Shown piece by piece: positions 1-64,000 of a stretch of DNA of 64,000 bases. The DNA is from Moritella yayanosii (lineage in GTDB: Bacteria; Pseudomonadota; Gammaproteobacteria; Enterobacterales; Moritellaceae), in assembly GCF_900465055.1 (NCBI RefSeq), contig NZ_LS483250.1:4092001-4156000 (forward strand), given 5' to 3'. A program made the position numbers and the translations under genes. How positions within the stretch are numbered: position 1 is the stretch's first letter; every line of letters starts with the position of its first letter. The notes under the pieces were generated by a model that was given only the letters and a program-made list of their open reading frames with translations, searched no databases and was not told where the DNA came from.

Positions 1-364
1 CTTTGAAGTGATGGCGGGTGATGATATTACCCTGGGCTCATTAGCGAATATGCATTTTGTGAATAGTGGTGATCACGTGCAAATTATCGGGCAGTTACGC
101 GATATTGTGATTGGGTTAAATGACCAGTTAACCGTATTGAAAGACCGTATTCATACAATCGAACAAAACGACATGCTAACAATTAACGGCCAGCAAACTA
201 TCACCATAAAAAAAGACCAGGTAATTAAGGCAAAAAATATCACACAAGATGCCGACACGATTAAATTAAATGGTGGTACCGGCGTTATCACTTGCGCCAG
301 TATTTGTCCGTTTACTGGCAAACCACATGTCGATGGCTCCACTACCGTTTTTGCAGGGAAATAA
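1..364 (+). CDS. Phage-tail/type VI spike-like protein, C-terminal fragment
   Basis: The reading frame is open from the left edge (codons begin at base 2), so this is the 3' part of a longer gene. About 120 residues are visible. A strand-rich stretch (TLGSLANMHFVNSGD) leads into a heptad-like segment, then repeated short beta elements (TINGQQTITIKKDQ) and a closing ICPFTGKPHVDGSTTVFAGK motif with two Cys-adjacent turns. Repeated beta elements with a PAAR-like end are typical of baseplate spike or VgrG-type proteins. The assignment is by pattern only; the diagnostic N-terminal part lies outside the window. The next gene starts 1 base after the stop, so the two are probably co-translated. It could instead belong to a prophage remnant. 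Confidence 0.5.
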   Translation, partial: FEVMAGDDITLGSLANMHFVNSGDHVQIIGQLRDIVIGLNDQLTVLKDRIHTIEQNDMLTINGQQTITIKKDQVIKAKNITQDADTIKLNGGTGVITCASICPFTGKPHVDGSTTVFAGK

Positions 365-365
365 T

Positions 366-563
366 ATGGCATTAAGTAAATCAGCATTAAAAAGTAAGAT
401 TGAAGCCGAAATGGTTAAGGGCGGTATTGTTATCGCTGGTGAGCATGCGCAAGCATCAGTACTAGCACAAGCGATTGCTAATGCGGTTGTTGATGAGATT
501 ACTGCTAATGCTGAAGCAAATGTAATTGGTGGTAGTTCTGCAGGGAAACATAAGATTGAGTAA
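366..563 (+). CDS. Small protein next to the spike-like gene
   Basis: A 65-residue protein starting at the ATG at 366, one base after the upstream stop. The reading frame extends further upstream, but only inside the preceding gene. The sequence begins MALSKSALKSKIEAEM, is mostly helical and Ala-rich, and ends in a Gly/Ser tail. Small Ala-rich proteins of this kind follow spike or baseplate genes in some phage-tail and type VI-like loci; that comparison is from memory. I do not recognise a named family and assign no function. The tight spacing suggests it acts with, or helps assemble, the upstream spike-like protein. Confidence 0.55.
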   Translation: MALSKSALKSKIEAEMVKGGIVIAGEHAQASVLAQAIANAVVDEITANAEANVIGGSSAGKHKIE

Positions 564-637
564 TGGCGGTAAAGTGGCGGTCAACAGGTGACTATATACA
601 ACTACTTGTGACTATATGTATAGCTAGGCAATTAGAC

Positions 638-679
638 AAGTCATTGAAAAGAATGCGTTTATATTTATTTCAATGACTT
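638..679. terminator. Hairpin between convergent genes
   Basis: Arms AAGTCATTGAAA and TTTCAATGACTT form a 12-bp stem with an 18-base loop. It lies between the end of the small 366-563 gene and the end of pabB, so it probably ends transcription from both sides. No long T run follows on either strand. Confidence 0.5.
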
Positions 680-691
680 ACCGTTTATCAG

Positions 692-2086
692 TTAAAGAAT
701 AGGTAATATCTTGGCTAATTTATCAAATGTTTCTTGATATTCATCTTCAACTACAGAGTCTGCAACGATACCCCCACCGGCCCAGCAATATATCTGACCA
801 TTGTCACATAATAGTGTCCGAATAGTGATACTTGAATCCATATTACCCTGTGCAGAGAGATAACCTATGCTACCACAATATAAAGAGCGACGGTGCGGTT
901 CTAATTCTTCAATAATTTGCATTGCGCGTACTTTTGGCGCACCCGTAATGGAACCACCAGGGAAACAAGCACGTAATAATTCACTCGCATGCTTGTCTGT
1001 TGGCAGTTGACCGGTGATGGTGCTCACCAGATGATGTACTGCTGGGAAGCTTTCGACATCAAATAGCTTCGGCACACTGACCGAACCGGGTACGGCAATT
1101 TTACCGATATCGTTACGCATTAAGTCGACAATCATCAAGTTTTCGGCTCGGTCTTTCTCGGCGTTCTGCAGCGCCTGTGCGTTAGCCAGATCAATCACAG
1201 GGTCGTGACTACGTGGACGCGTGCCTTTAATCGGTTTTGTTTCGATATTTACCCCTTGAACTCGAATGAAGCGTTCAGGTGAAATAGATAATACCGCTTT
1301 ATCTTCAAGGCGTATAAACGCTGAGAAGGGGGCCTTGTTATGTTGACTTAAGGTGCAGTAGGCTTGCCATTCATCACCTTGATATTGATTGTTAAAACGC
1401 TGGGCTAAATTAATTTGATAACAATCACCCGCGCGTAAATATTGTTGGATTTGATTAAATTTTTGGTGGTATGCCTGTTCTGACATATTCGAAATCCAGC
1501 TGTTTTTCAATTCAAATGCTGTTGCAGTTGTGGTATCAGATAATGGTTTATTTACACCTTGTTGTACTAACCAATCATGGCGGTCTTGCCAAGCCTGTTC
1601 GGCGTGGTCACTAAATTGTATTTGCCATGCTTGCTGCTGTTTAATATCAACGACAATCGCCCAATCATATAAACCAATCGCCATATCAGGGAAGTTCAGA
1701 TCGTCACTGGCTAGGTTGCTAATGTTTTCAATATTGCGGCCTAAGTCATAGCCAAAATAACCGAGTGCCCCGGCAATGAAAGGTAAATCAACAGTCAGTG
1801 TATGCGGTGCTATATCGCCAATAAGTTGCTGGTTGAGGGTTTGTAATACTGAAAATGGATCTTCGGTGGTGACGGTTGTGCCACTGGCTTGATTAATTGT
1901 TGTTTGGGTCTCTTCAGTGATGAGGGTGGCAATCGGATCTGCCACAATAATGTGAAAGCGACTATCAATGTGATCAACAGATCCTGACTCGAGTAAAATT
2001 GACCAAGGGGCAGCGCTTAGCGGGGCAAAAAATGGGCGAATGCCATTGCTAGGAAAGGCGATTGGTTTTATTACAAGTGTTTTCAT
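692..2086 (-). CDS. pabB: Aminodeoxychorismate synthase component I
   Basis: A 464-residue protein of the chorismate-binding family. With the PabA glutaminase it converts chorismate to 4-amino-4-deoxychorismate for folate synthesis in the cytoplasm. The N-terminal part is the PabB/TrpE-type domain. The C-terminal chorismate-binding domain carries PIKGTRPR near residue 287, whose Lys is the nucleophile that separates PabB from anthranilate synthase. It also has GSITGAPKVRAMQIIEELEP near 375 and the terminal GGGIVADS motif. Length matches the family (about 450-470). It is monocistronic and divergent from fumA. Pabs and TrpE are related, but the PIKGT motif favours PabB. Confidence 0.93.
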   Translation of the reverse strand: MKTLVIKPIAFPSNGIRPFFAPLSAAPWSILLESGSVDHIDSRFHIIVADPIATLITEETQTTINQASGTTVTTEDPFSVLQTLNQQLIGDIAPHTLTVDLPFIAGALGYFGYDLGRNIENISNLASDDLNFPDMAIGLYDWAIVVDIKQQQAWQIQFSDHAEQAWQDRHDWLVQQGVNKPLSDTTTATAFELKNSWISNMSEQAYHQKFNQIQQYLRAGDCYQINLAQRFNNQYQGDEWQAYCTLSQHNKAPFSAFIRLEDKAVLSISPERFIRVQGVNIETKPIKGTRPRSHDPVIDLANAQALQNAEKDRAENLMIVDLMRNDIGKIAVPGSVSVPKLFDVESFPAVHHLVSTITGQLPTDKHASELLRACFPGGSITGAPKVRAMQIIEELEPHRRSLYCGSIGYLSAQGNMDSSITIRTLLCDNGQIYCWAGGGIVADSVVEDEYQETFDKLAKILPIL

Positions 2087-2335
2087 TAGTACAGCATATC
2101 CCTCAATTTTGATGCGCGCAGATTAGCATAAATCGGCAGATTAATCTTGGCTCTAAGGTGATATAAAATGAATTCGGTGTTGCTATAAAGTTGTGCTGTT
2201 GTTGTTATTTCGTATCGGTTAAGCACAATTTTTAGTGGAGAGAAGTGATCAGCAAAGGTATGATAGAAAAAAATTTTAGAAGCACATACCTTAACGTTAA
2301 CTATTTTGAGGCCGTTCTAGGGCCTTAATCATGAC

Positions 2336-2388
2336 ATACCCAAGTTACTTCAAGATGCTGATTGTGCATCTTGAAGTAGCTTGGGTAT
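2336..2388. repeat. Short copy of a dispersed inverted repeat
   Basis: Two 23-base arms (2336-2358 and 2366-2388) differ at one base pair and flank the 7-base loop TGATTGT. The same terminal sequence borders the 264-bp element at 45855-46118, and the loop equals the seven bases just inside that element's right end, so this looks like an internally deleted copy. It lies in the 350-bp gap between pabB and fumA. The rest of that gap holds only a weak AGGCC/GGCCT hairpin near 2309-2325. Confidence 0.85.
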
Positions 2389-2436
2389 AAAAATAATAAT
2401 CAGTTAACACAGTGAGTAAGCAAAAGGGAGTTGACC

Positions 2437-3945
2437 ATGAGTACAGTTATCCGTAAAGCGGACTTTATCGACAGTATTGCAGATTCACTACAATACATTT
2501 CATATTACCATCCGCTTGATTTTATCCAAGCAATGGAAAAAGCCTATAACGCAGAAAAAAGCCAAGCCGCTAAAGATGCGATTGCGCAAATTCTAATTAA
2601 CTCGCGCATGTCAGCTGAAGGTAAGCGTCCAATTTGTCAAGACACGGGCATTGTGACTTGTTTCGTTAAAATTGGCATGAATGTACAGTGGGAAACCGAT
2701 CAAACTGTGCAAGAAATGGTTGATGAAGGGATTCGTCGTGCTTATGCCTTTGCTGATAACCCACTACGTGCTTCGATTGTTGCAGATCCAGCTGGCGCAC
2801 GTAAAAATACCCAAGATAATACCCCAGGCGTGGTGCATGTCGAAATGGTACCAGGCGCGAAAGTAGACGTAATGATTGCGGCTAAAGGCGGCGGTTCTGA
2901 AAATAAAAGTAAGATGGTGATGTTAAACCCATCTGATGATGTTGCTGAATGGGTTGAAAAAACAGTGCCAACGATGGGCGCAGGCTGGTGTCCACCGGGT
3001 ATGCTAGGCATAGGCATTGGAGGTACTGCCGAAAAAGCCGCTATAATGGCAAAAGAGTCATTAATGGAACCCGTTGATATCCATGAGTTAATGGAACGTG
3101 GTGCGGAAACTACCGACGAAAAAATGCGGTTAGACATTTTTGATCGGGTAAATAAACTCGGTATTGGCGCGCAAGGCTTAGGCGGTATGGCAACGGTATT
3201 GGATATCAAGATAAAATCTTGTCCAACACACGCGGCATCAAAACCGGTAGTGATGATCCCGAACTGTGCAGCCACGCGTCATACTCACTTTACACTCGAT
3301 GGTTCGGGTCCTGCAGAATTGCATGTGCCTAAATTAGAAGACTGGCCAGAAGTGACATGGGAAGTAAGCGATAGCGTTCGTCGCGTTAATGTTAATGACA
3401 TTAAGCGAGAGTCAGTACTGGAGTGGAAAACAGGCGAAACCGTTCTATTATCAGGTAAGATCTTAACGGGCCGTGATGCGGCGCACAAGCGCATTAAAGA
3501 CATGCTCGATAGAGGTGAAGGCTTGCCTGAAGGCGTCGATTTTACTAACCGCTTTATCTATTACGTTGGTCCAGTAGACGCTGTGGGTGATGAAGTTGTC
3601 GGTCCTGCTGGTCCAACAACTGCAACTCGTATGGATAAGTTTACCGATACTATGTTAGAACAGACGGGTTTATTAGGCATGATCGGTAAATCAGAACGTG
3701 GTCCAGCAACCGTTGAAAGTATCAAGAAGCATAAAGCTGTTTATTTAATGGCGGTAGGTGGTGCTGCGTACCTGGTATCAAAAGCGATTAAAAAGTCACG
3801 TGTTGTCGCGTTTGCAGACTTAGGTATGGAAGCAATCTACGAATTTGATGTGGTTGATATGCCCATGACAGTAGCGGTAGATACCAATGGTGTATCTGCG
3901 CATGTCGAAGGTCCAGCTATCTGGAAAATAAAGTTGAATGAATAA
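2437..3945 (+). CDS. fumA: Fumarate hydratase, class I (iron-sulfur)
   Basis: A 502-residue class I fumarase that hydrates fumarate to L-malate in the TCA cycle, using a [4Fe-4S] cluster. The N-terminal alpha domain includes PICQDTGI near residue 66, AKGGGSENKSK near 150 and the CPPGMLGIGIGGT segment near 184. The C-terminal beta domain includes LLSGKILTGRDAAHKR and a closing DTNGVSAH. Cys residues near 67, 184 and 276 are the likely cluster ligands. I start at the ATG at 2437 because GGGAG lies 5-9 bases upstream; the TTG six bases earlier overlaps that site. The gene is preceded by a dispersed repeat and followed by a long palindrome. Confidence 0.94.
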   Translation: MSTVIRKADFIDSIADSLQYISYYHPLDFIQAMEKAYNAEKSQAAKDAIAQILINSRMSAEGKRPICQDTGIVTCFVKIGMNVQWETDQTVQEMVDEGIRRAYAFADNPLRASIVADPAGARKNTQDNTPGVVHVEMVPGAKVDVMIAAKGGGSENKSKMVMLNPSDDVAEWVEKTVPTMGAGWCPPGMLGIGIGGTAEKAAIMAKESLMEPVDIHELMERGAETTDEKMRLDIFDRVNKLGIGAQGLGGMATVLDIKIKSCPTHAASKPVVMIPNCAATRHTHFTLDGSGPAELHVPKLEDWPEVTWEVSDSVRRVNVNDIKRESVLEWKTGETVLLSGKILTGRDAAHKRIKDMLDRGEGLPEGVDFTNRFIYYVGPVDAVGDEVVGPAGPTTATRMDKFTDTMLEQTGLLGMIGKSERGPATVESIKKHKAVYLMAVGGAAYLVSKAIKKSRVVAFADLGMEAIYEFDVVDMPMTVAVDTNGVSAHVEGPAIWKIKLNE

Positions 3946-3988
3946 CATAACGTGAATCACACAATAGTCACTCGTTAGTGTTTTAAAA

Positions 3989-4044
3989 ACTGTTAGAATG
4001 AATAAAGCGGCAACCTAGGTTGCCGCTTTATTCATTCTAACAGT
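3989..4044. terminator. Perfect 56-bp palindrome after fumA
   Basis: The first 28 bases are the exact reverse complement of the last 28, with no unpaired centre (the centre is CCT|AGG at 4016/4017). It sits 44 bases after the fumA stop. It would form a very stable hairpin and probably ends fumA transcription, but there is no downstream T run, and a stem this long without a loop is unusual for an ordinary terminator. Confidence 0.6.
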
Positions 4045-4172
4045 GCTATATTTGAAGGAGTAGATGATAAATATCGGCGCTCGTGTTTATCTCTAACCCC
4101 TGACTGTAGTTACCCACTAATGGGTGTTTTTAATTTTATATTCGTATGAAAATGCGAACTAGGACAAATTAA

Positions 4173-4248
4173 AAACATTTGTTTCAAACATTTGTTTACA
4201 TTGTGTTGACATTTTGTCCGCCAGAACGTAATTTTAAAACGTTCGTTT
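4173..4248 (+). promoter_or_regulatory. psrA promoter with three PsrA-like operators
   Basis: AAACATTTGTTT occurs twice in tandem (4173-4184 and 4186-4197), and AAACGTTCGTTT lies at 4237-4248. All fit the AAAC-N4-GTTT core known for PsrA. Between them are TTGACA (4206-4211) and TAATTT (4229-4234) with a 17-base spacer, a good sigma70-type promoter. The operators bracket the promoter, which suggests autorepression relieved by fatty acyl ligands. Confidence 0.72.
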
Positions 4249-4262
4249 AAAAAGGGTTAATT

Positions 4263-4910
4263 ATGGTTAGTAAGTTGGATACAAAAACTCGCATTCTCGA
4301 TGCAGCCGAAAGCTTGTTCGCTGAACATGGGTTTTCAGATACTTCTTTACGCTTGATAACTACACGAGCAAGTGTGAATTTGGCATCGGTTAATTATCAT
4401 TTTGGTTCTAAGAAAGAATTGATTCAGGCGGTTATCGCCCGACATCTCGAACTCTTCATGCCCCTGCTGAATGAAAAGTTAACCGCCTTATGTGCACAAG
4501 CTGAAAAACCATCGTTGTTAGATGTGTTTAACAGTTTTGTTGATCCGCTATTAGCGTTAGAGAAGCAAAGTAAAAATGGTACGGTGATCTTTATGCAATT
4601 ACTTGGTCGAAGTTATACCGATCAGCAAGGGCATTTACGTTGGTATACCACAACGCATTACGGTGAAGTCTTAGCCAACATAACTAAGGCTTTATTGAAA
4701 GCGAACCCAACGTTGTCATCGCAAGAATTGTTTTGGCGATTACATTTTACCTTGGGTACGGCGGTATTTACGATGAGCTCAAGTGGCGCATTGATGGATA
4801 TTGCTAAAGCAGATTTTAATCAAGATATTGATGTCGAGGGGCTAATTCGTAAAGTGATCCCTTATTTGGCATCGGGAATGAATACCTCAACAGAAACTAC
4901 AAACATGTAG
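4263..4910 (+). CDS. psrA: TetR-family fatty-acid regulator, PsrA type
   Basis: A 215-residue TetR repressor. The N-terminal helix-turn-helix spans about residues 8-55 (TRILDAAESLFAEHGFSDTS, then VNYHFGSKKELIQAVI). The C-terminal all-helical part is the ligand-binding and dimer domain. The PsrA assignment rests on overall resemblance, on three AAAC-N4-GTTT sites in its own promoter, and on fadE as the next gene. In related bacteria PsrA represses beta-oxidation genes and is released by long-chain fatty acids. fadE follows after 65 bases without a terminator, so they are probably one operon. Start ATG at 4263; AAGGG lies about 7 bases upstream. Confidence 0.82.
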   Translation: MVSKLDTKTRILDAAESLFAEHGFSDTSLRLITTRASVNLASVNYHFGSKKELIQAVIARHLELFMPLLNEKLTALCAQAEKPSLLDVFNSFVDPLLALEKQSKNGTVIFMQLLGRSYTDQQGHLRWYTTTHYGEVLANITKALLKANPTLSSQELFWRLHFTLGTAVFTMSSSGALMDIAKADFNQDIDVEGLIRKVIPYLASGMNTSTETTNM

Positions 4911-4975
4911 ATGCAATATAGTTATTTGGTTGTTGTAGAGACAGCATCAGAATAGTGAAACAAAAGGAAATAGTT

Positions 4976-7264
4976 ATGAGCGCAATGAGTGAGTTTAGAA
5001 AGAAGAATATCACAGCACCATTATTTAAAGTGTTTAAGAGCATCTTGCCACCGCTTTCGCAAACAGAGCAGGAAGCAATGGAATCTGGTAGTGTGTGGTG
5101 GGATGGTGATTTATTCGCAGGTAGCCCTGATTGGAATAAAATGCTTAGCTACCCAACGCCTAAGCTGAATAAAGATGAACAAAGCTTTATTGATAACGAA
5201 CTTAAAACATTAATGTCGATGCTGGATGATTATAAAATCGTTCATGAAGATCGTGATTTACCAAAACCAGTTTGGGATTTCATTAAATCTAAAGGTTTCT
5301 TTGCGCTTATCATTCCAAAAGAATACGGCGGTAAAGCATTCTCTGCTTACGCTAACTCAACAATTGTAACAACGATTGCAACGCGTAGTTTATCGACTGC
5401 AGTAACAGTAATGGTACCTAACTCATTAGGTCCTGGTGAATTACTTGCACATTACGGTACACAAGCAGAAAAAGATCGTTGGTTACCAGGTCTAGCAGAC
5501 GGTACAGAAGTACCATGTTTCGCACTGACTGGTCCTGAAGCGGGTTCTGATGCTGGTGGTATTCCAGATATGGGTCGCGTTGTTAAAGAACAATTTGAAG
5601 GTAAAGAAACGCTTGGTATCCGCGTATCGTGGAGCAAGCGTTATATTACCCTAGCACCTGTTGCGACTGTACTTGGTCTGGCATTTAAACTGCAAGATCC
5701 GGATGCTCTACTGGGTGATAAAGTTGATATTGGTATTACGTGTGCATTAATCCCAACGTCACACGAAGGTGTTGTAATTGGCGACCGTCACTTCCCAATG
5801 GGTCTCGCATTCATGAATGGCACGACTTATGGTGAAGATGTATTCATTCCTATGGATTGGGTTATTGGTGGCGCACCTATGGTTGGTAAAGGCTGGCGTA
5901 TGCTGGTTGAATGTCTCTCTGCTGGTCGTGGTATTTCTTTACCTGCGCTGGGCAGTGCTTGTGGCCATTTAACTGCGCGTATGACGGGTGCTTACTCATA
6001 CGTACGTAAACAGTTTGGTTTATCAATTGGTAAATTTGAAGGTGTGCAAGAGTCTCTGGCTCGTATTGGTGGTCTAACTTACCAACTTGAAGCAGCACGT
6101 AAATTTACCACAGGTGCACTAGATCTTGGTCAAAGTCCTGCGGTTGTTACGGCAATATCTAAATACCACATGACTGAAATGGCGCGTACTGTTATTGATG
6201 ATGCACTTGATATACAAGCTGGTAGCGGTATTCAGTGTGGTCCTAAGAACTATTTAGCCAGCGCTTACTGGGGTATTCCGGTCGCTATTACGGTTGAGGG
6301 TGCAAATATCCTTACGCGTAACCTAATGATCTTCGGTCAAGGTGCTACACGTTGTCACCCATATGTACTTGGTGAATTACAAGCGGCTGCAAATCCAAAT
6401 GAAAAAGAAGGATTAGAGCAATTTGACGAATTACTGTTTAAGCATATTGCCTTTGGTACGAAAAACTTCTTTGGCGCGCTAGGTCAAGGTCTAACTGGTG
6501 GTTTATTAAATTCTGCGCCAGTATCGGGTCCTACCAAGAAATATTACAAGCAACTTACGCGTATGAGCAAAGCATTAGCACTGTGTGCTGATGTTTCTAT
6601 GCTAGTGCTTGGTGGTGATTTGAAACGTCGTGAAATGATTTCGGCACGTTTAGGTGATGTACTAAGTAACTTGTACCTTGCATCTGCAACATTGAAACAT
6701 TTTGAAGAGCAAGGTCGTCAAGCTGAAGATCTACCTATGTTGTCTTGGGCTATCGAACGTAACTTGTATGAAATTGGTAAAGCATTTTCTGGTTTCTTCC
6801 AAAACTTCGGTCACAAAGCGATTGCTAATACGCTTAAAGTGGTGGTATTCCCATTCGGCATCAGCTACAAAATGCCTGCTGATGATATCGCAAAAGCAAT
6901 TTGTAAAGTACTGCTTAAACCAAGCGAAGCGCGTGACCGTCTGACACACCTTTGTTATGTTGGTGACAAGAACGATGCAAACACGGCAATGTTCGAAATG
7001 GAATCTGCGTTCCAAGCTATGTATAAAGTGGAACCAATCGAGAAGAAGATTGCGATTGCAGCAGCGAAAGGTACTATGCCACGTAAGTTAGCGGCGAAAG
7101 TTGCTGCGCCACTTGCGGTTGAAAAAGGTATCATTACCCAAGTTGAAGCAGATGAGTTATTAGCTGCTGATGAACTACGTTTTGCTGCGATTAGCGTTGA
7201 CTCATTCACACCAGAAGAGTTTGCGGGTATTTCAAAAGTAATAAAAGACGATAAAGTAGCTTAA
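4976..7264 (+). CDS. fadE: Acyl-CoA dehydrogenase, FadE type
   Basis: A 762-residue flavin acyl-CoA dehydrogenase for the first step of fatty-acid beta-oxidation (acyl-CoA to trans-2-enoyl-CoA). It matches E. coli FadE from its WWDGDLFAGSPDW segment (about residue 40) onward. It has the central FALTGPEAGSDAGGIPD substrate/FAD region near 180, EGANILTRNLMIFGQGA near 440, and the long FadE-specific C-terminal extension. E. coli FadE is about 814 residues with an N-terminal hydrophobic anchor; here that anchor is absent. The ATG at 4976 has AAGGAAA about 6 bases upstream and is preferred over an in-frame GTG at 4955. Part of the psrA operon. Confidence 0.9.
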   Translation: MSAMSEFRKKNITAPLFKVFKSILPPLSQTEQEAMESGSVWWDGDLFAGSPDWNKMLSYPTPKLNKDEQSFIDNELKTLMSMLDDYKIVHEDRDLPKPVWDFIKSKGFFALIIPKEYGGKAFSAYANSTIVTTIATRSLSTAVTVMVPNSLGPGELLAHYGTQAEKDRWLPGLADGTEVPCFALTGPEAGSDAGGIPDMGRVVKEQFEGKETLGIRVSWSKRYITLAPVATVLGLAFKLQDPDALLGDKVDIGITCALIPTSHEGVVIGDRHFPMGLAFMNGTTYGEDVFIPMDWVIGGAPMVGKGWRMLVECLSAGRGISLPALGSACGHLTARMTGAYSYVRKQFGLSIGKFEGVQESLARIGGLTYQLEAARKFTTGALDLGQSPAVVTAISKYHMTEMARTVIDDALDIQAGSGIQCGPKNYLASAYWGIPVAITVEGANILTRNLMIFGQGATRCHPYVLGELQAAANPNEKEGLEQFDELLFKHIAFGTKNFFGALGQGLTGGLLNSAPVSGPTKKYYKQLTRMSKALALCADVSMLVLGGDLKRREMISARLGDVLSNLYLASATLKHFEEQGRQAEDLPMLSWAIERNLYEIGKAFSGFFQNFGHKAIANTLKVVVFPFGISYKMPADDIAKAICKVLLKPSEARDRLTHLCYVGDKNDANTAMFEMESAFQAMYKVEPIEKKIAIAAAKGTMPRKLAAKVAAPLAVEKGIITQVEADELLAADELRFAAISVDSFTPEEFAGISKVIKDDKVA

Positions 7265-7282
7265 GTTTTAACTGAGCAACTA

Positions 7283-7314
7283 TTTAAAATCTAGCCTACG
7301 GGTTAGATTTTAAA
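7283..7314 (+). terminator. Hairpin after fadE
   Basis: TTTAAAATCTA pairs with TAGATTTTAAA, extended inward by GCC/GGT, around a TACG loop. It is 18 bases after the fadE stop. AT-rich flanks follow rather than a clean T run. Confidence 0.55.
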
Positions 7315-7325
7315 TAAATAATAAT

Positions 7326-7366
7326 AAAAACCGAGACTGCTATCTTATATAGTCGCCTCGGTTTTT
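7326..7366. terminator. Bidirectional terminator between fadE and pyruvate kinase
   Basis: Arms AAAAACCGAG and CTCGGTTTTT flank a 21-base centre. A-rich and T-rich ends on both sides give a usable T run on each strand, which suits the convergent fadE and pyk genes. Confidence 0.8.
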
Positions 7367-7388
7367 TTATGTCTGAATCAAAAAATAC

Positions 7389-8825
7389 TTATTTGATTGT
7401 TAGGATCTTGCAGGTGTTTGTTGAACCAACAGTATCCATTTTATCACCTAATGTAAATAAGATGATATCGCCGGTTTTCAGTTGGCCTGTTGCTTTCAGC
7501 ACTGCGTAAGCACCCTCTACGATCTGCTCTTGCGATAAACCTTCAGTGCAAAACTGTAAGGGTGTTACACCACGGTAAAGCGCTGTCGCATTCAATGTTT
7601 TCTGATGTGGAGACAAGCAGAAGATAGGTAACCCCGAACTGATGCGTGACATCAATAATGGCGTAGTTCCGGATTCACTTAATGCCACAATCGCTTTTAC
7701 GCCTTTTAAGTGGTTTGCAGCATACATAGTCGACATGGCAATTGTTTCTTCAATTGAATCGAATGTATATTCAATACGGTGGTTTGATACATTGATGCTT
7801 GGGTGTGTTTCAGCGCCTAGGCATACTTCGGCCATCGCTTTCACTGTTTCGACTGGGAAATCTCCCGCCGCAGTCTCTGCAGATAACATGACAGCATCTG
7901 TACCATCAAGCACCGCATTCGCTACGTCCATCACTTCTGCACGTGTCGGCATTGGGCTGGTGATCATTGATTCCATCATTTGTGTTGCAGTGATCACAAC
8001 ACGGTTATATTTACGCGATAAATTGATGAGAGATTTCTGTACACCCACAAGTGCCGCATCGCCAATCTCAACGCCTAGATCGCCACGTGCGACCATAATA
8101 GCATCAGATGCTAGGATGATATCTATCATGCTTTCTTCTGTCGCTACCGTCTCTGCACGCTCTACTTTGGCACAGATTTTAGCATTCGAACCCGCAGCAC
8201 GAACAAGTTCACGGGCATAATGGATATCACTGCCGTTACGTGGGAAAGACACTGCAATAAAGTCTACGTCAATTTTAGCCGCCGTAATAATGTCTGCTTT
8301 ATCTTTGTCGGTAAGCGCGTCAGCAGATAAACCACCGCCTTGTTTGTTGATACCTTTGTTATTGGATAACGGGCCCGCTACTGTTACTTCAGTGTGGATC
8401 TGTTTACCTTTAATTTCGATTACTTTTAATTGTACGCGGCCATCGTCAAGTAGTAGTACATCACCCGCGAATACATCTTTTGATAATTCAGGGTAATCGA
8501 TACTAACGCGCTCTTGGTTACCCGCCGTTTTATCAAAGTCTGCATCTAGACAGAATTTATCACCAATGTTTAATTGGATCTTCCCGTCTGTGAATTTAGA
8601 TACACGGATCTTAGGACCTTGTAAGTCACCTAAAATAGCCACGTGTTTATTGTGTTTTTTAGCGATTGCACGAACGTCTTTGGCACGCTTGATGTGGTCT
8701 TCGGCGTTGCCGTGAGAAAAATTCATGCGAACCATATTGGCACCGGCAAGAATTATCTTTTCTAAATTATTATCACGATCTGTTGCTGGACCTAAGGTGG
8801 TTACAATTTTAGTTCGACGTAACAT
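7389..8825 (-). CDS. pykA: Pyruvate kinase, PykA (type II) like
   Basis: A 478-residue pyruvate kinase that transfers phosphate from phosphoenolpyruvate to ADP, the last step of glycolysis. It opens [20 protein letters not shown], with the active-site MNFSHG near residue 35, [10 protein letters not shown] near 66, the signature ICAKVERAE near 218 and [12 protein letters not shown] near 245, then [10 protein letters not shown] and [13 protein letters not shown]. The sequence follows E. coli PykA far more closely than PykF, including [16 protein letters not shown]. It is monocistronic, and hexR lies just upstream on the same strand. HexR controls pyk genes in related bacteria, but I saw no convincing HexR box in the 135-base leader. 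Confidence 0.93.
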
Positions 8826-8960
8826 GATTACTCCAAATGATTTATGAGATGATTTTAGTTAATCTACTCTGTCAGACAAGTGGTGATCTAAAACAGCATT
8901 AGTATGTCGAGGTTTGATTACCGTTTGGTGACAAGAATATGTAAAAAGTGACAGGTAAAA

Positions 8961-8985
8961 AAATGGCCACTTAATGTGGCCATTT
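8961..8985 (-). terminator. Terminator of hexR
   Basis: AAATGGCCAC (8961-8970) pairs with GTGGCCATTT (8976-8985) around a 5-base loop, immediately after the hexR stop. On the minus strand the stem is followed by a run of Ts. Confidence 0.85.
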
Positions 8986-8986
8986 G

Positions 8987-9838
8987 TTATTCATCTATTT
9001 TGTTAAAGCGCGAATCTTTAATCGCAGACTTAACTTTCTTCAAGTTCTCTCGGAATTTATCACCGCGACGTAATGTGAAGCCTGTGGCGAGTACGTCTAC
9101 CAGTACTAACTGCGCGACACGTGATGCCATTGGCATATAAACATCGGTGTCTTCTAACACATCGAGTGAAATAACCAAGTTGCAATATTTTGCGAGCGGT
9201 GAATTTTCCGCGGTGATACCAATCACGATAGCATCATTTTCACGGGCTAGTTTTGCGACATCAACCATACTTTTAGTTCGGCCAGTATGTGAGAATAAAA
9301 CCACGACCGAATCTTCGGTACTGTTAATTACGCTCATACGTTGCATCATGATGTCATCAAAACAAATGACGGGTACGTTAAAGCGGAAAAATTTATTTTC
9401 AGCATCACGCGCGACAGAAGCCGATGCGCCTAAACCAAAGAAAGAGATCTGTTTGGCTTGGATCAGAAGATCAACTGCTTTGTTAACGAGTTCTGGATCT
9501 AAACTGTTTTTTGCTGAGTCTAAATGAGCGATGGTCGATTCAAAGATCTTGTTGGTATAAACTTCCGGACCATCATTGGCCTCTACGTGTCTGTTCACGT
9601 ACGGCGTACCGTTAGCCAAGCTTTGCGCTAAATGTAATTTAAAATCTGGGTAACCTTTGGTGTCTAAACGGCGGCAAAAACGATTTACTGTCGGTTCACT
9701 TACATCTGCCACTTTGGCAAGTGTCGCAATACTTGAATGAATAGCAGATTGCGGAGATTCGAGAATAACATCAGCAACCTTTTTTTCAGACTTACTGAAT
9801 ATTTCTAAATTTTGGATGATTCTTTCGAGCATACTCAT
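8987..9838 (-). CDS. hexR: Central-carbon regulator HexR (RpiR family)
   Basis: A 283-residue RpiR-family regulator. The N-terminal helix-turn-helix spans about residues 1-77, with VADVSEPTVNRFCRRLDTKG as the recognition part. The C-terminal SIS sugar-phosphate-binding domain spans about 125-255, with FFGLGASASVARDAENKF and VVLFSHTGRTKSMVD. It closely resembles enterobacterial HexR, which senses 2-keto-3-deoxy-6-phosphogluconate and controls glycolytic and gluconeogenic genes. The start at 9838 has AGGGGA about 6 bases upstream. Its neighbours, pykA downstream and a serine dehydratase divergent upstream, both concern pyruvate formation, which fits a HexR role; direct control here is inference. 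Confidence 0.92.
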   Translation of the reverse strand: MSMLERIIQNLEIFSKSEKKVADVILESPQSAIHSSIATLAKVADVSEPTVNRFCRRLDTKGYPDFKLHLAQSLANGTPYVNRHVEANDGPEVYTNKIFESTIAHLDSAKNSLDPELVNKAVDLLIQAKQISFFGLGASASVARDAENKFFRFNVPVICFDDIMMQRMSVINSTEDSVVVLFSHTGRTKSMVDVAKLARENDAIVIGITAENSPLAKYCNLVISLDVLEDTDVYMPMASRVAQLVLVDVLATGFTLRRGDKFRENLKKVKSAIKDSRFNKIDE

Positions 9839-10207
9839 GATTTTCCCCTGGCAAGCTCCGCAATGGGCGCATGATAAAGTAATGTAAGGTAAATGCGAAT
9901 CTGTAGCAGCATTATAAACCTTGTTGGATATTTATTACGGAAATTATGTAAAAAATATGAAGTAAGTCGAACTATTATTACATTTTTTACTTATGTTTAG
10001 CATCGTCACGGTGATTTTTGTGACTTTATTACGGTTAAAATGGCTTAAACAGCATGAATATAGTGTTAATGCCGATTTTACAGGCGAAAAGTATGTATTT
10101 TTATAACTAATTATAGTCGTAATATTTTTCAAAATAGTAATAAAATTGCATAAACGATCATGTGCTATACCTACAGTAAGCAATATTCATTAATCAGGGA
10201 GTATTCT
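9839..10207. other. Divergent intergenic region hexR / serine dehydratase
   Basis: This 369-base AT-rich region carries the promoters of both divergent genes. It contains an inverted repeat GTAAAAAAT (9948-9956) / ATTTTTTAC (9982-9990). I found no clear HexR box (TGTAAT-like dyad) and no gene. GGGAG at 10198-10202 is the ribosome-binding site of the plus-strand gene. Confidence 0.5.
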
Positions 10208-11575
10208 ATGATCAGTACCTTTGATATGTTTAGTATCGGTATTGGACCATCGAGTTCACATACTGTTGGCCCTATGCGCGCCGCATTTGATTTTTTACAA
10301 CACCTCAAAGCATTGGATAACCGCGAGTCGATAGTCGGTGTAAATGCAGAACTATTTGGTTCGTTAGGGCAAACCGGGATTGGTCATGGCAGTGATATTG
10401 CGGTGATCTTAGGTTTAGCAGGTTATGAGCCGGATAAAATAGACTCGGAACAAGTTGCGTCAATATTGAAGGAGATAGATGAGCAACAAGGCATCAGTAT
10501 GAGTGGCATTGGTTTTATTCCTTTTAATCGAGCCGAGAGTATTGTATTGCATCAGCGTAAAACGTTGCCTTATCACAGCAATGCGATGACGATAGTAGCA
10601 TTAAGTAAAGATAGCATCGTGTTAACGAAAACTTATTATTCGATTGGTGGTGGTTTTATTCTTGATCATGAGCATATTGATAACCCTTTGGAAGTCAATG
10701 CAGCGATCCCGCCAAAATATAAATTTGATAGTGCCGATGAGCTTCTCGTTACTTGTCGCTTACACGGATTATCTATCGCTAAACTCATGTATGAAAATGA
10801 ACGACAATTAAATACCGATGAGGTTATTAATAAAAAACTATTACAGCTCCATGACATCATGGTGGACTGTATTCATCGTGGTTGCCGTAATGAAGGTATT
10901 TTACCCGGAGGTTTAAAGGTACGACGCCGCGCGCCTGGATTGTTTAAGAAACTACAGGCACCTGATGCCAAGGATGATACTTTCCATGGTATGGACTTTG
11001 TTAATATGTATGCGATGGCGGTGAATGAAGAAAACGCCGCAGGTGGACGAGTTGTGACGGCGCCGACCAATGGTGCTGCCGGTATTATTCCTGCGGTAAT
11101 GTATTTTTATGATCAGTTTGTGAGTCCATTAACGGAAGATAAAATTAAGACCTACCTACTTACCTGTGCGGCCATTGGCACCTTATATAAGAAAAATGCC
11201 TCTATTTCTGGTGCCGAAGTGGGTTGTCAGGGGGAAGTCGGCGTTGCTTGTTCTATGGCTGCCGCAGGGTTGACCGCAATAAGAGGTGGGACGCTAGAGC
11301 AAGTTGAACACGCTGCCGAAATAGGGATGGAACATAATTTGGGATTGACTTGTGATCCTGTTGCGGGTTTGGTGCAGATCCCGTGTATTGAACGTAATGC
11401 CATAGGTGCCGTGAAAGCGATTAATGCGTCGCGTATGGCGCGTATGGGTACAGGAGACCATAAGGTGTCGCTTGATCAAGTGATTAAAACCATGAAAGCC
11501 ACAGGTGATGATATGAAAAGTAAGTATAAAGAGACATCGAGAGGCGGTTTAGCGATTAATGTCACGGTTTGTTAA
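10208..11575 (+). CDS. L-serine dehydratase (iron-sulfur), divergent paralog
   Basis: A 455-residue one-chain L-serine ammonia-lyase that converts L-serine to pyruvate and ammonia. It opens [20 protein letters not shown]. The catalytic domain has [40 protein letters not shown] and a C-terminal [12 protein letters not shown]; the Cys residues in these motifs are the expected [4Fe-4S] ligands. The open frame begins at 10160, but the ATG at 10208 aligns with the family start and has GGGAG 5 bases upstream. A second copy at 39533-40924 is closer to E. coli SdaA. This one, next to hexR, is more divergent in its first 200 residues, and may differ in regulation or substrate. Confidence 0.88.
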
Positions 11576-11630
11576 TGAGTGTTCGCATATTAAGAGGTGC
11601 TAAGTAAGCAGTATTAATCAGATCGCTGAA

Positions 11631-12059
11631 TTACGATTTGAAAGACATACCAAGCGTAGCGAAAGATCCGCGAGTACGGCCTAACTTGTCATAGGTAATA
11701 TTGTTACGTGAGCGACTACGGATAATGATATCGGTTAGTCGTTTGGTATTACGCAGATTGAGCTCAATGAGTTTACCATTCACGTCATTCAATTCTTGGC
11801 ATTGAGAGAGTTCGGTTTCAATTTGTTGTTTTTGAGCAAGATAGGTAGTCAGTAATGCTGCAGCATCCGCATGCTGACTGATTTTTACATCGAGCTCGGC
11901 AATTTGGGTTATCTGCTGCTGTTTTTTTTGACTGAGCTTTTCTAAAGCTGTGACATCTCGTGACTCTAGCGCTGATCTTTCAGCGGTTAATAGAGTCAGT
12001 AACTGTTCTATATAAGAAACTTGTAAACCAAGTAATTCAGGTAATGTTGTTATTGTCAT
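11631..12059 (-). CDS. flgN: Flagellar export chaperone FlgN
   Basis: A 142-residue, largely helical coiled-coil protein. It follows flgM by 20 bases on the same strand, as in most flgMN pairs. The Gln/Glu-rich middle (LSQKKQQQITQIAELDVKIS) and the C-terminal NTKRLTDIIIRSRSRNN segment fit FlgN. FlgN binds the hook-filament junction proteins FlgK and FlgL (both encoded in this window) and delivers them to the export gate. Sequence conservation in this family is low, so the call rests on length, predicted fold and position. Confidence 0.85.
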   Translation of the reverse strand: MTITTLPELLGLQVSYIEQLLTLLTAERSALESRDVTALEKLSQKKQQQITQIAELDVKISQHADAAALLTTYLAQKQQIETELSQCQELNDVNGKLIELNLRNTKRLTDIIIRSRSRNNITYDKLGRTRGSFATLGMSFKS

Positions 12060-12079
12060 CTGTATTTACAATGTACTGG

Positions 12080-12394
12080 TTATGCGAGTAAAGATTCGAA
12101 GCTAGACATGTTCTTTGCTAATTTATTCGCATCTATTTGATAGCTACCATCGGCAATGGCTTTTTTCAAACTTTCAACTTTCGACTCGTTAACGGGTGTA
12201 CCTTGAGCTAAATCATGTTCCATAGCGGTCAAACTTTTGGCTTGTGATGTAATGTTAACCGAGTCACCTTGTGCTATTCGTTGCGGTGAAGCTTGAACAG
12301 AATTACCCGCGCGAACGTTGGCTTTCTGCTGCGCACTTCGCGCTTGGTCCAGCTGGAGACTACGATTATTTAAATTGGTTAAATTTATGGCCAT
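12080..12394 (-). CDS. flgM: Anti-sigma28 factor FlgM
   Basis: A 104-residue FlgM. It starts MAINLTNLNNRSL, has an unstructured, polar N-terminal half that is the export signal, and a C-terminal helical part (ESKVESLKKAIADGSYQID, then ANKLAKNMSSFESLL) that binds FliA. It holds FliA inactive until the hook is complete and FlgM is exported. It has a near-consensus sigma28 promoter 42 bases upstream, so FlgM is part of the regulon it inhibits. flgN follows in the same transcript. Confidence 0.94.
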   Translation of the reverse strand: MAINLTNLNNRSLQLDQARSAQQKANVRAGNSVQASPQRIAQGDSVNITSQAKSLTAMEHDLAQGTPVNESKVESLKKAIADGSYQIDANKLAKNMSSFESLLA

Positions 12395-12435
12395 TTTTCT
12401 GTACCTATTGAATAGTAAACAGGTGTACTAAAATA

Positions 12436-12462
12436 TTATCGACGCATGACAATAAAACTTTA
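12436..12462 (-). promoter_or_regulatory. Sigma28 (FliA) promoter of flgMN
   Basis: On the minus strand it reads TAAA (12459-12462), a 15-base spacer, then GTCGATAA (12436-12443). This differs from TAAA-N15-GCCGATAA at one base. The same sequence elements precede the third flagellin. Confidence 0.85.
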
Positions 12463-12469
12463 GCATAAT

Positions 12470-13171
12470 TTAATAGTTTATTTGGACGATACCTGCTGCT
12501 TGGACAACACCTGAAACAATTCGTTTCGATTTACTGTTACGTACCTTGATCTTTTCACCCAGAATGCCGTTAGCCAAAGCTATACCATCAGTTTTTACGG
12601 TTAGATTTCCAACTGAACTGGTAATTGTAACGTTTTCGCCTTTACACACAAGACAAATATCGCGTGTTGAGATCATTTGAGCATTCGACAGTTGCCTTTT
12701 TAAGCGCGCGTTATTAACAAAAGCTAAATCTGAAATATAACCAGAGCGTAATAATACCCGGTTCATATATTCAATTTTAGTATTGTGTTGAGTTAATAGG
12801 CTACCTTTTGATAAAGGTCGGTTACTAACCACGACCGGTACTAGTCGAATAATCTTTATCTGCACATGAAGTTGCCAATTATCAGTGCTATCACAACGTA
12901 TCTTCACAGTCGCTGAACGTTGTAAGCTTTTATTGCCGACTAACTCTGCTGATATATTACCTTTACACTGACTAACTGTTATTCTGCGGTCAATTTTGGT
13001 TACTTCTATGCTCACTCTTTCATTTTCAGAGGTAAATAGTTGCGCTTTGATAAAAGATTCCGCAAACTTCTCAAGCGCTTGATGTTTATCTGTTGTTGCG
13101 TGAGCAAGTGGACTATAACTAACTACACTGAAACAATAGAACAGCAGTAACGATAAAATATATTTAAGCAT
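12470..13171 (-). CDS. flgA: Flagellar P-ring assembly chaperone FlgA
   Basis: A 233-residue periplasmic protein. A signal peptide covers about residues 1-25 (hydrophobic LLLFYCFSVVSY, cleavage after HA). The C-terminal two thirds form an SAF-type domain with RPLSKGSLLTQ and the closing VSGVVQAAGIVQI motif of FlgA. FlgA helps FlgI form the P ring around the rod. It has four Cys residues in the mature part, including a CLVC pair near residue 170. It is transcribed toward flgM but with its own sigma54 promoter, and is divergent from cheV. Confidence 0.92.
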   Translation of the reverse strand: MLKYILSLLLFYCFSVVSYSPLAHATTDKHQALEKFAESFIKAQLFTSENERVSIEVTKIDRRITVSQCKGNISAELVGNKSLQRSATVKIRCDSTDNWQLHVQIKIIRLVPVVVSNRPLSKGSLLTQHNTKIEYMNRVLLRSGYISDLAFVNNARLKRQLSNAQMISTRDICLVCKGENVTITSSVGNLTVKTDGIALANGILGEKIKVRNSKSKRIVSGVVQAAGIVQINY

Positions 13172-13285
13172 TTTGGTTTCTAAGCCGATATAAGATTAAA
13201 GACTACGTATAAAACGATTTAAGAGCCAATATTTTGACTGCTTAACGCGTAGGCTATCAATTAAAATGAATAATACAGTGGTAAA

Positions 13286-13300
13286 GCAATATTTAAGCCA
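13286..13300 (-). promoter_or_regulatory. Sigma54 promoter candidate of flgA
   Basis: The minus strand reads TGGCTTAAATATTGC, with the GG and GC elements separated by exactly 10 bases. It lies about 115 bases before the flgA start, in the flgA/cheV divergent gap. Confidence 0.7.
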
Positions 13301-13336
13301 CCTTGATAATAAGCTACATTTACCTGGGGATGGATA

Positions 13337-14272
13337 ATGGCAGGATTACTCGATACGGTCAATCAACGCACACAGTTGGTAGGACAAAACCGTCTAGAAT
13401 TACTTATGTTTCGTTTAAACGGGCGTCAGCGTTTTGGTATCAATGTATTTAAGGTAAAAGAAGTACTGCAATGTCCACACCTCACAATTTTACCTAAGCT
13501 GAATAGCGTTGTTCGCGGTGTTGCCCATATTCGTGGTAAGACTATTTCCGTGATTGACTTAAGCTTGGCGACGGGCGGTCGTCCTATTGAGGATTTAAGC
13601 AAAGCGTTTATTATTATTTCTGAATATAATCGTTCAATACAGGGGTTTTTAGTCGGTGGCGTTGAACGTATTATTAATATTAACTGGGAAGCCATTTTAC
13701 CGCCGCCAAAAGGTACAGGTAAATTTAGTTATTTAACGGCCGTTACAGAGGTCGATAACGAGTTAGTAGAAATACTTGATGTGGAAAAAATCCTGCATGA
13801 AGTGGCACCGGTAAAAACGGATGTCAGTGCTGAAATTTTAGCATCAGCCACGGAAATCGATAAGAAAGCTATAGAAAAAGTGATCCTGGTTGTGGATGAT
13901 TCAAGTGTGGCGCGTAACCAGATCAAAAAAGCCGTTTCTGATCTTGGTTTTAAGATAGTATTAGCCAAAGATGGTCGTGATGGTTTAAATCAGTTACGGA
14001 AAATGGCATTAGACGCACCTATCTCCGATCTGGTTGCTTTAATGATTTCGGATATCGAAATGCCGGTAATGGATGGTTATACCTTGACTGCGGAAGTCCG
14101 AAATGATCCGAAATTAAGTGATTTGTACGTTATCTTGCATACCTCATTAAGTGGTGTATTTAATCAGGCGATGGTGGAAAAAGTAGGAGCGAACGACTTT
14201 ATTGCCAAATTTAATCCGGATGAGCTAGCGGGTGCGGTATTAAAGGCATTAAAAGCAGCTGACCCTAGCTAA
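13337..14272 (+). CDS. cheV: Chemotaxis coupling protein CheV
   Basis: A 311-residue fusion of a CheW-like domain (about residues 12-165) and a response-regulator receiver (about 178-300). The receiver has VILVVDDSS, the phospho-acceptor Asp in MISDIEMPVMDG near residue 238, and a Thr in HTS and Lys in AKFNP in the usual positions. CheV links chemoreceptors to CheA, and its receiver is thought to act in adaptation or as a phosphate sink. cheR follows after 40 bases, probably in one operon. A cheV-cheR pair upstream of flgB is the order in polar flagellar clusters of Vibrio relatives. Confidence 0.94.
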   Translation: MAGLLDTVNQRTQLVGQNRLELLMFRLNGRQRFGINVFKVKEVLQCPHLTILPKLNSVVRGVAHIRGKTISVIDLSLATGGRPIEDLSKAFIIISEYNRSIQGFLVGGVERIININWEAILPPPKGTGKFSYLTAVTEVDNELVEILDVEKILHEVAPVKTDVSAEILASATEIDKKAIEKVILVVDDSSVARNQIKKAVSDLGFKIVLAKDGRDGLNQLRKMALDAPISDLVALMISDIEMPVMDGYTLTAEVRNDPKLSDLYVILHTSLSGVFNQAMVEKVGANDFIAKFNPDELAGAVLKALKAADPS

Positions 14273-14312
14273 GTGTTCTGTAATATTGAATACATATATT
14301 TTAAAATAGAAA

Positions 14313-15149
14313 GTGAGTAAAATAGTGCAAACATTGTCAAATGAAGTTTATACCCGTTTTAGTGAATTTCTTGAGATTCAGTGCGGTATTGTATTAGGGC
14401 AAAATAAACAATATTTAGTTAAAAGTCGTTTATTGCCACTATTGGCAAAACATAAGATGACAAATTTAACTGAGCTAGTACAAAAATCGATGACCATGTT
14501 AGCGCGGGATTTACGTAATGATGTTGTTGATGCGATGACCACCAATGAAACGTTATGGTTTCGTGACGTGTATCCGTTTGAATATTTACAAGCTAAGCTC
14601 TTACCTGAGTTTATCAATAAAGGTCAGCCAGTAAAAATATGGTCAGCGGCATCGTCGTCTGGCCAAGAACCGTTTTCAATTGCGATGTCAGCGATTGAAA
14701 CGCAGGAAAAGCTCAAGCGTTTAGTGAAGCCTAATGTACAAATTGTCGGTACGGATATTTCACCAACCATGATTAAGTACTGTAAAGAAGGTATTTATGA
14801 CCGTTTGGCACTTGGCCGGGGTTTATCTCCTGAACGTAAACGTCAGTTCTTTACGATATTACCTGATGATAAAATGCAGGTGAATCGAGACGTCCAGCAA
14901 TTAACATCGTTTCGTGAAATAAATTTGTTAGAAAGTTATGCTTTGTTGGGCAAATTCGATATCATTTTTTGCCGTAATGTCCTTATTTACTTTTCACCAA
15001 AAATTAAAAGTCAGATCCTTAATCAATTTGCCGATTCATTAAAACCCGGCGGTTACTTATTTTTGGGCGCATCAGAATCCTTGACGGGATTAACGGATAA
15101 GTTTGAAATGATCCGTTGTAACCCTGGTATCGTATATAGACTTAAATAG
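14313..15149 (+). CDS. cheR: Chemotaxis methyltransferase CheR
   Basis: A 278-residue SAM-dependent methyltransferase that methylates receptor Glu residues. The N-terminal all-helical domain covers about residues 1-90. The catalytic domain has IWSAASSSGQEPFSIAM near 110, IVGTDISPTM near 148, FDIIFCRNVLIYF near 215 and GYLFLGASESL near 245. The start is a GTG at 14313 with a weak ribosome-binding site; a second GTG at 14325 has AGTGAG 6-7 bases upstream and may be the true start, which would remove 4 residues. It is downstream of cheV. Confidence 0.93.
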   Translation: MSKIVQTLSNEVYTRFSEFLEIQCGIVLGQNKQYLVKSRLLPLLAKHKMTNLTELVQKSMTMLARDLRNDVVDAMTTNETLWFRDVYPFEYLQAKLLPEFINKGQPVKIWSAASSSGQEPFSIAMSAIETQEKLKRLVKPNVQIVGTDISPTMIKYCKEGIYDRLALGRGLSPERKRQFFTILPDDKMQVNRDVQQLTSFREINLLESYALLGKFDIIFCRNVLIYFSPKIKSQILNQFADSLKPGGYLFLGASESLTGLTDKFEMIRCNPGIVYRLK

Positions 15150-15462
15150 CCTATTTTACTACAAGTTAACGTATGAACATGGATGTTCATTTATTGGCGG
15201 TGTCTGGCTCTCATACAGCGTCAAAAAACTGTTTTTGTCGTTTCACTGTACGACCTTACCCACAATAAATATTTACAAAGTCTATACCCACCTTTTTATT
15301 TAATCTTAAGTTGTTGATTTTAAATTATTTACATCCTATCCCACTATGATTTAAATAAAACCACCCTGTCGAATATCTTTTTGGCACATATGTTGCTTTT
15401 ATAATTTGTATCATCGTAATTGTCATACGATTGATTACGATATAAATGTATAGGAGGCGTTC
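15150..15462 (+). promoter_or_regulatory. flgB leader with sigma54 promoter
   Basis: This 313-base gap has no gene. A palindrome ATGAACAT-GG-ATGTTCAT at 15173-15190 may end cheVR transcription. TGGCAC-ATATG-TTGC at 15382-15396 is a strong -24/-12 promoter (GG at 15383, GC at 15395). AGGAGG lies just before the flgB ATG. Confidence 0.85.
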
Positions 15463-15858
15463 ATGGCGATTAATTTTGATAATGCATTAGGTATACACCA
15501 ATATACTCTCGGCGTAAGAGAACGCCGTGCCGAAGTGTTGGCCAGTAATATTGCCAATGCCGACACTCCGGGTTTTAAAGCAAGAGACTTAAGCTTTAAA
15601 GATGCCCTTGCTAGTGCAACCCAAGGTCGTAGTTTTAATTTATCAAAAACTAGTGAACGTCATATATCAGGTGGCCGGGGTATGGCTTCTGATGTCCGAT
15701 ATAGAGTCCCTAATCAACCTGATACAGGGGACGGGAATACCGTAGATGTGCAAATTGAACGTACTAGCTTTATGCAAAATAGCATGGAGTATCAGGCATC
15801 ATTATCATTCTTAAGCAGTAAAATTCAAACTATGCGCAAGGCAATTAAAGGACAATAA
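15463..15858 (+). CDS. flgB: Flagellar proximal rod protein FlgB
   Basis: A 131-residue rod protein. It has the N-terminal rod/hook motif [16 protein letters not shown] near residue 27-42 and a C-terminal helix ([20 protein letters not shown]). FlgB forms the rod base next to the export gate. It is the first gene of flgBCDE, with AGGAGG 5 bases before the ATG and a sigma54 promoter upstream. Length matches the family. Confidence 0.96.
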
Positions 15859-15860
15859 TT

Positions 15861-16283
15861 ATGAGTTTATTTCGAGTCTTTGACATTGCTGGGTCGGCAA
15901 TGAGTGCACAATCGGTGCGTTTAAATACCACCGCGAGTAACCTTGCTAATGCAAATAGTGTGAGTAGTAGCGCTGGTGAAACCTATAGAGCACGCTATCC
16001 TATTTTCCAAGCGCAATTAGATCAAGCTAATTTCGCACAAAATGAGGCAGTTGGCGTGAATGTTGCAGGGATTGTAGAGAGTGATGCACCATTAGTTAAT
16101 GAATATAATCCAAACCATCCATTAGCTGACGAAAATGGTTATGTATATCGTCCGAATGTAAACATAATGGAAGAGATGGCAAACATGATTAGCGCATCTC
16201 GTTCATACCAGACTAACGTGCAAATAGCTGATTCAGCTAGGAAAATGTTAAGTAAGACATTGGCGTTAGGTCAGGGTTCATAG
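15861..16283 (+). CDS. flgC: Flagellar proximal rod protein FlgC
   Basis: A 140-residue rod protein that starts 3 bases after flgB. It has the N-terminal TTASNLANANSVSS motif, a central VNEYNPNHPLADENGYVYRP stretch typical of FlgC, and the C-terminal ISASRSYQTNVQIADSAR helix. It stacks with FlgB and FlgF in the proximal rod. Codon use and tight spacing fit one operon. Confidence 0.96.
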   Translation: MSLFRVFDIAGSAMSAQSVRLNTTASNLANANSVSSSAGETYRARYPIFQAQLDQANFAQNEAVGVNVAGIVESDAPLVNEYNPNHPLADENGYVYRPNVNIMEEMANMISASRSYQTNVQIADSARKMLSKTLALGQGS

Positions 16284-16296
16284 AGGGTATTTGGTT

Positions 16297-17007
16297 GTGA
16301 CGACAATTAACAATAGTAATAATGTAGCTGACTTTAGCAGTCAGTTTAAAACTGAAAAAAGGGATGCGGCAGAGCAAGCGGCAGAGACTACCCGCAAAGA
16401 ACTTGGTCAAGAAGACTTTTTTTCCTTGCTAACACAAGAACTGGCTTATCAAGACCCGTTCAAACCCGTAGAAAATTCAGAGATGGTGGCGCAGATGGCG
16501 TCATTCACTACCGCTGATGGTATTGCTAAAATGGGCAGCAAGTTTGAGCAGTTAACTGCAATTATGAGCTCAAACCAAGCGTTACAAGCTTCTAGTCTTG
16601 TGGGTACTAAGGTATTAGCACCAGCATCGTCAGCATTTTTATCTGCCGGCGAAAACGTGTCAGGGCGTATTGAGTTACCCCAGAGTGCGCCTAATTTACG
16701 CTTGCAAATTAGCAATCAAGTCGGTGAGGTGATTAACGTTATTAATTTGGGTGAGCAAAAAAGGGGGGCTGTGGCTTTTGAGTGGGACGGCACAGACATG
16801 AACGGCAATAAAGTGGCGGAAGGAAATTACCGCTTAAAAGCATCGGCGTCGATAGACGGCAATGCACAAGATCTTAAAGTCTCAAGTTTCCAGCATGTTG
16901 AAAGTGTCAACATTGGTAATACCGGCGGCGGTATTATTCTGAACTTGAAAGGAATGGGCAGTCTGCCACTGAGTCAAGCAACCGAAATTGCTGGTACTAA
17001 AACCTAA
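16297..17007 (+). CDS. flgD: Hook cap (scaffold) protein FlgD
   Basis: About 236 residues. The N-terminal region has QEDFFSLLTQELAYQDPFKP near residue 40, the hallmark of FlgD. The C-terminal half has FlgD Ig-like and tudor-like parts, including VAFEWDGTDMNGNKVAEGNY. FlgD caps the growing hook and is removed afterwards. Two starts are possible: TTG at 16291, 3 bases after GAGGG, or GTG at 16297, 9 bases after it. I prefer GTG by spacing. The gene lies 13 bases after flgC. Confidence 0.92.
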   Translation: MTTINNSNNVADFSSQFKTEKRDAAEQAAETTRKELGQEDFFSLLTQELAYQDPFKPVENSEMVAQMASFTTADGIAKMGSKFEQLTAIMSSNQALQASSLVGTKVLAPASSAFLSAGENVSGRIELPQSAPNLRLQISNQVGEVINVINLGEQKRGAVAFEWDGTDMNGNKVAEGNYRLKASASIDGNAQDLKVSSFQHVESVNIGNTGGGIILNLKGMGSLPLSQATEIAGTKT

Positions 17008-17032
17008 TAAATTTATTGAATAAGGAAGTCTT

Positions 17033-18340
17033 ATGTCATTTAACATCGCCTTGAGTGGGATCAACGCTGCTCAGAAAGACCTTAATACCACGGCAAATAA
17101 CATTGCTAACGTTAACACCACTGGTTTTAAAGAGTCTCGCGCTGAGTTTGGCGATGTTTATGCAACATCGATTTTCTCAAATGCAAAAACCTCTGTTGGT
17201 AATGGTGTGGCGACATCCCATATTGCGCAACAGTTCCAGCAAGGTAGCTTGAATTTTACCGAAAATTCGCTTGATTTAGCGATTAACGGTAATGGTTTTT
17301 TTGTTATGTCTGATGGTATGGAATCTATGGATCGTAACTATACGCGTGCTGGGGCGTTTAAACTGGATGCAAATAGTTTTGTCATTAACTCGGCGGGTAG
17401 TTATCTGCAAGTTTATGATGTTAATGATGACGGATCACCAAAAGCGGTGAGTATGGCGTCAACAAAACCGCTACAAATACCTGATACCGCGGGTGTGCCT
17501 GAATCAACGAGCAACGTTGATATAACGATGAATTTACCGGCGACATCACCTTCATTAGACCCCACTAAATTTGATCCTATTGATAGCGGAACTTATACCG
17601 CTGCGACCTCTGTCTCTATTTACGATTCGTTAGGTGAATCACATACTTTATCAACTTATTATGTCAAAGATGGTACCGCGGGGGCGCCTGCTAATTCCTG
17701 GTTGGAATTCAACTATGTGGATGATCAACCTGTTGATCTTGTTGGCGGGCAGGCTGTCGCTGCGGCTCCGGGAACACCGGTAAAACCGTTAGCAATGCAA
17801 TTGACGTTTGATTCATCGGGTTTATTGCAACAGCAAACACCTGCGATCGCAGAAACCGTGCCGCTGGGGGGGGTCTTAACCAATGGTGCGGATACCACTC
17901 AGACGATTAAACTTAATATTAATAACCCGACTCAGTTTGCGTCTGCGTTTGAAGTTTCTAAGCTTGAACAAGACGGGGCGACAGTGGGTCGACTAACGGG
18001 GATTGATATTGGTCCGGATGGTATGGTCGCGGCGAGTTACAGTAATGGACGTAACGACAAACTGGGGATGATTGCGATGGCTAAGTTCGCCAATGAACAA
18101 GGCTTAAGCCAGACGGGCGATACGGGCTGGCGTGCATCACAACTGTCGGGCGCTGCGATTGCTGGCGAAGCCAACTCTGGTACCTTTGGTAAAATTAATT
18201 CATCAGCACTAGAGCAATCCAATGTTAACTTGACCAGTGAGCTGGTTAACTTAATTACGGCACAGCGTAACTACCAAGCCAACTCAAGAACGTTAGAGGT
18301 GAACTCTAAATTACAAGATACGATATTACAGATCCGTTAA
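17033..18340 (+). CDS. flgE: Flagellar hook protein FlgE
   Basis: A 435-residue hook subunit. It opens MSFNIALSGINAAQKDLNTT with ANNIANVNTTGFKESRAEF near residue 22, has the FlgE D1 domain with DLAINGNGFFVM near 83, a variable Ala/Pro-rich middle, and the C-terminal ELVNLITAQRNYQANSRTLE helix. It builds the hook. It closes the flgBCDE unit: a terminator and a new sigma54 promoter follow within 110 bases. Confidence 0.96.
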   Translation: MSFNIALSGINAAQKDLNTTANNIANVNTTGFKESRAEFGDVYATSIFSNAKTSVGNGVATSHIAQQFQQGSLNFTENSLDLAINGNGFFVMSDGMESMDRNYTRAGAFKLDANSFVINSAGSYLQVYDVNDDGSPKAVSMASTKPLQIPDTAGVPESTSNVDITMNLPATSPSLDPTKFDPIDSGTYTAATSVSIYDSLGESHTLSTYYVKDGTAGAPANSWLEFNYVDDQPVDLVGGQAVAAAPGTPVKPLAMQLTFDSSGLLQQQTPAIAETVPLGGVLTNGADTTQTIKLNINNPTQFASAFEVSKLEQDGATVGRLTGIDIGPDGMVAASYSNGRNDKLGMIAMAKFANEQGLSQTGDTGWRASQLSGAAIAGEANSGTFGKINSSALEQSNVNLTSELVNLITAQRNYQANSRTLEVNSKLQDTILQIR

Positions 18341-18415
18341 TGAAACGGGCTAGTAAGCCATATAACAAGCGGAATTATTCGACATGGGATTCACCGCAGA
18401 GGTACATTTTTTGAT

Positions 18416-18445
18416 AAAAGCCAATCCTATTTAGGGTGGCTTTTT
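18416..18445 (+). terminator. Terminator after flgE
   Basis: AAAAGCCAATCCT pairs with AGGGTGGCTTTTT (one mismatch or wobble) around a short ATTT loop and ends in a T run. It is 76 bases after the flgE stop and directly before a sigma54 promoter. Confidence 0.8.
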
Positions 18446-18450
18446 CATTT

Positions 18451-18465
18451 TGGCACTTTAATTGC
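18451..18465 (+). promoter_or_regulatory. Sigma54 promoter of flgF
   Basis: TGGCAC-TTTAA-TTGC with exactly 10 bases between GG (18452) and GC (18464). It is 6 bases after the terminator T run and 63 bases before flgF, so it should start an independent flgFGH transcript. Confidence 0.85.
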
Positions 18466-18527
18466 TTTATTATTGGTATTAGATGGGTAATTAACAATTT
18501 CAACGAAAAGTGACAGAGGATTGACGA

Positions 18528-19271
18528 ATGGACAATATGCTTTATATCTCGATGTCGGGTGCCAAAGAAAATATGAATGCATTGGCTATTCATGCCAATA
18601 ACCTGGCCAATGTCAATACACATGGCTTTAAGGCTGATTTTGAACAAGCGCGTTCAATGCAAGCTTTTGGTGAAGGCCTGCCAACCCGTGTATTTGCTAT
18701 TACCGAAAGTCCTGGGCAAGACTTTACGGGAGGGGCGCTACAACAAACGGGTAATGCACTCGATGTTGCACTCCAAGGCGACGGTTGGCTAAGCGTGTTG
18801 GATGATAAGAACAAGGAAGGCTATACCCGTAGCGGCAGTTTGCACATGAGTGCGACTGGCGAGTTATTGACATCGTCAGGCCGTTCTGTACTTGGTGTAA
18901 ATGGTCCTATCGTGATCCCTGTACCCGTTGAACAAATAAAAATCCATGCTGATGGTCGTATCGAGATCCGTCCTCAAGGTGCACCAGCAAATGCATTAGA
19001 AGAAGTTGACCAATTAAAATTGGTTAACCCCGATGTACGAAATTTAGTTAAAGGTTATGACGGTCTGTTTCGACAGGCCGATGGTACGCCAGCTATTGTC
19101 GACCCTAATGTCCAAGTGATTGGTGGCGCACTTGAAACCAGTAATGTGAGTGCTATTGGTGAGCTCACCGGAATGATTAATCTGCAACGTCAATTTGAAA
19201 TGCAGATAAAAATGATGAAAACAGCAGAAGAAAATGACAAAGCATCTGATTCGTTGTTACAAATCAGTTAA
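18528..19271 (+). CDS. flgF: Flagellar proximal rod protein FlgF
   Basis: A 247-residue rod protein. It has the N-terminal HANNLANVNTHGFKADFEQA motif near residue 23, the central DVALQGDGWLSV near 81, and the C-terminal MINLQRQFEMQIKMMKTAEE helix. FlgF joins FlgB/FlgC to the distal rod FlgG. An AGAGGA site precedes the ATG. It is the first gene after an internal terminator, with its own sigma54 promoter. Confidence 0.95.
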   Translation: MDNMLYISMSGAKENMNALAIHANNLANVNTHGFKADFEQARSMQAFGEGLPTRVFAITESPGQDFTGGALQQTGNALDVALQGDGWLSVLDDKNKEGYTRSGSLHMSATGELLTSSGRSVLGVNGPIVIPVPVEQIKIHADGRIEIRPQGAPANALEEVDQLKLVNPDVRNLVKGYDGLFRQADGTPAIVDPNVQVIGGALETSNVSAIGELTGMINLQRQFEMQIKMMKTAEENDKASDSLLQIS

Positions 19272-19320
19272 CTTTTCACTGATGAGTCCCCAATAGTATA
19301 AATTAGACGAGGAAAGCATT

Positions 19321-20109
19321 ATGAATCCTGCATTATGGATCAGCAAAACCGGCTTAGAAGCACAGCAAGCAAATATTTCAACGATTTCAAATAACTTGGC
19401 CAATGCCAGTACTGTTGGTTTTAAGAAAGAGCGTGCGATTTTTGAAGATCTATTGTACCAAGCAATAAATCAGCCGGGTGGCCAATCATCGCAAAATACT
19501 AAACTACCGTCTGGGTTAATGGTTGGTTCGGGTGCGCGGGTTGTCGCGATACAAAAAGATCATTCTCAAGGCAATATGTTAACTACGGATAACTCACTGG
19601 ATTTAATGGTCAGTGGCCGTGGATTTTTCGAAATTGAAATGCCGGATGGCACGACGTCATATACCCGTAACGGTCAATTTACCTTAAATGATGAAGGGAT
19701 TATCGTGACACCAGGCAGGGGGTATCCATTGCAACCCCAGATCCAAATACCGGCAGACGCACAAACCATTACCGTCTCGGAAGATGGTGAGGTCTCGGTA
19801 AGCTTACCTGGTCAAACAGATAACCAGACCGTTGGGCAAATTAATATTTCAGACTTTGTTAATCCCGGTGGATTACAGCCAATTGGACAAAACATGTATA
19901 TTCAAACAGGTGCTAGTGGTGATCCGGTACAAGGTCTGCCAGGCAATGAAGGTTTGGGTAAATTAGTGCAAGGTGCGATTGAAACATCCAATGTAAACGT
20001 GACCGAAGAATTGGTCAACCTGATTGAAAGTCAGCGCGTATACGAAATGAACGCAAAAGTAATATCAGCGGTTGATGAAATGTTAAGTTACACCAATCAA
20101 CAGCTATAA
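19321..20109 (+). CDS. flgG: Flagellar distal rod protein FlgG
   Basis: A 262-residue distal rod protein, the typical FlgG length. It opens MNPALWISKTGLEAQQANIS with SNNLANASTVGFKKERA near residue 23, then SLDLMVSGRGFFEIEMPDG near 93, and ends with the ELVNLIESQRVYEMNAKVIS helix. It is 49 bases after flgF and 47 before flgH, in one unit. An AGGAAAG site precedes the ATG. Confidence 0.96.
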   Translation: MNPALWISKTGLEAQQANISTISNNLANASTVGFKKERAIFEDLLYQAINQPGGQSSQNTKLPSGLMVGSGARVVAIQKDHSQGNMLTTDNSLDLMVSGRGFFEIEMPDGTTSYTRNGQFTLNDEGIIVTPGRGYPLQPQIQIPADAQTITVSEDGEVSVSLPGQTDNQTVGQINISDFVNPGGLQPIGQNMYIQTGASGDPVQGLPGNEGLGKLVQGAIETSNVNVTEELVNLIESQRVYEMNAKVISAVDEMLSYTNQQL

Positions 20110-20156
20110 CTTAACGGTTAGCCGTTAAAAATTAATTAATATCATCGAGAATTATA

Positions 20157-20912
20157 ATGCGTAATTTTATCCTTGCCTTGTTTGTTTTTATCCAGCTAAC
20201 GGGTTGTGCATCATTAGTTAAAGTAAAAGAAAATGTGGTCACTAACAATGAAGACGCGACCAAAACCGAAGATGCGCAAGAGCCTGCAGATGTGGCTGAA
20301 ACACCACAGCAAGATTCGCCTGATTATGCACCAATTGTACCTGATGATAATCCAGTGCAAGCGAAAGTAACGGGATCGTTATTTAACCCGCTATATAACA
20401 ATAATATTTTTTCAGATATTAAAGCACGTCGAGTCGGTGACATTATTACGGTGATATTAACAGAATCAACCAGTGCTAAAAAGCAAGCCAGTTCGAATCT
20501 AGATAAAGATAATTCATTTAAATTAGATCCAGTCAATCTCGGTGGTGAAGATGTGGTTATTGGCGGTTATACAATTGAAGGCAGTTTAAGCCAAACCAGT
20601 TCGTTTTCTGGTAATGGTTCGGCAGACCAGAGTAACAGTTTAGAAGGTAGTATTTCTGTCACCGTAGTGCGTGTGTTACCGAATAATAACTTAGTTATCC
20701 GCGGCGAGAAATGGCTAATGCTCAATAACGGTAATGAGTATATCCGTCTTACTGGCTTATTACGTCCACAAGATGTGGATGCGAATAATAAAGTCGATTC
20801 TTCTTTGATCGCGAATGCACGTATTCAATACGGTGCAGTAGATGATTTGGGAGAAGCGCAAGTTCAAGGTTGGGCAACTAAATTTCTGAACAGTAGTAAA
20901 TGGCCTTTCTAA
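20157..20912 (+). CDS. flgH: Flagellar L-ring lipoprotein FlgH
   Basis: A 251-residue outer-membrane lipoprotein. The signal peptide ends in a lipobox LTGC, with Cys at about residue 17. The next 50 residues are acidic and low-complexity (EDATKTEDAQEPADVAET), longer than in E. coli FlgH (about 232 residues). The core has SLFNPLYNNNIFSDIKARRV, GDIITVILTESTSA near 100, VVRVLPNNNLVIRGEKW near 170 and a closing GEAQVQGWATKF. It forms the outer-membrane ring around the rod. Confidence 0.95.
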   Translation: MRNFILALFVFIQLTGCASLVKVKENVVTNNEDATKTEDAQEPADVAETPQQDSPDYAPIVPDDNPVQAKVTGSLFNPLYNNNIFSDIKARRVGDIITVILTESTSAKKQASSNLDKDNSFKLDPVNLGGEDVVIGGYTIEGSLSQTSSFSGNGSADQSNSLEGSISVTVVRVLPNNNLVIRGEKWLMLNNGNEYIRLTGLLRPQDVDANNKVDSSLIANARIQYGAVDDLGEAQVQGWATKFLNSSKWPF

Positions 20913-20939
20913 TCTCAACCTATGTGTAAATACCATGTT

Positions 20940-20954
20940 GGTATGACAATTGCG
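20940..20954 (+). promoter_or_regulatory. Weaker sigma54 promoter candidate before flgI
   Basis: TGGTATGACAATTGC has GG (20941) and GC (20953) with a 10-base gap. It lies inside the left arm of an imperfect inverted repeat (about 20945-20955 / 20981-20991). The -24 element is off consensus, so this is tentative. Confidence 0.45.
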
Positions 20955-21056
20955 ACTTTAGCAATATATCGCCCATTATTTGCAGTTGTCATAATTTGGG
21001 CCGTGCTGAAAGACTTAATTAGAATAATGACAACCCTTATACCACAGGTTATTTAG

Positions 21057-22193
21057 ATGAAATTATCAACTCAGATTACATTACAAAAAAACGTATTACT
21101 CGGTATGAGTATTATTTTTTTAAGCTTTTTTATGGTCACAATCAATTATGCACATGCTGCACGCATTAAAGATATCAGCTCTGTGCAAGGGGTCCGAGAT
21201 AACCAATTAATCGGTTATGGTTTAGTAGTTGGTTTACCGGGGACGGGTGAGAAAAGTAATGCGTTTTCGGTACAAAGTTTCAAAACCATGCTGAGTAATT
21301 TTGGTATCACTATGCCTGATGGTGCCAAGGTTAAGATCAAAAACGTCGCGCCTGTTGCTGTGAGTGCGATATTACCTGCTTTTACTAAACCAGGACAAAC
21401 GATAGATGTGACGGTGGCTGCTATCGGCGAAGCCAAGAGCCTACGTGGTGGTTTACTATTGCAAACCTTTTTAAAAGGTGCCGACGGTCAAGTATATGCA
21501 CTAGCACAAGGTAGCCTGGTTGTCGGTGGTCTCGGCGTCGAAGGTAAAGATGGTTCAAAGGTGATCATTAATACCCCTACCGTGGGCCGTATCAGTAATG
21601 GTGCGATTGTTGAGAGAGAAGTTGCTAATCCGTTTGGTGATGGCGATTATCTGACATTTAACTTGCATCGAGGTGATTTTACCAACGCGAAACGTCTTGC
21701 TGATTCAATTAATAATCTGGTTGGTCCTAATACGGCTTATCCCATGGATTCGATATCAGTGCGGGTACTGGCGCCACGTGATATTTCTCAGCGTGTTGCT
21801 TATCTGTCTACATTGGAAAATCTTGAGCTAAAAATGGCAGACGAATCAGCAAAAATTATCGTTAATTCACGTACCGGCACGATTGTGATTGGCCAAAACG
21901 TGAGATTAAAACCTGCAGCGATCACGCACGGCGGTTTAACGGTCACCATTAACGAAACCCAAGATGTGTCACAGCCCAACGCGTTTGCTAACGGTGAAAC
22001 TGTGGTCACCAATAAATCGACCATTAATGTGACGCAAGAAGATGCGCGTATGTTTAAACTTGATGCGGGTGCGACACTCGATGATTTGATCCGCGCGGTT
22101 AATCAGGTTGGTATTGCGCCGGGTGATTTAATGTCAATTTTAGAAGCGCTTAAAGATGCGGGCGCATTAGACGGACAGCTTATTATTATTTAA
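21057..22193 (+). CDS. flgI: Flagellar P-ring protein FlgI
   Basis: A 378-residue periplasmic P-ring subunit. It has an N-terminal signal peptide of about 34 residues ending AHAA, then [31 protein letters not shown], and a C-terminal [20 protein letters not shown] that is characteristic of FlgI. The ring surrounds the rod in the peptidoglycan, and assembly needs FlgA, encoded nearby. A strong terminator follows. Confidence 0.96.
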
Positions 22194-22237
22194 TGGCGTT
22201 AAGCTACTTAAGCACTGTCATAACTTATTTTTATGAG

Positions 22238-22271
22238 CGCTATACCCGGTGATTGGGTATAGCGTTTTTTT
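22238..22271 (+). terminator. Strong terminator after flgI
   Basis: CGCTATACCC (22238-22247) pairs with GGGTATAGCG (22255-22264) around a 7-base loop, followed by seven Ts. Confidence 0.92.
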
Positions 22272-22298
22272 GTATTTATTTCATGACATTGCCAGAGT

Positions 22299-22313
22299 TG
22301 GTTTAAGAATTGC
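22299..22313 (+). promoter_or_regulatory. Sigma54 promoter candidate of flgJKL
   Basis: TGGTTTAAGAATTGC (GG at 22300, GC at 22312, 10 bases apart) followed by AT. It lies 28 bases after the flgI terminator T run and about 185 bases before flgJ. The -12 element is good and the -24 element moderate. Confidence 0.6.
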
Positions 22314-22496
22314 ATTGTTATATGTAAAGGTTGAGGTTAATACGTTGTTTTGTTTCAAGTTATTGATTGTAATTGTTTTATCAGTGACGGCTTAATGGCG
22401 GTAGCGTTCAATTATTAATTAAGTAATACGAATAACTGACTGAAAAATAATAACTATTGAAAATAATAATTGTCGAAAAATAGTAACGGGCTGGGT

Positions 22497-23480
22497 ATGG
22501 ATAATTCATTTAAAACCAATGTAAGCAGTAACGTCTTAGATACACATAATCTGGATGCTTTACGTAAACGTGCGCTGAATAATGATGAAACGGCATTGAA
22601 AGACGTCGCGAAGCAGTTTGAATCATTGTTTACCAATATGTTGATGAAAAGCATGCGTGCCGCGAATGCGGCATTTGAATCTGATAGTCCAATGAATAAT
22701 AACTACACCCAGTTTTATCGTGATATGCAAGATAAGCAGATGGCGGCTGATATGAGTCAGTCAGGCGGTATGGGGTTAGCAGATGTAATTGTTCGGCAGT
22801 TGTCGAATGATGGCGGCAATTATATGCCAGCCTCGTCATTACAAGGGGATACTAACCCATTGCAGAATATTAAAGCCGTGAATAATGCGACAACTGTAGG
22901 CAAAGCATTACCGGAAGATAAAGAGGCTGCAGCAGTTGATGAGGAGGGAAAGTCTATTGATGGTGGTAAGCAAGAAAATGCCGCATTTTCGATGGCAGAT
23001 GAAGCCCGTCCGATGCAATTCAACAGCCCTGAAGAGTTTGTCGCATCATTAGCCCCTTTTGCTGATTTAGTGGCGAAACGCTTGAATGTATCACCTGATG
23101 TGTTACTCGCTCAAGCCGCATTAGAAACGGGTTGGGGTAAGAAAGTATCAGCGGATAACAACGGTGGTAGCTCACATAACTTATTCAATATTAAAGCGGA
23201 TAAACGCTGGGAAGGTGCGACGACCAGTGTCGATACCTTAGAGTTTTCCGACGGTATTGCCAAACGTGAAAAACATCAGTTTAGAAGTTATGAAGACTTC
23301 CAATCTAGCTTTAATGATTTTGCTGATTTCTTGCAATCCGGCGATCGTTATAGTGATGCATTACGTAATTCTGCAGATTCGGCACAATTCTTGAATGGTT
23401 TACAGAATGCGGGTTATGCAACGGATCCTAACTATGCAGCGAAAATACAAAATGTCATGAAGCATGATGCATTTAAATAA
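22497..23480 (+). CDS. flgJ: Rod-cap and peptidoglycan hydrolase FlgJ
   Basis: About 327 residues in two parts. The N-terminal rod-cap domain (about 1-110) has KDVAKQFESLFTNMLMKSMR and QFYRDMQDKQMAADMS. After an acidic linker comes a C-terminal muramidase/glucosaminidase domain (about 185-325) with LLAQAALETGWGKKV, HNLFNIKADKRW and ALQN-type repeats. It opens the cell wall for the rod. The frame also allows a TTG at 22470; the ATG at 22497 has ACGGG 6 bases upstream and is preferred. flgK follows 85 bases later. Confidence 0.94.
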   Translation: MDNSFKTNVSSNVLDTHNLDALRKRALNNDETALKDVAKQFESLFTNMLMKSMRAANAAFESDSPMNNNYTQFYRDMQDKQMAADMSQSGGMGLADVIVRQLSNDGGNYMPASSLQGDTNPLQNIKAVNNATTVGKALPEDKEAAAVDEEGKSIDGGKQENAAFSMADEARPMQFNSPEEFVASLAPFADLVAKRLNVSPDVLLAQAALETGWGKKVSADNNGGSSHNLFNIKADKRWEGATTSVDTLEFSDGIAKREKHQFRSYEDFQSSFNDFADFLQSGDRYSDALRNSADSAQFLNGLQNAGYATDPNYAAKIQNVMKHDAFK

Positions 23481-23565
23481 CGCTATTAGTAGATCAGTCG
23501 CAAACAGTAAATGAATGAATAATCTTATTTCGGAGTGATATTCTGATGGTTGGAGTCGTAATCTG

Positions 23566-25545
23566 ATGGCGAATTTATTACAAATCGGCACATCTGGTGT
23601 TTTAGGTCACCAGCAAATGCTTAACACCACAGGTAATAACATTGCGAATGTTAATACGGATGGGTATAGCCGTCAGCGCACTCAGCATAATTCTCAAATT
23701 GATAATATGGGCCTTGCTCGCTCTGATACTGGTCGAGAAATTAATCAGTTTGCGCAGGCTGAAGTCTTGCTTGATACCAGTAAATTTAATAATCGTGACA
23801 AATTTTTAACAGAAATAACCCGAACCGATCAGGTATTGTCTGATAGCTCGAATAATCTCGGTAGTGGGGTCTCAACATTGTTTGAATCTTTTCATACGCT
23901 CAATGACGATCCCACATCATTATCGACTCGGGAGTTAGCGCTCTCCGATGCCAAATCTCTCGTATCCAGTTTTAGTAGTGTTGGTAAACAGCTACAGTCA
24001 CAGGTGAAAACCGCGAATAATGAGATCACCGCAAAACCGGATTTACTCAACGCCTTGATTAAAGAGATACAAGGATTAAATCAGCTGGTGATGATTGCCA
24101 ATAATACGTCGCAAGGAGTATCGGGTACCTTACTGGATAAGCGTGATGAGTCGATTAAAGCTCTCGCAAGTGAGATCGATATATCCACGATTGCGAATGA
24201 TAACAAAAGTATTTCGATAAATTTGATCAGTGGGCAACCTTTAGTCATGCAAAGTAGTGTGAGTCAATTTACCGTGGTAACCAATAATCCAGATACATCA
24301 ATTAATGAATTAGCCTTGAACATTGACAGTAATCAAATCTTACTGCAAGAAACTGAGCTGGGTGGTACGGTTGGGGCATTATTTTCCTTCCGTGATGAAG
24401 CGGTATCTCCGGCGTTACGAGAAATAGGTCAGTTAGCGTTAGGTATTGGTTCTGCGATCAACAGTCAAAATAGAATGGGACTGGATTTAAATGGTCAGTT
24501 AGGTAAAGACATTTACGGAATGCCAGGCACTATGGCCCAGGGTTATCATGACAACTCCAATTCTGAACATATGGTAACCTCGACCATAAGACCTACTGAA
24601 GGCGGCGCGTTGACGGTGAATCAGTATCAAGTCACGATGACAAGTCCACTTACTTTTGACGTTTATGAGATTAAAGATGGTCAACAAAGTACGAATCCTT
24701 TGCCTATCTCCGGTGCTTATCCTGGTCCTGTTACCGTCGATGAACATGGTTTTGATATTGATTTTTCTGCCGCTGTAGGGGGATTCAAAAGTGGTGATAA
24801 ATTTATTTTGTCGCCAACTTTATTTAATTTTGACGACTACCAAGTTATCGCCTCTCGGCCTGAAGACATAGCCCTGTCTTCGGCGCTGCGTTCGAGCCGT
24901 AATACCAATAATATTACAGATAGCCAACTGATTGTCAGTAGCATATTTGATTCTAGTTTATCGTTTTCAAATAATGCTTTAAACATGGCTGCTCCACAAA
25001 GCGTGACGGTTAATAACAGCGGTGACTTTGATATTTTTGATGCCAATGGCACATTGTTAGCGACGAGTTCTGGCGCGCTATTGGGATTAGATTTATTGGC
25101 TAATTCAGTCCCGCCATTAAATCCTCAAACTGGTTATGAGATTAAAATCAGTGGCAACCCCAATCCTGGAGAAAGCTTCAGCTTACACTACAACAGTAAC
25201 TCGGCGGGGGATAACAGTAATGGTTTAAAGCTTGCTGGCCTGGAAAGTGAAAATACCTTAAGACAAAATAAGGTGACCAGTGGCGGTAATCAAATGACCA
25301 TTTCGGAAGGTATTTCTACCCTTATTGCTGGTATTGGTAATAAAACTCGGGCTGCACGTGTTGATCAGTCGGCAAGTGAATCTAAATTAACGCAGAGCCA
25401 AAACTGGGTCGAGAGTGTCTCTGGGGTAAATCTTGATGAAGAGGCGGCCAATATGGTGCGTTATGAACAAGCGTATAATGCTTCAGCTCGGGTGGTGAGC
25501 ATTTCCAAAGAAATATTCGACACTATCTTGAATGCGGCGAGGTAA
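23566..25545 (+). CDS. flgK: Hook-filament junction protein FlgK (HAP1)
   Basis: A 659-residue junction protein. It starts MANLLQIGTSGVLGHQQMLN with TGNNIANVNTDGYSRQRTQ near residue 22 and ends with the helix SGVNLDEEAANMVRYEQAYN. E. coli FlgK is about 547 residues; the extra length lies in the variable middle (about 300-580), which contains two beta-rich segments such as TFDVYEIKDGQQSTNPLP and GDFDIFDANGTLLA. It forms the first junction zone between hook and filament, with FlgN as chaperone. flgL begins 5 bases after the stop. Confidence 0.94.
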   Translation: MANLLQIGTSGVLGHQQMLNTTGNNIANVNTDGYSRQRTQHNSQIDNMGLARSDTGREINQFAQAEVLLDTSKFNNRDKFLTEITRTDQVLSDSSNNLGSGVSTLFESFHTLNDDPTSLSTRELALSDAKSLVSSFSSVGKQLQSQVKTANNEITAKPDLLNALIKEIQGLNQLVMIANNTSQGVSGTLLDKRDESIKALASEIDISTIANDNKSISINLISGQPLVMQSSVSQFTVVTNNPDTSINELALNIDSNQILLQETELGGTVGALFSFRDEAVSPALREIGQLALGIGSAINSQNRMGLDLNGQLGKDIYGMPGTMAQGYHDNSNSEHMVTSTIRPTEGGALTVNQYQVTMTSPLTFDVYEIKDGQQSTNPLPISGAYPGPVTVDEHGFDIDFSAAVGGFKSGDKFILSPTLFNFDDYQVIASRPEDIALSSALRSSRNTNNITDSQLIVSSIFDSSLSFSNNALNMAAPQSVTVNNSGDFDIFDANGTLLATSSGALLGLDLLANSVPPLNPQTGYEIKISGNPNPGESFSLHYNSNSAGDNSNGLKLAGLESENTLRQNKVTSGGNQMTISEGISTLIAGIGNKTRAARVDQSASESKLTQSQNWVESVSGVNLDEEAANMVRYEQAYNASARVVSISKEIFDTILNAAR

Positions 25546-25550
25546 CAACA

Positions 25551-26786
25551 ATGCGATTAACCAATAATCAAATATTTACTCGTTCTATGCAGGATATGTC
25601 GAAAGCGCAGCAACGGCTGAATACTGCGCATACCCAGATCACATCTCTGAATAAATATAAAACATCGGCTGATTCACCTGCTGACATTTCTAAGTCGACT
25701 TATTTGCATGATGAGATCAATAAAAATACTCAATATCAAAAAAATAGTCTGATGTTAAAAAGTACCTTAGGTTTGGAAGAAGCCACATTAAGCAACATAC
25801 ATACAGCGATGGAGCGAGGTCGAGTCCTGACTATTCGGGCTCTCAATGGTAGCGTTGGTGAGTTGGATCTTAACGCTATTGCGATTGAGATCAACGAAAT
25901 ACAAAAAGAAATTTTCAACCTAGTCAATACCAAAAATGCGAACGGTGATCATATTTTTTCTGGTTCGGCATCTGAAGTGCAATCCTATACCTGGGATGCA
26001 AATAAGGCGCAGTATAATTTTCAGGGTAATGAACAAAATAACAAGATCCAGATCGCCAGTAATGTATTTATTCGCAATGGTGATAATGGTCGTGAAATAT
26101 TTGAATCTGCCCCAGCGCGATTGATTGCTCTGTCCGATAATCTGGTCGGTAATGTCTCTGCCGCTGAGGTTCGGATCATCGATCAGGGCGAATATGATAA
26201 TTTTCATCGTGATAATTATGACTATGCAATGCCAGCAAATAATATTTTCAAGCTAACGGTTAGTGCGCCAACCATTCCTGGTAATAGCGATACTTATACA
26301 ATTACAGACAGTGGCAATAATGTGCAGCAAAGCGGCAATTTTATGTCAGATAATATTATTCGGTTCGGTGGTATGGCTATGTCTGCAACAGGAACATCCC
26401 CGGGTAGTGTCGACATTATTTTGTCGCCATTGATAAATGAAAATATTTTGAACACCCTAGAGGCATTCAAACAAGTACTGGCTGATACTTCATTAACTAA
26501 GTCTGAGTTTCAAGATGGTATTGCGGATGCACAACTTGGTATTGGTAATGCGAAACATGCAGTAATGTCAGTCATTTCCAGTATTGGCGGGCGGAATAAT
26601 GCCATTGAGCGTATCACGCAATCAAACGAATCATTCAAATTGATTAATCAAGAGGCAATGGCAATTCTTACCGAGACAGATCTTGCCGCGGCAATGACAG
26701 ATTTAACGAAAGAGCAAAATATTCTCGAAACGAGTTACAAAACTTTCAATAAAATCAACAATCTAAGTCTTTTCAATGCAATGTAA
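25551..26786 (+). CDS. flgL: Hook-filament junction protein FlgL (HAP3)
   Basis: A 411-residue flagellin-like junction protein. It has the N-terminal MRLTNNQIFTRSMQDMSKAQ and TSADSPADISKS motif near residue 37, FNLVNTKNANGDHIFSGS near 120, and a C-terminal flagellin-type helix (ETDLAAAMTDLTKEQNILET). It connects FlgK to the filament. It is translationally coupled to flgK by a 5-base gap. Confidence 0.95.
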   Translation: MRLTNNQIFTRSMQDMSKAQQRLNTAHTQITSLNKYKTSADSPADISKSTYLHDEINKNTQYQKNSLMLKSTLGLEEATLSNIHTAMERGRVLTIRALNGSVGELDLNAIAIEINEIQKEIFNLVNTKNANGDHIFSGSASEVQSYTWDANKAQYNFQGNEQNNKIQIASNVFIRNGDNGREIFESAPARLIALSDNLVGNVSAAEVRIIDQGEYDNFHRDNYDYAMPANNIFKLTVSAPTIPGNSDTYTITDSGNNVQQSGNFMSDNIIRFGGMAMSATGTSPGSVDIILSPLINENILNTLEAFKQVLADTSLTKSEFQDGIADAQLGIGNAKHAVMSVISSIGGRNNAIERITQSNESFKLINQEAMAILTETDLAAAMTDLTKEQNILETSYKTFNKINNLSLFNAM

Positions 26787-26790
26787 AAGT

Positions 26791-26805
26791 TGGCATACAA
26801 GTTGC
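26791..26805 (+). promoter_or_regulatory. Sigma54 promoter candidate of flagellin 1
   Basis: TGGCATACAAGTTGC with GG (26792) and GC (26804) 10 bases apart, just 5 bases after the flgL stop and about 100 before the flagellin ATG. A hairpin (ATTGCTTA 26821-26828 / TAAGCAAT 26843-26850) would lie at the start of the transcript. Confidence 0.65.
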
Positions 26806-26906
26806 CTTTATTAATGGGTAATTGCTTATAGAAGAGCGGGTTTAAGCAATAATAACGAATTGTGGTGTATTGCCATAATTTATTTTGGTATACAGAGGGA
26901 AATCTT

Positions 26907-27725
26907 ATGGCTATATATGTAAATACTAACGTTGCGTCGCTAAACTCACAACGGAGCTTATCGAATGCAACCAATGCACTGCAGACTTCTTTTGAACGTT
27001 TGTCATCGGGTAAACGGATTAATTCTGCTGCAGATGATGCCGCTGGCCTGCAAATTAGTTCACGTTTAGAAGCTCAGGTTAATGGTTTAAACCAAGCATC
27101 TCGAAATGCCAATGATGGTATATCGTTAGCGCAAACGGCTGAGGGAGCATTGGATGAAACCACTAATATGTTGCAACGTATGCGTGTGCTTTCGATTCAA
27201 TCTGCCAATGGTTCAAATAGTGCAGCGGATCGAGTAGCATTGGATACAGAATTCAGTGAATTAAAAAGTGAAATTGATCGAGTATCAACGGATACTACTT
27301 TTGGTGGCATGAAGTTGTTGGATGCAAGTTTTAATACTGATTTTCAAGTCGGTGCTGATGCGAATCAAACGATTAATGTGAAGATAACCATGGATATGGA
27401 TTCCGCCGGTCTAGGTTTGGCTGCCGATACGCTGACCACTGCTGCGGGTGCTCAAACTGCGATTGCCAATTTAGACAGTGCGATTGCTTCGGTGACCAAT
27501 GTCCGTGCCGACCTGGGTGCTAAACAAAATCGATTTTCTTCAACCATTCGTAATTTAACGAATATTTCTGAAAATGTATCCGCATCTAAATCACGTATTT
27601 TGGATACCGACTTTGCTGCTGAATCAGCAAAACTCGCACAAAATCAGGTTTCTCAACAAGCCGCCAGTACGATGTTAAGTCAAGCGAATCAACAATCTCA
27701 AGTGGCGTTATCGCTATTAGGCTAA
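26907..27725 (+). CDS. fliC: Flagellin, tandem paralog 1
   Basis: A 272-residue flagellin. The start is the ATG at 26907 after GAGGGAAA; the frame extends upstream without a site. The conserved D0/D1 ends are [20 protein letters not shown] with [20 protein letters not shown] near residue 30, and [20 protein letters not shown] at the C-terminus. The middle is short (about 50-80 residues), so there is no large outer D2/D3 domain. It is a filament subunit exported with FliS. Flagellins 2 and 3 follow in the same orientation, each separated by about 400 bases and each with its own promoter. Confidence 0.95.
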
Positions 27726-27741
27726 GAGGGTCTCGCCCTCT
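27725..27741 (+). terminator. Hairpin ending flagellin 1
   Basis: AGAGGG pairs with CCCTCT around TCTCG, overlapping the last base of the stop codon. GGGGCC-TTTT-GGGCC follows directly. The stems are short and the T run is weak. Confidence 0.5.
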
Positions 27742-28125
27742 GGGGCCTTTTGGGCCGCCTAATAAATTACTGTTACCTATATCTTTATTGATGTAAGCGT
27801 ATAGGTAAAATATTATGCCTGCCCCTATACTACTCTTAATATAGCTACTACTTCTATTCTTAGTTTCATGCCATCGTATAATTAACGCTGTTTAATGGTG
27901 TGTCACGCCCATATTATGCTGCCGCTTAATGTGGCAATAATTTGGCTTATAAATGAAATGGCGACAACATTATAATTTAAAATAACATCATAAATGATAA
28001 TGTTATTTTAAAACATACTCTTAACTATATGTTGTTGATTTTTAATTATTTGGCACATAGTTTGCTTTATGTTTGAGTATATAAATTAAAATTCTATGTA
28101 AGATAGTTTCAGAAGGAATGATAAC
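27742..28125 (+). promoter_or_regulatory. Leader of flagellin 2 with sigma54 promoter and AT-rich dyad
   Basis: No gene is visible in this 384-base gap. An inverted repeat TTTAAAATAACAT (27976-27988) / ATGTTATTTTAAA (28000-28012) lies 38 bases before TGGCAC-ATAGT-TTGC (28051-28065, GG at 28052 and GC at 28064), a strong -24/-12 promoter. AGAAGGAATG precedes the GTG start. Confidence 0.82.
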
Positions 28126-28953
28126 GTGGCCATATATGTAAACACCAATATAGCATCTTTAAATTCACAACGTAATTTGACGACGGCTACTAATGCGTTA
28201 CAAACATCATTTGAGCGCTTATCTTCTGGTAAACGTATCAACTCAGCGGCAGATGATGCTGCCGGGTTACAGATTGCTTCGCGCTTAGAAGCACAGGTTA
28301 ACGGCCTCAATCAGGCAGCTCGAAATGCTAATGATGGTATTTCTCTAGCGCAAACGGCAGAAGGGGCATTAGATGAAAGTACGAACTTGTTGCAACGTAT
28401 GCGAGTGCTGTCGATTCAGTCGGCGAATGGTTCGAATTCAGTTGCTGACCGCAAAGCTTTAGATACAGAGTTTAAAGAATTGCAGATAGAGATTAATCGT
28501 ATCTCTGATGATACTACATTCGGTGGCATGAGTTTACTTGATTCGACCTTTGATCAAAATTTCCAGATTGGTGCCGATGCCAATCAAATCATTAATGTAA
28601 AAATATCTTTGGATATGGACGCCGCGGGGCTGGGGATTGGTTCTGCAACGAATAATTTGTTAACGATGGCTCAGGCTCAAATCGCGATTGTTAACATCGA
28701 TAGTGCCATCGCGGCAATAACCAATGTCCGTGCAGATTTGGGTGCTAAACAAAACCGTTTTTCATCCACGATCCGAAATTTAACTAATATTTCTGAGAAC
28801 GTATCGGCGTCTAAATCACGTATAATGGATGCTGATTTTGCCGCAGAATCAGCAAAACTTGCGCAGAATCAAGTAGCGCAACAAGCTGCAAGTACGATGC
28901 TTAGCCAAGCGAATCAACAATCTCAAGTTGCAATGTCGCTATTACAAGGTTAA
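28126..28953 (+). CDS. fliC: Flagellin, tandem paralog 2 (sigma54-type promoter)
   Basis: A 275-residue flagellin starting with a GTG at 28126, about 8 bases after AAGGA. Its ends closely match paralog 1 ([34 protein letters not shown]-type C-terminus), with differences mainly at residues 150-190. The perfect sigma54 promoter recalls Vibrio cholerae flaA, the one flagellin there that is sigma54/FlrC-dependent and essential for the filament. By analogy this may be the core subunit; that is inference. Confidence 0.95.
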
Positions 28954-29365
28954 TCACTGCAAGGTTAATCGCATGTTTATTTTGGTTTGAAAGGGCCAAA
29001 ATAGAATCTCGCCTTTCTTAGCTTCTTCTTGTTTATGCTTACCTTTTTGAACCTTGTTTATTGATTGTTTCGTATTAACGTAGCTTACCTTTGATTTAAC
29101 ACTTCTTCTTTCAGCGTATTTTATATGCTTATCAATAATATAGTCAACTCGATTTAGAATCAATGTTAATTGTAACACCTTGAAAGTTAATGTTTTTATT
29201 TTTATTTTTATGTTATTTTGAAAATAAACAGAGAAAAATCAAAATAACTCTAAAGAATGTATTTTTGGTGTCGATAACTTTTATGACAAACAAATAACTA
29301 ATTAAGAGCAAGGGCTGTATTCCAATCAACAGCAGTCCTTCACAGGATTTCTTTAGGAGACGAAT
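28954..29365 (+). promoter_or_regulatory. Leader of flagellin 3 with sigma28 promoter
   Basis: This 412-base gap has no supported gene. A stem ATTTTGG / CCAAAAT at about 28979-29001 may end flagellin 2. TAAA (29251-29254), 15 bases, then GTCGATAA (29270-29277) is a near-consensus FliA promoter, about 88 bases before the ATG. TAGGAGA precedes the start. Confidence 0.85.
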
Positions 29366-30181
29366 ATGGCTGTTTATGTAAATACTAATGTTTCATCTTT
29401 AAATGCACAGCGTCAATTGAGTAATGCATCCAATGAGATAGGTAAATCGTTCGAACGTTTATCTTCGGGTAAGCGTATCAACAGTGCGGCAGATGATGCT
29501 GCGGGTTTGCAGATCGGCGCGCGTTTAGAATCTCAGGTTAATGGTCTAAACCAGGCTTCACGAAATGCTAATGACGGTATTTCTTTAGCTCAAACCGCAG
29601 AGGGTGCGTTAGACGAAACAACGAACATGCTGCAACGTATGCGAGTACTGTCAATTCAATCTGCCAATGGTTCGAATAGCGCAGCGGATCGTGATGCATT
29701 GCAACTCGAATTTGGTGAATTAAAAGAAGAAATCAACCGTATTGCCAAAGATACAACGTTTGGTGGTGAGAATTTACTGGACGGTACTTATGATGCAGAT
29801 ATTCAAGTCGGTGCCGATGCCAATCAAACCATCAAATTAAGCATTACATCCAGTATGGGTACTGGTGGTTTAGGTGTGACAGGTGATAACATCAGTACTG
29901 CTGCTGGCGCTCAGACCGCAATTGAGAATCTGGATTCAGCGATTGCTTCCGTCACTAATACTCGTGCAGATCTCGGTGCGAAACAAAACCGTTTTTCATC
30001 GACCATTCGTAATTTAACCAATATCTCACAAAATGTATCGGCATCGAAATCTCGTATCGTAGATACTGATTTTGCTGCAGAATCGGCAAATCTAGCGCGT
30101 GTTCAAGTACAGCAGCAGGCGGCAAGTTCAATGTTGAGTCAAGCGAACCAAACCTCACAAATAGCACTTTCTCTACTTTAA
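29366..30181 (+). CDS. fliC: Flagellin, tandem paralog 3 (sigma28-type promoter)
   Basis: A 271-residue flagellin. The ends are [20 protein letters not shown] and a C-terminal [20 protein letters not shown]. It is more diverged from paralogs 1 and 2 than they are from each other, with the main changes at residues 8-25, 110-125 and 145-175. Its TAAA-N15-GTCGATAA promoter places it in the FliA late class. It may be an accessory subunit at a different position along the filament. Confidence 0.95.
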
Positions 30182-30199
30182 TTGAGTAAATAAGTTATT

Positions 30200-30224
30200 G
30201 CCCCGCTCATAGTGGGGCTTTTTT
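30200..30224 (+). terminator. Terminator after flagellin 3
   Basis: GCCCC (30200-30204) pairs with GGGGC (30214-30218), extended by GCT/AGT, then a T run. It is immediately followed by the ribosome-binding site of flaG, so flaG needs read-through or a promoter further upstream. Confidence 0.85.
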
Positions 30225-30240
30225 GTCTTCGGAGGTGATG

Positions 30241-30660
30241 ATGTCCACAATTAATACGGCAGATAATAAGATCACGAATTTATATGTTGCTCCTGTTGAC
30301 ACAACCAATGACCCTTCGTTGTCTGCTATAATCGAACCTGAATCCGAGTTAAAGTCACCGATTAAAACGACTGAAACAGATAAAAAACCTTCCAATTCCC
30401 CTTGCGATGAAGAGTTGGAACAAAATTTGCTTGAAGCAACGGGAATACTGCAAACACATTTTGATGTGAATAATAAGAAGTTAGACTTTAGTGTGCATGG
30501 TGACTCTGGCCGGGTGATAGTGAAAATTATCGATCCCGATAGTGGCGAAATACTTAAAGAACTACCTTCTGAAGTGGTCCTGAAAATGGCTGATAACATT
30601 AAACAGTTTCAGGAGGATATATTCAGTAGCAGTGGTCTGTTATTGGATGAAATGGTTTGA
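30241..30660 (+). CDS. flaG: Flagellar protein FlaG
   Basis: A 139-residue FlaG. The N-terminal half is polar and variable; the C-terminal half has the conserved LDFSVHGDSGRVIVKIIDPD segment followed by GEILKELPSEVVLKMADNIK. FlaG influences filament length or attachment in polar flagellates; its exact role is unsettled. Start: GGAGG at 30231 is 5 bases before the second of two adjacent ATGs (30238 and 30241). fliD follows after 62 bases. Confidence 0.88.
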   Translation: MSTINTADNKITNLYVAPVDTTNDPSLSAIIEPESELKSPIKTTETDKKPSNSPCDEELEQNLLEATGILQTHFDVNNKKLDFSVHGDSGRVIVKIIDPDSGEILKELPSEVVLKMADNIKQFQEDIFSSSGLLLDEMV

Positions 30661-30722
30661 TAATGGATCAGCGGTAATGATTTTCCTCTGGTATCAATAA
30701 TTGGTAAAACGTAAGGATATAT

Positions 30723-32120
30723 ATGGCTGGTATGACTATGGCGGGCATGGGTTCTGGAATGGACCTTGAGTCGATCATTAAAACATTTGTAACAGCTGAA
30801 AAAGCGCCGAAAGAAGCGCGTTTAAATAATAAAGAAATCAGCATTACAACTGAATTATCTGGGGTCGGAACTTTACGTGCGGCCTTGGCTGATTTTCAAA
30901 GTATTACCAATAAATTAGGTAATACTGATACCTTTTATCAAAGTAAAACTAATATTCACTATCAGGGTCGCTCAGTTGACTCTAGTGCTGTCCGCCAGGC
31001 CGGTGAAAGTAATGCAATATTGCCGATCTCCATTGAAACTAAAGGCGTGGTACCGAAAGGCTCGTTTGATGTTAAGGTGACTAAGTTGGCACAGGGCGCT
31101 CGTTTAGAATCTGATTTCATGCCAGACCGTATGGTGAAACTGGGTCAGGGGATCATGTATTTTGATGCCGGTAAGGACAGTTTTGAAGTTAATGTCAATG
31201 TGACTGATACGTTACAAGATATTCAGAAAAAAATTAATGAAGCCCCCAATAACTATGGGATCGGCGCCAACATTATTAATTCTGATCTTGGTGCGAAAAT
31301 GGTTTACACCTCAGATAAAACTGGTGTGGCGAATGATTTAACGGTATTTACCTCTGATTCAAGCTTAGCGATGATCTCCTCGAAGATGGTTGGAAAGGCG
31401 GCTAGCGATGCCATTATTGCAATCGACGGCAATATTATTACCCAAGATAGTAACACTTTTACCCACGCGGTTTCAGGGGTCACGATCACTGCCAATAGTT
31501 TGACTGAAAATAATGACGTGGTCAATTTTTCCACGGCCACTGACCATGCTGCGGTAAGCGATCTGGTGCATGAATTTATCGATGGTTATAATCGTTTAAT
31601 TAGTACTATCAATACTCTGACGGATCCAGAAACGGGCTCCCTTAAATTTGATTCAACAGCCCGCAGTGTTAAGCAACAGATGCAGTCGATTACTGGCGGT
31701 GTTGTAAATGGGGCGAGTAGTAAGCTAAATACATTATATGCGGCTGGTATTTCCTTAGAAGAGGGCGGGGTCCTGGCGATCAATCCGTTTGGTAGCAATG
31801 GTAGTAAATCTGGCGTTCAACGTTTAGATGACGCTGTTAATAATGCGCTGGATGATCTTGGCAAACTGTTTTCCGGTAAGAACGGGGTCGCGGCACAAAT
31901 TAATGCGGTACTTGATAACAGTTTAAATAATAAAGGCACGATCACTCAGCGCCAGTCACTGCTCAATACTAATTTACGTAGTCTTGAGGACGAGCGCGAT
32001 AAATTAGATCGCTACATATCCTCTTATGAAAATACATTACGGAAAAAATATACAGCGATGGATAATACCGTGTCGCGCTATAATGCTACCGGTGACTATA
32101 TTCGTAATGTCTTGGGATAG
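30723..32120 (+). CDS. fliD: Filament cap protein FliD (HAP2)
   Basis: A 465-residue filament cap. The N-terminal region has the MGSGMDLESIIKTFVTAEKA motif used by FliD (about residue 10-30), a beta-rich middle with FliD repeats (SFDVKVTKLAQGARLES; ANDLTVF), and a C-terminal coiled-coil (TNLRSLEDERDKLDRYISSY). Five copies cap the filament tip and fold incoming flagellin. FliS and the FliT-like protein that follow are probably its partner chaperones. Confidence 0.94.
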   Translation: MAGMTMAGMGSGMDLESIIKTFVTAEKAPKEARLNNKEISITTELSGVGTLRAALADFQSITNKLGNTDTFYQSKTNIHYQGRSVDSSAVRQAGESNAILPISIETKGVVPKGSFDVKVTKLAQGARLESDFMPDRMVKLGQGIMYFDAGKDSFEVNVNVTDTLQDIQKKINEAPNNYGIGANIINSDLGAKMVYTSDKTGVANDLTVFTSDSSLAMISSKMVGKAASDAIIAIDGNIITQDSNTFTHAVSGVTITANSLTENNDVVNFSTATDHAAVSDLVHEFIDGYNRLISTINTLTDPETGSLKFDSTARSVKQQMQSITGGVVNGASSKLNTLYAAGISLEEGGVLAINPFGSNGSKSGVQRLDDAVNNALDDLGKLFSGKNGVAAQINAVLDNSLNNKGTITQRQSLLNTNLRSLEDERDKLDRYISSYENTLRKKYTAMDNTVSRYNATGDYIRNVLG

Positions 32121-32210
32121 TCGATAATATAACGAATAATCCCTGACGGGTGAAAACGCAGTTATTCGGGTATGTACACCATTCAATATAAATAATAATT
32201 AGGTAAAAAT

Positions 32211-32633
32211 ATGAGAGCGAATATCAGACGTTATCAGCAAGTTAGTCGTGAAAGTGGCATTGCTTCTGCGGATAATCATCAAGTGATCTTTATGTTGTTA
32301 CAGGGGCTGCTTGATTCTGTTGCTGTAGCTAAAGGTTGTATCCTACGTAATGATATCGAAGGTAAAGCCAAAGCGATTAATAAATCTATTAATATTACCT
32401 CGGGGTTGATTGACGGTATTAATCATAAAGTGTATCCGGAAATTGGTGAGAATTTTGATGCCTTGTACCGCTATATTCAATTACGGTTGAATGATGCCAC
32501 GTTAGAACGTGCTGTAGAGCCGTTGGATGAGATCACGACATTGGTTACACCAATTAAAGATGCTTGGTTAAATATTCCACAAGCGGAAAAAATGAAAGTT
32601 GCAGCAATGCGTGAACAAACCCGTGGTGCTTAA
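32211..32633 (+). CDS. fliS: Flagellin export chaperone FliS
   Basis: A 140-residue all-helical protein. The N-terminal RANIRRYQQVSRESGIASAD and HQVIFMLLQGLLDSVAVAKG are characteristic of FliS. It binds the C-terminal D0 of flagellin and prevents premature polymerisation. The next gene begins 2 bases after the stop, so the two are co-translated. No T-rich terminator lies between fliD and fliS. Confidence 0.93.
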   Translation: MRANIRRYQQVSRESGIASADNHQVIFMLLQGLLDSVAVAKGCILRNDIEGKAKAINKSINITSGLIDGINHKVYPEIGENFDALYRYIQLRLNDATLERAVEPLDEITTLVTPIKDAWLNIPQAEKMKVAAMREQTRGA

Positions 32634-32635
32634 TC

Positions 32636-32950
32636 ATGATTGACTTGAAAGCGGCATTAATGGTGGACATTACTGCGTTATCTGAGCAGGCGAAAGTAGC
32701 GTTGCTTACTGGAGACTTTGATAACTGTGATATGTTATTACAGCAGCGTCAGCAATGTATTGAGCAACTGGTTAATTTAACGTCGCCTCTGGCGGCGGAC
32801 ACCGCCGCGTATTTGACGCAGATTATCACTGATGATGCGGCTGAAATAAACAAACTAACGACTGCGAAATTGGAGCTTGAATCACAACAGATGACTACCA
32901 AGCGCCATGCCAGATCAATTGATCGTTATCTTGCTATTAAACAATTTTAG
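32636..32950 (+). CDS. Small helical FliT-like protein
   Basis: A 104-residue helical protein, 2 bases after fliS and 9 before the maf-type gene. It has a predicted coiled-coil (LLQQRQQCIEQLVNL; TKLELESQQMTTKRHARSID). FliT is a short helical FliD chaperone usually placed next to fliS; size, fold and position fit. Sequence conservation in FliT is too low for me to be certain, and in Vibrio-type clusters this position is often labelled simply hypothetical. Confidence 0.65.
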   Translation: MIDLKAALMVDITALSEQAKVALLTGDFDNCDMLLQQRQQCIEQLVNLTSPLAADTAAYLTQIITDDAAEINKLTTAKLELESQQMTTKRHARSIDRYLAIKQF

Positions 32951-32959
32951 GTTGTTCTT

Positions 32960-35074
32960 ATGGAAAATTTAAGTCACAATATTAATTCTCAGATTGCCGC
33001 TTTAGAAGGTTTACAACAACAGCATCAGAAGAACTTAAGCCTTGCTCAGGAAATCGATGCTATCTATCAAAATGCACAGCTACCTATCGTTGATCCAACG
33101 GCACTCTATGCTGCCAATATGGCTGCTTTTAAGCTGTATATTCCCGATATCCATGCGTCATTTGTCGATTATCAACCAGCCAAATTTGAATTGGCTCAAC
33201 GCCATGGTGAATTACATTTGGTGGACGTTGAGGACAATATTGTATTGGGTGAGAATTATTATCGTGACGGCTTGATTGATTTTGAAAAATACCGTTTTAA
33301 TCCACAATTAACTCGCGTCGATTTTTCGGATGAAATTGATAATCCAATTAATTTTGTGCATGTTAAATATATCAATCAGTTAACTAATTTAGTGAGTCAG
33401 GTTAACCAACAACATAAGCAAGAACTGATATTACCAGAAGCCGTTAATATGATGGTTTGCTTTGGGTTAGGTTTGGGTTATTACTTACCGCTGATGTTAA
33501 GTAAACACCAAGTTAAACGTCTATATATTTATGAACCTGAGCATGATTTTTTCTATGCGAGTTTGTTTACACTCGATTGGGCTGAAATATTACAGCAATT
33601 AGATGCTAATAATAGTAGCTTGCATTTATGTTTAGGCGCGAACGAAGATGATTTTTTTGCTGATATATCGAGTGAGCTTATTGCTAAAGGGCGTTATGAT
33701 TCGACCTTCAGTTTCTGTTATAAGCATTATGCGACTGAGCAGATGGATAAAGCCTTAGAGAAATTTAATAATCAAGCTTATCAGGTTGCTTTTGGTTTTG
33801 GTTTTTTTGATGATTCATTATTGGCTTTGGCGCATCAATATCATAATTTGAATAAACATGTGCCACTGTTAGGCAAGGCCGAACCACTACCTGAATGCGC
33901 CACATTACCGGTCTTTATCCTGGCTAATGGCCCCTCTCTTGATGAGCATATTGATTACATTATTGCGAACCGTGATAAAGTGCTCCTTGTCAGTTGTGGT
34001 ACCACCATACGCGCTTTGCATCAGTATGGAATTAAACCTGATTTTCATTTAGAGATGGAGCGCACCCGGACCACACACAGCGTGTTGCAGTCAGTGGGGG
34101 ATGAGGCTTATCTTAGGTCTATCCCGTTATTAACGTTAAATACCATATCCCCGGATGTATTGGACCTATTTGATCGCCAGCTGATGGCGTTAAAAATGGT
34201 GGAGCCATCCACTGAAATCATTATGAATCCAGCATTGGGTTGCGATAATGATAACTTAACCCAGCTGATGTATTGCAACCCCACCGTCGCTAATTTAGCC
34301 TTGTCTTTTTTCACTCAGATGGGGTTCAAAAATATTTATTTATTTGGCGTTGATCTTGGTTTTAGCGGTGATGCTCACCACAGTAAAAAAAGTATCTATT
34401 ACGATCAATCAGGTCAAGATAAGCAATTGTTTAATAAAAAGGCGTTGGCAAATTTAGTCGCACCGGGTAATCATGTTGACCAAGTTGAAACAACCATGAT
34501 CTTTCAGATGTCGGCAGTTGGCCTGACGGCGTTATTACGCTTAAACCCCGAGGTTAATTGCTATAATCTTGGTCAGGGCATTCGAATTGATAATACTATT
34601 CCAACGTATCAAGCGGATATATGTTTACCTGACAGTACGCTAGATAAAGCGTTGTTTGTGGAGCAGATGCTGACGCATTACGCTGTTGATACTCGGGTGT
34701 TGGCGCAGCAATACAGTCATATATTACATCAGAATCTATTTTCTGAATTTGTCGACGAGATGCTGGCATTATTACAGCCGTCTGTCGCAGATAGATATGC
34801 GGCGTTAGAACAGTTACAACAACAATTTATTTTATTGCACAGTAAGTATGAAACGAAAGATGCCTTTTTAGCCGATATGTTGCGGGGGACCTTGCAACAT
34901 TGTCATGCCTCAATAATTAAGTTGTTATTGTTACCGGCTAGTGCAGAGCAGGGATTAGTCTATTATCAGCAAGGCATAGCTATTTTTGTTAACTACCTTC
35001 AAGAGACCAAAGTTAAGTATAATAAAGAGCTGTTTGAGGCCGATAAAACCGATATGTCGGCAACCTGGCAATAA
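32960..35074 (+). CDS. Maf-type motility accessory factor (DUF115), probable flagellin glycosyltransferase
   Basis: A 704-residue protein with the MAF/DUF115 core in its middle. The core includes VFILANGPSLDEHIDYI near residue 315, DKVLLVSCGTTIRALHQYGI and KPDFHLEMERT near 355, and NIYLFGVDLGFSGDAHHSKK near 460. No signal peptide or membrane segment is seen. Maf proteins in Campylobacter, Aeromonas and Shewanella are needed to attach nonulosonic acids to flagellin before export. Here it follows fliS and the FliT-like gene with a 9-base gap. No nonulosonic-acid synthesis genes are in this window, so the donor sugar is unknown. Confidence 0.85.
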   Translation: MENLSHNINSQIAALEGLQQQHQKNLSLAQEIDAIYQNAQLPIVDPTALYAANMAAFKLYIPDIHASFVDYQPAKFELAQRHGELHLVDVEDNIVLGENYYRDGLIDFEKYRFNPQLTRVDFSDEIDNPINFVHVKYINQLTNLVSQVNQQHKQELILPEAVNMMVCFGLGLGYYLPLMLSKHQVKRLYIYEPEHDFFYASLFTLDWAEILQQLDANNSSLHLCLGANEDDFFADISSELIAKGRYDSTFSFCYKHYATEQMDKALEKFNNQAYQVAFGFGFFDDSLLALAHQYHNLNKHVPLLGKAEPLPECATLPVFILANGPSLDEHIDYIIANRDKVLLVSCGTTIRALHQYGIKPDFHLEMERTRTTHSVLQSVGDEAYLRSIPLLTLNTISPDVLDLFDRQLMALKMVEPSTEIIMNPALGCDNDNLTQLMYCNPTVANLALSFFTQMGFKNIYLFGVDLGFSGDAHHSKKSIYYDQSGQDKQLFNKKALANLVAPGNHVDQVETTMIFQMSAVGLTALLRLNPEVNCYNLGQGIRIDNTIPTYQADICLPDSTLDKALFVEQMLTHYAVDTRVLAQQYSHILHQNLFSEFVDEMLALLQPSVADRYAALEQLQQQFILLHSKYETKDAFLADMLRGTLQHCHASIIKLLLLPASAEQGLVYYQQGIAIFVNYLQETKVKYNKELFEADKTDMSATWQ

Positions 35075-35184
35075 AGACAAGCCCATTAAGTTGTTTGGAT
35101 TATGCTCATTGAGAGGTGTGATGGTGGAATATTATCTTTCCTCAGCTATTTTATACTTACGGACAGAGTGAATAAGGACTGTTA

Positions 35185-36468
35185 ATGCGAATTGAATTTA
35201 TCAGTACGGGTGATGAGGTACTATCAGGGCAAATTGTCGATACCAATGCGGCATGGATATCACAACACTTTTTCCATCAAGGTCGTCAATTCACCCGGCG
35301 CCATACGGTGGCGGATGATTTAGACTCGCTTATCGACATCATTACTGAAACCAGCCATCGTGCTGACGTAGTGATCATGAATGGTGGGTTAGGACCAACA
35401 TCGGATGATTTAAGTGCTGAAGCAGCGGCGAAAGCGATGGGGGTGCCATTAAGCCTATCGCAAAAATGGTATGATCATTTAGTTACTAAATATGCCAAAT
35501 CTAATCGTACTTTGTCTGTGAGTGATGAAAAACAAGCTTGGTTGCCACAAGGTAGCGAAGTTGTTGATAACCCGGTAGGCACTGCCTGTGGGTTTAGTTT
35601 CCAATTTAATCGCGCGCGTTTTTACTTTACCCCTGGGGTACCAAGTGAATTTAAACACATGGTTACCGAGCAAATACTACCCGATATTCAACAACGTTTT
35701 ACGCCAGTAACAATACCTACTTTAATCAAGATTAAAACCTTTGGTATCTCGGAATCTGTGTTGAATGAACAGCTCTGCGCGTTAAATTTACCTGATACTA
35801 TCACCTTAGGTTTTCGCGTTGATTTTCCGACAGTGGAGGTCAAGTTATTATCGACACATGTCGCCGATTTACAGAAAGCGAGGTTACAAGTACTTGCTGA
35901 GTTAGGTGAGTTTATACTATTTGAAGGCGATGGTTCCTTTGCTCAGTATTTACAACACTTAATGTTAGAAAAAGGCCATACCTTATCCCTTGCGGAATCT
36001 TGCACAGGTGGCTTGATTGCCAGCGAATTGATCGCGGTTGCTGGGAGTTCCGGTTACCTTGATTCTAGTCACGTGACGTACAGTAATGAATCTAAATGTC
36101 GTTTAGTCAGTGTGAATAAAGCGACGATAGACAAGTATGGTGCAGTATCGATAGCAGTTGCTGCCGAGATGGCACAAGGTGCAATGCGGAATGCAGGCGT
36201 TGACTTTGGTATTGCAGTGTCAGGTATTGCCGGTCCGGGGGGCGGGAGTGATGATAAGCCTGTTGGGACTGTGGCATTTGCATTAGCGAGTCATACACAT
36301 ACGGTTAGCCAGTTGTTATTTATTCCGCGTCGGGATCGTCAAGGGATCAGAACTGTTGCGTTATATGTTGCATTAGATATGTTGAGAAGGGAGTTACTGG
36401 GTTTAGATTTGGCTGCGGAATTTGGCTCATTAGAGCGCCGTGCCTATTGTGATACTGTGAACAGCTAG
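35185..36468 (+). CDS. CinA-type protein with NMN amidohydrolase domain
   Basis: A 427-residue protein with two domains. The N-terminal MoaB/CinA domain (about 1-165) has FISTGDEVLSGQIVDTNAAW and NGGLGPTSDDLSAEA near 70. The C-terminal CinA domain (about 262-415) has LAESCTGGLIASELIAVAGS and VSGIAGPGGGSDDKPVGTVA near 345. The C-terminal domain is a nicotinamide-nucleotide deamidase in E. coli PncC, giving a role in NAD recycling. AAGGA lies about 8 bases before the ATG. It follows the flagellar block without an evident functional link. Confidence 0.88.
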   Translation: MRIEFISTGDEVLSGQIVDTNAAWISQHFFHQGRQFTRRHTVADDLDSLIDIITETSHRADVVIMNGGLGPTSDDLSAEAAAKAMGVPLSLSQKWYDHLVTKYAKSNRTLSVSDEKQAWLPQGSEVVDNPVGTACGFSFQFNRARFYFTPGVPSEFKHMVTEQILPDIQQRFTPVTIPTLIKIKTFGISESVLNEQLCALNLPDTITLGFRVDFPTVEVKLLSTHVADLQKARLQVLAELGEFILFEGDGSFAQYLQHLMLEKGHTLSLAESCTGGLIASELIAVAGSSGYLDSSHVTYSNESKCRLVSVNKATIDKYGAVSIAVAAEMAQGAMRNAGVDFGIAVSGIAGPGGGSDDKPVGTVAFALASHTHTVSQLLFIPRRDRQGIRTVALYVALDMLRRELLGLDLAAEFGSLERRAYCDTVNS

Positions 36469-36544
36469 TTTGTATCATAGCTTGACCATTATGTGATTAG
36501 AATATGTGATTTTTTAGATTATCAAGTCGTCACAGCGTGGTTTG

Positions 36545-37318
36545 TTACCATTTCTGTTTTGGTTGAAACAGCAGGTCTAATTCATTTTTTTCGTTTTCTT
36601 TTTCTTGGCGATCTTTTAAGTCATCTGATGAAGCTTGGGTAAGTTGCTCATTCACCTCATTAAGTAAAGAGACTAGATTTTGTTGTTTGGTGATGAGGGA
36701 TTCGTTTTTATCATTAATATTATTTAATGTATCAATGCCTTTACGTAGCAATTGTTTACAAGAGCCAAATTGACGCGTTGCACGCGCTTCGTAAGCGCGT
36801 TTCAATAAATTATCAATGTTGACGTTCAGTTGCATCAGTTCAAGTTTACGATCTTCAATCACAAAGGTTTGGGTATTTACTTTACTTTTGGCATGCTCTA
36901 CACGTAACACAGCCCGAATTTTTTTGATTTGTTGCAGTAATACAATCGCCTCTCGATCGGAGTTCGGAGAACGGAACATGTTATCTTCTATCTGTGCCGG
37001 CATTTCTTTTAATTGTGCCATTTGGGATTTTACGTTGGTTAAGCGCTGACGTACTTGCGGCAGGCTTGGATCCAGTTGTAATATAGCGGTGAGAGAGTCA
37101 CGCATGCGACTGTGTAAGACTAGCGTGAGTACTTTACTGTAAGGTAATGATGTTGCATTTATTAGTAATTCTTCAGCATCTTCAATGATTTTCCTATGCT
37201 TTATGATTATCAGACGCTTTTCTGTTTCAGCTTTACGCTTGTACTGTAAGATGATGTTATAACCGATCATCAAAAACAGTAGAACAGCAATCGCGATAAT
37301 CATAAGAGTGAGCTTCAT
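36545..37318 (-). CDS. Membrane-anchored coiled-coil protein of unknown function
   Basis: A 257-residue protein I do not recognise. A single membrane segment (about residues 3-23, LMIIAIAVLLFLMIGYNII) is followed by about 230 residues of charged helix with heptad-like regions, including RLTNVKSQMAQLKEM, RAVLRVEHAKSK and a Glu/Lys/Asp-rich C-terminus (EKENEKNELD). The topology predicts a cytoplasmic coiled-coil tail. It lies 55 bases downstream of a histidine-kinase-like gene on the same strand, which suggests one operon. Any signalling link is inference; a structural or polarity role is equally possible. Confidence 0.6.
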   Translation of the reverse strand: MKLTLMIIAIAVLLFLMIGYNIILQYKRKAETEKRLIIIKHRKIIEDAEELLINATSLPYSKVLTLVLHSRMRDSLTAILQLDPSLPQVRQRLTNVKSQMAQLKEMPAQIEDNMFRSPNSDREAIVLLQQIKKIRAVLRVEHAKSKVNTQTFVIEDRKLELMQLNVNIDNLLKRAYEARATRQFGSCKQLLRKGIDTLNNINDKNESLITKQQNLVSLLNEVNEQLTQASSDDLKDRQEKENEKNELDLLFQPKQKW

Positions 37319-37373
37319 TGTATAATAAACCTAATTTTGCTGCGGTATTAAGATATTACTATAAATACCTTAC

Positions 37374-38111
37374 TTAAGGTAGTATTAAGGTGAAGATACC
37401 ACCACCAAGTTCCCCCCCATTACTTAGCGATATATGTCCTGTTTGCCCTTTAATTACATGTGCGTTAGCAATTAATCGAGCAAAATATAAACCTAATCCA
37501 GTGCGTCCCTGCTTACTGCTTAACTCAGCCATTGAGTTGTGCTGAGCTTGTAACATGCTATCTGGGTAGCCTTCACCATTGTCGGCAATCTCTATTACCA
37601 GCTGCTCATTAACGATTTCCGCTGTAACGAGGATCTTGCCTTGGCTATAACGGAGGGCATTGATGAACACGTCGGATAATAAGTAGCTAATTAAATTGTG
37701 ATCGCAGTACCAAGCCAGGTCGATGTTAATGTTAATGTTAATCTCTATGTTGTTACTGTCGCTGTATAGCTGATTTTTGATGCAAAATTCAGTGAAATAA
37801 TCAGCAATAAAACATTCAGCAATATTTAATGGTAGCTGCTTGTTGTCATTGCGGTACAAGGAAAGTACTTGGATTAAGCCGCTGTTAAGGCGTAATACTT
37901 CATAGTGTAAATCCGCGAGTTTAGCGCCGTGTTTCAGGTCATCTTGCGCAGGGTTAATATCTGCAGACATCGATTCAATTGATTGTAATAACAGGCACAA
38001 TGAATTTTTCATATCATGTACTGCAGATGTTAGGATCAATGCGTAATCAACTGTGTCTTTGCTTGGTTTAATGTTATCGTCTAAAGGTGTCATCATATCT
38101 TTGGTCGGCAT
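37374..38111 (-). CDS. Histidine-kinase-like protein without sensor domain
   Basis: A 245-residue soluble protein. A candidate H-box (SAVHDMKNSLCLLLQSIES) at about residue 31-50 has a phospho-acceptor His at about 33. The ATP-binding domain (about 130-245) has an N-box-like DVFINALRYSQG, G1 IEIADNGEGYPDS and G2 GRTGLGLYFARLIA. There is no membrane segment and no sensor domain. No response regulator is adjacent. It could be a real kinase partnered elsewhere or an ATPase-type regulator. Divergent from cysB; the membrane coiled-coil gene follows. Confidence 0.8.
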   Translation of the reverse strand: MPTKDMMTPLDDNIKPSKDTVDYALILTSAVHDMKNSLCLLLQSIESMSADINPAQDDLKHGAKLADLHYEVLRLNSGLIQVLSLYRNDNKQLPLNIAECFIADYFTEFCIKNQLYSDSNNIEINININIDLAWYCDHNLISYLLSDVFINALRYSQGKILVTAEIVNEQLVIEIADNGEGYPDSMLQAQHNSMAELSSKQGRTGLGLYFARLIANAHVIKGQTGHISLSNGGELGGGIFTLILP

Positions 38112-38203
38112 AAAAGTAATGTTCCCTAGGATATCTTATTAACAATAAATAACAGTATTCTGCTATTGTTTTGTTAGAATACAATTAATTATTTGGAATA
38201 TAG

Positions 38204-39190
<987 letters not shown>

Positions 39191-39447
39191 CGAGATTGTA
39201 TTCACTCGACTAATTCTTTGTGTTTAGCCGAGGATATTTTCAGCCTGCTCTGATTGTCTTTCTGCACCTTGGTAGTCGGTTGCTATATCAAAAATTTGCA
39301 TTGCAGCTACATGGTTTGGGCGTGATATCGTTTCGCAATAGTAGGAACCCTATGTCGGGTAGAGTGAGTATTTAGACAAATCAGTAATCAAAGGGGTGAA
39401 GGAGGGGTAACACCTGTTATTGGGTAATAAGTGCGGATTTTACGGAT
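39191..39447. other. cysB-sdaA convergent gap
   Basis: Nothing recognisable is seen in this stretch before the shared terminator: no gene, no clear repeat. Confidence 0.4.
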
Positions 39448-39487
39448 AAAAAAGCCAGAATAGTGACGAGCACATTCTGGCTTTTTT
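39448..39487. terminator. Bidirectional terminator between cysB and sdaA
   Basis: AAAAAAGCCAGAA (39448-39460) pairs with TTCTGGCTTTTTT (39475-39487), a 13-bp stem with A and T runs at the ends that work on either strand. Confidence 0.92.
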
Positions 39488-39532
39488 CGATCTGCACCTA
39501 AATGATGTATGTTTATTTAAGCTTGAGTCAGA

Positions 39533-40924
39533 TTAAGTGCAGGTGTGGGCTTTTTTGATATCGCCGACATTAAGTACTTTAATTGCTAAACCACCCAGTG
39601 ACGTTTCACGATATTTAGCATTCATATCTTTACCCGTTTCGTACATCGTTTCGATAACTTTATCTAACGATACACAAGGCTCGCTCGTACGACGCATAGC
39701 CATACGTGAAGCATTGATTGCTTTTACTGCGGCAATCGCGTTACGTTCAATACAAGGTACTTGAACTTGACCACCGACAGGATCACAAGTTAGACCTAGG
39801 TTATGCTCCATGCCGATTTCAGCCGCGATACAAACTTGTGCAGGACTCGCACCCATTAATTCAGCAAGACCGGCCGCTGCCATTGAGCATGATACGCCCA
39901 CTTCACCTTGACAACCTACTTCTGCGCCCGAGATAGATGCATTCGTTTTGTATAGGATACCGACAGCACCCGAAGCAAGGTAAAATTTAGTCTGTTCTTC
40001 ACGCGTTAGCGGACGAATAAACTTATTGTAATAAGCTAATACTGCTGGAATGATACCGGCGGCGCCGTTAGTTGGTGCCGTTACTACTCGACCACCGGCT
40101 GCGTTTTCTTCACTCACTGCAAGTGCAAACATGTTAACCCAATCAATGATAATCATTGGATCTGAGTTAAAACCTTCGGTGGCTTCTAGCTGACGTTTAA
40201 GCGCGGCAGCACGACGAGGCACACGTAATGGACCAGCAAGTAAACCTTCTGTTTTACAACCGCGTTCGATAGATTCAGTCATTGCTGTCCAAATGTTAGA
40301 AAACGATTGATATATTTCATTTTCACTGCGGAAAGAACGTTCATTTTCTAACATTAATGCACTGATAGATAATGCATTTTCGTTACAGTGTACGACTAAT
40401 TCAGCGGCGTTGGTAAATGGATATTTAACATCTGCAGTATCACCTTGGGTTAAACCGAAGTTTTCTTCGTCAACGATGAAACCACCACCGGTAGAGTAGT
40501 AAGTTTTTGTAAATATTACTTCACCATCGATGTAAGCATGAATTTTCAAACCGTTTTCATGTAGTGGAAGCGGCTCATCAATAAAGTTCATCGCTGAAGC
40601 GGGAAAATCAACAGTATGACAATGTAGACCGATTGGTAAACGACGTGTTGTTTCAACACGGTGAATGAACTCTGGGATTGCATCAATATCAACAGTGTCA
40701 GGTAAGTTACCTGCTAAACCCATTAAGATAGCAATATCAGTGTGGTGACCTTTACCAGTCAATGATAATGAACCATGCACATCCACTGTGATTTGAGTGA
40801 CTTCGCGGATCTTCCCTGTCGCTCGTAGATCGTCGATAAATTGTTTGGCAGCTTTCATTGGACCAACAGTATGAGAACTAGATGGACCAATACCAATTTT
40901 GTAGATATCGAATACACTGATCAT
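39533..40924 (-). CDS. sdaA: L-serine dehydratase SdaA (iron-sulfur)
   Basis: A 463-residue L-serine ammonia-lyase, closely matching E. coli SdaA along its whole length: [19 protein letters not shown] near residue 11, [20 protein letters not shown] near 51, [20 protein letters not shown] near 345, [20 protein letters not shown] and [14 protein letters not shown]. Cys residues in these motifs ligate the [4Fe-4S] cluster. It turns L-serine into pyruvate and ammonia. It is a paralog of the 10208-11575 gene. The 350-base leader shows no riboswitch I could recognise. Confidence 0.92.
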
Positions 40925-41197
40925 AGTAATTCCTCAGCAGATGCTTAAGTTATATAAGCTTAAATAATTAATTAGCGCGCTAACCGTCTCTGGTCAGGCA
41001 GAATAATGGGGGGCTAAACTTTTTTTTAATCCCTCAACTTTTATGTCGCTATGATAGCGATTTAATTCCAAAAAACAACTGTCAATGTAGTAGTTAACGC
41101 TGTTATTTAGAGGTGGATCCCATATAACAATTCATTACATTGCAAAAGTGCAGTGTAAAGCTTCATTTTTTTGACTAGTGGGGATATTTTTATGTAT
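40925..41197. other. sdaA leader and gap to ctaB
   Basis: AT-rich divergent-free gap on the minus strand between the start of sdaA and the terminator of ctaB. I compared it with the glycine riboswitch core and found no match. No gene is seen. Confidence 0.4.
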
Positions 41198-41240
41198 AAA
41201 GGTAATAAACGCGTGCATTTAACACGCTATTATTACCTTT
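41198..41240 (-). terminator. Terminator of the ctaAB transcript
   Basis: AAAGGTAATA (41198-41207) pairs with TATTACCTTT (41231-41240), with an inner CGTG/CACG helix. It lies 36 bases after the ctaB stop. Confidence 0.7.
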
Positions 41241-41276
41241 AATAATTAATGCTTTAGGTAGGATAATCAGTTTTTA

Positions 41277-42173
41277 TTAGTAATGAATAAGCCAATGGTC
41301 CACTAACAATAATATAAACAGCACCATTAAATGTATGATTGAAAATTTAAACGTTTGAAACGCTGCTTTTCGTGTGGGCTTGAATTTTAAGCGATAAGCG
41401 TAATAAATAAAGCTCAGGCTCAGGATAGTGGAACCTGCAAAATAGAGTAACCCACTGAGTTGAGTCAACCAAGGTAACCAAGTGACAGGTAATAGCAATA
41501 GCGTATAAAGCAGTATGAGGGTTTTAGTATACTCAGCACCATGGGTCACAGGTAGCATTGGGATCTTAGCCTTGGCATATTCTTTTTCTTTATGGATCGC
41601 CAGCGCCCAAAAATGTGGTGGTGTCCAGATGAAAATAATCATCACCAGCAGTAAAGCTTGGCCTGTCACCTCACCAGTCATTGCCGTCCACCCAAGCAGT
41701 GGCGGTGTTGCCCCCGCGAGTCCACCGATGGCAATGTTTTGTGGTGTTGCACGTTTCAAGTACATGGTGTAAATCACCGCATAGCCAATCAGACTGGCAA
41801 AGGTTAACCAAGCGGTTAACGCATTTACAAATACAAAAAGTGTCACCATACCAATTATTGCCATGCTCGTGGCAAAGAATAATGCTTTTGGTGTGCTAAT
41901 GGTATGTTGTACTAATGGCCGCTGGTGGGTTCGGGTCATGATGGCGTCAATACGCTGGTCGAGAATATGGTTGTAGGCTGCGGCGGCTGCAGATAACAGG
42001 CCAATACCAACTAATGCCGGTACTAATAAACTGAGCGAGGGTAAGGTGGGTAGCGCAAGGACCATACCGACTAATGCCGTGAGCAGTAATAATGCTACGA
42101 CTTTAGGTTTGGTTAATTGATAGTAAGCACGCCAGTTGGGTGTAAGCGTTAATATAATGGATTGCGTATTCAT
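41277..42173 (-). CDS. ctaB: Protoheme IX farnesyltransferase (heme O synthase)
   Basis: A 298-residue UbiA-family membrane enzyme that adds a farnesyl group to heme b to make heme o. It has [18 protein letters not shown] near the N-terminus, the prenyl-binding [20 protein letters not shown] near residue 80 with two Asp, and [20 protein letters not shown] near 190. About eight to nine membrane segments are visible. I start at the ATG at 42173, which overlaps the ctaA stop as ATGA; the longer frame lies inside ctaA. The E. coli homolog is CyoE. Confidence 0.92.
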
Positions 42174-43204
42174 AACACCTCTTGCAGTTGCTGTTGGTTG
42201 AACCAAAGTAGGGTGACTAAGGTTATAAGTAAGATCGCCGCAACCAGGTTGTGTGCTACTGCGATACCCAGTGGCAGTTGGAACATAACGTTAGCGATGC
42301 CTAAGCTGACCTGTAAGCAAAGAATGACAAGCAAGGCTTGGGCAGTTAACCGTATCTTTCTTTCGGGTTGATGTTTGAGTAATTGATAAGCGGTGAGCAA
42401 CAAGTAAATGCTCGTCACACCTGCCCAGATTCGATGAGTGACATGGATATTGATTCTGGCAACCGTATCTCGCACACCATACTGATAAGTTTCAGCTACT
42501 GGACTGAGACTAAATACATCATTGAGATTAAAACGGCTTAACCAGTCGCCGTTACAAATAGGAAATGCAGTACAGACTATGGCGGCGTAATTTGAACTTG
42601 TCCAACCGCCGAGTGCAATTTGAATAATGACTATTGGCAGGGCAATGCAACAATATAATTGAACGCGGGCTAATCGTTGCCTATGTATGGGTAATATATT
42701 ATGGCCGACATCATTTAAAGGGGTGGATAACAGGGTTGCTGCCATGGTGGTTTTAGATAGTCGTAATCGCAATAATACCAGCAAGGCTAAAATACTAAAC
42801 CCACCAAGCAGGTGGCCCATCACGATAATGGGTTTTAAGTTCATTGTTACTGTCCACATCCCTAACGCAGCTTGAAATAAAACTAATAAAATTAACAAAG
42901 TTGCTAATTTAACGTGTTGTTTGCGTTTGCCACAGATAATGAAAATTAGTAAAATTAACGTACCTAATAGTCCTGCTATATAGCGATGTATCATTTCATT
43001 CCATGCTTTTTCCGCGTGTAAAGGCTGGTCTGGATAAGCTTGTTGGGCTGACGCAATGTCTTGTGCGTTAGTTGGAACCGTATTAAAGCCATAACAACCG
43101 GGCCAGTCAGGGCAACCAAGTCCGGCATCGGTTAAGCGCGTATAAGCCCCGAGTGCAATCACTAAAAAGGCCAGCGCTATTGTCAGGTTGAGCAGTTTCG
43201 ACAT
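42170..43204 (-). CDS. ctaA: Heme A synthase
   Basis: A 344-residue membrane protein that oxidises heme o to heme a, completing the heme of the aa3 oxidase encoded upstream. It has the N-terminal [20 protein letters not shown] motif with its two Cys near residue 32-38, [16 protein letters not shown] near 70, and paired His segments ([24 protein letters not shown]). The ATG at 43204 follows AGGATT; a TTG six bases earlier is less likely. It is coupled to ctaB. Confidence 0.93.
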
Positions 43205-43229
43205 AGACAATCCTTGTTTATTGCAATGC

Positions 43230-43760
43230 TTACCCTATTTTAGATATTTTAAGTAAGCGCTTTAAATCCTTTAATAACCCTGCGGATACCTTTATTGCAG
43301 CGGCTCTATCGGTTGGATATTGATAGTGCATGAAAATATTTCCTAATGGATCAACTAAATATAGCGTATCTGTGGATAATTGCTGTTGGTTTACTGCGCT
43401 TAATTGCAATCTTGCTAGGGTTGATATTTCAACGTGATCGCGAGATAAAGGTTCTGGGTGGATGACGGTTTCTGGGTATTTAGTGAGATAGCGCTGTACT
43501 CTTTTGCCTTCCACGGCCAGTAACGTATGTACCTGCTGCATTTGCCATAAACTCTGTTGGCATTGTTGGGTGCATTGTTCACCAGGATTATAGAGCAGTA
43601 ACCATGCTTGAGGTGGCTGTGACATTGTTAGCGGTGGGGATAATAGTTCTCCAGTATTGGTTTTGGCTCCTTGATACCAGTCATTAACGAGCACTAATTT
43701 AGCGATTAAAATAGGTGCTATAAATAAACCTAGGATGATGAATAATGGCTTTTTCTGCAT
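43230..43760 (-). CDS. Membrane-anchored thioredoxin-fold protein with CxxxC motif (SCO-like)
   Basis: A 176-residue protein. One N-terminal membrane segment (about residues 7-24) is followed by a periplasmic domain with NPGEQCTQQCQQSLWQMQQV near 58, giving a CxxxC motif as in SCO/SenC copper chaperones, and a closing TLYLVDPLGNIFMHYQYPTD segment typical of a SCO/thioredoxin fold. The distal His of SCO may be the one in MHYQY. It sits between the SURF1 gene and ctaA, so a role in oxidase maturation is likely, but it is smaller and more diverged than true SCO proteins. Confidence 0.75.
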   Translation of the reverse strand: MQKKPLFIILGLFIAPILIAKLVLVNDWYQGAKTNTGELLSPPLTMSQPPQAWLLLYNPGEQCTQQCQQSLWQMQQVHTLLAVEGKRVQRYLTKYPETVIHPEPLSRDHVEISTLARLQLSAVNQQQLSTDTLYLVDPLGNIFMHYQYPTDRAAAIKVSAGLLKDLKRLLKISKIG

Positions 43761-43762
43761 GA

Positions 43763-44503
43763 CTAATCCTTATCTTGCATGGGTTTAGATGGTGTTTGAT
43801 ATTTTTTTAACCAGTAGCCACTCGATAGGCTTAACGCAAATGCTAAAGCAAACCATTGGACTGCATACGCCGTATGTTTAGCGGGTGGCATTACCGTTAT
43901 CGTCCAGGTTTTGCTAAAACCGATGTGAGAATCTGGATTTAGTTGTAATAGTAGTGGATTGAGTGGCATGTTTAGCGTGGTTCGTAGTTGAGGTATATCA
44001 GTACGCTGTATAACCAAAGGTCCTTGTGTTGCGGGGGCGATATTCTCACCGAGAAGCAAGGGTGAACCTTGCTGGGCACTTAAAGTACCGTTTAACTGAT
44101 AATGCCCTGTGAAGTGCGGAATATCAGGTAACGATGAGCGTGTCGCTGGACCCGCTAACCAACCAAGGTTAACAAGAATAGTGTGTTTATCGCTGTGAAA
44201 AGGAAGGTATAAATGATAGCCAAACTGTTTCTTGTAAGTTTGATTATCTAATAATATCGGCGCTTCATTATCAAAATAACCATATAAAGATACCTTTCGA
44301 TGCAAACTGCTCGCGGTTATTTGAATGAGTGATGTGAGCGTCGGTTGGTCGATATCTAATAGGATTTGTTTTTCTTGTGCGCGGGAGAGTTGCCATAACC
44401 CTAATTTTAGACAAACCGTAATCGCGAGCAGGCTAAACAGAGCAAAGCTGATTAAGCGTGTGGAGAGTTTATAGCATCGTATCGAGCTAAATAAAGTTTG
44501 CAT
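43763..44503 (-). CDS. SURF1-family oxidase assembly protein
   Basis: A 246-residue SURF1 homolog. It has two membrane segments (about residues 17-37 and 213-230) flanking a periplasmic domain with KLGLWQLSRAQEKQILL near 30, YLPFHSDKHTILVNLGWLAG near 95 and HTAYAVQWFALAFALS near the C-terminus. SURF1 helps insert heme a into subunit I of cytochrome c oxidase. The next gene begins 2 bases after the stop. Confidence 0.88.
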   Translation of the reverse strand: MQTLFSSIRCYKLSTRLISFALFSLLAITVCLKLGLWQLSRAQEKQILLDIDQPTLTSLIQITASSLHRKVSLYGYFDNEAPILLDNQTYKKQFGYHLYLPFHSDKHTILVNLGWLAGPATRSSLPDIPHFTGHYQLNGTLSAQQGSPLLLGENIAPATQGPLVIQRTDIPQLRTTLNMPLNPLLLQLNPDSHIGFSKTWTITVMPPAKHTAYAVQWFALAFALSLSSGYWLKKYQTPSKPMQDKD

Positions 44504-44639
44504 ATTTAACCTTAAAAAATAACGGCTTGGCTAGTGTTATAAACGCTCATTTTGAGCATACACTTAAGGATAGAGATGTTTTTATAAAGCGGTAGGAAAA
44601 CAGTAGAAAATCAAAATTAATTAACGGCTTACAGAAGAT

Positions 44640-44664
44640 TATCCCAGCGAAGACCGCTGGGATA
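44640..44664 (-). terminator. Hairpin after pyrC
   Basis: TATCCCAGCG pairs with CGCTGGGATA around a 5-base loop. It lies 57 bases past the pyrC stop on the minus strand and 136 bases before the SURF1 start. No T run follows. Confidence 0.65.
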
Positions 44665-44721
44665 GAAGTGCAAGCAGCATTGCGATGATTAACGCGAGAT
44701 CAAGGCTAACTTAATCGTGGT

Positions 44722-45753
44722 TTATTTCACTTGCCAAGCGATAGTTTCGCCCGTTCTGATTGGTACCATTTTCGCGTCACCAAAAGGTAGCGTTGTCGGT
44801 ACTTGCCATGCAGTTCTTTCTAATGTGATCGTGTCAGCATTGCGTGGTAAGTTATAAAAATCAGGGCCATTGAAGCTGGCAAATGCTTCTAATTTATCAA
44901 GGGCATTCTGTTGCTCAAATACTTCAGCATATAGCTCTATTGCAGCATGAGAGGTATAAGCGCCAGCACAACCACAAGCAGATTCTTTTTTATCATCAGC
45001 ATGTGGCGCAGAGTCTGTACCAAGGAAAAACTTGTTGCTACCACTCGTTGCCGCTTTAATAAGTGCCGCTTGATGGGTATTACGCTTCAAGATTGGTAAA
45101 CAGTAGTAGTGTGGCTTGATGCCGCCCACTAACATGTGGTTACGGTTGAATAATAAATGATGCGCTGTGATTGTTGCTGCGACATTGTCACTGGCATTAT
45201 TCACAAACTCAACCGCGTCCGCAGTGGTGATGTGTTCAAGCACAATCTTTAAATCTGGGAAATCAGCAATAACGGATGTTAATACCGTATCTAAATAAAC
45301 TTTCTCACGATCAAAAATATCGATATCGGCATCTGTTACTTCACCGTGTAACAGTAAAGGCATACCCGCATCTTGTAATGCTTGTAGCGCAGGATAAACA
45401 TTCTTAATGGATGTGACACCGGATGATGAATTTGTCGTTGCGCCAGCTGGATAAAGCTTGGCCGCATAAACAATACCGGTTGCTTTTGCTACGCGGATAT
45501 CTTCAGCAGTGGTTTGATCGGTAAGATAGATAGTCATTAATGGACTAAATGAAGAGTTCGCTGGTACGTTAGCTAAGATACGTTGACGATAGTCTTGGGC
45601 GATCTGAGCATTTGTTACTGGCGGTACAAGGTTCGGCATAATGATAGCGCGACCCATGTAACGGCTAATGTCAGCAACAGTATGTTTTAAAACATCACCA
45701 TCTCGAAGGTGCAGGTGCCAGTCATCTGGGCGGGTGATCGTTAAAGTTTCCAT
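44722..45753 (-). CDS. pyrC: Dihydroorotase
   Basis: A 343-residue class II dihydroorotase of pyrimidine synthesis, which cyclises N-carbamoyl-L-aspartate. It has the metal-binding [13 protein letters not shown] near residue 9, [20 protein letters not shown] near 97 with the carboxylated Lys, [13 protein letters not shown] near 175, THHLL-like ([13 protein letters not shown]) and [20 protein letters not shown] near 245 with the catalytic Asp. It lies inside the oxidase gene cluster with no functional relation to it, which suggests insertion or rearrangement. Confidence 0.94.
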
Positions 45754-45854
45754 TTGATTTCTCCATCGCTAATTTCCGCAGATTCTAAAGATTAATGTTG
45801 GTGAAGTCAAAGAGCGAGTAGCAATTGATGAGAAAAGACGATACCAAGTAAGCT

Positions 45855-46118
45855 TATACCCAAGCTACTTCAAGATGCTATATCAGAGACGAGCAGGGAT
45901 ATCAGAGTAAGGCGCAATATGTAGATAATGGTTATTCCATTATTAAATATTGCAACGCTGTGCTGTTATTTCTGCTTGCCTCCCGTAGGGCAAACCGAAT
46001 GAAGGTATCTTCGGCGTTATGAAGTCTTGATTTAGAATAACTAAATCCTCGACTTCATGCCTTGAACATCCTCTCCTTTCTGTTTGCTGATTGTGCATCT
46101 TGAAGTAGCTTGGGTATA
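45855..46118. mobile_element. 264-bp element with perfect 24-bp terminal inverted repeats (MITE-like)
   Basis: Termini at 45855-45878 and 46095-46118 are exact reverse complements (TATACCCAAGCTACTTCAAG and four more bases). TA lies at both ends, which could be a target duplication. Internally, ATGAAGTC-ATTTAG and CTAAAT-GACTTCAT form another hairpin near 46019-46057. No transposase is encoded. The short copy at 2336-2388 and the half copy at 50998-51021 share the ends. Confidence 0.8.
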
Positions 46119-46195
46119 TAGTTAATTTTAGCTTGTTTGGCTTCGAAATCATCTCATATTTTATAGTCAGCGCAAAGTCGTTAGTGGCGTTGTCA

Positions 46196-47092
46196 CTAAA
46201 CAATGTAGACAGCGATAAACAAAATGATCCATACCACATCAACAAAATGCCAATACCAAGTTGCAGCCTCAAACGCAAAATGTTTACCCGGCGTAAAATG
46301 TCCATTGATGATACGAAACAGCATGACGGTGAGCATGATGACCCCGAGTGTTACGTGCATACCATGGAAGCCGGTGAGTAAATAAAAAGTGTTGCCATAG
46401 ACACCAGAATCAAATTTTAATGACAATACATGATAAGCATGAATATACTCTTCAGCTTGAAAAAATAAGAAGGTAACCCCCAAGGCCACGGTAATGGATA
46501 ACCAGATAACTAACCTTGTACGCTGTGTTGCTATCAGATTGTGATGGGCGAAATGTAAGGTGACTGATGAACTAATCAGAATAATGGTGTTGATTAGCGG
46601 CAAACCATACCAAGGCATCGCTTGTGTTTCTCGTCCATCTGGGGTGATGGTTAATGGCCACTGAGGAATGAAATCAGACCAAATTACCGCATGGGTCATG
46701 GCATTATTGCCTTCACCACCCAACCAAGGAATGGATAAATTACGCAGGTAAAATAATACCCCGAATAGTGCCACAAAAAACATCACTTCCGAAAAAATAA
46801 ACCACAACATACCCATTCTAAAGGAACGATCAAGTTGCTTATTGTATAGCCCATTCATCGACTCGGTGATTATATTCCGAAACCAACTGATGAGTATAAA
46901 CAGTAATATGCCGATGCCGGCGAATAAAATCGGAATGCCGTTGTTACTCCCGTCGTTATCCACCTGTTGCACGGTCGTTGCCGCCCCTATGGCGATGATA
47001 AAGAGCGCGATAGCGCCAGCGAAAGGCCAAACACTGTTGGCTGGGACATAGTAGTGTTTTGGGGCTTTGGCATATTCATTATTATCTGGCAT
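46196..47092 (-). CDS. coxC: Cytochrome c oxidase subunit III
   Basis: A 298-residue seven-helix membrane subunit. It has HYYVPANSVWPFAGAIALF near the N-terminus, RMGMLWFIFSEVMFFVALFG near 100, FQAEEYIHAYHVLS near 205 and LTGFHGMHVTLGVIMLTVML near 240, ending WYWHFVDVVWIILF. The ATG at 47092 follows TAGGAG; the frame from 47131 would overlap ctaG. The gene ends 77 bases before the inverted-repeat element. Confidence 0.94.
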   Translation of the reverse strand: MPDNNEYAKAPKHYYVPANSVWPFAGAIALFIIAIGAATTVQQVDNDGSNNGIPILFAGIGILLFILISWFRNIITESMNGLYNKQLDRSFRMGMLWFIFSEVMFFVALFGVLFYLRNLSIPWLGGEGNNAMTHAVIWSDFIPQWPLTITPDGRETQAMPWYGLPLINTIILISSSVTLHFAHHNLIATQRTRLVIWLSITVALGVTFLFFQAEEYIHAYHVLSLKFDSGVYGNTFYLLTGFHGMHVTLGVIMLTVMLFRIINGHFTPGKHFAFEAATWYWHFVDVVWIILFIAVYIV

Positions 47093-47102
47093 TACTGGAC
47101 TC

Positions 47103-47639
47103 CTAGCGCATCGCGACTCTTGTTTGCTCATTTTTAAACAGTGTATAGGCGAGGGTTAACGTTGATATATCGGCTGGAATGTTAGGGTCGATATAAAAGA
47201 TAAGTGGCATCATCGCTTCTTCGTTTGCCGCTAACATCTGCTCTTGAAAGCAAAAACATTCTGTTTTCACCAAATATTGAGCGGCATAACCTGGGGTGAT
47301 TGAGGGCACGGCGCGACCAAATGTATCTTGGTCGCTTTGATTAATCGCCACGAAATTAACTTGATAACGTTCGCCTGGATGTAGATTAATACTCCTAATT
47401 TCAGGCGTGAATTGCCAAGGCAGTTTTTTATTTAAATAAGTAATAAATTCGACTTTAACCGTCCTCGATTCGTCAATATGTACTGGTATTGTGGTTGCGC
47501 GGCTATAATCTTTACCATTGAGCCCAGTAATATCACAAAATACATCATATAAAGGCACGAGCGCAAAACCGAATCCGAACATACCTACGGCACTGAAAAT
47601 GAGCAGGCGTAGATGTTTTTTTATTTTTGGTGTGGTCAT
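47103..47639 (-). CDS. ctaG: Cytochrome c oxidase assembly protein CtaG/Cox11
   Basis: A 178-residue Cox11-type copper chaperone. A single N-terminal membrane segment is followed by VPLYDVFCDITGLNGKDYSR near residue 26, then PGYAAQYLVKTECFCFQEQM near 118 with the Cu-binding CFCF motif, and MPLIFYIDPNIPADISTLTL. It delivers copper to CuB of subunit I. The start overlaps the coxA stop as TAATG. Confidence 0.94.
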   Translation of the reverse strand: MTTPKIKKHLRLLIFSAVGMFGFGFALVPLYDVFCDITGLNGKDYSRATTIPVHIDESRTVKVEFITYLNKKLPWQFTPEIRSINLHPGERYQVNFVAINQSDQDTFGRAVPSITPGYAAQYLVKTECFCFQEQMLAANEEAMMPLIFYIDPNIPADISTLTLAYTLFKNEQTRVAMR

Positions 47640-49261
47640 TATTTTACCTCCGGTGGTGTATCAAAAGTGTGATAAGGGGCAGGGGATGGCACGGTCCATT
47701 CTAATCCTTCTGCACCTTCCCATGGTTTGGCCGGGGCTTTTTTACCGCCGCGAACCGCCATGATTACGACCGCAACAAAAATCAGTTGAGAAAGGCCAAA
47801 CAAGAAACCACCAATACTGACTATCTTGTTAATATCGGCAAACTGTAGAGCATAGTCGGGAATACGGCGTGGCATGCCTGCAAGCCCTAAGAAATGCATC
47901 GGGAAAAACAACAGATTGACGGAGATAAGTGAACACCAAAAATGCCACTGACCAAGTTTCTCATTGAACATGAACCCGGTCCATTTTGGTAACCAGTAAT
48001 AAGCGGCGGCCATAATAGAGAATACAGCGCCTGTCACCAGTACATAATGAAAGTGAGCCACAACAAAGTAAGTATCATGGTATTGAAAATCAGCTGGGGT
48101 AATGGCAAGCATCAACCCCGAAAAACCACCGATGGTAAATAGCACGATAAATGCCAGTGAAAATAGCATAGGTACTTCAAAGGTAATCGATCCTCGCCAC
48201 AGGGTTGCTATCCAGTTAAATATTTTCACCCCCGTTGGCACGGAGATGAGCATGGTGCAATACATAAAGAACAGTTCAGCGGCCAGCGGTAAACCAACGG
48301 TAAACATATGGTGAGCCCATACTGTGAAACTTAGGATAGCAATAGAAACTGTTGCGTATACCATGGAGTGATAGCCGAATAACGGTTTACGGGCAAACGT
48401 TGGAATGATGGCAGAAATGATGCCGAATGATGGCAAGATCATAATATAGACTTCGGGGTGACCAAAGAACCAAAATATATGTTGGAATAATACCGGGTCC
48501 CCCCCACCTGCGGCATCAAAAAAACTGGTGCCGAAATATTTATCAGTCAGGATCATGGTCACCGCACCAGCAAGCACGGGCATAACCGCGATTAATAAAA
48601 AGGCGGTTATCAACCAAGTCCACACGAACATCGGCATTTTCATTAATGTCATGCCCGGTGCGCGCATATTGAAAATAGTGACGATGACATTGATTGCCCC
48701 CATGATCGAACTTATCCCCATCAAGTGAATGGAAAATACAAACATGGCGGTACTGTCAGGGCTGTATTGAGTGGATAGTGGAGGGTAGAAGGTCCAACCA
48801 AAGTTAGGACCACCGCCTTCGGTGAATAATGATAAGAGTAATAAAGAGAATGCAAAGGGCAAGATCCAAAAACTCCAGTTATTCATCCGTGGTAGCGCCA
48901 TATCTGGCGCGCCAATCATCAAGGGTAACATCCAGTTGGCCAACCCTACAAAGGCTGGCATCACCGCACCAAACACCATAATTAGTCCATGTGATGTGGT
49001 CATTTGATTGAAGAAGTTAGGTTCAATTAATTGCAGGCCGGGTTGGAATAATTCTGCGCGAATGATCATCGCCATTGCGCCACCAATAAAGAACATCGTT
49101 AAACTAAACCATAGATATAATGTGCCGATATCTTTGTGATTAGTTGAAAATAACCAACGTTTATATCCTTGCGGCGCGCTGTGGTGATCTGTGTGTATTT
49201 TTATTGCTGGCACATCCAAGATGGGTTGATCAGCATTGTCTTTTAATTCTATCTCACTCAT
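47639..49261 (-). CDS. coxA: Cytochrome c oxidase subunit I (aa3 type)
   Basis: A 540-residue heme-copper oxidase subunit with twelve predicted helices. It has HKDIGTLYLWFSLTMFFIGG near residue 43, TTSHGLIMVFGAVMPAFVGL (heme a His) near 90, GHPEVYIMILPSFGIISAI near 266 (CuB His and cross-linked Tyr), HHMFTVGLP and HDTYFVVAHFHYVLVTGAVF near 400 (heme a/a3 His). The GHPEVY Tyr and heme A synthase genes mark an A-type aa3 enzyme. It reduces O2 to water and pumps protons. The stop overlaps the ctaG start. Confidence 0.96.
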   Translation of the reverse strand: MSEIELKDNADQPILDVPAIKIHTDHHSAPQGYKRWLFSTNHKDIGTLYLWFSLTMFFIGGAMAMIIRAELFQPGLQLIEPNFFNQMTTSHGLIMVFGAVMPAFVGLANWMLPLMIGAPDMALPRMNNWSFWILPFAFSLLLLSLFTEGGGPNFGWTFYPPLSTQYSPDSTAMFVFSIHLMGISSIMGAINVIVTIFNMRAPGMTLMKMPMFVWTWLITAFLLIAVMPVLAGAVTMILTDKYFGTSFFDAAGGGDPVLFQHIFWFFGHPEVYIMILPSFGIISAIIPTFARKPLFGYHSMVYATVSIAILSFTVWAHHMFTVGLPLAAELFFMYCTMLISVPTGVKIFNWIATLWRGSITFEVPMLFSLAFIVLFTIGGFSGLMLAITPADFQYHDTYFVVAHFHYVLVTGAVFSIMAAAYYWLPKWTGFMFNEKLGQWHFWCSLISVNLLFFPMHFLGLAGMPRRIPDYALQFADINKIVSIGGFLFGLSQLIFVAVVIMAVRGGKKAPAKPWEGAEGLEWTVPSPAPYHTFDTPPEVK

Positions 49262-49277
49262 TTGACAGTCCCTTGAA

Positions 49278-50426
49278 TTACTGATTATTATCAGTTAATG
49301 CCGCATCTATTTGTGAAGGTTGTACAATATCACCGGTATTATTACCCCAAGCATTACGTTCGTAGGTGATAACCGCTGCGAGTTCTTTTTTCGTTAATTG
49401 TTTTGCAAATGATGCCATTGCAGTGCCTGATACACCGTGTAGGACAATATCGATGTGTTTGTTGACATTGCCAAGTGCGACAGGACTATTTTTTAATGCG
49501 GGGAATGCACCGGGGATACCTTGTCCGCTTGCTTGGTGGCAAGCTAAACAAGTGCGATTATAAACGTCTTCACCGAGTGACATCATGGTTGGCATATCCA
49601 TGGTTTGTGTCAGACTTTGCTGCTCTGCTTGTAACTGCTGTTTGGCCGTAACTTGAGCTTGGGCTAGCCAATCATCAAATGCTTCAGGCTCTAATGCCGT
49701 GACCACAATTGGCATAAAGCCGTGGTCTTTACCGCATAGCTCTGCACATTGACCGCGGTAGGTTCCGGGAGTGTCTATTTTGGTCCAAGCCTCATTAATA
49801 AAACCGGGGTTGGCGTCTTTTTTCACTGCAAATGCAGGCACCCACCATGAATGAATGACATCATCAGCCGTGATGAGAAAACGGACCTTTTTATTGATCG
49901 GTAATACCAGCGGATTATCCACCTCTTTTAGGTAGTGCGGTTGTTTCTCTACCTCGTTGTTGATTTCAGCTTGGCTGGTGGTCAAACGGCTATAGAACTC
50001 AAGGTCATGATCAAAATAACGATAATGCCACTTCCATTGTGAACCGGTGATTTGAATGGTGATATCAGCTTCTGTGGTATCTTCCATTAAGATCAGTGCT
50101 TGTGTTGATGGGATCGCCATACCAATTAAGATCACGATGGGGATCGCAGTCCAAATTATCTCCACGGTCGTGCTTTCATGGAATTTGGCCGCGACCGCGC
50201 CTTTAGACTTGCGGTGTTGATATAAAGACCAAAACATGATGCCAAAAACAATTACAGCAATGGCAATACAAATATAAAGAATGGTCATGTGTAAGTTGTA
50301 GACAGTATGGCTGATACCGGTGACGCCCTCCGTCATATTCAGCGTTGACTGCTGCGCAATAAGTGGCGTGGAAACCATCCCTAGTATAAGTGTGTTTATT
50401 GTTATTATTGGTTTTAATAAGCGCAC
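49278..50426 (-). CDS. coxB: Cytochrome c oxidase subunit II with C-terminal cytochrome c domain
   Basis: About 382 residues. A signal-like N-terminus is followed by two membrane segments (about 50-70 and 92-112) and the CuA domain with GSQWKWHYRY near 153, VIHSWWVPAFAVKKDANPGF near 195 and CAELCGKDHGFMP near 234. A fused cytochrome c domain at the C-terminus has CLACHQASGQGIPGAFP near 300 (CxxCH heme site) and a distal Met in GTAMASF. I choose the GTG at 50426, which follows AGGGAGGT; the frame is open to 50525. It makes this a caa3-like oxidase. Confidence 0.93.
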   Translation of the reverse strand: MRLLKPIITINTLILGMVSTPLIAQQSTLNMTEGVTGISHTVYNLHMTILYICIAIAVIVFGIMFWSLYQHRKSKGAVAAKFHESTTVEIIWTAIPIVILIGMAIPSTQALILMEDTTEADITIQITGSQWKWHYRYFDHDLEFYSRLTTSQAEINNEVEKQPHYLKEVDNPLVLPINKKVRFLITADDVIHSWWVPAFAVKKDANPGFINEAWTKIDTPGTYRGQCAELCGKDHGFMPIVVTALEPEAFDDWLAQAQVTAKQQLQAEQQSLTQTMDMPTMMSLGEDVYNRTCLACHQASGQGIPGAFPALKNSPVALGNVNKHIDIVLHGVSGTAMASFAKQLTKKELAAVITYERNAWGNNTGDIVQPSQIDAALTDNNQ

Positions 50427-50610
50427 ATAACCTCCCTCAATATTATCCATAATGACTCGCAAAATATAGATCAGATAATGAGTGAATTGTGTTTCTTCCC
50501 TGCTACTGCTGTCTGCATTTAACAATCCACTGTTATTTGCAGAAGTATAGTTACAGAAATGTTAATTGTGCTACTTTGTGGCGCAGATAAATTACTTTTT
50601 GTATTTTCCC

Positions 50611-50883
50611 TCAAGCATTGAAGGTTATTATTTCAAATGATTGTTTTAGTGCTGTAATTTGTGTTTGTAACTTAGCAATGTGACTGACCACTGATTGCGA
50701 TAAGTGCTGTTGGTCTTGTGCTTTGACACTATCTAAGCGCATTACTTTTAATTTAATAATCTGGGTGTCGGTCATGAGATTATCAATATGTTGCATCATT
50801 TCTGGGTTGGGATATTTGTCTTTGAGTGACTCTAGCTGATTGGTAAAGTCTAGAAATGCACGTTCAATCTCGAAAAGGGTCAT
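50611..50883 (-). CDS. Small helical protein of unknown function
   Basis: A 90-residue protein. I start at the ATG at 50883, which has GGAG 6 bases upstream; the frame runs further to 50988. It is entirely helical and polar, with no signal peptide, membrane segment or Cys (MTLFEIERAFLDFTNQLESL; then a heptad-rich HIAKLQTQITALKQSF). I do not recognise the family. It is monocistronic, between the oxidase genes and tig. Confidence 0.6.
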   Translation of the reverse strand: MTLFEIERAFLDFTNQLESLKDKYPNPEMMQHIDNLMTDTQIIKLKVMRLDSVKAQDQQHLSQSVVSHIAKLQTQITALKQSFEIITFNA

Positions 50884-50997
50884 AGCAACTCCTAAAACAA
50901 GTTTAATGGAATAAATCTGGCTAACACCAAATTTATTATAGTGTACATTTTCATTATCAACTGTGTAGATGGATGCTGTACCTAGCACTCTGACTTT

Positions 50998-51021
50998 GCA
51001 TCTTGAAGTAGTTTAGGTATA
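50998..51021. repeat. Half copy of the dispersed inverted repeat
   Basis: The 24 bases match the right terminus of the 45855-46118 element with two substitutions. No second arm is seen upstream, so this is a solo end or decayed copy. The remaining gap to tig (about 290 bases) has TATAAT at 51254-51259 as a candidate -10 box and no gene. Confidence 0.75.
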
Positions 51022-51313
51022 CTTGGACTCTAGATTGGATTAGGTCAGTATGCTGGATTAGTGATCTATGTGGGATGGTGAGTAATTAACCAAAGTTAAG
51101 ATGTAAACTGTAGATTTGTTGTTTTTTTATCTTATTTACTCAGAAATATCATTTTTGTTCTTGAATTTTAACTTTTCATCCATACAGTATAAGCAAATAT
51201 AATATTAAAGTGCTGTTTAGAGTGGCAATGCTCGATTTTTTCTTGCTACTAGCTATAATGTCGCGTCATAAATTTCCAGTTGGAAATGTTATAAATTAAT
51301 TAGAGGTATCTAA

Positions 51314-52624
51314 ATGCAAGTTTCTGTAGAAACGACTCAAGGCCTAGAGCGCCGCTTAACTATCACAGTTCCAGCTGCAACAGTTAGCAAAGAAATCGAA
51401 AACCGTTTACGTGGTTTAGCAAAAACTCAACGTATCGATGGGTTCCGTCCAGGTAAAGTGCCAGCTAAAGTAATCAAAAAGCGTTTTGGCGCAGCTGTAG
51501 CTGAAGAAGTTGCTGGTGAAATAATGCAACGTAACTTCTACGAAGCAATTGTAGCTGAAAAATTAAACCTAGCTGGTGCACCAACGCTTGAAGCTGCAAA
51601 AGTTAAAGACGGCGAAGACTTTTCTTTCACTGCAACGCTTGAAGTGTACCCAGAATTTGAAGTTGCTGGTGTCGAAGCAATCGCAATCGAAAAATCAGTA
51701 TCTTCAGTAACTGACGCTGATGTTGATGGCATGATCGAAACTTTACGTAAGCAACACGCTGAGTGGGTTACTGTTGATCGCGCTGCCGAAGCTAACGACC
51801 AAGTTAAAGTTAACTTCAATGGTAGCATCGACGGTGAAGAATTCGAAGGCGGCAAAGCTGAAGACTTCACACTAGCGATGGGCCAAGGTCGTATGATCCC
51901 TGGTTTCGAAGAAGGCATTGTAGGTAAATCTGCAGGCGAAGAGTTCACTGTTGAAGTAACTTTTCCTGAAGAATACCATGCAGAAAACCTAAAAGGTAAA
52001 ACTGCAATCTTCGCTATCACGCTAAACGCTGTTGAAACGCAAGAATTACCAGAAATTAATGCTGAATTTGTAGGTAAATTCGGTGTTGAAGACGGTACGC
52101 TTGAGTCTCTAAAAACTGAAATTAGCAAAAATATGAGCCGTGAACTTGAGCAAGCTATCAAAGCTGACACAAAAACTAAAGTGCTTGACGCGCTAGTTGA
52201 ATCAAATGACATCGACGTTCCTGCTGCATTAGTTAAGCAAGAAATCGTTACATTACGTGAACAAGCAACGCAACGTTTTGGCCAAATGGCACCACAAAAT
52301 GCGCCAGAACTTCCTGATGAACTATTCACGGAACAAGCTAACCGTCGTGTTAAAATCGGTCTAATACTTGGTGAATTCATCAAAGAAAATGAAATCACTG
52401 CAGATGACACACGTGTTCAAAATATGATCGCATCTATGGCTTCTGCATACGAAGATCCAGCTGAAGTAATCGCACACTACAAAGACGACGAGCAAGCACT
52501 AGCAAACGTTCGTAACGTAGCTGTTGAAGACCAAGCTATTGATTTAGTATTAGAAAAAGCAAATGTTACAGAAAAAGAAGTTGCGTTTGAAGAACTAATG
52601 AATAAAGCGACTCAAAACGCATAA
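51314..52624 (+). CDS. tig: Trigger factor
   Basis: A 436-residue ribosome-bound chaperone and peptidyl-prolyl isomerase. The N-terminal ribosome-binding domain has the [17 protein letters not shown] signature near residue 44. The FKBP-type domain (about 150-245) contains [20 protein letters not shown]. The C-terminal chaperone arms are helical and acidic. It binds nascent chains at the exit tunnel. It heads tig-clpP-clpX-lon, the usual order, though a hairpin follows it. Confidence 0.96.
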
Positions 52625-52664
52625 TTGTTGATTAGATTGAACAAAATACGTAATTAAGCGCTAT

Positions 52665-52704
52665 AATGGCTCGAGTGAGGGTGTTTCACTTGGGCCATTT
52701 TTAT
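52665..52704 (+). terminator. Hairpin between tig and clpP
   Basis: AATGGC (52665-52670) pairs with GCCATT (52694-52699), with an inner GTGA/TCAC helix, then a T-rich run. It would separate tig from clpP, although a TATAAT overlaps its left side and could be a clpP -10 box. Confidence 0.65.
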
Positions 52705-52718
52705 TTAGGGATGATAAT

Positions 52719-53342
52719 ATGTCACAATTCTTTAATAATATCACAGAGTCACCGTCAAACACGTTAGTACCTATGGTTGTTGAGCAAACAGCTAAAGGCG
52801 AGCGTTCTTATGACATTTATTCTCGACTCTTAAAAGACCGTGTAATCTTTTTGACTGGCCAGGTTGAAGACCATATGGCTAATCTTGTTGTTGCACAGTT
52901 ACTTTTCTTAGAATCAGAAAACCCAGATAAAGATATTTTCCTTTATATCAATTCACCAGGTGGTTCTGTCAGTGCTGGCCTGTCAATTTATGACACCATG
53001 CAATTTATTAAGCCAAACGTGTCTACGATTTGTATGGGTATGGCTGCGAGTATGGGTGCTTTCTTACTTGCTGGTGGTGAAAAAGGTAAGCGTCACGCAC
53101 TGCCTAATGCTAAGATTATGATCCACCAACCGTTAGGTGGTTATCAAGGTCAAGCATCTGATATTGAAATTCACGCGAATGAAATTATTAAAACTAAGCG
53201 TAAATTAAATGAAATATTAGCTGAGCACACTGGTCAAGAGTATGATCGTCTTGCTAAAGACACTGATCGTGATAATTTTATGACGTCAGCTGAAGCGATG
53301 GATTACGGTCTTATCGATACAGTAATAACAAAACGTGATTAA
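52719..53342 (+). CDS. clpP: ATP-dependent Clp protease proteolytic subunit
   Basis: A 207-residue serine protease that forms two stacked rings and degrades proteins fed by ClpX or ClpA. The catalytic Ser is in [14 protein letters not shown] near residue 111, His in [12 protein letters not shown] near 136 and Asp around 185. A short propeptide-like N-terminus precedes [20 protein letters not shown]. clpX follows after 81 bases. Confidence 0.96.
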
Positions 53343-53423
53343 GTAATTTTTGACAGGATGATTGTCTTTTAGCCATAATAAAGATTAGGCACTGGGCTTT
53401 CACCTGTAATGTGAGGTTATCGA

Positions 53424-54698
53424 ATGACAGAAACAAAAAATGGGGATAACGGTAAATTACTGTATTGTTCTTTTTGTGGCAAAAGCCAACATGAAGTACG
53501 TAAATTAATTGCTGGCCCATCTGTCTACATTTGTGATGAATGTGTTGATCTTTGTAACGATATAATTCGTGAAGAGATTAAAGACATCACACCAAAACGT
53601 GAAGGTGATGCATTACCGACACCGCATCAAATTCGTGGCAAGCTCGATGATTACGTCATTGGTCAAGACCATGCTAAGAAAGTGTTAGCTGTTGCAGTAT
53701 ACAATCACTACAAGCGTTTACGCAGTGGCGATACATCAAATGGTGTAGAACTAGGTAAAAGTAATATCCTGCTAATTGGTCCAACGGGTAGTGGTAAAAC
53801 ATTATTAGCTGAAACACTAGCACGTATTCTTGATGTACCTTTTACTATAGCTGATGCAACAACATTAACTGAAGCTGGTTATGTTGGTGAAGATGTTGAA
53901 AATATTATTCAGAAATTATTGCAAAAATGTGATTATGATGTAGAAAAAGCGCAACGTGGTATCGTCTATATTGATGAAATTGATAAAATTTCTCGAAAAT
54001 CTGATAATCCATCTATTACTCGAGATGTATCGGGTGAAGGTGTTCAACAAGCATTATTAAAACTGATTGAAGGAACGATTGCTTCAGTACCACCACAAGG
54101 TGGTCGTAAGCATCCCCAACAAGAGTTTTTACAAGTAGACACATCTAAGATCTTATTTATCTGTGGTGGTGCATTTTCAGGCTTAGAGAAAGTGATTGAA
54201 ATGCGAACTAACACTAACAGTGGTATTGGTTTTACAGCAGAAGTGAAAGGTGAAGCTGACAAAGCCACTTTATCTGAAGTCTTCGCTAAAGTTGAACCAC
54301 AAGATCTGGTTAAATTCGGTCTTATCCCTGAATTTATCGGTCGTTTACCTGTGACTGCAACACTAACCGAACTTGATGAAGAAGCATTAATTCAGATCTT
54401 AACAGAACCGAAAAATGCACTAACTAAGCAGTATTCTGCACTATTCGATTTAGAAGGTGTTGACTTAGAGTTCAGTGAAGAAGCTCTCACTGCAATTGCA
54501 AAGAAAGCGATGTCACGAAATACCGGTGCTCGTGGTTTGCGTTCAATTGTAGAAGCCATTTTACTGGATACTATGTATGATCTACCTTCAGTTGATAATG
54601 TTAGCAAAGTTGTGATTGATGAATCTGTAATTAATGCTGAATCAGCACCAATTTTGATTTATGAAAATACAGAGAACAAGGCTGTATCAGCAGACTAG
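53424..54698 (+). CDS. clpX: ClpX unfoldase
   Basis: A 424-residue AAA+ protein. The N-terminal C4 zinc domain has [11 protein letters not shown] and ICDECVDLC (about 15-43). The AAA+ core has Walker [18 protein letters not shown] near 118, the pore loop GYVGEDVEN near 152, Walker [11 protein letters not shown] near 183 and the IGF loop for ClpP docking near 265 ([10 protein letters not shown]). It unfolds substrates for ClpP. A strong terminator separates it from lon. Confidence 0.96.
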
Positions 54699-54725
54699 TG
54701 TTAGATTTTCAAACATTTAATAGTA

Positions 54726-54750
54726 AAAAGGGGCGCAACGCCCCTTTTTT
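54726..54750 (+). terminator. Terminator after clpX
   Basis: AAAAGGGGCG and CGCCCCTTTT form a 10-bp stem with a CAA loop and a T run, 27 bases after the clpX stop. Confidence 0.93.
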
Positions 54751-54851
54751 ATATTATTTTTGATATTTTAAACGCTTAGCATTGATTGTTGAGTAATAAT
54801 CCCTATATATTCAATATTAGCCCTTAGTCCAGTTTTATAAGTGAGGACAAG

Positions 54852-57203
54852 ATGAGTTTTGAGCGTACGGAACGTGTAGATATACCTGTATTACCATTGC
54901 GTGATGTTGTGGTTTATCCCCATATGGTAATCCCTTTGTTTATTGGCCGAGAAAAGTCAATTCGTTGTCTTGAAGCCGCAATGGATACAGATAAACAAAT
55001 ATTTTTAGTTGCACAAAAAGATGCAGCTCAAGATGATCCCCAAGTTGACGATCTACATAGCGTGGGTACAGTCGCTAATATTTTACAAATGTTGAAATTG
55101 CCTGATGGCACGGTTAAAGTATTGGTCGAAGGCACACAAAGAGCTAAATTAAATAGCTTGAGTGATAGCAATGATTATTTTCAAGCAGAGATTGAATATA
55201 TTATTTCTGAATCAGTATCTGATGAAGAAGAAGATGTACTCATTCGTTCGGCAATTGGCCAGTTTGAAGGTTATATAAAACTAAATAAAAAAATCCCTGC
55301 TGAAGTTTTAACCTCAGTGGCGGCGATCGACGAAGCTGCGCGTCTTGCAGATACAATGGCTGCCCATATGCCATTAAAATTAGAAGACAAGCAAGTGGTG
55401 TTAGAACTGAGTAACGTTGCAGAACGTCTTGAGTTCCTAATGGCACAAATGGAATCTGAAATCGACCTCTTACACGTAGAGAAGAAAATTCGGACACGTG
55501 TTAAAAAACAGATGGAAAAAAGCCAACGCGAATACTATTTGAATGAGCAAATGAAAGCGATTCAAAAAGAGCTTGGCGAGTCTGAAGATGGTGTTGATGA
55601 ATTTGAACAATTGGCTGAGAAGATTGAGCAAGCATACATGCCTGCTGAACCGAAAAATAAGACCATCTCTGAGTTAAATAAATTAAAAATGATGTCTCCT
55701 ATGTCTGCAGAAGCCACTGTAGTACGTAGCTATATCGATTGGATGATTTCAGTGCCTTGGAAGAAACGTTCAAAAGTTAAAAAAGACATTCCTAAAGCGT
55801 TAGAAATGCTCGATGCAGACCATTATGGTTTGGATAAAGTAAAAGAACGTATTTTAGAATATCTAGCGGTACAAAGCCGAGTGAATAAACTCAAAGGCCC
55901 AATTCTATGTCTTGTCGGTCCTCCTGGTGTGGGTAAAACCTCGTTAGGTCAATCGATTGCTAAGGCAACGGGACGTAAGTATGTGCGTATGGCACTGGGT
56001 GGCGTACGTGATGAAGCGGAAATTCGTGGACATCGCCGTACTTACATTGGCTCTATGCCAGGTAAAATAATCCAAAAAATGGCTAAAGTTGGAGTGCGTA
56101 ATCCACTTTTCTTGTTAGATGAAATCGACAAGATGGCGTCGGATATGCGTGGTGATCCGGCATCGGCATTATTGGAAGTTTTAGATCCAGAACAAAATAC
56201 AACGTTTAATGATCACTATCTAGAGGTTGATTACGATCTGTCTGATGTGATGTTTGTTGCGACATCTAATTCAATGAACATTCCAGGTCCGCTACTCGAC
56301 CGTATGGAAGTGATCCGTTTATCGGGTTATACCGAAGATGAAAAACTGAATATTGCTAAACGGCATTTACTGGATAAGCAAATTGAACGTAATGGTTTAA
56401 AACAAAAAGAAATTAGCATTGACGATAGCGCGATAATGGGCATTATCCGTTATTATACTCGCGAAGCTGGCGTGCGTTCACTTGAGCGTGAAATTTCAAA
56501 ACTATGCCGTAAAGCTGTGAAGCAAATATTGCTGAACAAATCAATTAAGTCAGTGACGATCAATCAAGATAATTTATCTGAATATTTAGGTGTGCAGCGT
56601 TTTGATTTTGGTAAATCGGAAGGTCAAAGTCGTGTCGGTCAAGTAACCGGTCTGGCGTGGACAGAAGTTGGTGGTGATTTATTGACTATCGAAGCCACAT
56701 CTGTTCCAGGTAAAGGCAAGCTGAACTACACCGGTTCATTGGGTGAAGTGATGCAAGAATCTATTCAAGCGGCGATGACGGTTGTTCGCTCTCGAGCGGA
56801 TAAGTTACGTATCAATGGCGACTTTTATGAAAAACGTGACATTCATGTGCATGTTCCTGAAGGTGCGACACCAAAAGATGGTCCAAGTGCGGGCATTGCT
56901 ATGTGCACTGCGCTGGTGTCTAGTTTAACGGGTAATCCTGTACGTGCCAACGTTGCAATGACAGGTGAGATCACGTTAAGAGGTGAAGTATTACCCATTG
57001 GTGGCTTGAAAGAGAAATTACTCGCTGCACATCGTGGTGGTATTAAGTGTGTCTTGATTCCAAAAGACAATGAACGTGATTTAGAAGAGATCCCTGCCAA
57101 TGTCATTGGTGATCTTGAAATTCATCCTGTTCGTTGGATTGAGGAAGTGCTAGAGCTTGCGCTAGTGAATAGTCCCGCTGGTTTTGAAGTGGTAACAAAA
57201 TAG
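54852..57203 (+). CDS. lon: Lon protease
   Basis: A 783-residue ATP-dependent protease. The N-terminal substrate domain (about 1-310) starts with [20 protein letters not shown]. The AAA+ module has Walker [16 protein letters not shown] near 356 and Walker [10 protein letters not shown] near 420. The C-terminal protease domain has the catalytic Ser in [15 protein letters not shown] near 679 and Lys in [14 protein letters not shown] near 722. It degrades damaged and regulatory proteins. Length is typical (E. coli 784). Confidence 0.97.
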
Positions 57204-57215
57204 TGTGATTGCTTT

Positions 57216-57257
57216 AGGTTAGAGTGTCTACCCAGACTTGAATAGTCACTCTAACCT
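57216..57257 (+). terminator. Hairpin after lon
   Basis: AGGTTAGAGTG (57216-57226) and CACTCTAACCT (57247-57257) form an 11-bp stem, with an inner GTCT/AGAC pair, followed by TGTT. Confidence 0.7.
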
Positions 57258-57332
57258 TGTTATAAATGCAATTGAAGTTAGTCTTATTTATGTTCGATTA
57301 TGTATATAAATAACCAAGATTAGGGGAAGAAA

Positions 57333-57608
57333 GTGAATAAAGCTCAACTGATAGATTGTGTTGCCGCTAAAGCTGATATTTCTAAAGCCGCTGCGGGCCG
57401 TGCTATTGATGCAATGATTGAATCTGTAACAGAAACACTCGTAGCAGAAGAGTCTGTTACGTTAGTGGGTTTTGGTACTTTTAGTGTACGAGATCGCGCA
57501 GCACGTATTGGCCGTAATCCACAAACAGGCGCAGAAATTCAAATAGCAGCATCTAAGCTTCCAGTATTTAAAGCTGGGAAATTATTAAAAGATGCATTGA
57601 AGTCTTAA
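57333..57608 (+). CDS. hupB: DNA-binding protein HU-beta
   Basis: A 91-residue histone-like protein. It starts with a GTG at 57333 after AGGGGAAG. The HU core has [20 protein letters not shown] near residue 46 with the beta-arm GRNPQTG and a C-terminal [15 protein letters not shown]. It binds and bends DNA. Its position after lon and before ppiD is the usual one, but terminators flank it on both sides. Confidence 0.95.
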
Positions 57609-57636
57609 GCTATTGGTTTCAATTTTTGAGTAAGGG

Positions 57637-57657
57637 CGCACCATAAGGTGCGTTTTT
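57637..57657 (+). terminator. Terminator after hupB
   Basis: CGCACC pairs with GGTGCG around ATAA, followed by five Ts. Confidence 0.8.
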
Positions 57658-57695
57658 ATTGTTATTTACTGTATTGCAGTTTAGAGAATACAATT

Positions 57696-59606
57696 ATGTT
57701 AGAGAAGTTTCGCGAAGGTTCACAAGGACCGGGTGCTAAGATTATTTTAGGCGCAGTGATCGTTACGTTTGCCCTTGCTGGTGTAAGTAGTTATCTCGGT
57801 GGTGGTGGTAATCAATCCGCCGCGACAGTGAATGGCGTAGATATTTCAACGCAAGCACTTGAAAATCAAGTTAGAACTGATCGTTCTCGTTTAGAGTCTC
57901 AACAAGGTGAATCATTCGCCGTGCGTTGGGAGCAACCAGAATTTCAAAATCAAATACGTCAACAGTCATTAAATACGTTAATTGCGCAACATTTATTACA
58001 ACAAATGACAAATGATTTAGCGTTACGCATTGGCGATGAGAAGATCCGTGGTTATATTTTTGCAATGCAAGAATTCCAAACGGATGGTGTATTTAATGAT
58101 GAGCGTTACATCAGTTTGTTACGCCAAAATGGTATGACACCAGGACAATTTGTTGAACGTTTACGCGTTGATTTTGCCCAACAACAATTAACGGATGCAT
58201 TAGTAAACTCTGAATTTAGTTTACCAAATGAAGTGAAACAATTAGCGGCATTACAAAATCAACAACGTGAACTAAGTCAACTTATCGTGCCAGCAAATAA
58301 ATTTGCAGCTGATATTGTGGTAACGGATGCTGAAGTTAATAGCTACTATGAAAACAGCAAAGCTTTCTTTCAAACGCCGCAGCAAGCGTCTGTGGACTAT
58401 ATCTTAGTGGATATGAAAGACATCAGTGCGGGTATTGAATTAGACGCGGATGCGGCTGAAAATTACTATAAAGAACACTTATCATCTTATGCTCAAGAGG
58501 ATAAGCGTAAAGTGGCACATATCCTTGTTGCATTCAATGATGATGAATCAATTGCAGAGGAAAAAGCACAAGCATTACTGACCCGAATTCAATCAGGTGC
58601 AGATTTTGCTGAATTAGCGAAGACATCATCTGATGATACGTTTAGCGGTGAACATGGCGGTGAACTGGATTGGTTAGAAAAAGATATCATGGATCCGGCA
58701 TTCGAAACGGCTGCATTTGCACTGGTGAATGACGGTGACGTAACGACAGAGTTAGTGCGCAGTGATTTTGGTTTCCATATCATTAAACTATTAGCGGTTG
58801 AACCGGGTAAAGTAACAGCATTTGCAGACGTTAAAACCACAATTGAAACACGTTTGAAAAATGAGCAAGCTGTTTCCCATTTTGATGAGTTAGCTGAAAC
58901 CTTAGCAGAGCAAGCATTTGAAGTGCCTGATTCATTGGATGTTGCATCGGAAGAAACAGGCTTAACAATTGTGTCAACCGCGCTATTTTCTGCGAATGCG
59001 ATCCCTGCACCCTTGAATGATCCAAGAGTTGCTGCCACGTTATTCGATCAATATTTTATTGCCGAAGCGCTAAACTCTGAACTTATTAACATCTCTGATG
59101 AGCAAAGTATTGTTGTTCGTATTAATGAATACAAGCCACAAACGACGAAAGCATTAGCAGAGGTTAATGATGAAATCGTTGCACGCTTAACAGCAATAAA
59201 AGCAGAGCAAAAAGCGTTAAGCTTCATGACCTCTGTATCAGTGAAAATTAACGCGGGTGAAAATGTTGTGGCTGAACTAGCAAGTGTTGATGCAAGCTTT
59301 ACTGCACCAGAATGGTTAAGTCGCTTTGATTATTCAAAAGCAGATTTTAAAGTATTGAGAAAATTATTCTCGATGCCAAAACCTACGGCAGAGCAAACAA
59401 GTATTGCAACTGAAACATCACTTAACGGCGATGTAACATTGCTTAAATTCTCGTCTGTTCGGGATGCTAAAATCAATGCTGAAGAAGCGGTTCGTTTGGC
59501 TGATACACTAAAAAATATGAATGCTCAAGCAGACTATGACATGTTGATACAAACGCTGATCAAAGCAGCTGATGTATCTTACCCTGTAGTAAACGCCGCA
59601 GAGTAA
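57696..59606 (+). CDS. ppiD: Periplasmic folding chaperone PpiD
   Basis: About 636 residues. The single N-terminal membrane anchor (about residues 13-33) is followed by a SurA-like helical region and a PpiC-type parvulin domain (about 265-360) with KRKVAHILVAFNDDESIAEE and the closing FGFHIIKLLAVEPG. It is inner-membrane anchored and assists outer-membrane and periplasmic protein folding. The start is the ATG at 57696, where the anchor begins (MLEKFREGSQGPGAKIILGA); the frame extends to 57648 through the hupB terminator. Confidence 0.93.
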   Translation: MLEKFREGSQGPGAKIILGAVIVTFALAGVSSYLGGGGNQSAATVNGVDISTQALENQVRTDRSRLESQQGESFAVRWEQPEFQNQIRQQSLNTLIAQHLLQQMTNDLALRIGDEKIRGYIFAMQEFQTDGVFNDERYISLLRQNGMTPGQFVERLRVDFAQQQLTDALVNSEFSLPNEVKQLAALQNQQRELSQLIVPANKFAADIVVTDAEVNSYYENSKAFFQTPQQASVDYILVDMKDISAGIELDADAAENYYKEHLSSYAQEDKRKVAHILVAFNDDESIAEEKAQALLTRIQSGADFAELAKTSSDDTFSGEHGGELDWLEKDIMDPAFETAAFALVNDGDVTTELVRSDFGFHIIKLLAVEPGKVTAFADVKTTIETRLKNEQAVSHFDELAETLAEQAFEVPDSLDVASEETGLTIVSTALFSANAIPAPLNDPRVAATLFDQYFIAEALNSELINISDEQSIVVRINEYKPQTTKALAEVNDEIVARLTAIKAEQKALSFMTSVSVKINAGENVVAELASVDASFTAPEWLSRFDYSKADFKVLRKLFSMPKPTAEQTSIATETSLNGDVTLLKFSSVRDAKINAEEAVRLADTLKNMNAQADYDMLIQTLIKAADVSYPVVNAAE

Positions 59607-59665
59607 ATATAACTAGAGTGATTTATTTAGTTCCTTCCAGAGGATTCACTAAGTAATTTGAAAGG

Positions 59666-59701
59666 GTCTCGATGTGATTTTATATTGCATCGAGACTTTT
59701 T
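59666..59701 (+). terminator. Terminator after ppiD
   Basis: GTCTCGATG (59666-59674) and CATCGAGAC (59688-59696) form a 9-bp stem followed by five Ts. Confidence 0.9.
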
Positions 59702-59782
59702 ATTATGATTATTACCCTCTTGCTTGCTGGGGGGCTTTGTTACCAACAGAGAACCCGATCTTAGGTGAATGGGTCTCGAGCG

Positions 59783-59938
59783 ATGAAATATACGGCAACG
59801 ACTGAATATTTAATGGTGAGCGAAAATATGATGAAGCAGCGTGTGCCACGTCAAAAATGGCGTTTTTTCTTACGTGTAGATGCTTTTGAACACATAAAAA
59901 CGGCGCTAAATAAAAGTGAGGTTCGTCGCTACAAGTAA
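59783..59938 (+). CDS. Possible short basic protein in the ppiD-sapF gap
   Basis: A 51-codon frame from the ATG at 59783 (or from a GTG at 59765). The product is basic (about 35 residues rich in Arg and Lys near KQRVPRQKWRFFLRVDAFEH, ending SEVRRYK). I see no good ribosome-binding site and recognise no family. It lies between the ppiD terminator and the convergent sapF end. It could be a chance frame, so confidence is low. Nothing else is seen in this roughly 280-base gap. Confidence 0.25.
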   Translation: MKYTATTEYLMVSENMMKQRVPRQKWRFFLRVDAFEHIKTALNKSEVRRYK

Positions 59939-59981
59939 AATTAATACGATTAGCGGTGAGCATGATTTAGCGTAATAACAA

Positions 59982-60806
59982 TCATCGGCGGTGTTTTTTC
60001 ATCGCATATTGATTCGATAATATTTGTCCACACAATGCCGCTGTTGGTTGAGAAAATAGCTGTTCGGTACGACCTTGCTCGATACATTCCCCTTGATGCA
60101 TAACAATCAGTTTATCACTTATATGCTTTACTAAGCCCATATTATGGGTAACAACGATATAGGAGATACCAATTGTTTTTTGTAGTTCTAACATCAAGTT
60201 TATCATCTGTGAGCGCAATGAAATATCCAGTGTTGATAGTGTATCATCAGCAATAATAATTTTTGGATTTAAAATAAGGGCTCTGGCCAGTGCAATACGT
60301 TGTTTTTGTCCACTTGATAACATCGGGGGATAGAAGGTCGCATATTCAGGTAACAAGCCAACCAAACGTAATGTTTCGGTGATCTTCTCTGCCCGTTTGG
60401 TTACGGACATATCGGTATTTAATTGCAATGGCGCATCCAAAATTTGGCCTACAGTGGTACGGGGATTGAGTGACGTTTCAGGATCTTGAAACACCATTCT
60501 GATTGAACGACACCGTAAATCAGTATTACTGTCATCGAGTTTACAGCCATCAATATACATATTACCCGTTGTCGGCTTTATAATGCCGGCAAGTAATCGT
60601 GCCAGAGTTGACTTACCTGATCCTGTTTCACCAATAATCGCGAGTGTTTCTGAACGATTTAAACTAAATGAAATATCATGGACCGCAACAACTTCTTGAC
60701 GTTTAAAAAATCCGGTTGGGTTGATAAAGGTCTTGCCCAATTTTTCTACACGAAATAAAGGCTGCTCGCGTGTTGTCGCAGCGATGTCGATTATTTTTTC
60801 TGACAT
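59982..60806 (-). CDS. sapF: Peptide ABC transporter ATP-binding protein SapF
   Basis: A 274-residue ATPase. Walker A is [17 protein letters not shown] near residue 58, the signature is [20 protein letters not shown] near 165 (SSGQK in place of the usual SGGQ), and Walker B is [13 protein letters not shown]. It energises import of cationic peptides through SapBC. It overlaps the sapD end by 16 bases, showing translational coupling. It is the last gene of the sap operon. Confidence 0.92.
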
Positions 60807-61804
60807 TTCTTACCTTTTAATTCATCTGCATTTAATGGAAAGTGGCAACTAAACATATGGCCTTTTATTTTTTGCATTGGCGGAGTGATCACGCAGTTTT
60901 TTTGGGCATTAGGACAGCGTGGCCCTAGTCGGCAACCAATGGGCAAATGGTGTAAGAGCGGAACCTGCCCAGCCAAGGTTCTTAACCGTCCTTTATGTGG
61001 CACTTGGCTAAAATCGGGATTAGCCCGTAATAATGCCGCAGTATAAGGATGGTGGGTATGATTAAACACTTGATCTATCGTGCCACTTTCAACCATCTGC
61101 CCACAGTACATCACGGTTATATTATCTGCTAATAAACTGACTGTTTCTAAATCGTGGCTAATCAGAAGAATTGTAGTGTGGGATAACTTATTTAGTTTAT
61201 CGAGTAAACGTAAAATTTGATTCTGCGTTTTAGGCTCCATTGCTGTTGTCGGCTCATCAGCAATCAATAGGCGAGGTTTTTTTGCAATGGCCATCGCTAT
61301 CATCACTTTTTGACAAAGCCCTTCAGAGAGTTCAAAAGGGTAGCTATTCATCACCTTTTTATGATCTTTTACACCGACTTTATGCAGTAGGGCAATGGCT
61401 TGTTTTTTACGCCAGTTAAAGCGCTGCCAAAAATGACCGATAAACTGATCACACGGGATGGCTTCTGCAAGCTGATCACCCGCTTTTTCTGATGGGTCTA
61501 AATGTGCGGCTGCATCTTGAAAAATCATGCCGATTTCTTTACCCATTACCCGACGGCGTTGCACTGAGGTTAAATTAAGTAAATCAATATCACCGAGCCG
61601 TAAGCGGTCTGCTCGAACACGCCAGTTATCGTTGGTAATACCCATAATTGCTTTTGCAACAAGACTTTTTCCGGAACCTGATTCACCGACCAGTCCACGT
61701 ATTTCACCATCACTCAGGGTAAGGTTAAATTTATCAACCGCTTTTAAAGTACCTTGCGGTGTGACAATTTCAATGGTGAGATTTCGAATATCGAGTAGTG
61801 CCAT
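60791..61804 (-). CDS. sapD: Peptide ABC transporter ATP-binding protein SapD
   Basis: A 337-residue ATPase of the Opp/Dpp type. Walker A is [17 protein letters not shown] near 40, the signature region is [20 protein letters not shown] near 160, with SEGLCQK in place of SGGQ, and Walker B is [12 protein letters not shown]. The C-terminal oligopeptide extension has [15 protein letters not shown] near 287, a Cys-rich cluster seen in Opp-type ATPases. In E. coli SapD is also linked to potassium uptake by Trk. The start overlaps the sapC stop as TAATG. Confidence 0.93.
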
Positions 61805-62694
61805 TAATCAACTCCTGCAATCACAGATTGTCTTAAACTTTCGCCAACGATATTAATAATGAAGATCGTCACTAAAATAGCTAACCCAGGTAGTATGACC
61901 GTCCAAGGTGCAATAAATACCAAATCGGTTGCACCTGATAACATCGTGCCCCACTCCGAAAGAGGATGCTGTGCACCTAAGCCCAAAAAGCCTAATGCAC
62001 TTATATCAATTATAGCTGATGAGATCGCGCGAGTAAGTAAGTTAACCAGTGTTTCAATGATATTGGGGAATACCCCATAACGAATAATACGGTAGTGATT
62101 GGCCCCATCGAGTTTGAGCGCAACGATGTACTCTTTTTGCAATTCTTGGTAAACCGACAGATACACACCACGAATAAATTGTGGAATCGAAGCCAATAAA
62201 ATAGCGAACAAACTGTGGTCCAAGCCAGGCCCAAGCACTGAGATAAAGATGATCGCTAATAATAGTGACGGGATTGATAACGCCGTATCCATAATATGAT
62301 GCAAGGTACTTGATAATAGGCCACGGCTGATCGCGGCGGTAATACCAATTGTCGTCCCTATAACCAAGGCGATAAAGCTAATGATTAGCGCGTTGCCAAA
62401 GGTTAAGCGCAAACCATATAATAATCGAGACAACACATCTCGGCCTAAATCATCGGTACCAAAGAAGTAATCAACGGTACCTTGATCATCCCATGACGGT
62501 GGTTGCAACAATAAATTCGCTTGTCGTATATCAGGTTCATGAGGGGCGATTAAAGGTGCAAAAACCATTAAGAAAAGCAATAACCCAAGCGCCCATAACG
62601 CGGCCATCGCAATTTGCTGTGATGAATAATGCTTCCAGGTTTGTTCTGTAGGCGACAGAATATGTTCATCCGCAAAGATATTAATATTGGGCAT
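61804..62694 (-). CDS. sapC: Peptide ABC transporter permease SapC
   Basis: About 296 residues with six predicted helices. It has [20 protein letters not shown] and [16 protein letters not shown] near residue 75, and the permease loop [20 protein letters not shown] near 185. The start at 62694 has GGAAAG upstream and begins [13 protein letters not shown]; a longer frame to 62727 would overlap sapB more. It pairs with SapB to form the channel. Confidence 0.92.
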
Positions 62695-63646
62695 AAAGTT
62701 CTTTCCTGCGAATTGGATGAATGACAACCGTTAATATTTCGGTTAATACATTTGCTGTGACCACAAAAATTGCCACAGTTAACATACCACCTTGGATGGC
62801 CGCGTAGTCTTGTTGATAAATACTGTTAATCAACCAACGACCAATACCCGGCCATGAGAACACTGCTTCAGTGACCATTGCCGTGGTTAATACCGTACTA
62901 AATTGCAGGCCAAGGTGCGGGATCATGTTGGGAATGGCATTACGCAGCACGTGGCGCATAATAATTTCGGTTGTACTTAAGCCCTTACTGGCAGCTGCTT
63001 TAATGTATTTTTGTTTCATGACATCACTGACGTGATTACGCATTTGACGAATAACTTCGGTGGTCGGTACCGTCGCTAAGACAATAGTCGGCAGCAATAA
63101 GTGTTTAAGCGCATCGTAAAATGCCTCTTGGCTATGTGGGTTATCTGAAATAAGGGTGTCGATAAGCATAAAGCCGGTAACTGAATCAATCTCATAGAGT
63201 AAGTTCAGTCGGCCTGTTACCGGCAGCCAATCCCAGTTAAGCGCGAAGTACATCATCACTAATGATGCTAACCAGAACACCGGGATTGAAAAGATAAACA
63301 GCGAGATGCCCATAATGGTGCTATCAAGTGAGCTGCCTCGTCGCATGCCGGCAATCGTACCAATAGGCACGCCAATCGTAATCGATAGAATGAAGGCACT
63401 GAAACACAATTCTAATGTGGCGGGGAATACGGTTAATATCTCATCTATAACAGGCTGACCGGTACCATTGGTAACGCCTAAATCACCGTGTGCTATTGCC
63501 ATTAAATAATCTAAATAATTACTGAATAAATTGCCATCTAAGGGCAAGTCACCAGGAATACGACTACGTAGATAAAAACCAATAACGGTTAATGCCATTA
63601 CAGTAATGACCAGTAGATTAATCCGTCTTATTATATAAAAAAACAT
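62681..63646 (-). CDS. sapB: Peptide ABC transporter permease SapB
   Basis: A 321-residue inner-membrane permease. It has an N-terminal helix (IRRINLLVITVMALTVIGFY), GDLGVTNGTGQPVIDEILTV near 55, and the permease motif KQKYIKAAASKGLSTTEIIM near 220. It overlaps sapC by 14 bases and starts 3 bases after sapA ends. Its order and length match SapB. Confidence 0.93.
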   Translation of the reverse strand: MFFYIIRRINLLVITVMALTVIGFYLRSRIPGDLPLDGNLFSNYLDYLMAIAHGDLGVTNGTGQPVIDEILTVFPATLELCFSAFILSITIGVPIGTIAGMRRGSSLDSTIMGISLFIFSIPVFWLASLVMMYFALNWDWLPVTGRLNLLYEIDSVTGFMLIDTLISDNPHSQEAFYDALKHLLLPTIVLATVPTTEVIRQMRNHVSDVMKQKYIKAAASKGLSTTEIIMRHVLRNAIPNMIPHLGLQFSTVLTTAMVTEAVFSWPGIGRWLINSIYQQDYAAIQGGMLTVAIFVVTANVLTEILTVVIHPIRRKELYAQY

Positions 63647-63649
63647 GTG

Positions 63650-64000
63650 TTACTGCCGTTCTGTATTAATGAAATTGATACCACCGAAAGCGGTCGTTTC
63701 AACGCCTTTTAAACCACTGCTATAGGCATGTAAGCGTAATGAATGAGCCAGTGGAATAAGGGGTAATTCTTGTTGAATAATTTCTTGGGCGCGATAATAG
63801 AGCGTTATGCGTTCAATGTATTCTGTTTCTGTTACCGCTTGATTAATCAAATCATCGAATTCTGAATTACACCAACGGGTATAATTAGAACCGGTGTTAA
63901 TCGCGTTGCAACTTAATTGGAAGCGGAAGAAATTATCTGGATCATTATTATCTGCAACCCATCCCAATAGGTAACTATCGTATTCACCTTGTTGTAATTT
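63650..64000 (-). CDS. sapA: Peptide-binding protein SapA, C-terminal part
   Basis: About 116 C-terminal residues; the frame is open at the right edge of the window, so the gene continues beyond it. It has GWVADNNDPDNFFRFQLSCN, typical of the DppA/OppA/SapA solute-binding family, and RAQEIIQQELPLIPLAHSLR. SapA is the periplasmic receptor for the SapBCDF importer, involved in antimicrobial-peptide handling in enterics. The family is clear; SapA rather than DppA is inferred from the sapBCDF neighbours. Confidence 0.88.
   Translation of the reverse strand, partial: KLQQGEYDSYLLGWVADNNDPDNFFRFQLSCNAINTGSNYTRWCNSEFDDLINQAVTETEYIERITLYYRAQEIIQQELPLIPLAHSLRLHAYSSGLKGVETTAFGGINFINTERQ

Follow-up and report, generated by a model that had tools for sequence, protein, structure and literature searches.

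A minimal histidine-kinase core beside cysB in Moritella yayanosii and an unlinked receiver–TPR protein as its candidate partner

Which regulator does a histidine kinase serve when it has no sensor domain and no response regulator beside it? The question is raised by two genes of Moritella yayanosii, here called A and B, which lie in the window analysed in this work (64,000 nucleotides of contig NZ_LS483250.1, positions 4,092,001 to 4,156,000). A is transcribed first and B follows after 55 bases; both are on the minus strand, divergent from cysB. The original prediction, made from the sequence alone, described A as a soluble kinase-like protein with H-, N-, G1- and G2-box motifs, and B as a membrane-anchored coiled-coil protein of unknown family that could recruit the kinase to the membrane or act as its sensor. 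On recheck, the coordinates, the strands, the spacing and the divergence from cysB were all correct. Both A and B are genuine genes, and the divergent neighbour scores above the NCBIfam equivalog cut-off for CysB (602.8 against 436 bits). The features of the locus are compiled in table 1.

Table 1. Features of the cysB–A–B locus of M. yayanosii (window coordinates).
Feature	Position	Strand	Length, boundaries or basis
A, soluble minimal histidine kinase	37374-38111	-	245 aa; DHp helices ~23-89, CA ~97-245
H-box HDMKN of A, residues 32-36	38004-38018	-	His32 phosphoacceptor, Asn36 = H+4
N-box Asn151 of A	37659-37661	-	Asn in 104/104 genomes with A
G1 box DNGEG of A, residues 177-181	37569-37583	-	D177 and G181 in 104/104
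G2 box GLG of A, residues 205-207	37491-37499	-	G205 and G207 in 104/104
A–B gap	37319-37373		55 bases
B, membrane-anchored all-helical protein without known family	36545-37318	-	257 aa
Hydrophobic stretch in B's first helix, ~residues 5-24	37247-37306	-	hydropathy maximum
Conserved C-terminal tail of B, ELDLLFQPKQKW	36548-36583	-	conservation among relatives
A/cysB divergent intergenic region	38112-38215		site of RR-I in relatives that keep RR-I
cysB, conserved divergent neighbour	38216-39190	+	domain and equivalog matches, neighbourhood

Elsewhere in the window, positions 29366–35074 carry flagellin and FlaG-, FliD- and FliS-like genes (names assigned by eye on the basis of the open reading frames) and then a Maf-type glycosyltransferase, and positions 35185–36468 encode a CinA-family protein with MoCF and CinA domains, in which a KH match (E = 0.034) is below the cut-off. 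Among the mapped loci, flagellin and Maf gene clusters are also found beside B in G003, the other Moritella locus mapped, and in no other.

The kinase nature of A was examined by domain, profile and structure comparisons. HATPase_c is matched above its Pfam cut-off (41.2 against 26.4 bits, E = 2.5e-10). There is no HisKA match in the Moritella protein at E ≤ 1; two of its relatives match HisKA at E = 0.011 and 0.02, below the cut-off. A profile of the A family (51 relatives) aligns with the DHp–CA core of SrrB (6paj) over positions 14–229 of 230 (E = 4e-20), and this alignment places His32 of A on the His of the SrrB H-box. The structural model of A (mean pLDDT 75.7, with DHp helices 23–50 and 58–89 of lower confidence and the CA part mostly high) matches the cores of the EnvZ chimera, CusS, HK853 and DivL. 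Profile and fold matches together give A a DHp with a phosphoacceptor His. The protein thus shares with HisKA-type cores (SrrB 6paj, HK853, the EnvZ chimera and CusS) the DHp hairpin, the CA domain, the four boxes and a near full-length match of profile and fold, but it has no transmembrane, PAS, GAF or HAMP input part and, in this genome, no linked regulator. No sensor or input domain was found and, because the 245 residues comprise only DHp and CA, A is a kinase core and not a sensor kinase.

The residues expected in a working enzyme are well preserved. The phosphoacceptor His is kept in 97 of the 104 genomes with A in our order sample, G179 of the G1 box being replaced by Ser in eight, and the conservation of H32, N151, D177, G181, G205 and G207 is far above chance. 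From these sequence comparisons, A is a predicted kinase reduced to the minimal histidine-kinase core, in which the H, N, G1 and G2 boxes are all intact, so that the boxes and the lack of a sensor, both noted in the original prediction, are borne out. A plasmid search with A gave no match.

The arrangement of the locus is conserved in many genera, as the original prediction had proposed to check. In the named loci, which are the best 80 of 502 matches and include Moritella, Motilimonas, Alteromonas, Catenovulum, Rheinheimera, Paraglaciecola, Glaciecola, Aliidiomarina, Neiella, Agarivorans and others, B lies directly 3' of A in 79 (the contig ends in the other one), with A–B gaps of 30–171 bases, and cysB is divergent upstream of A in 78. 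In the order sample, B adjoins A in 98 of the 104 genomes with A, and cysB is present within the stretch examined in 84 of them.

In relatives, A is accompanied by a regulator. This protein, RR-I, is a response regulator in which domain search finds a receiver and TPR repeats (a composition abbreviated here as RR-TPR). It is encoded directly upstream of A in 31 of the 104 order genomes, and position 32 of A is His in all 31. The class sample comprises 274 genomes, 30 of which contain A besides the window genome (G000), and 24 of these loci, all outside the order, were examined. RR-I is directly upstream of A in 23 of them, and the 24th starts only 75 bases before A, at a contig end. The gap between the two genes is about −4 to 47 bases in the 21 of the 23 loci for which it was computed, and for each of the 23 regulators the score against RR-I exceeds that against the second type of regulator described below. 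Since RR-I precedes A in all but one of the 24 loci examined outside the order, RR-I and A form the basic unit and the state of the window is derived. In the window genome RR-I is absent beside A, and none is found elsewhere at E ≤ 1e-25. The claim that A has no adjacent response regulator is therefore true here, but it describes a derived state: judged by these comparisons, A was orphaned secondarily, by the loss of a linked regulator that is identifiable in relatives.

Some variants of the RR-I arrangement were observed. In G330:C13 and G383:C72, a second RR-TPR is encoded on the side of A opposite to RR-I, in the usual place of B, and no adjacent B was found. Eight genomes of family f6 without A (G015, G136, G148, G160, G193, G233, G320 and G356) have an RR-TPR of the RR-I side in which the phosphoacceptor Asp is replaced by Gly; it is possibly a relic regulator or a phosphorylation-independent one.

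The window genome contains one RR-TPR at E ≤ 1e-25. It is full length and is encoded far from A, outside the window (G000:C1:1758587-1760179); its receiver (62.9 bits) has the intact quintet DDDTK and is combined with TPR repeats, and no DNA-binding domain was seen by domain search. The protein falls in a clade, RR-II, separate from RR-I with a support of 100/100 in one tree and, with 82 tips, of 1.0 in a larger tree. Most genomes of the clade to which the window belongs have no RR-I beside A and carry an unlinked RR-II. At E ≤ 1e-60, an RR-TPR is present in 102 of the 104 genomes with A and in 43 of the 290 others, as genome counts in which relatedness is ignored; G046 has an RR-TPR adjacent to A by BLAST, but none at this threshold. 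Both regulators occur together in two genomes of family f20 (G029 and G052), with RR-I next to A and RR-II at another site. A second RR-TPR, outside the trees, is also present in the remaining four f20 genomes that have A.

The smallest clade of A proteins holding all 73 without an adjacent RR-I comprises 79 tips, of which the f20 genomes make up the remaining six. In this RR-II-carrying clade, the residue at H+11 of A is Gln in 76 of 79 members (70 of the 73 without adjacent RR-I and all six from f20), against 3 of 25 in the other genomes with an adjacent RR-I, a pattern that could be explained by clade membership alone. RR-II is also found in genomes without A. Its Asp is kept there in 4/4 genomes of family f2 and in all 11 genomes examined of family f25 (of 21 with an RR-TPR), with the acid pair altered in nine of the 11; because RR-II persists without A in these two families, it has some use without A. 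Four f21 genomes without A have intact RR-TPRs, which lie outside RR-II.

The states of A and RR-II were then compared across genomes. Receivers were scored on a set of residues, D23, D24, D68, T/S100 and K122 (numbering of the G029 RR-I), which was fixed before the large comparison but after G025, G049 and G055 had been seen; the rule for an intact receiver allows Glu for the first Asp of the acid pair, many f6 genomes reading ED. Of the 73 genomes in which A has no RR-I beside it, 64 have an intact H-box and nine an altered one. Where the H-box is intact and an RR sequence was in the set (55 genomes), 53 have an intact RR-II receiver. The remaining two are G153, in which RR-II is broken and the His of A is kept, and G059, in which no RR-II was found and other, intact RR-TPRs are present. 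The other nine of the 64 genomes, eight from Moritella and G304 (51% complete; A present, no RR-TPR found), had no RR sequence in the set and stand outside the 53/55. Two genomes counted among the 53 have stop-flagged RR-II genes, with one in-frame stop in G174:C1:4209093-4210037 and two in G095:C1:2163605-2164639 (loci L389 and L408). The H-box of A is intact in both, and the stops reflect either sequencing error or recent decay.

There are three independent events of loss. The first is in family f16, the only one among the 104 genomes in which the His of A is lost: in seven genomes it is replaced by Tyr (five), Ser (one) or Gln (one), and in the same seven the RR-II phosphoacceptor Asp has become Glu and the acid pair DD has become DP (D-P-E). 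The state of G153 suggests an order of events in which the first changes were in the regulator and the G1 box, and the drift of the His came later. The second event is in genus g93, whose two genomes are the only ones of the 104 with an altered H+4 Asn, replaced by Gly or Ser. No RR-II was found in them at E ≤ 1e-30, and each keeps another, distant RR-TPR match with an intact receiver. An altered H+4 is a weak sign of decay, and the g93 case is weakened, because two genomes outside the order (L325 and L326) read HDIKH, with the H+4 Asn replaced, beside an adjacent RR-I. The third event concerns the regulator in a genome without A: in G163 the Asp of RR-II is replaced by Thr (D-G-T), and its genus-mate G185, which has A, reads D-D-D and is intact.

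Other RR-TPR paralogues, examined as a partial control, lack the Asp in G124, G291 and G329, where the A H-box and RR-II are intact; the grouping of these paralogues is unsteady (support 1.0 in one tree and 0.34 in another). As these three genomes show, Asp loss in an RR-TPR does not on its own imply a connection with A. Counted by genomes, which ignores relatedness, the co-degeneration of A and RR-II gives a Fisher p of 2e-9. Measured by tree length, the probability is about 0.02 that the two H-box events would both have landed in lineages lacking a working RR-II. The RR-II tree has a length of 28.47, of which 20.26 lies inside lineages with a His-bearing A and 29% outside, G130 (60% complete) and G274 (85%), which have RR-II and in which no A was found, being counted as A-bearing in this estimate only. 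By their sequences, A and RR-II tend to decay together, in few independent events.

Taken together, these patterns make it probable that A phosphorylates RR-II in trans and that it descends from an old pair with RR-I, of which it is the member that now looks orphaned. In this old two-component pair, A would be the kinase and a receiver–TPR protein without a DNA-binding domain the regulator, encoded in the ancestral layout directly before A. In the clade that contains Moritella, RR-II would have been present unlinked while RR-I mostly disappeared from the neighbourhood of A; A would look orphaned because RR-II is unlinked and RR-I is mostly no longer beside it. The kinase would dimerize through its DHp and autophosphorylate His32, and we infer that the phosphate would then pass in trans from His32 to the Asp of RR-II. 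As A has no sensor, its input would have to come from another protein or from the level of A itself.

The TPR part of RR-II may then act by protein contact, by analogy with VieB of Vibrio cholerae. According to its published account, VieB is an auxiliary protein of the VieSA system that inhibits the kinase VieS and was poorly phosphorylated by it, and phosphorylation of its receiver regulates its inhibition of a kinase (PMC4352251). The likeness to RR-II is one of domain layout, a receiver followed by TPR repeats with no DNA-binding domain seen; VieB inhibits VieS (PMC4352251), whereas RR-II is proposed to work with a separate, soluble kinase, A. No published description of the A/RR-TPR pair, or of B, was found in the open-access literature searched.

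The second gene of the pair belongs to a different kind of protein. B has a single hydrophobic N-terminal helix (19-residue mean KD 2.7), and no Pfam or NCBIfam family matches it, as the original prediction had anticipated. Its description as a membrane-anchored coiled coil holds for the hydrophobic helix, but the model (mean pLDDT 86.6; helices 2–56, 62–82, 87–105, 121–143, 149–180, 184–199 and 206–250) shows a long N-terminal helix followed by an array of several helices, which differs from a plain coiled coil. Comparisons of this array with known folds stay below trusted levels: the best Foldseek match has E = 0.067, and the best of the VIA-align matches has Z = 10.3 (23 chains at Z of at least 8, mostly Bro1, 14-3-3, BamD and TPR-like helical arrays), which is below the level trusted for helical proteins. 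A PDB profile search gave nothing convincing (best E = 0.09), and no TPR model matched over its cut-off in the window B or in four homologues. No family was assigned to B from these fold matches. B may resemble such helical arrays, but it has no sequence family, and its N-terminal helix and KW-ending tail are its own.

This tail is strikingly constant. Each of the 78 complete B proteins of the named loci (best 80 of 502 matches) ends in K-[KRQ]-K-W and has a Phe among its final 12 residues, and the KW end is found in 97 of 98 A-adjacent B proteins of the order sample, the remaining one being cut by a contig end. The tail pattern has three matches in the window genome, B among them. A second B paralogue, 28–32% identical, is present in nine of the ten other genomes of the genus and is lacking in the window genome and in G007; its tail no longer ends in KW in G003 (L086:6257-7012) and G009 (L088:5469-6224).

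Could B be the missing input of A? In one alternative to the proposal that A phosphorylates RR-II, A and B would form a membrane signalling unit in which B anchors or senses, holding the soluble kinase at the membrane and gating it. Several observations agree with this: B is present in all 104 genomes with A and keeps the position next to A described above, no terminator-like site was found in the A–B gap, and the hydrophobic helix and the array predicted by the model could bind a protein. The wider distribution of B, however, argues against a dedicated sensor or recruiter. Of the 394 genomes of the order sample, 241 carry B, and 137 of these 241 have no A; in such genomes B often lies between cysB and topA. 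The tail is kept in the 12 B proteins that were aligned from A-less genomes, and also where the His of A is lost. Outside the order no B was found beside A in the 24 loci (up to 1.5 kb downstream, some contigs ending earlier), and in the class sample B is detected at E = 1e-12 only in G000 and G015 of the 274 genomes. A mirror-tree analysis, in which A–B was compared with cysB, sdaA, nudix and pabB in 33 dereplicated loci (38 of the 80 named loci have all six genes), gave a partial correlation of 0.24 for A–B, not above that of pairs such as A–pabB (0.47). A dedicated A–B unit is therefore doubtful. The wide distribution of B, its constant tail and the mirror-tree result suggest that it is a separate, wider family with a function of its own. 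Because B is present in all 104 A genomes and lies near A in the same orientation, it may nevertheless anchor A, and this membrane-anchored protein encoded 55 bases downstream is one candidate anchor in the proposal that A acts on RR-II.

A may also be mainly a phosphatase, or a DivL-like, non-phosphorylating regulator binding RR-II, in which the fold would matter and phosphotransfer would not. DivL, a larger protein in a cell-cycle relay, has Tyr at the phosphoacceptor position, and five of the f16 homologues of A likewise have Tyr for His. In f16 A survives as an intact open reading frame, with the His replaced in seven of eight genomes and G179 replaced by Ser in all eight. DivL of Caulobacter (PMC4211667; structure 4q20) is a close fold match to A and, of the 50 structural matches listed for the model, the one with the highest TMq (0.70). 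Moritella A, by contrast, keeps His32, which is retained in nearly all genomes with A together with the N, G1 and G2 boxes, as in a working kinase, and we regard this alternative as unlikely. That A is a decaying relic whose regulator was lost and replaced by nothing is very improbable: no RR-I remains beside A or elsewhere in the genome at the threshold used and f16 demonstrates that such decay occurs, but A is 84–93% identical in 10/10 other genomes of the genus, its H-box is intact in most genomes without an adjacent RR-I and its catalytic residues are invariant or almost so in 51 aligned members.

Phosphorylation of RR-II by A can be placed in a broader account of the locus, which as a whole we offer only tentatively. 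A gammaproteobacterial clade may have rewired an ancient kinase–regulator pair, the kinase staying beside cysB. The linked TPR regulator would have been lost from the locus, and the unlinked paralogue would have become the phosphoacceptor. G029 and G052 of f20 would represent a living intermediate, and in f16, g93 and G163 both sides would have decayed. B would be a new membrane adaptor family, its tail docking a partner common to many families without A, to which the kinase would have been coupled later.

B is a widespread family, present in 241 of the 394 order-sample genomes; its C-terminal peptide is remarkably constant, and it has no match in Pfam or NCBIfam. Finding the targets of orphan kinases is difficult, and here the comparison of lineages names one specific, unlinked regulator. 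The natural loss-of-function cases on both sides are few, and a single phosphotransfer assay can test the pairing of A with RR-II. If the pairing is true, the cysB–A–B locus would provide a worked example of a two-component pair that changed partner while the kinase gene stayed in place.
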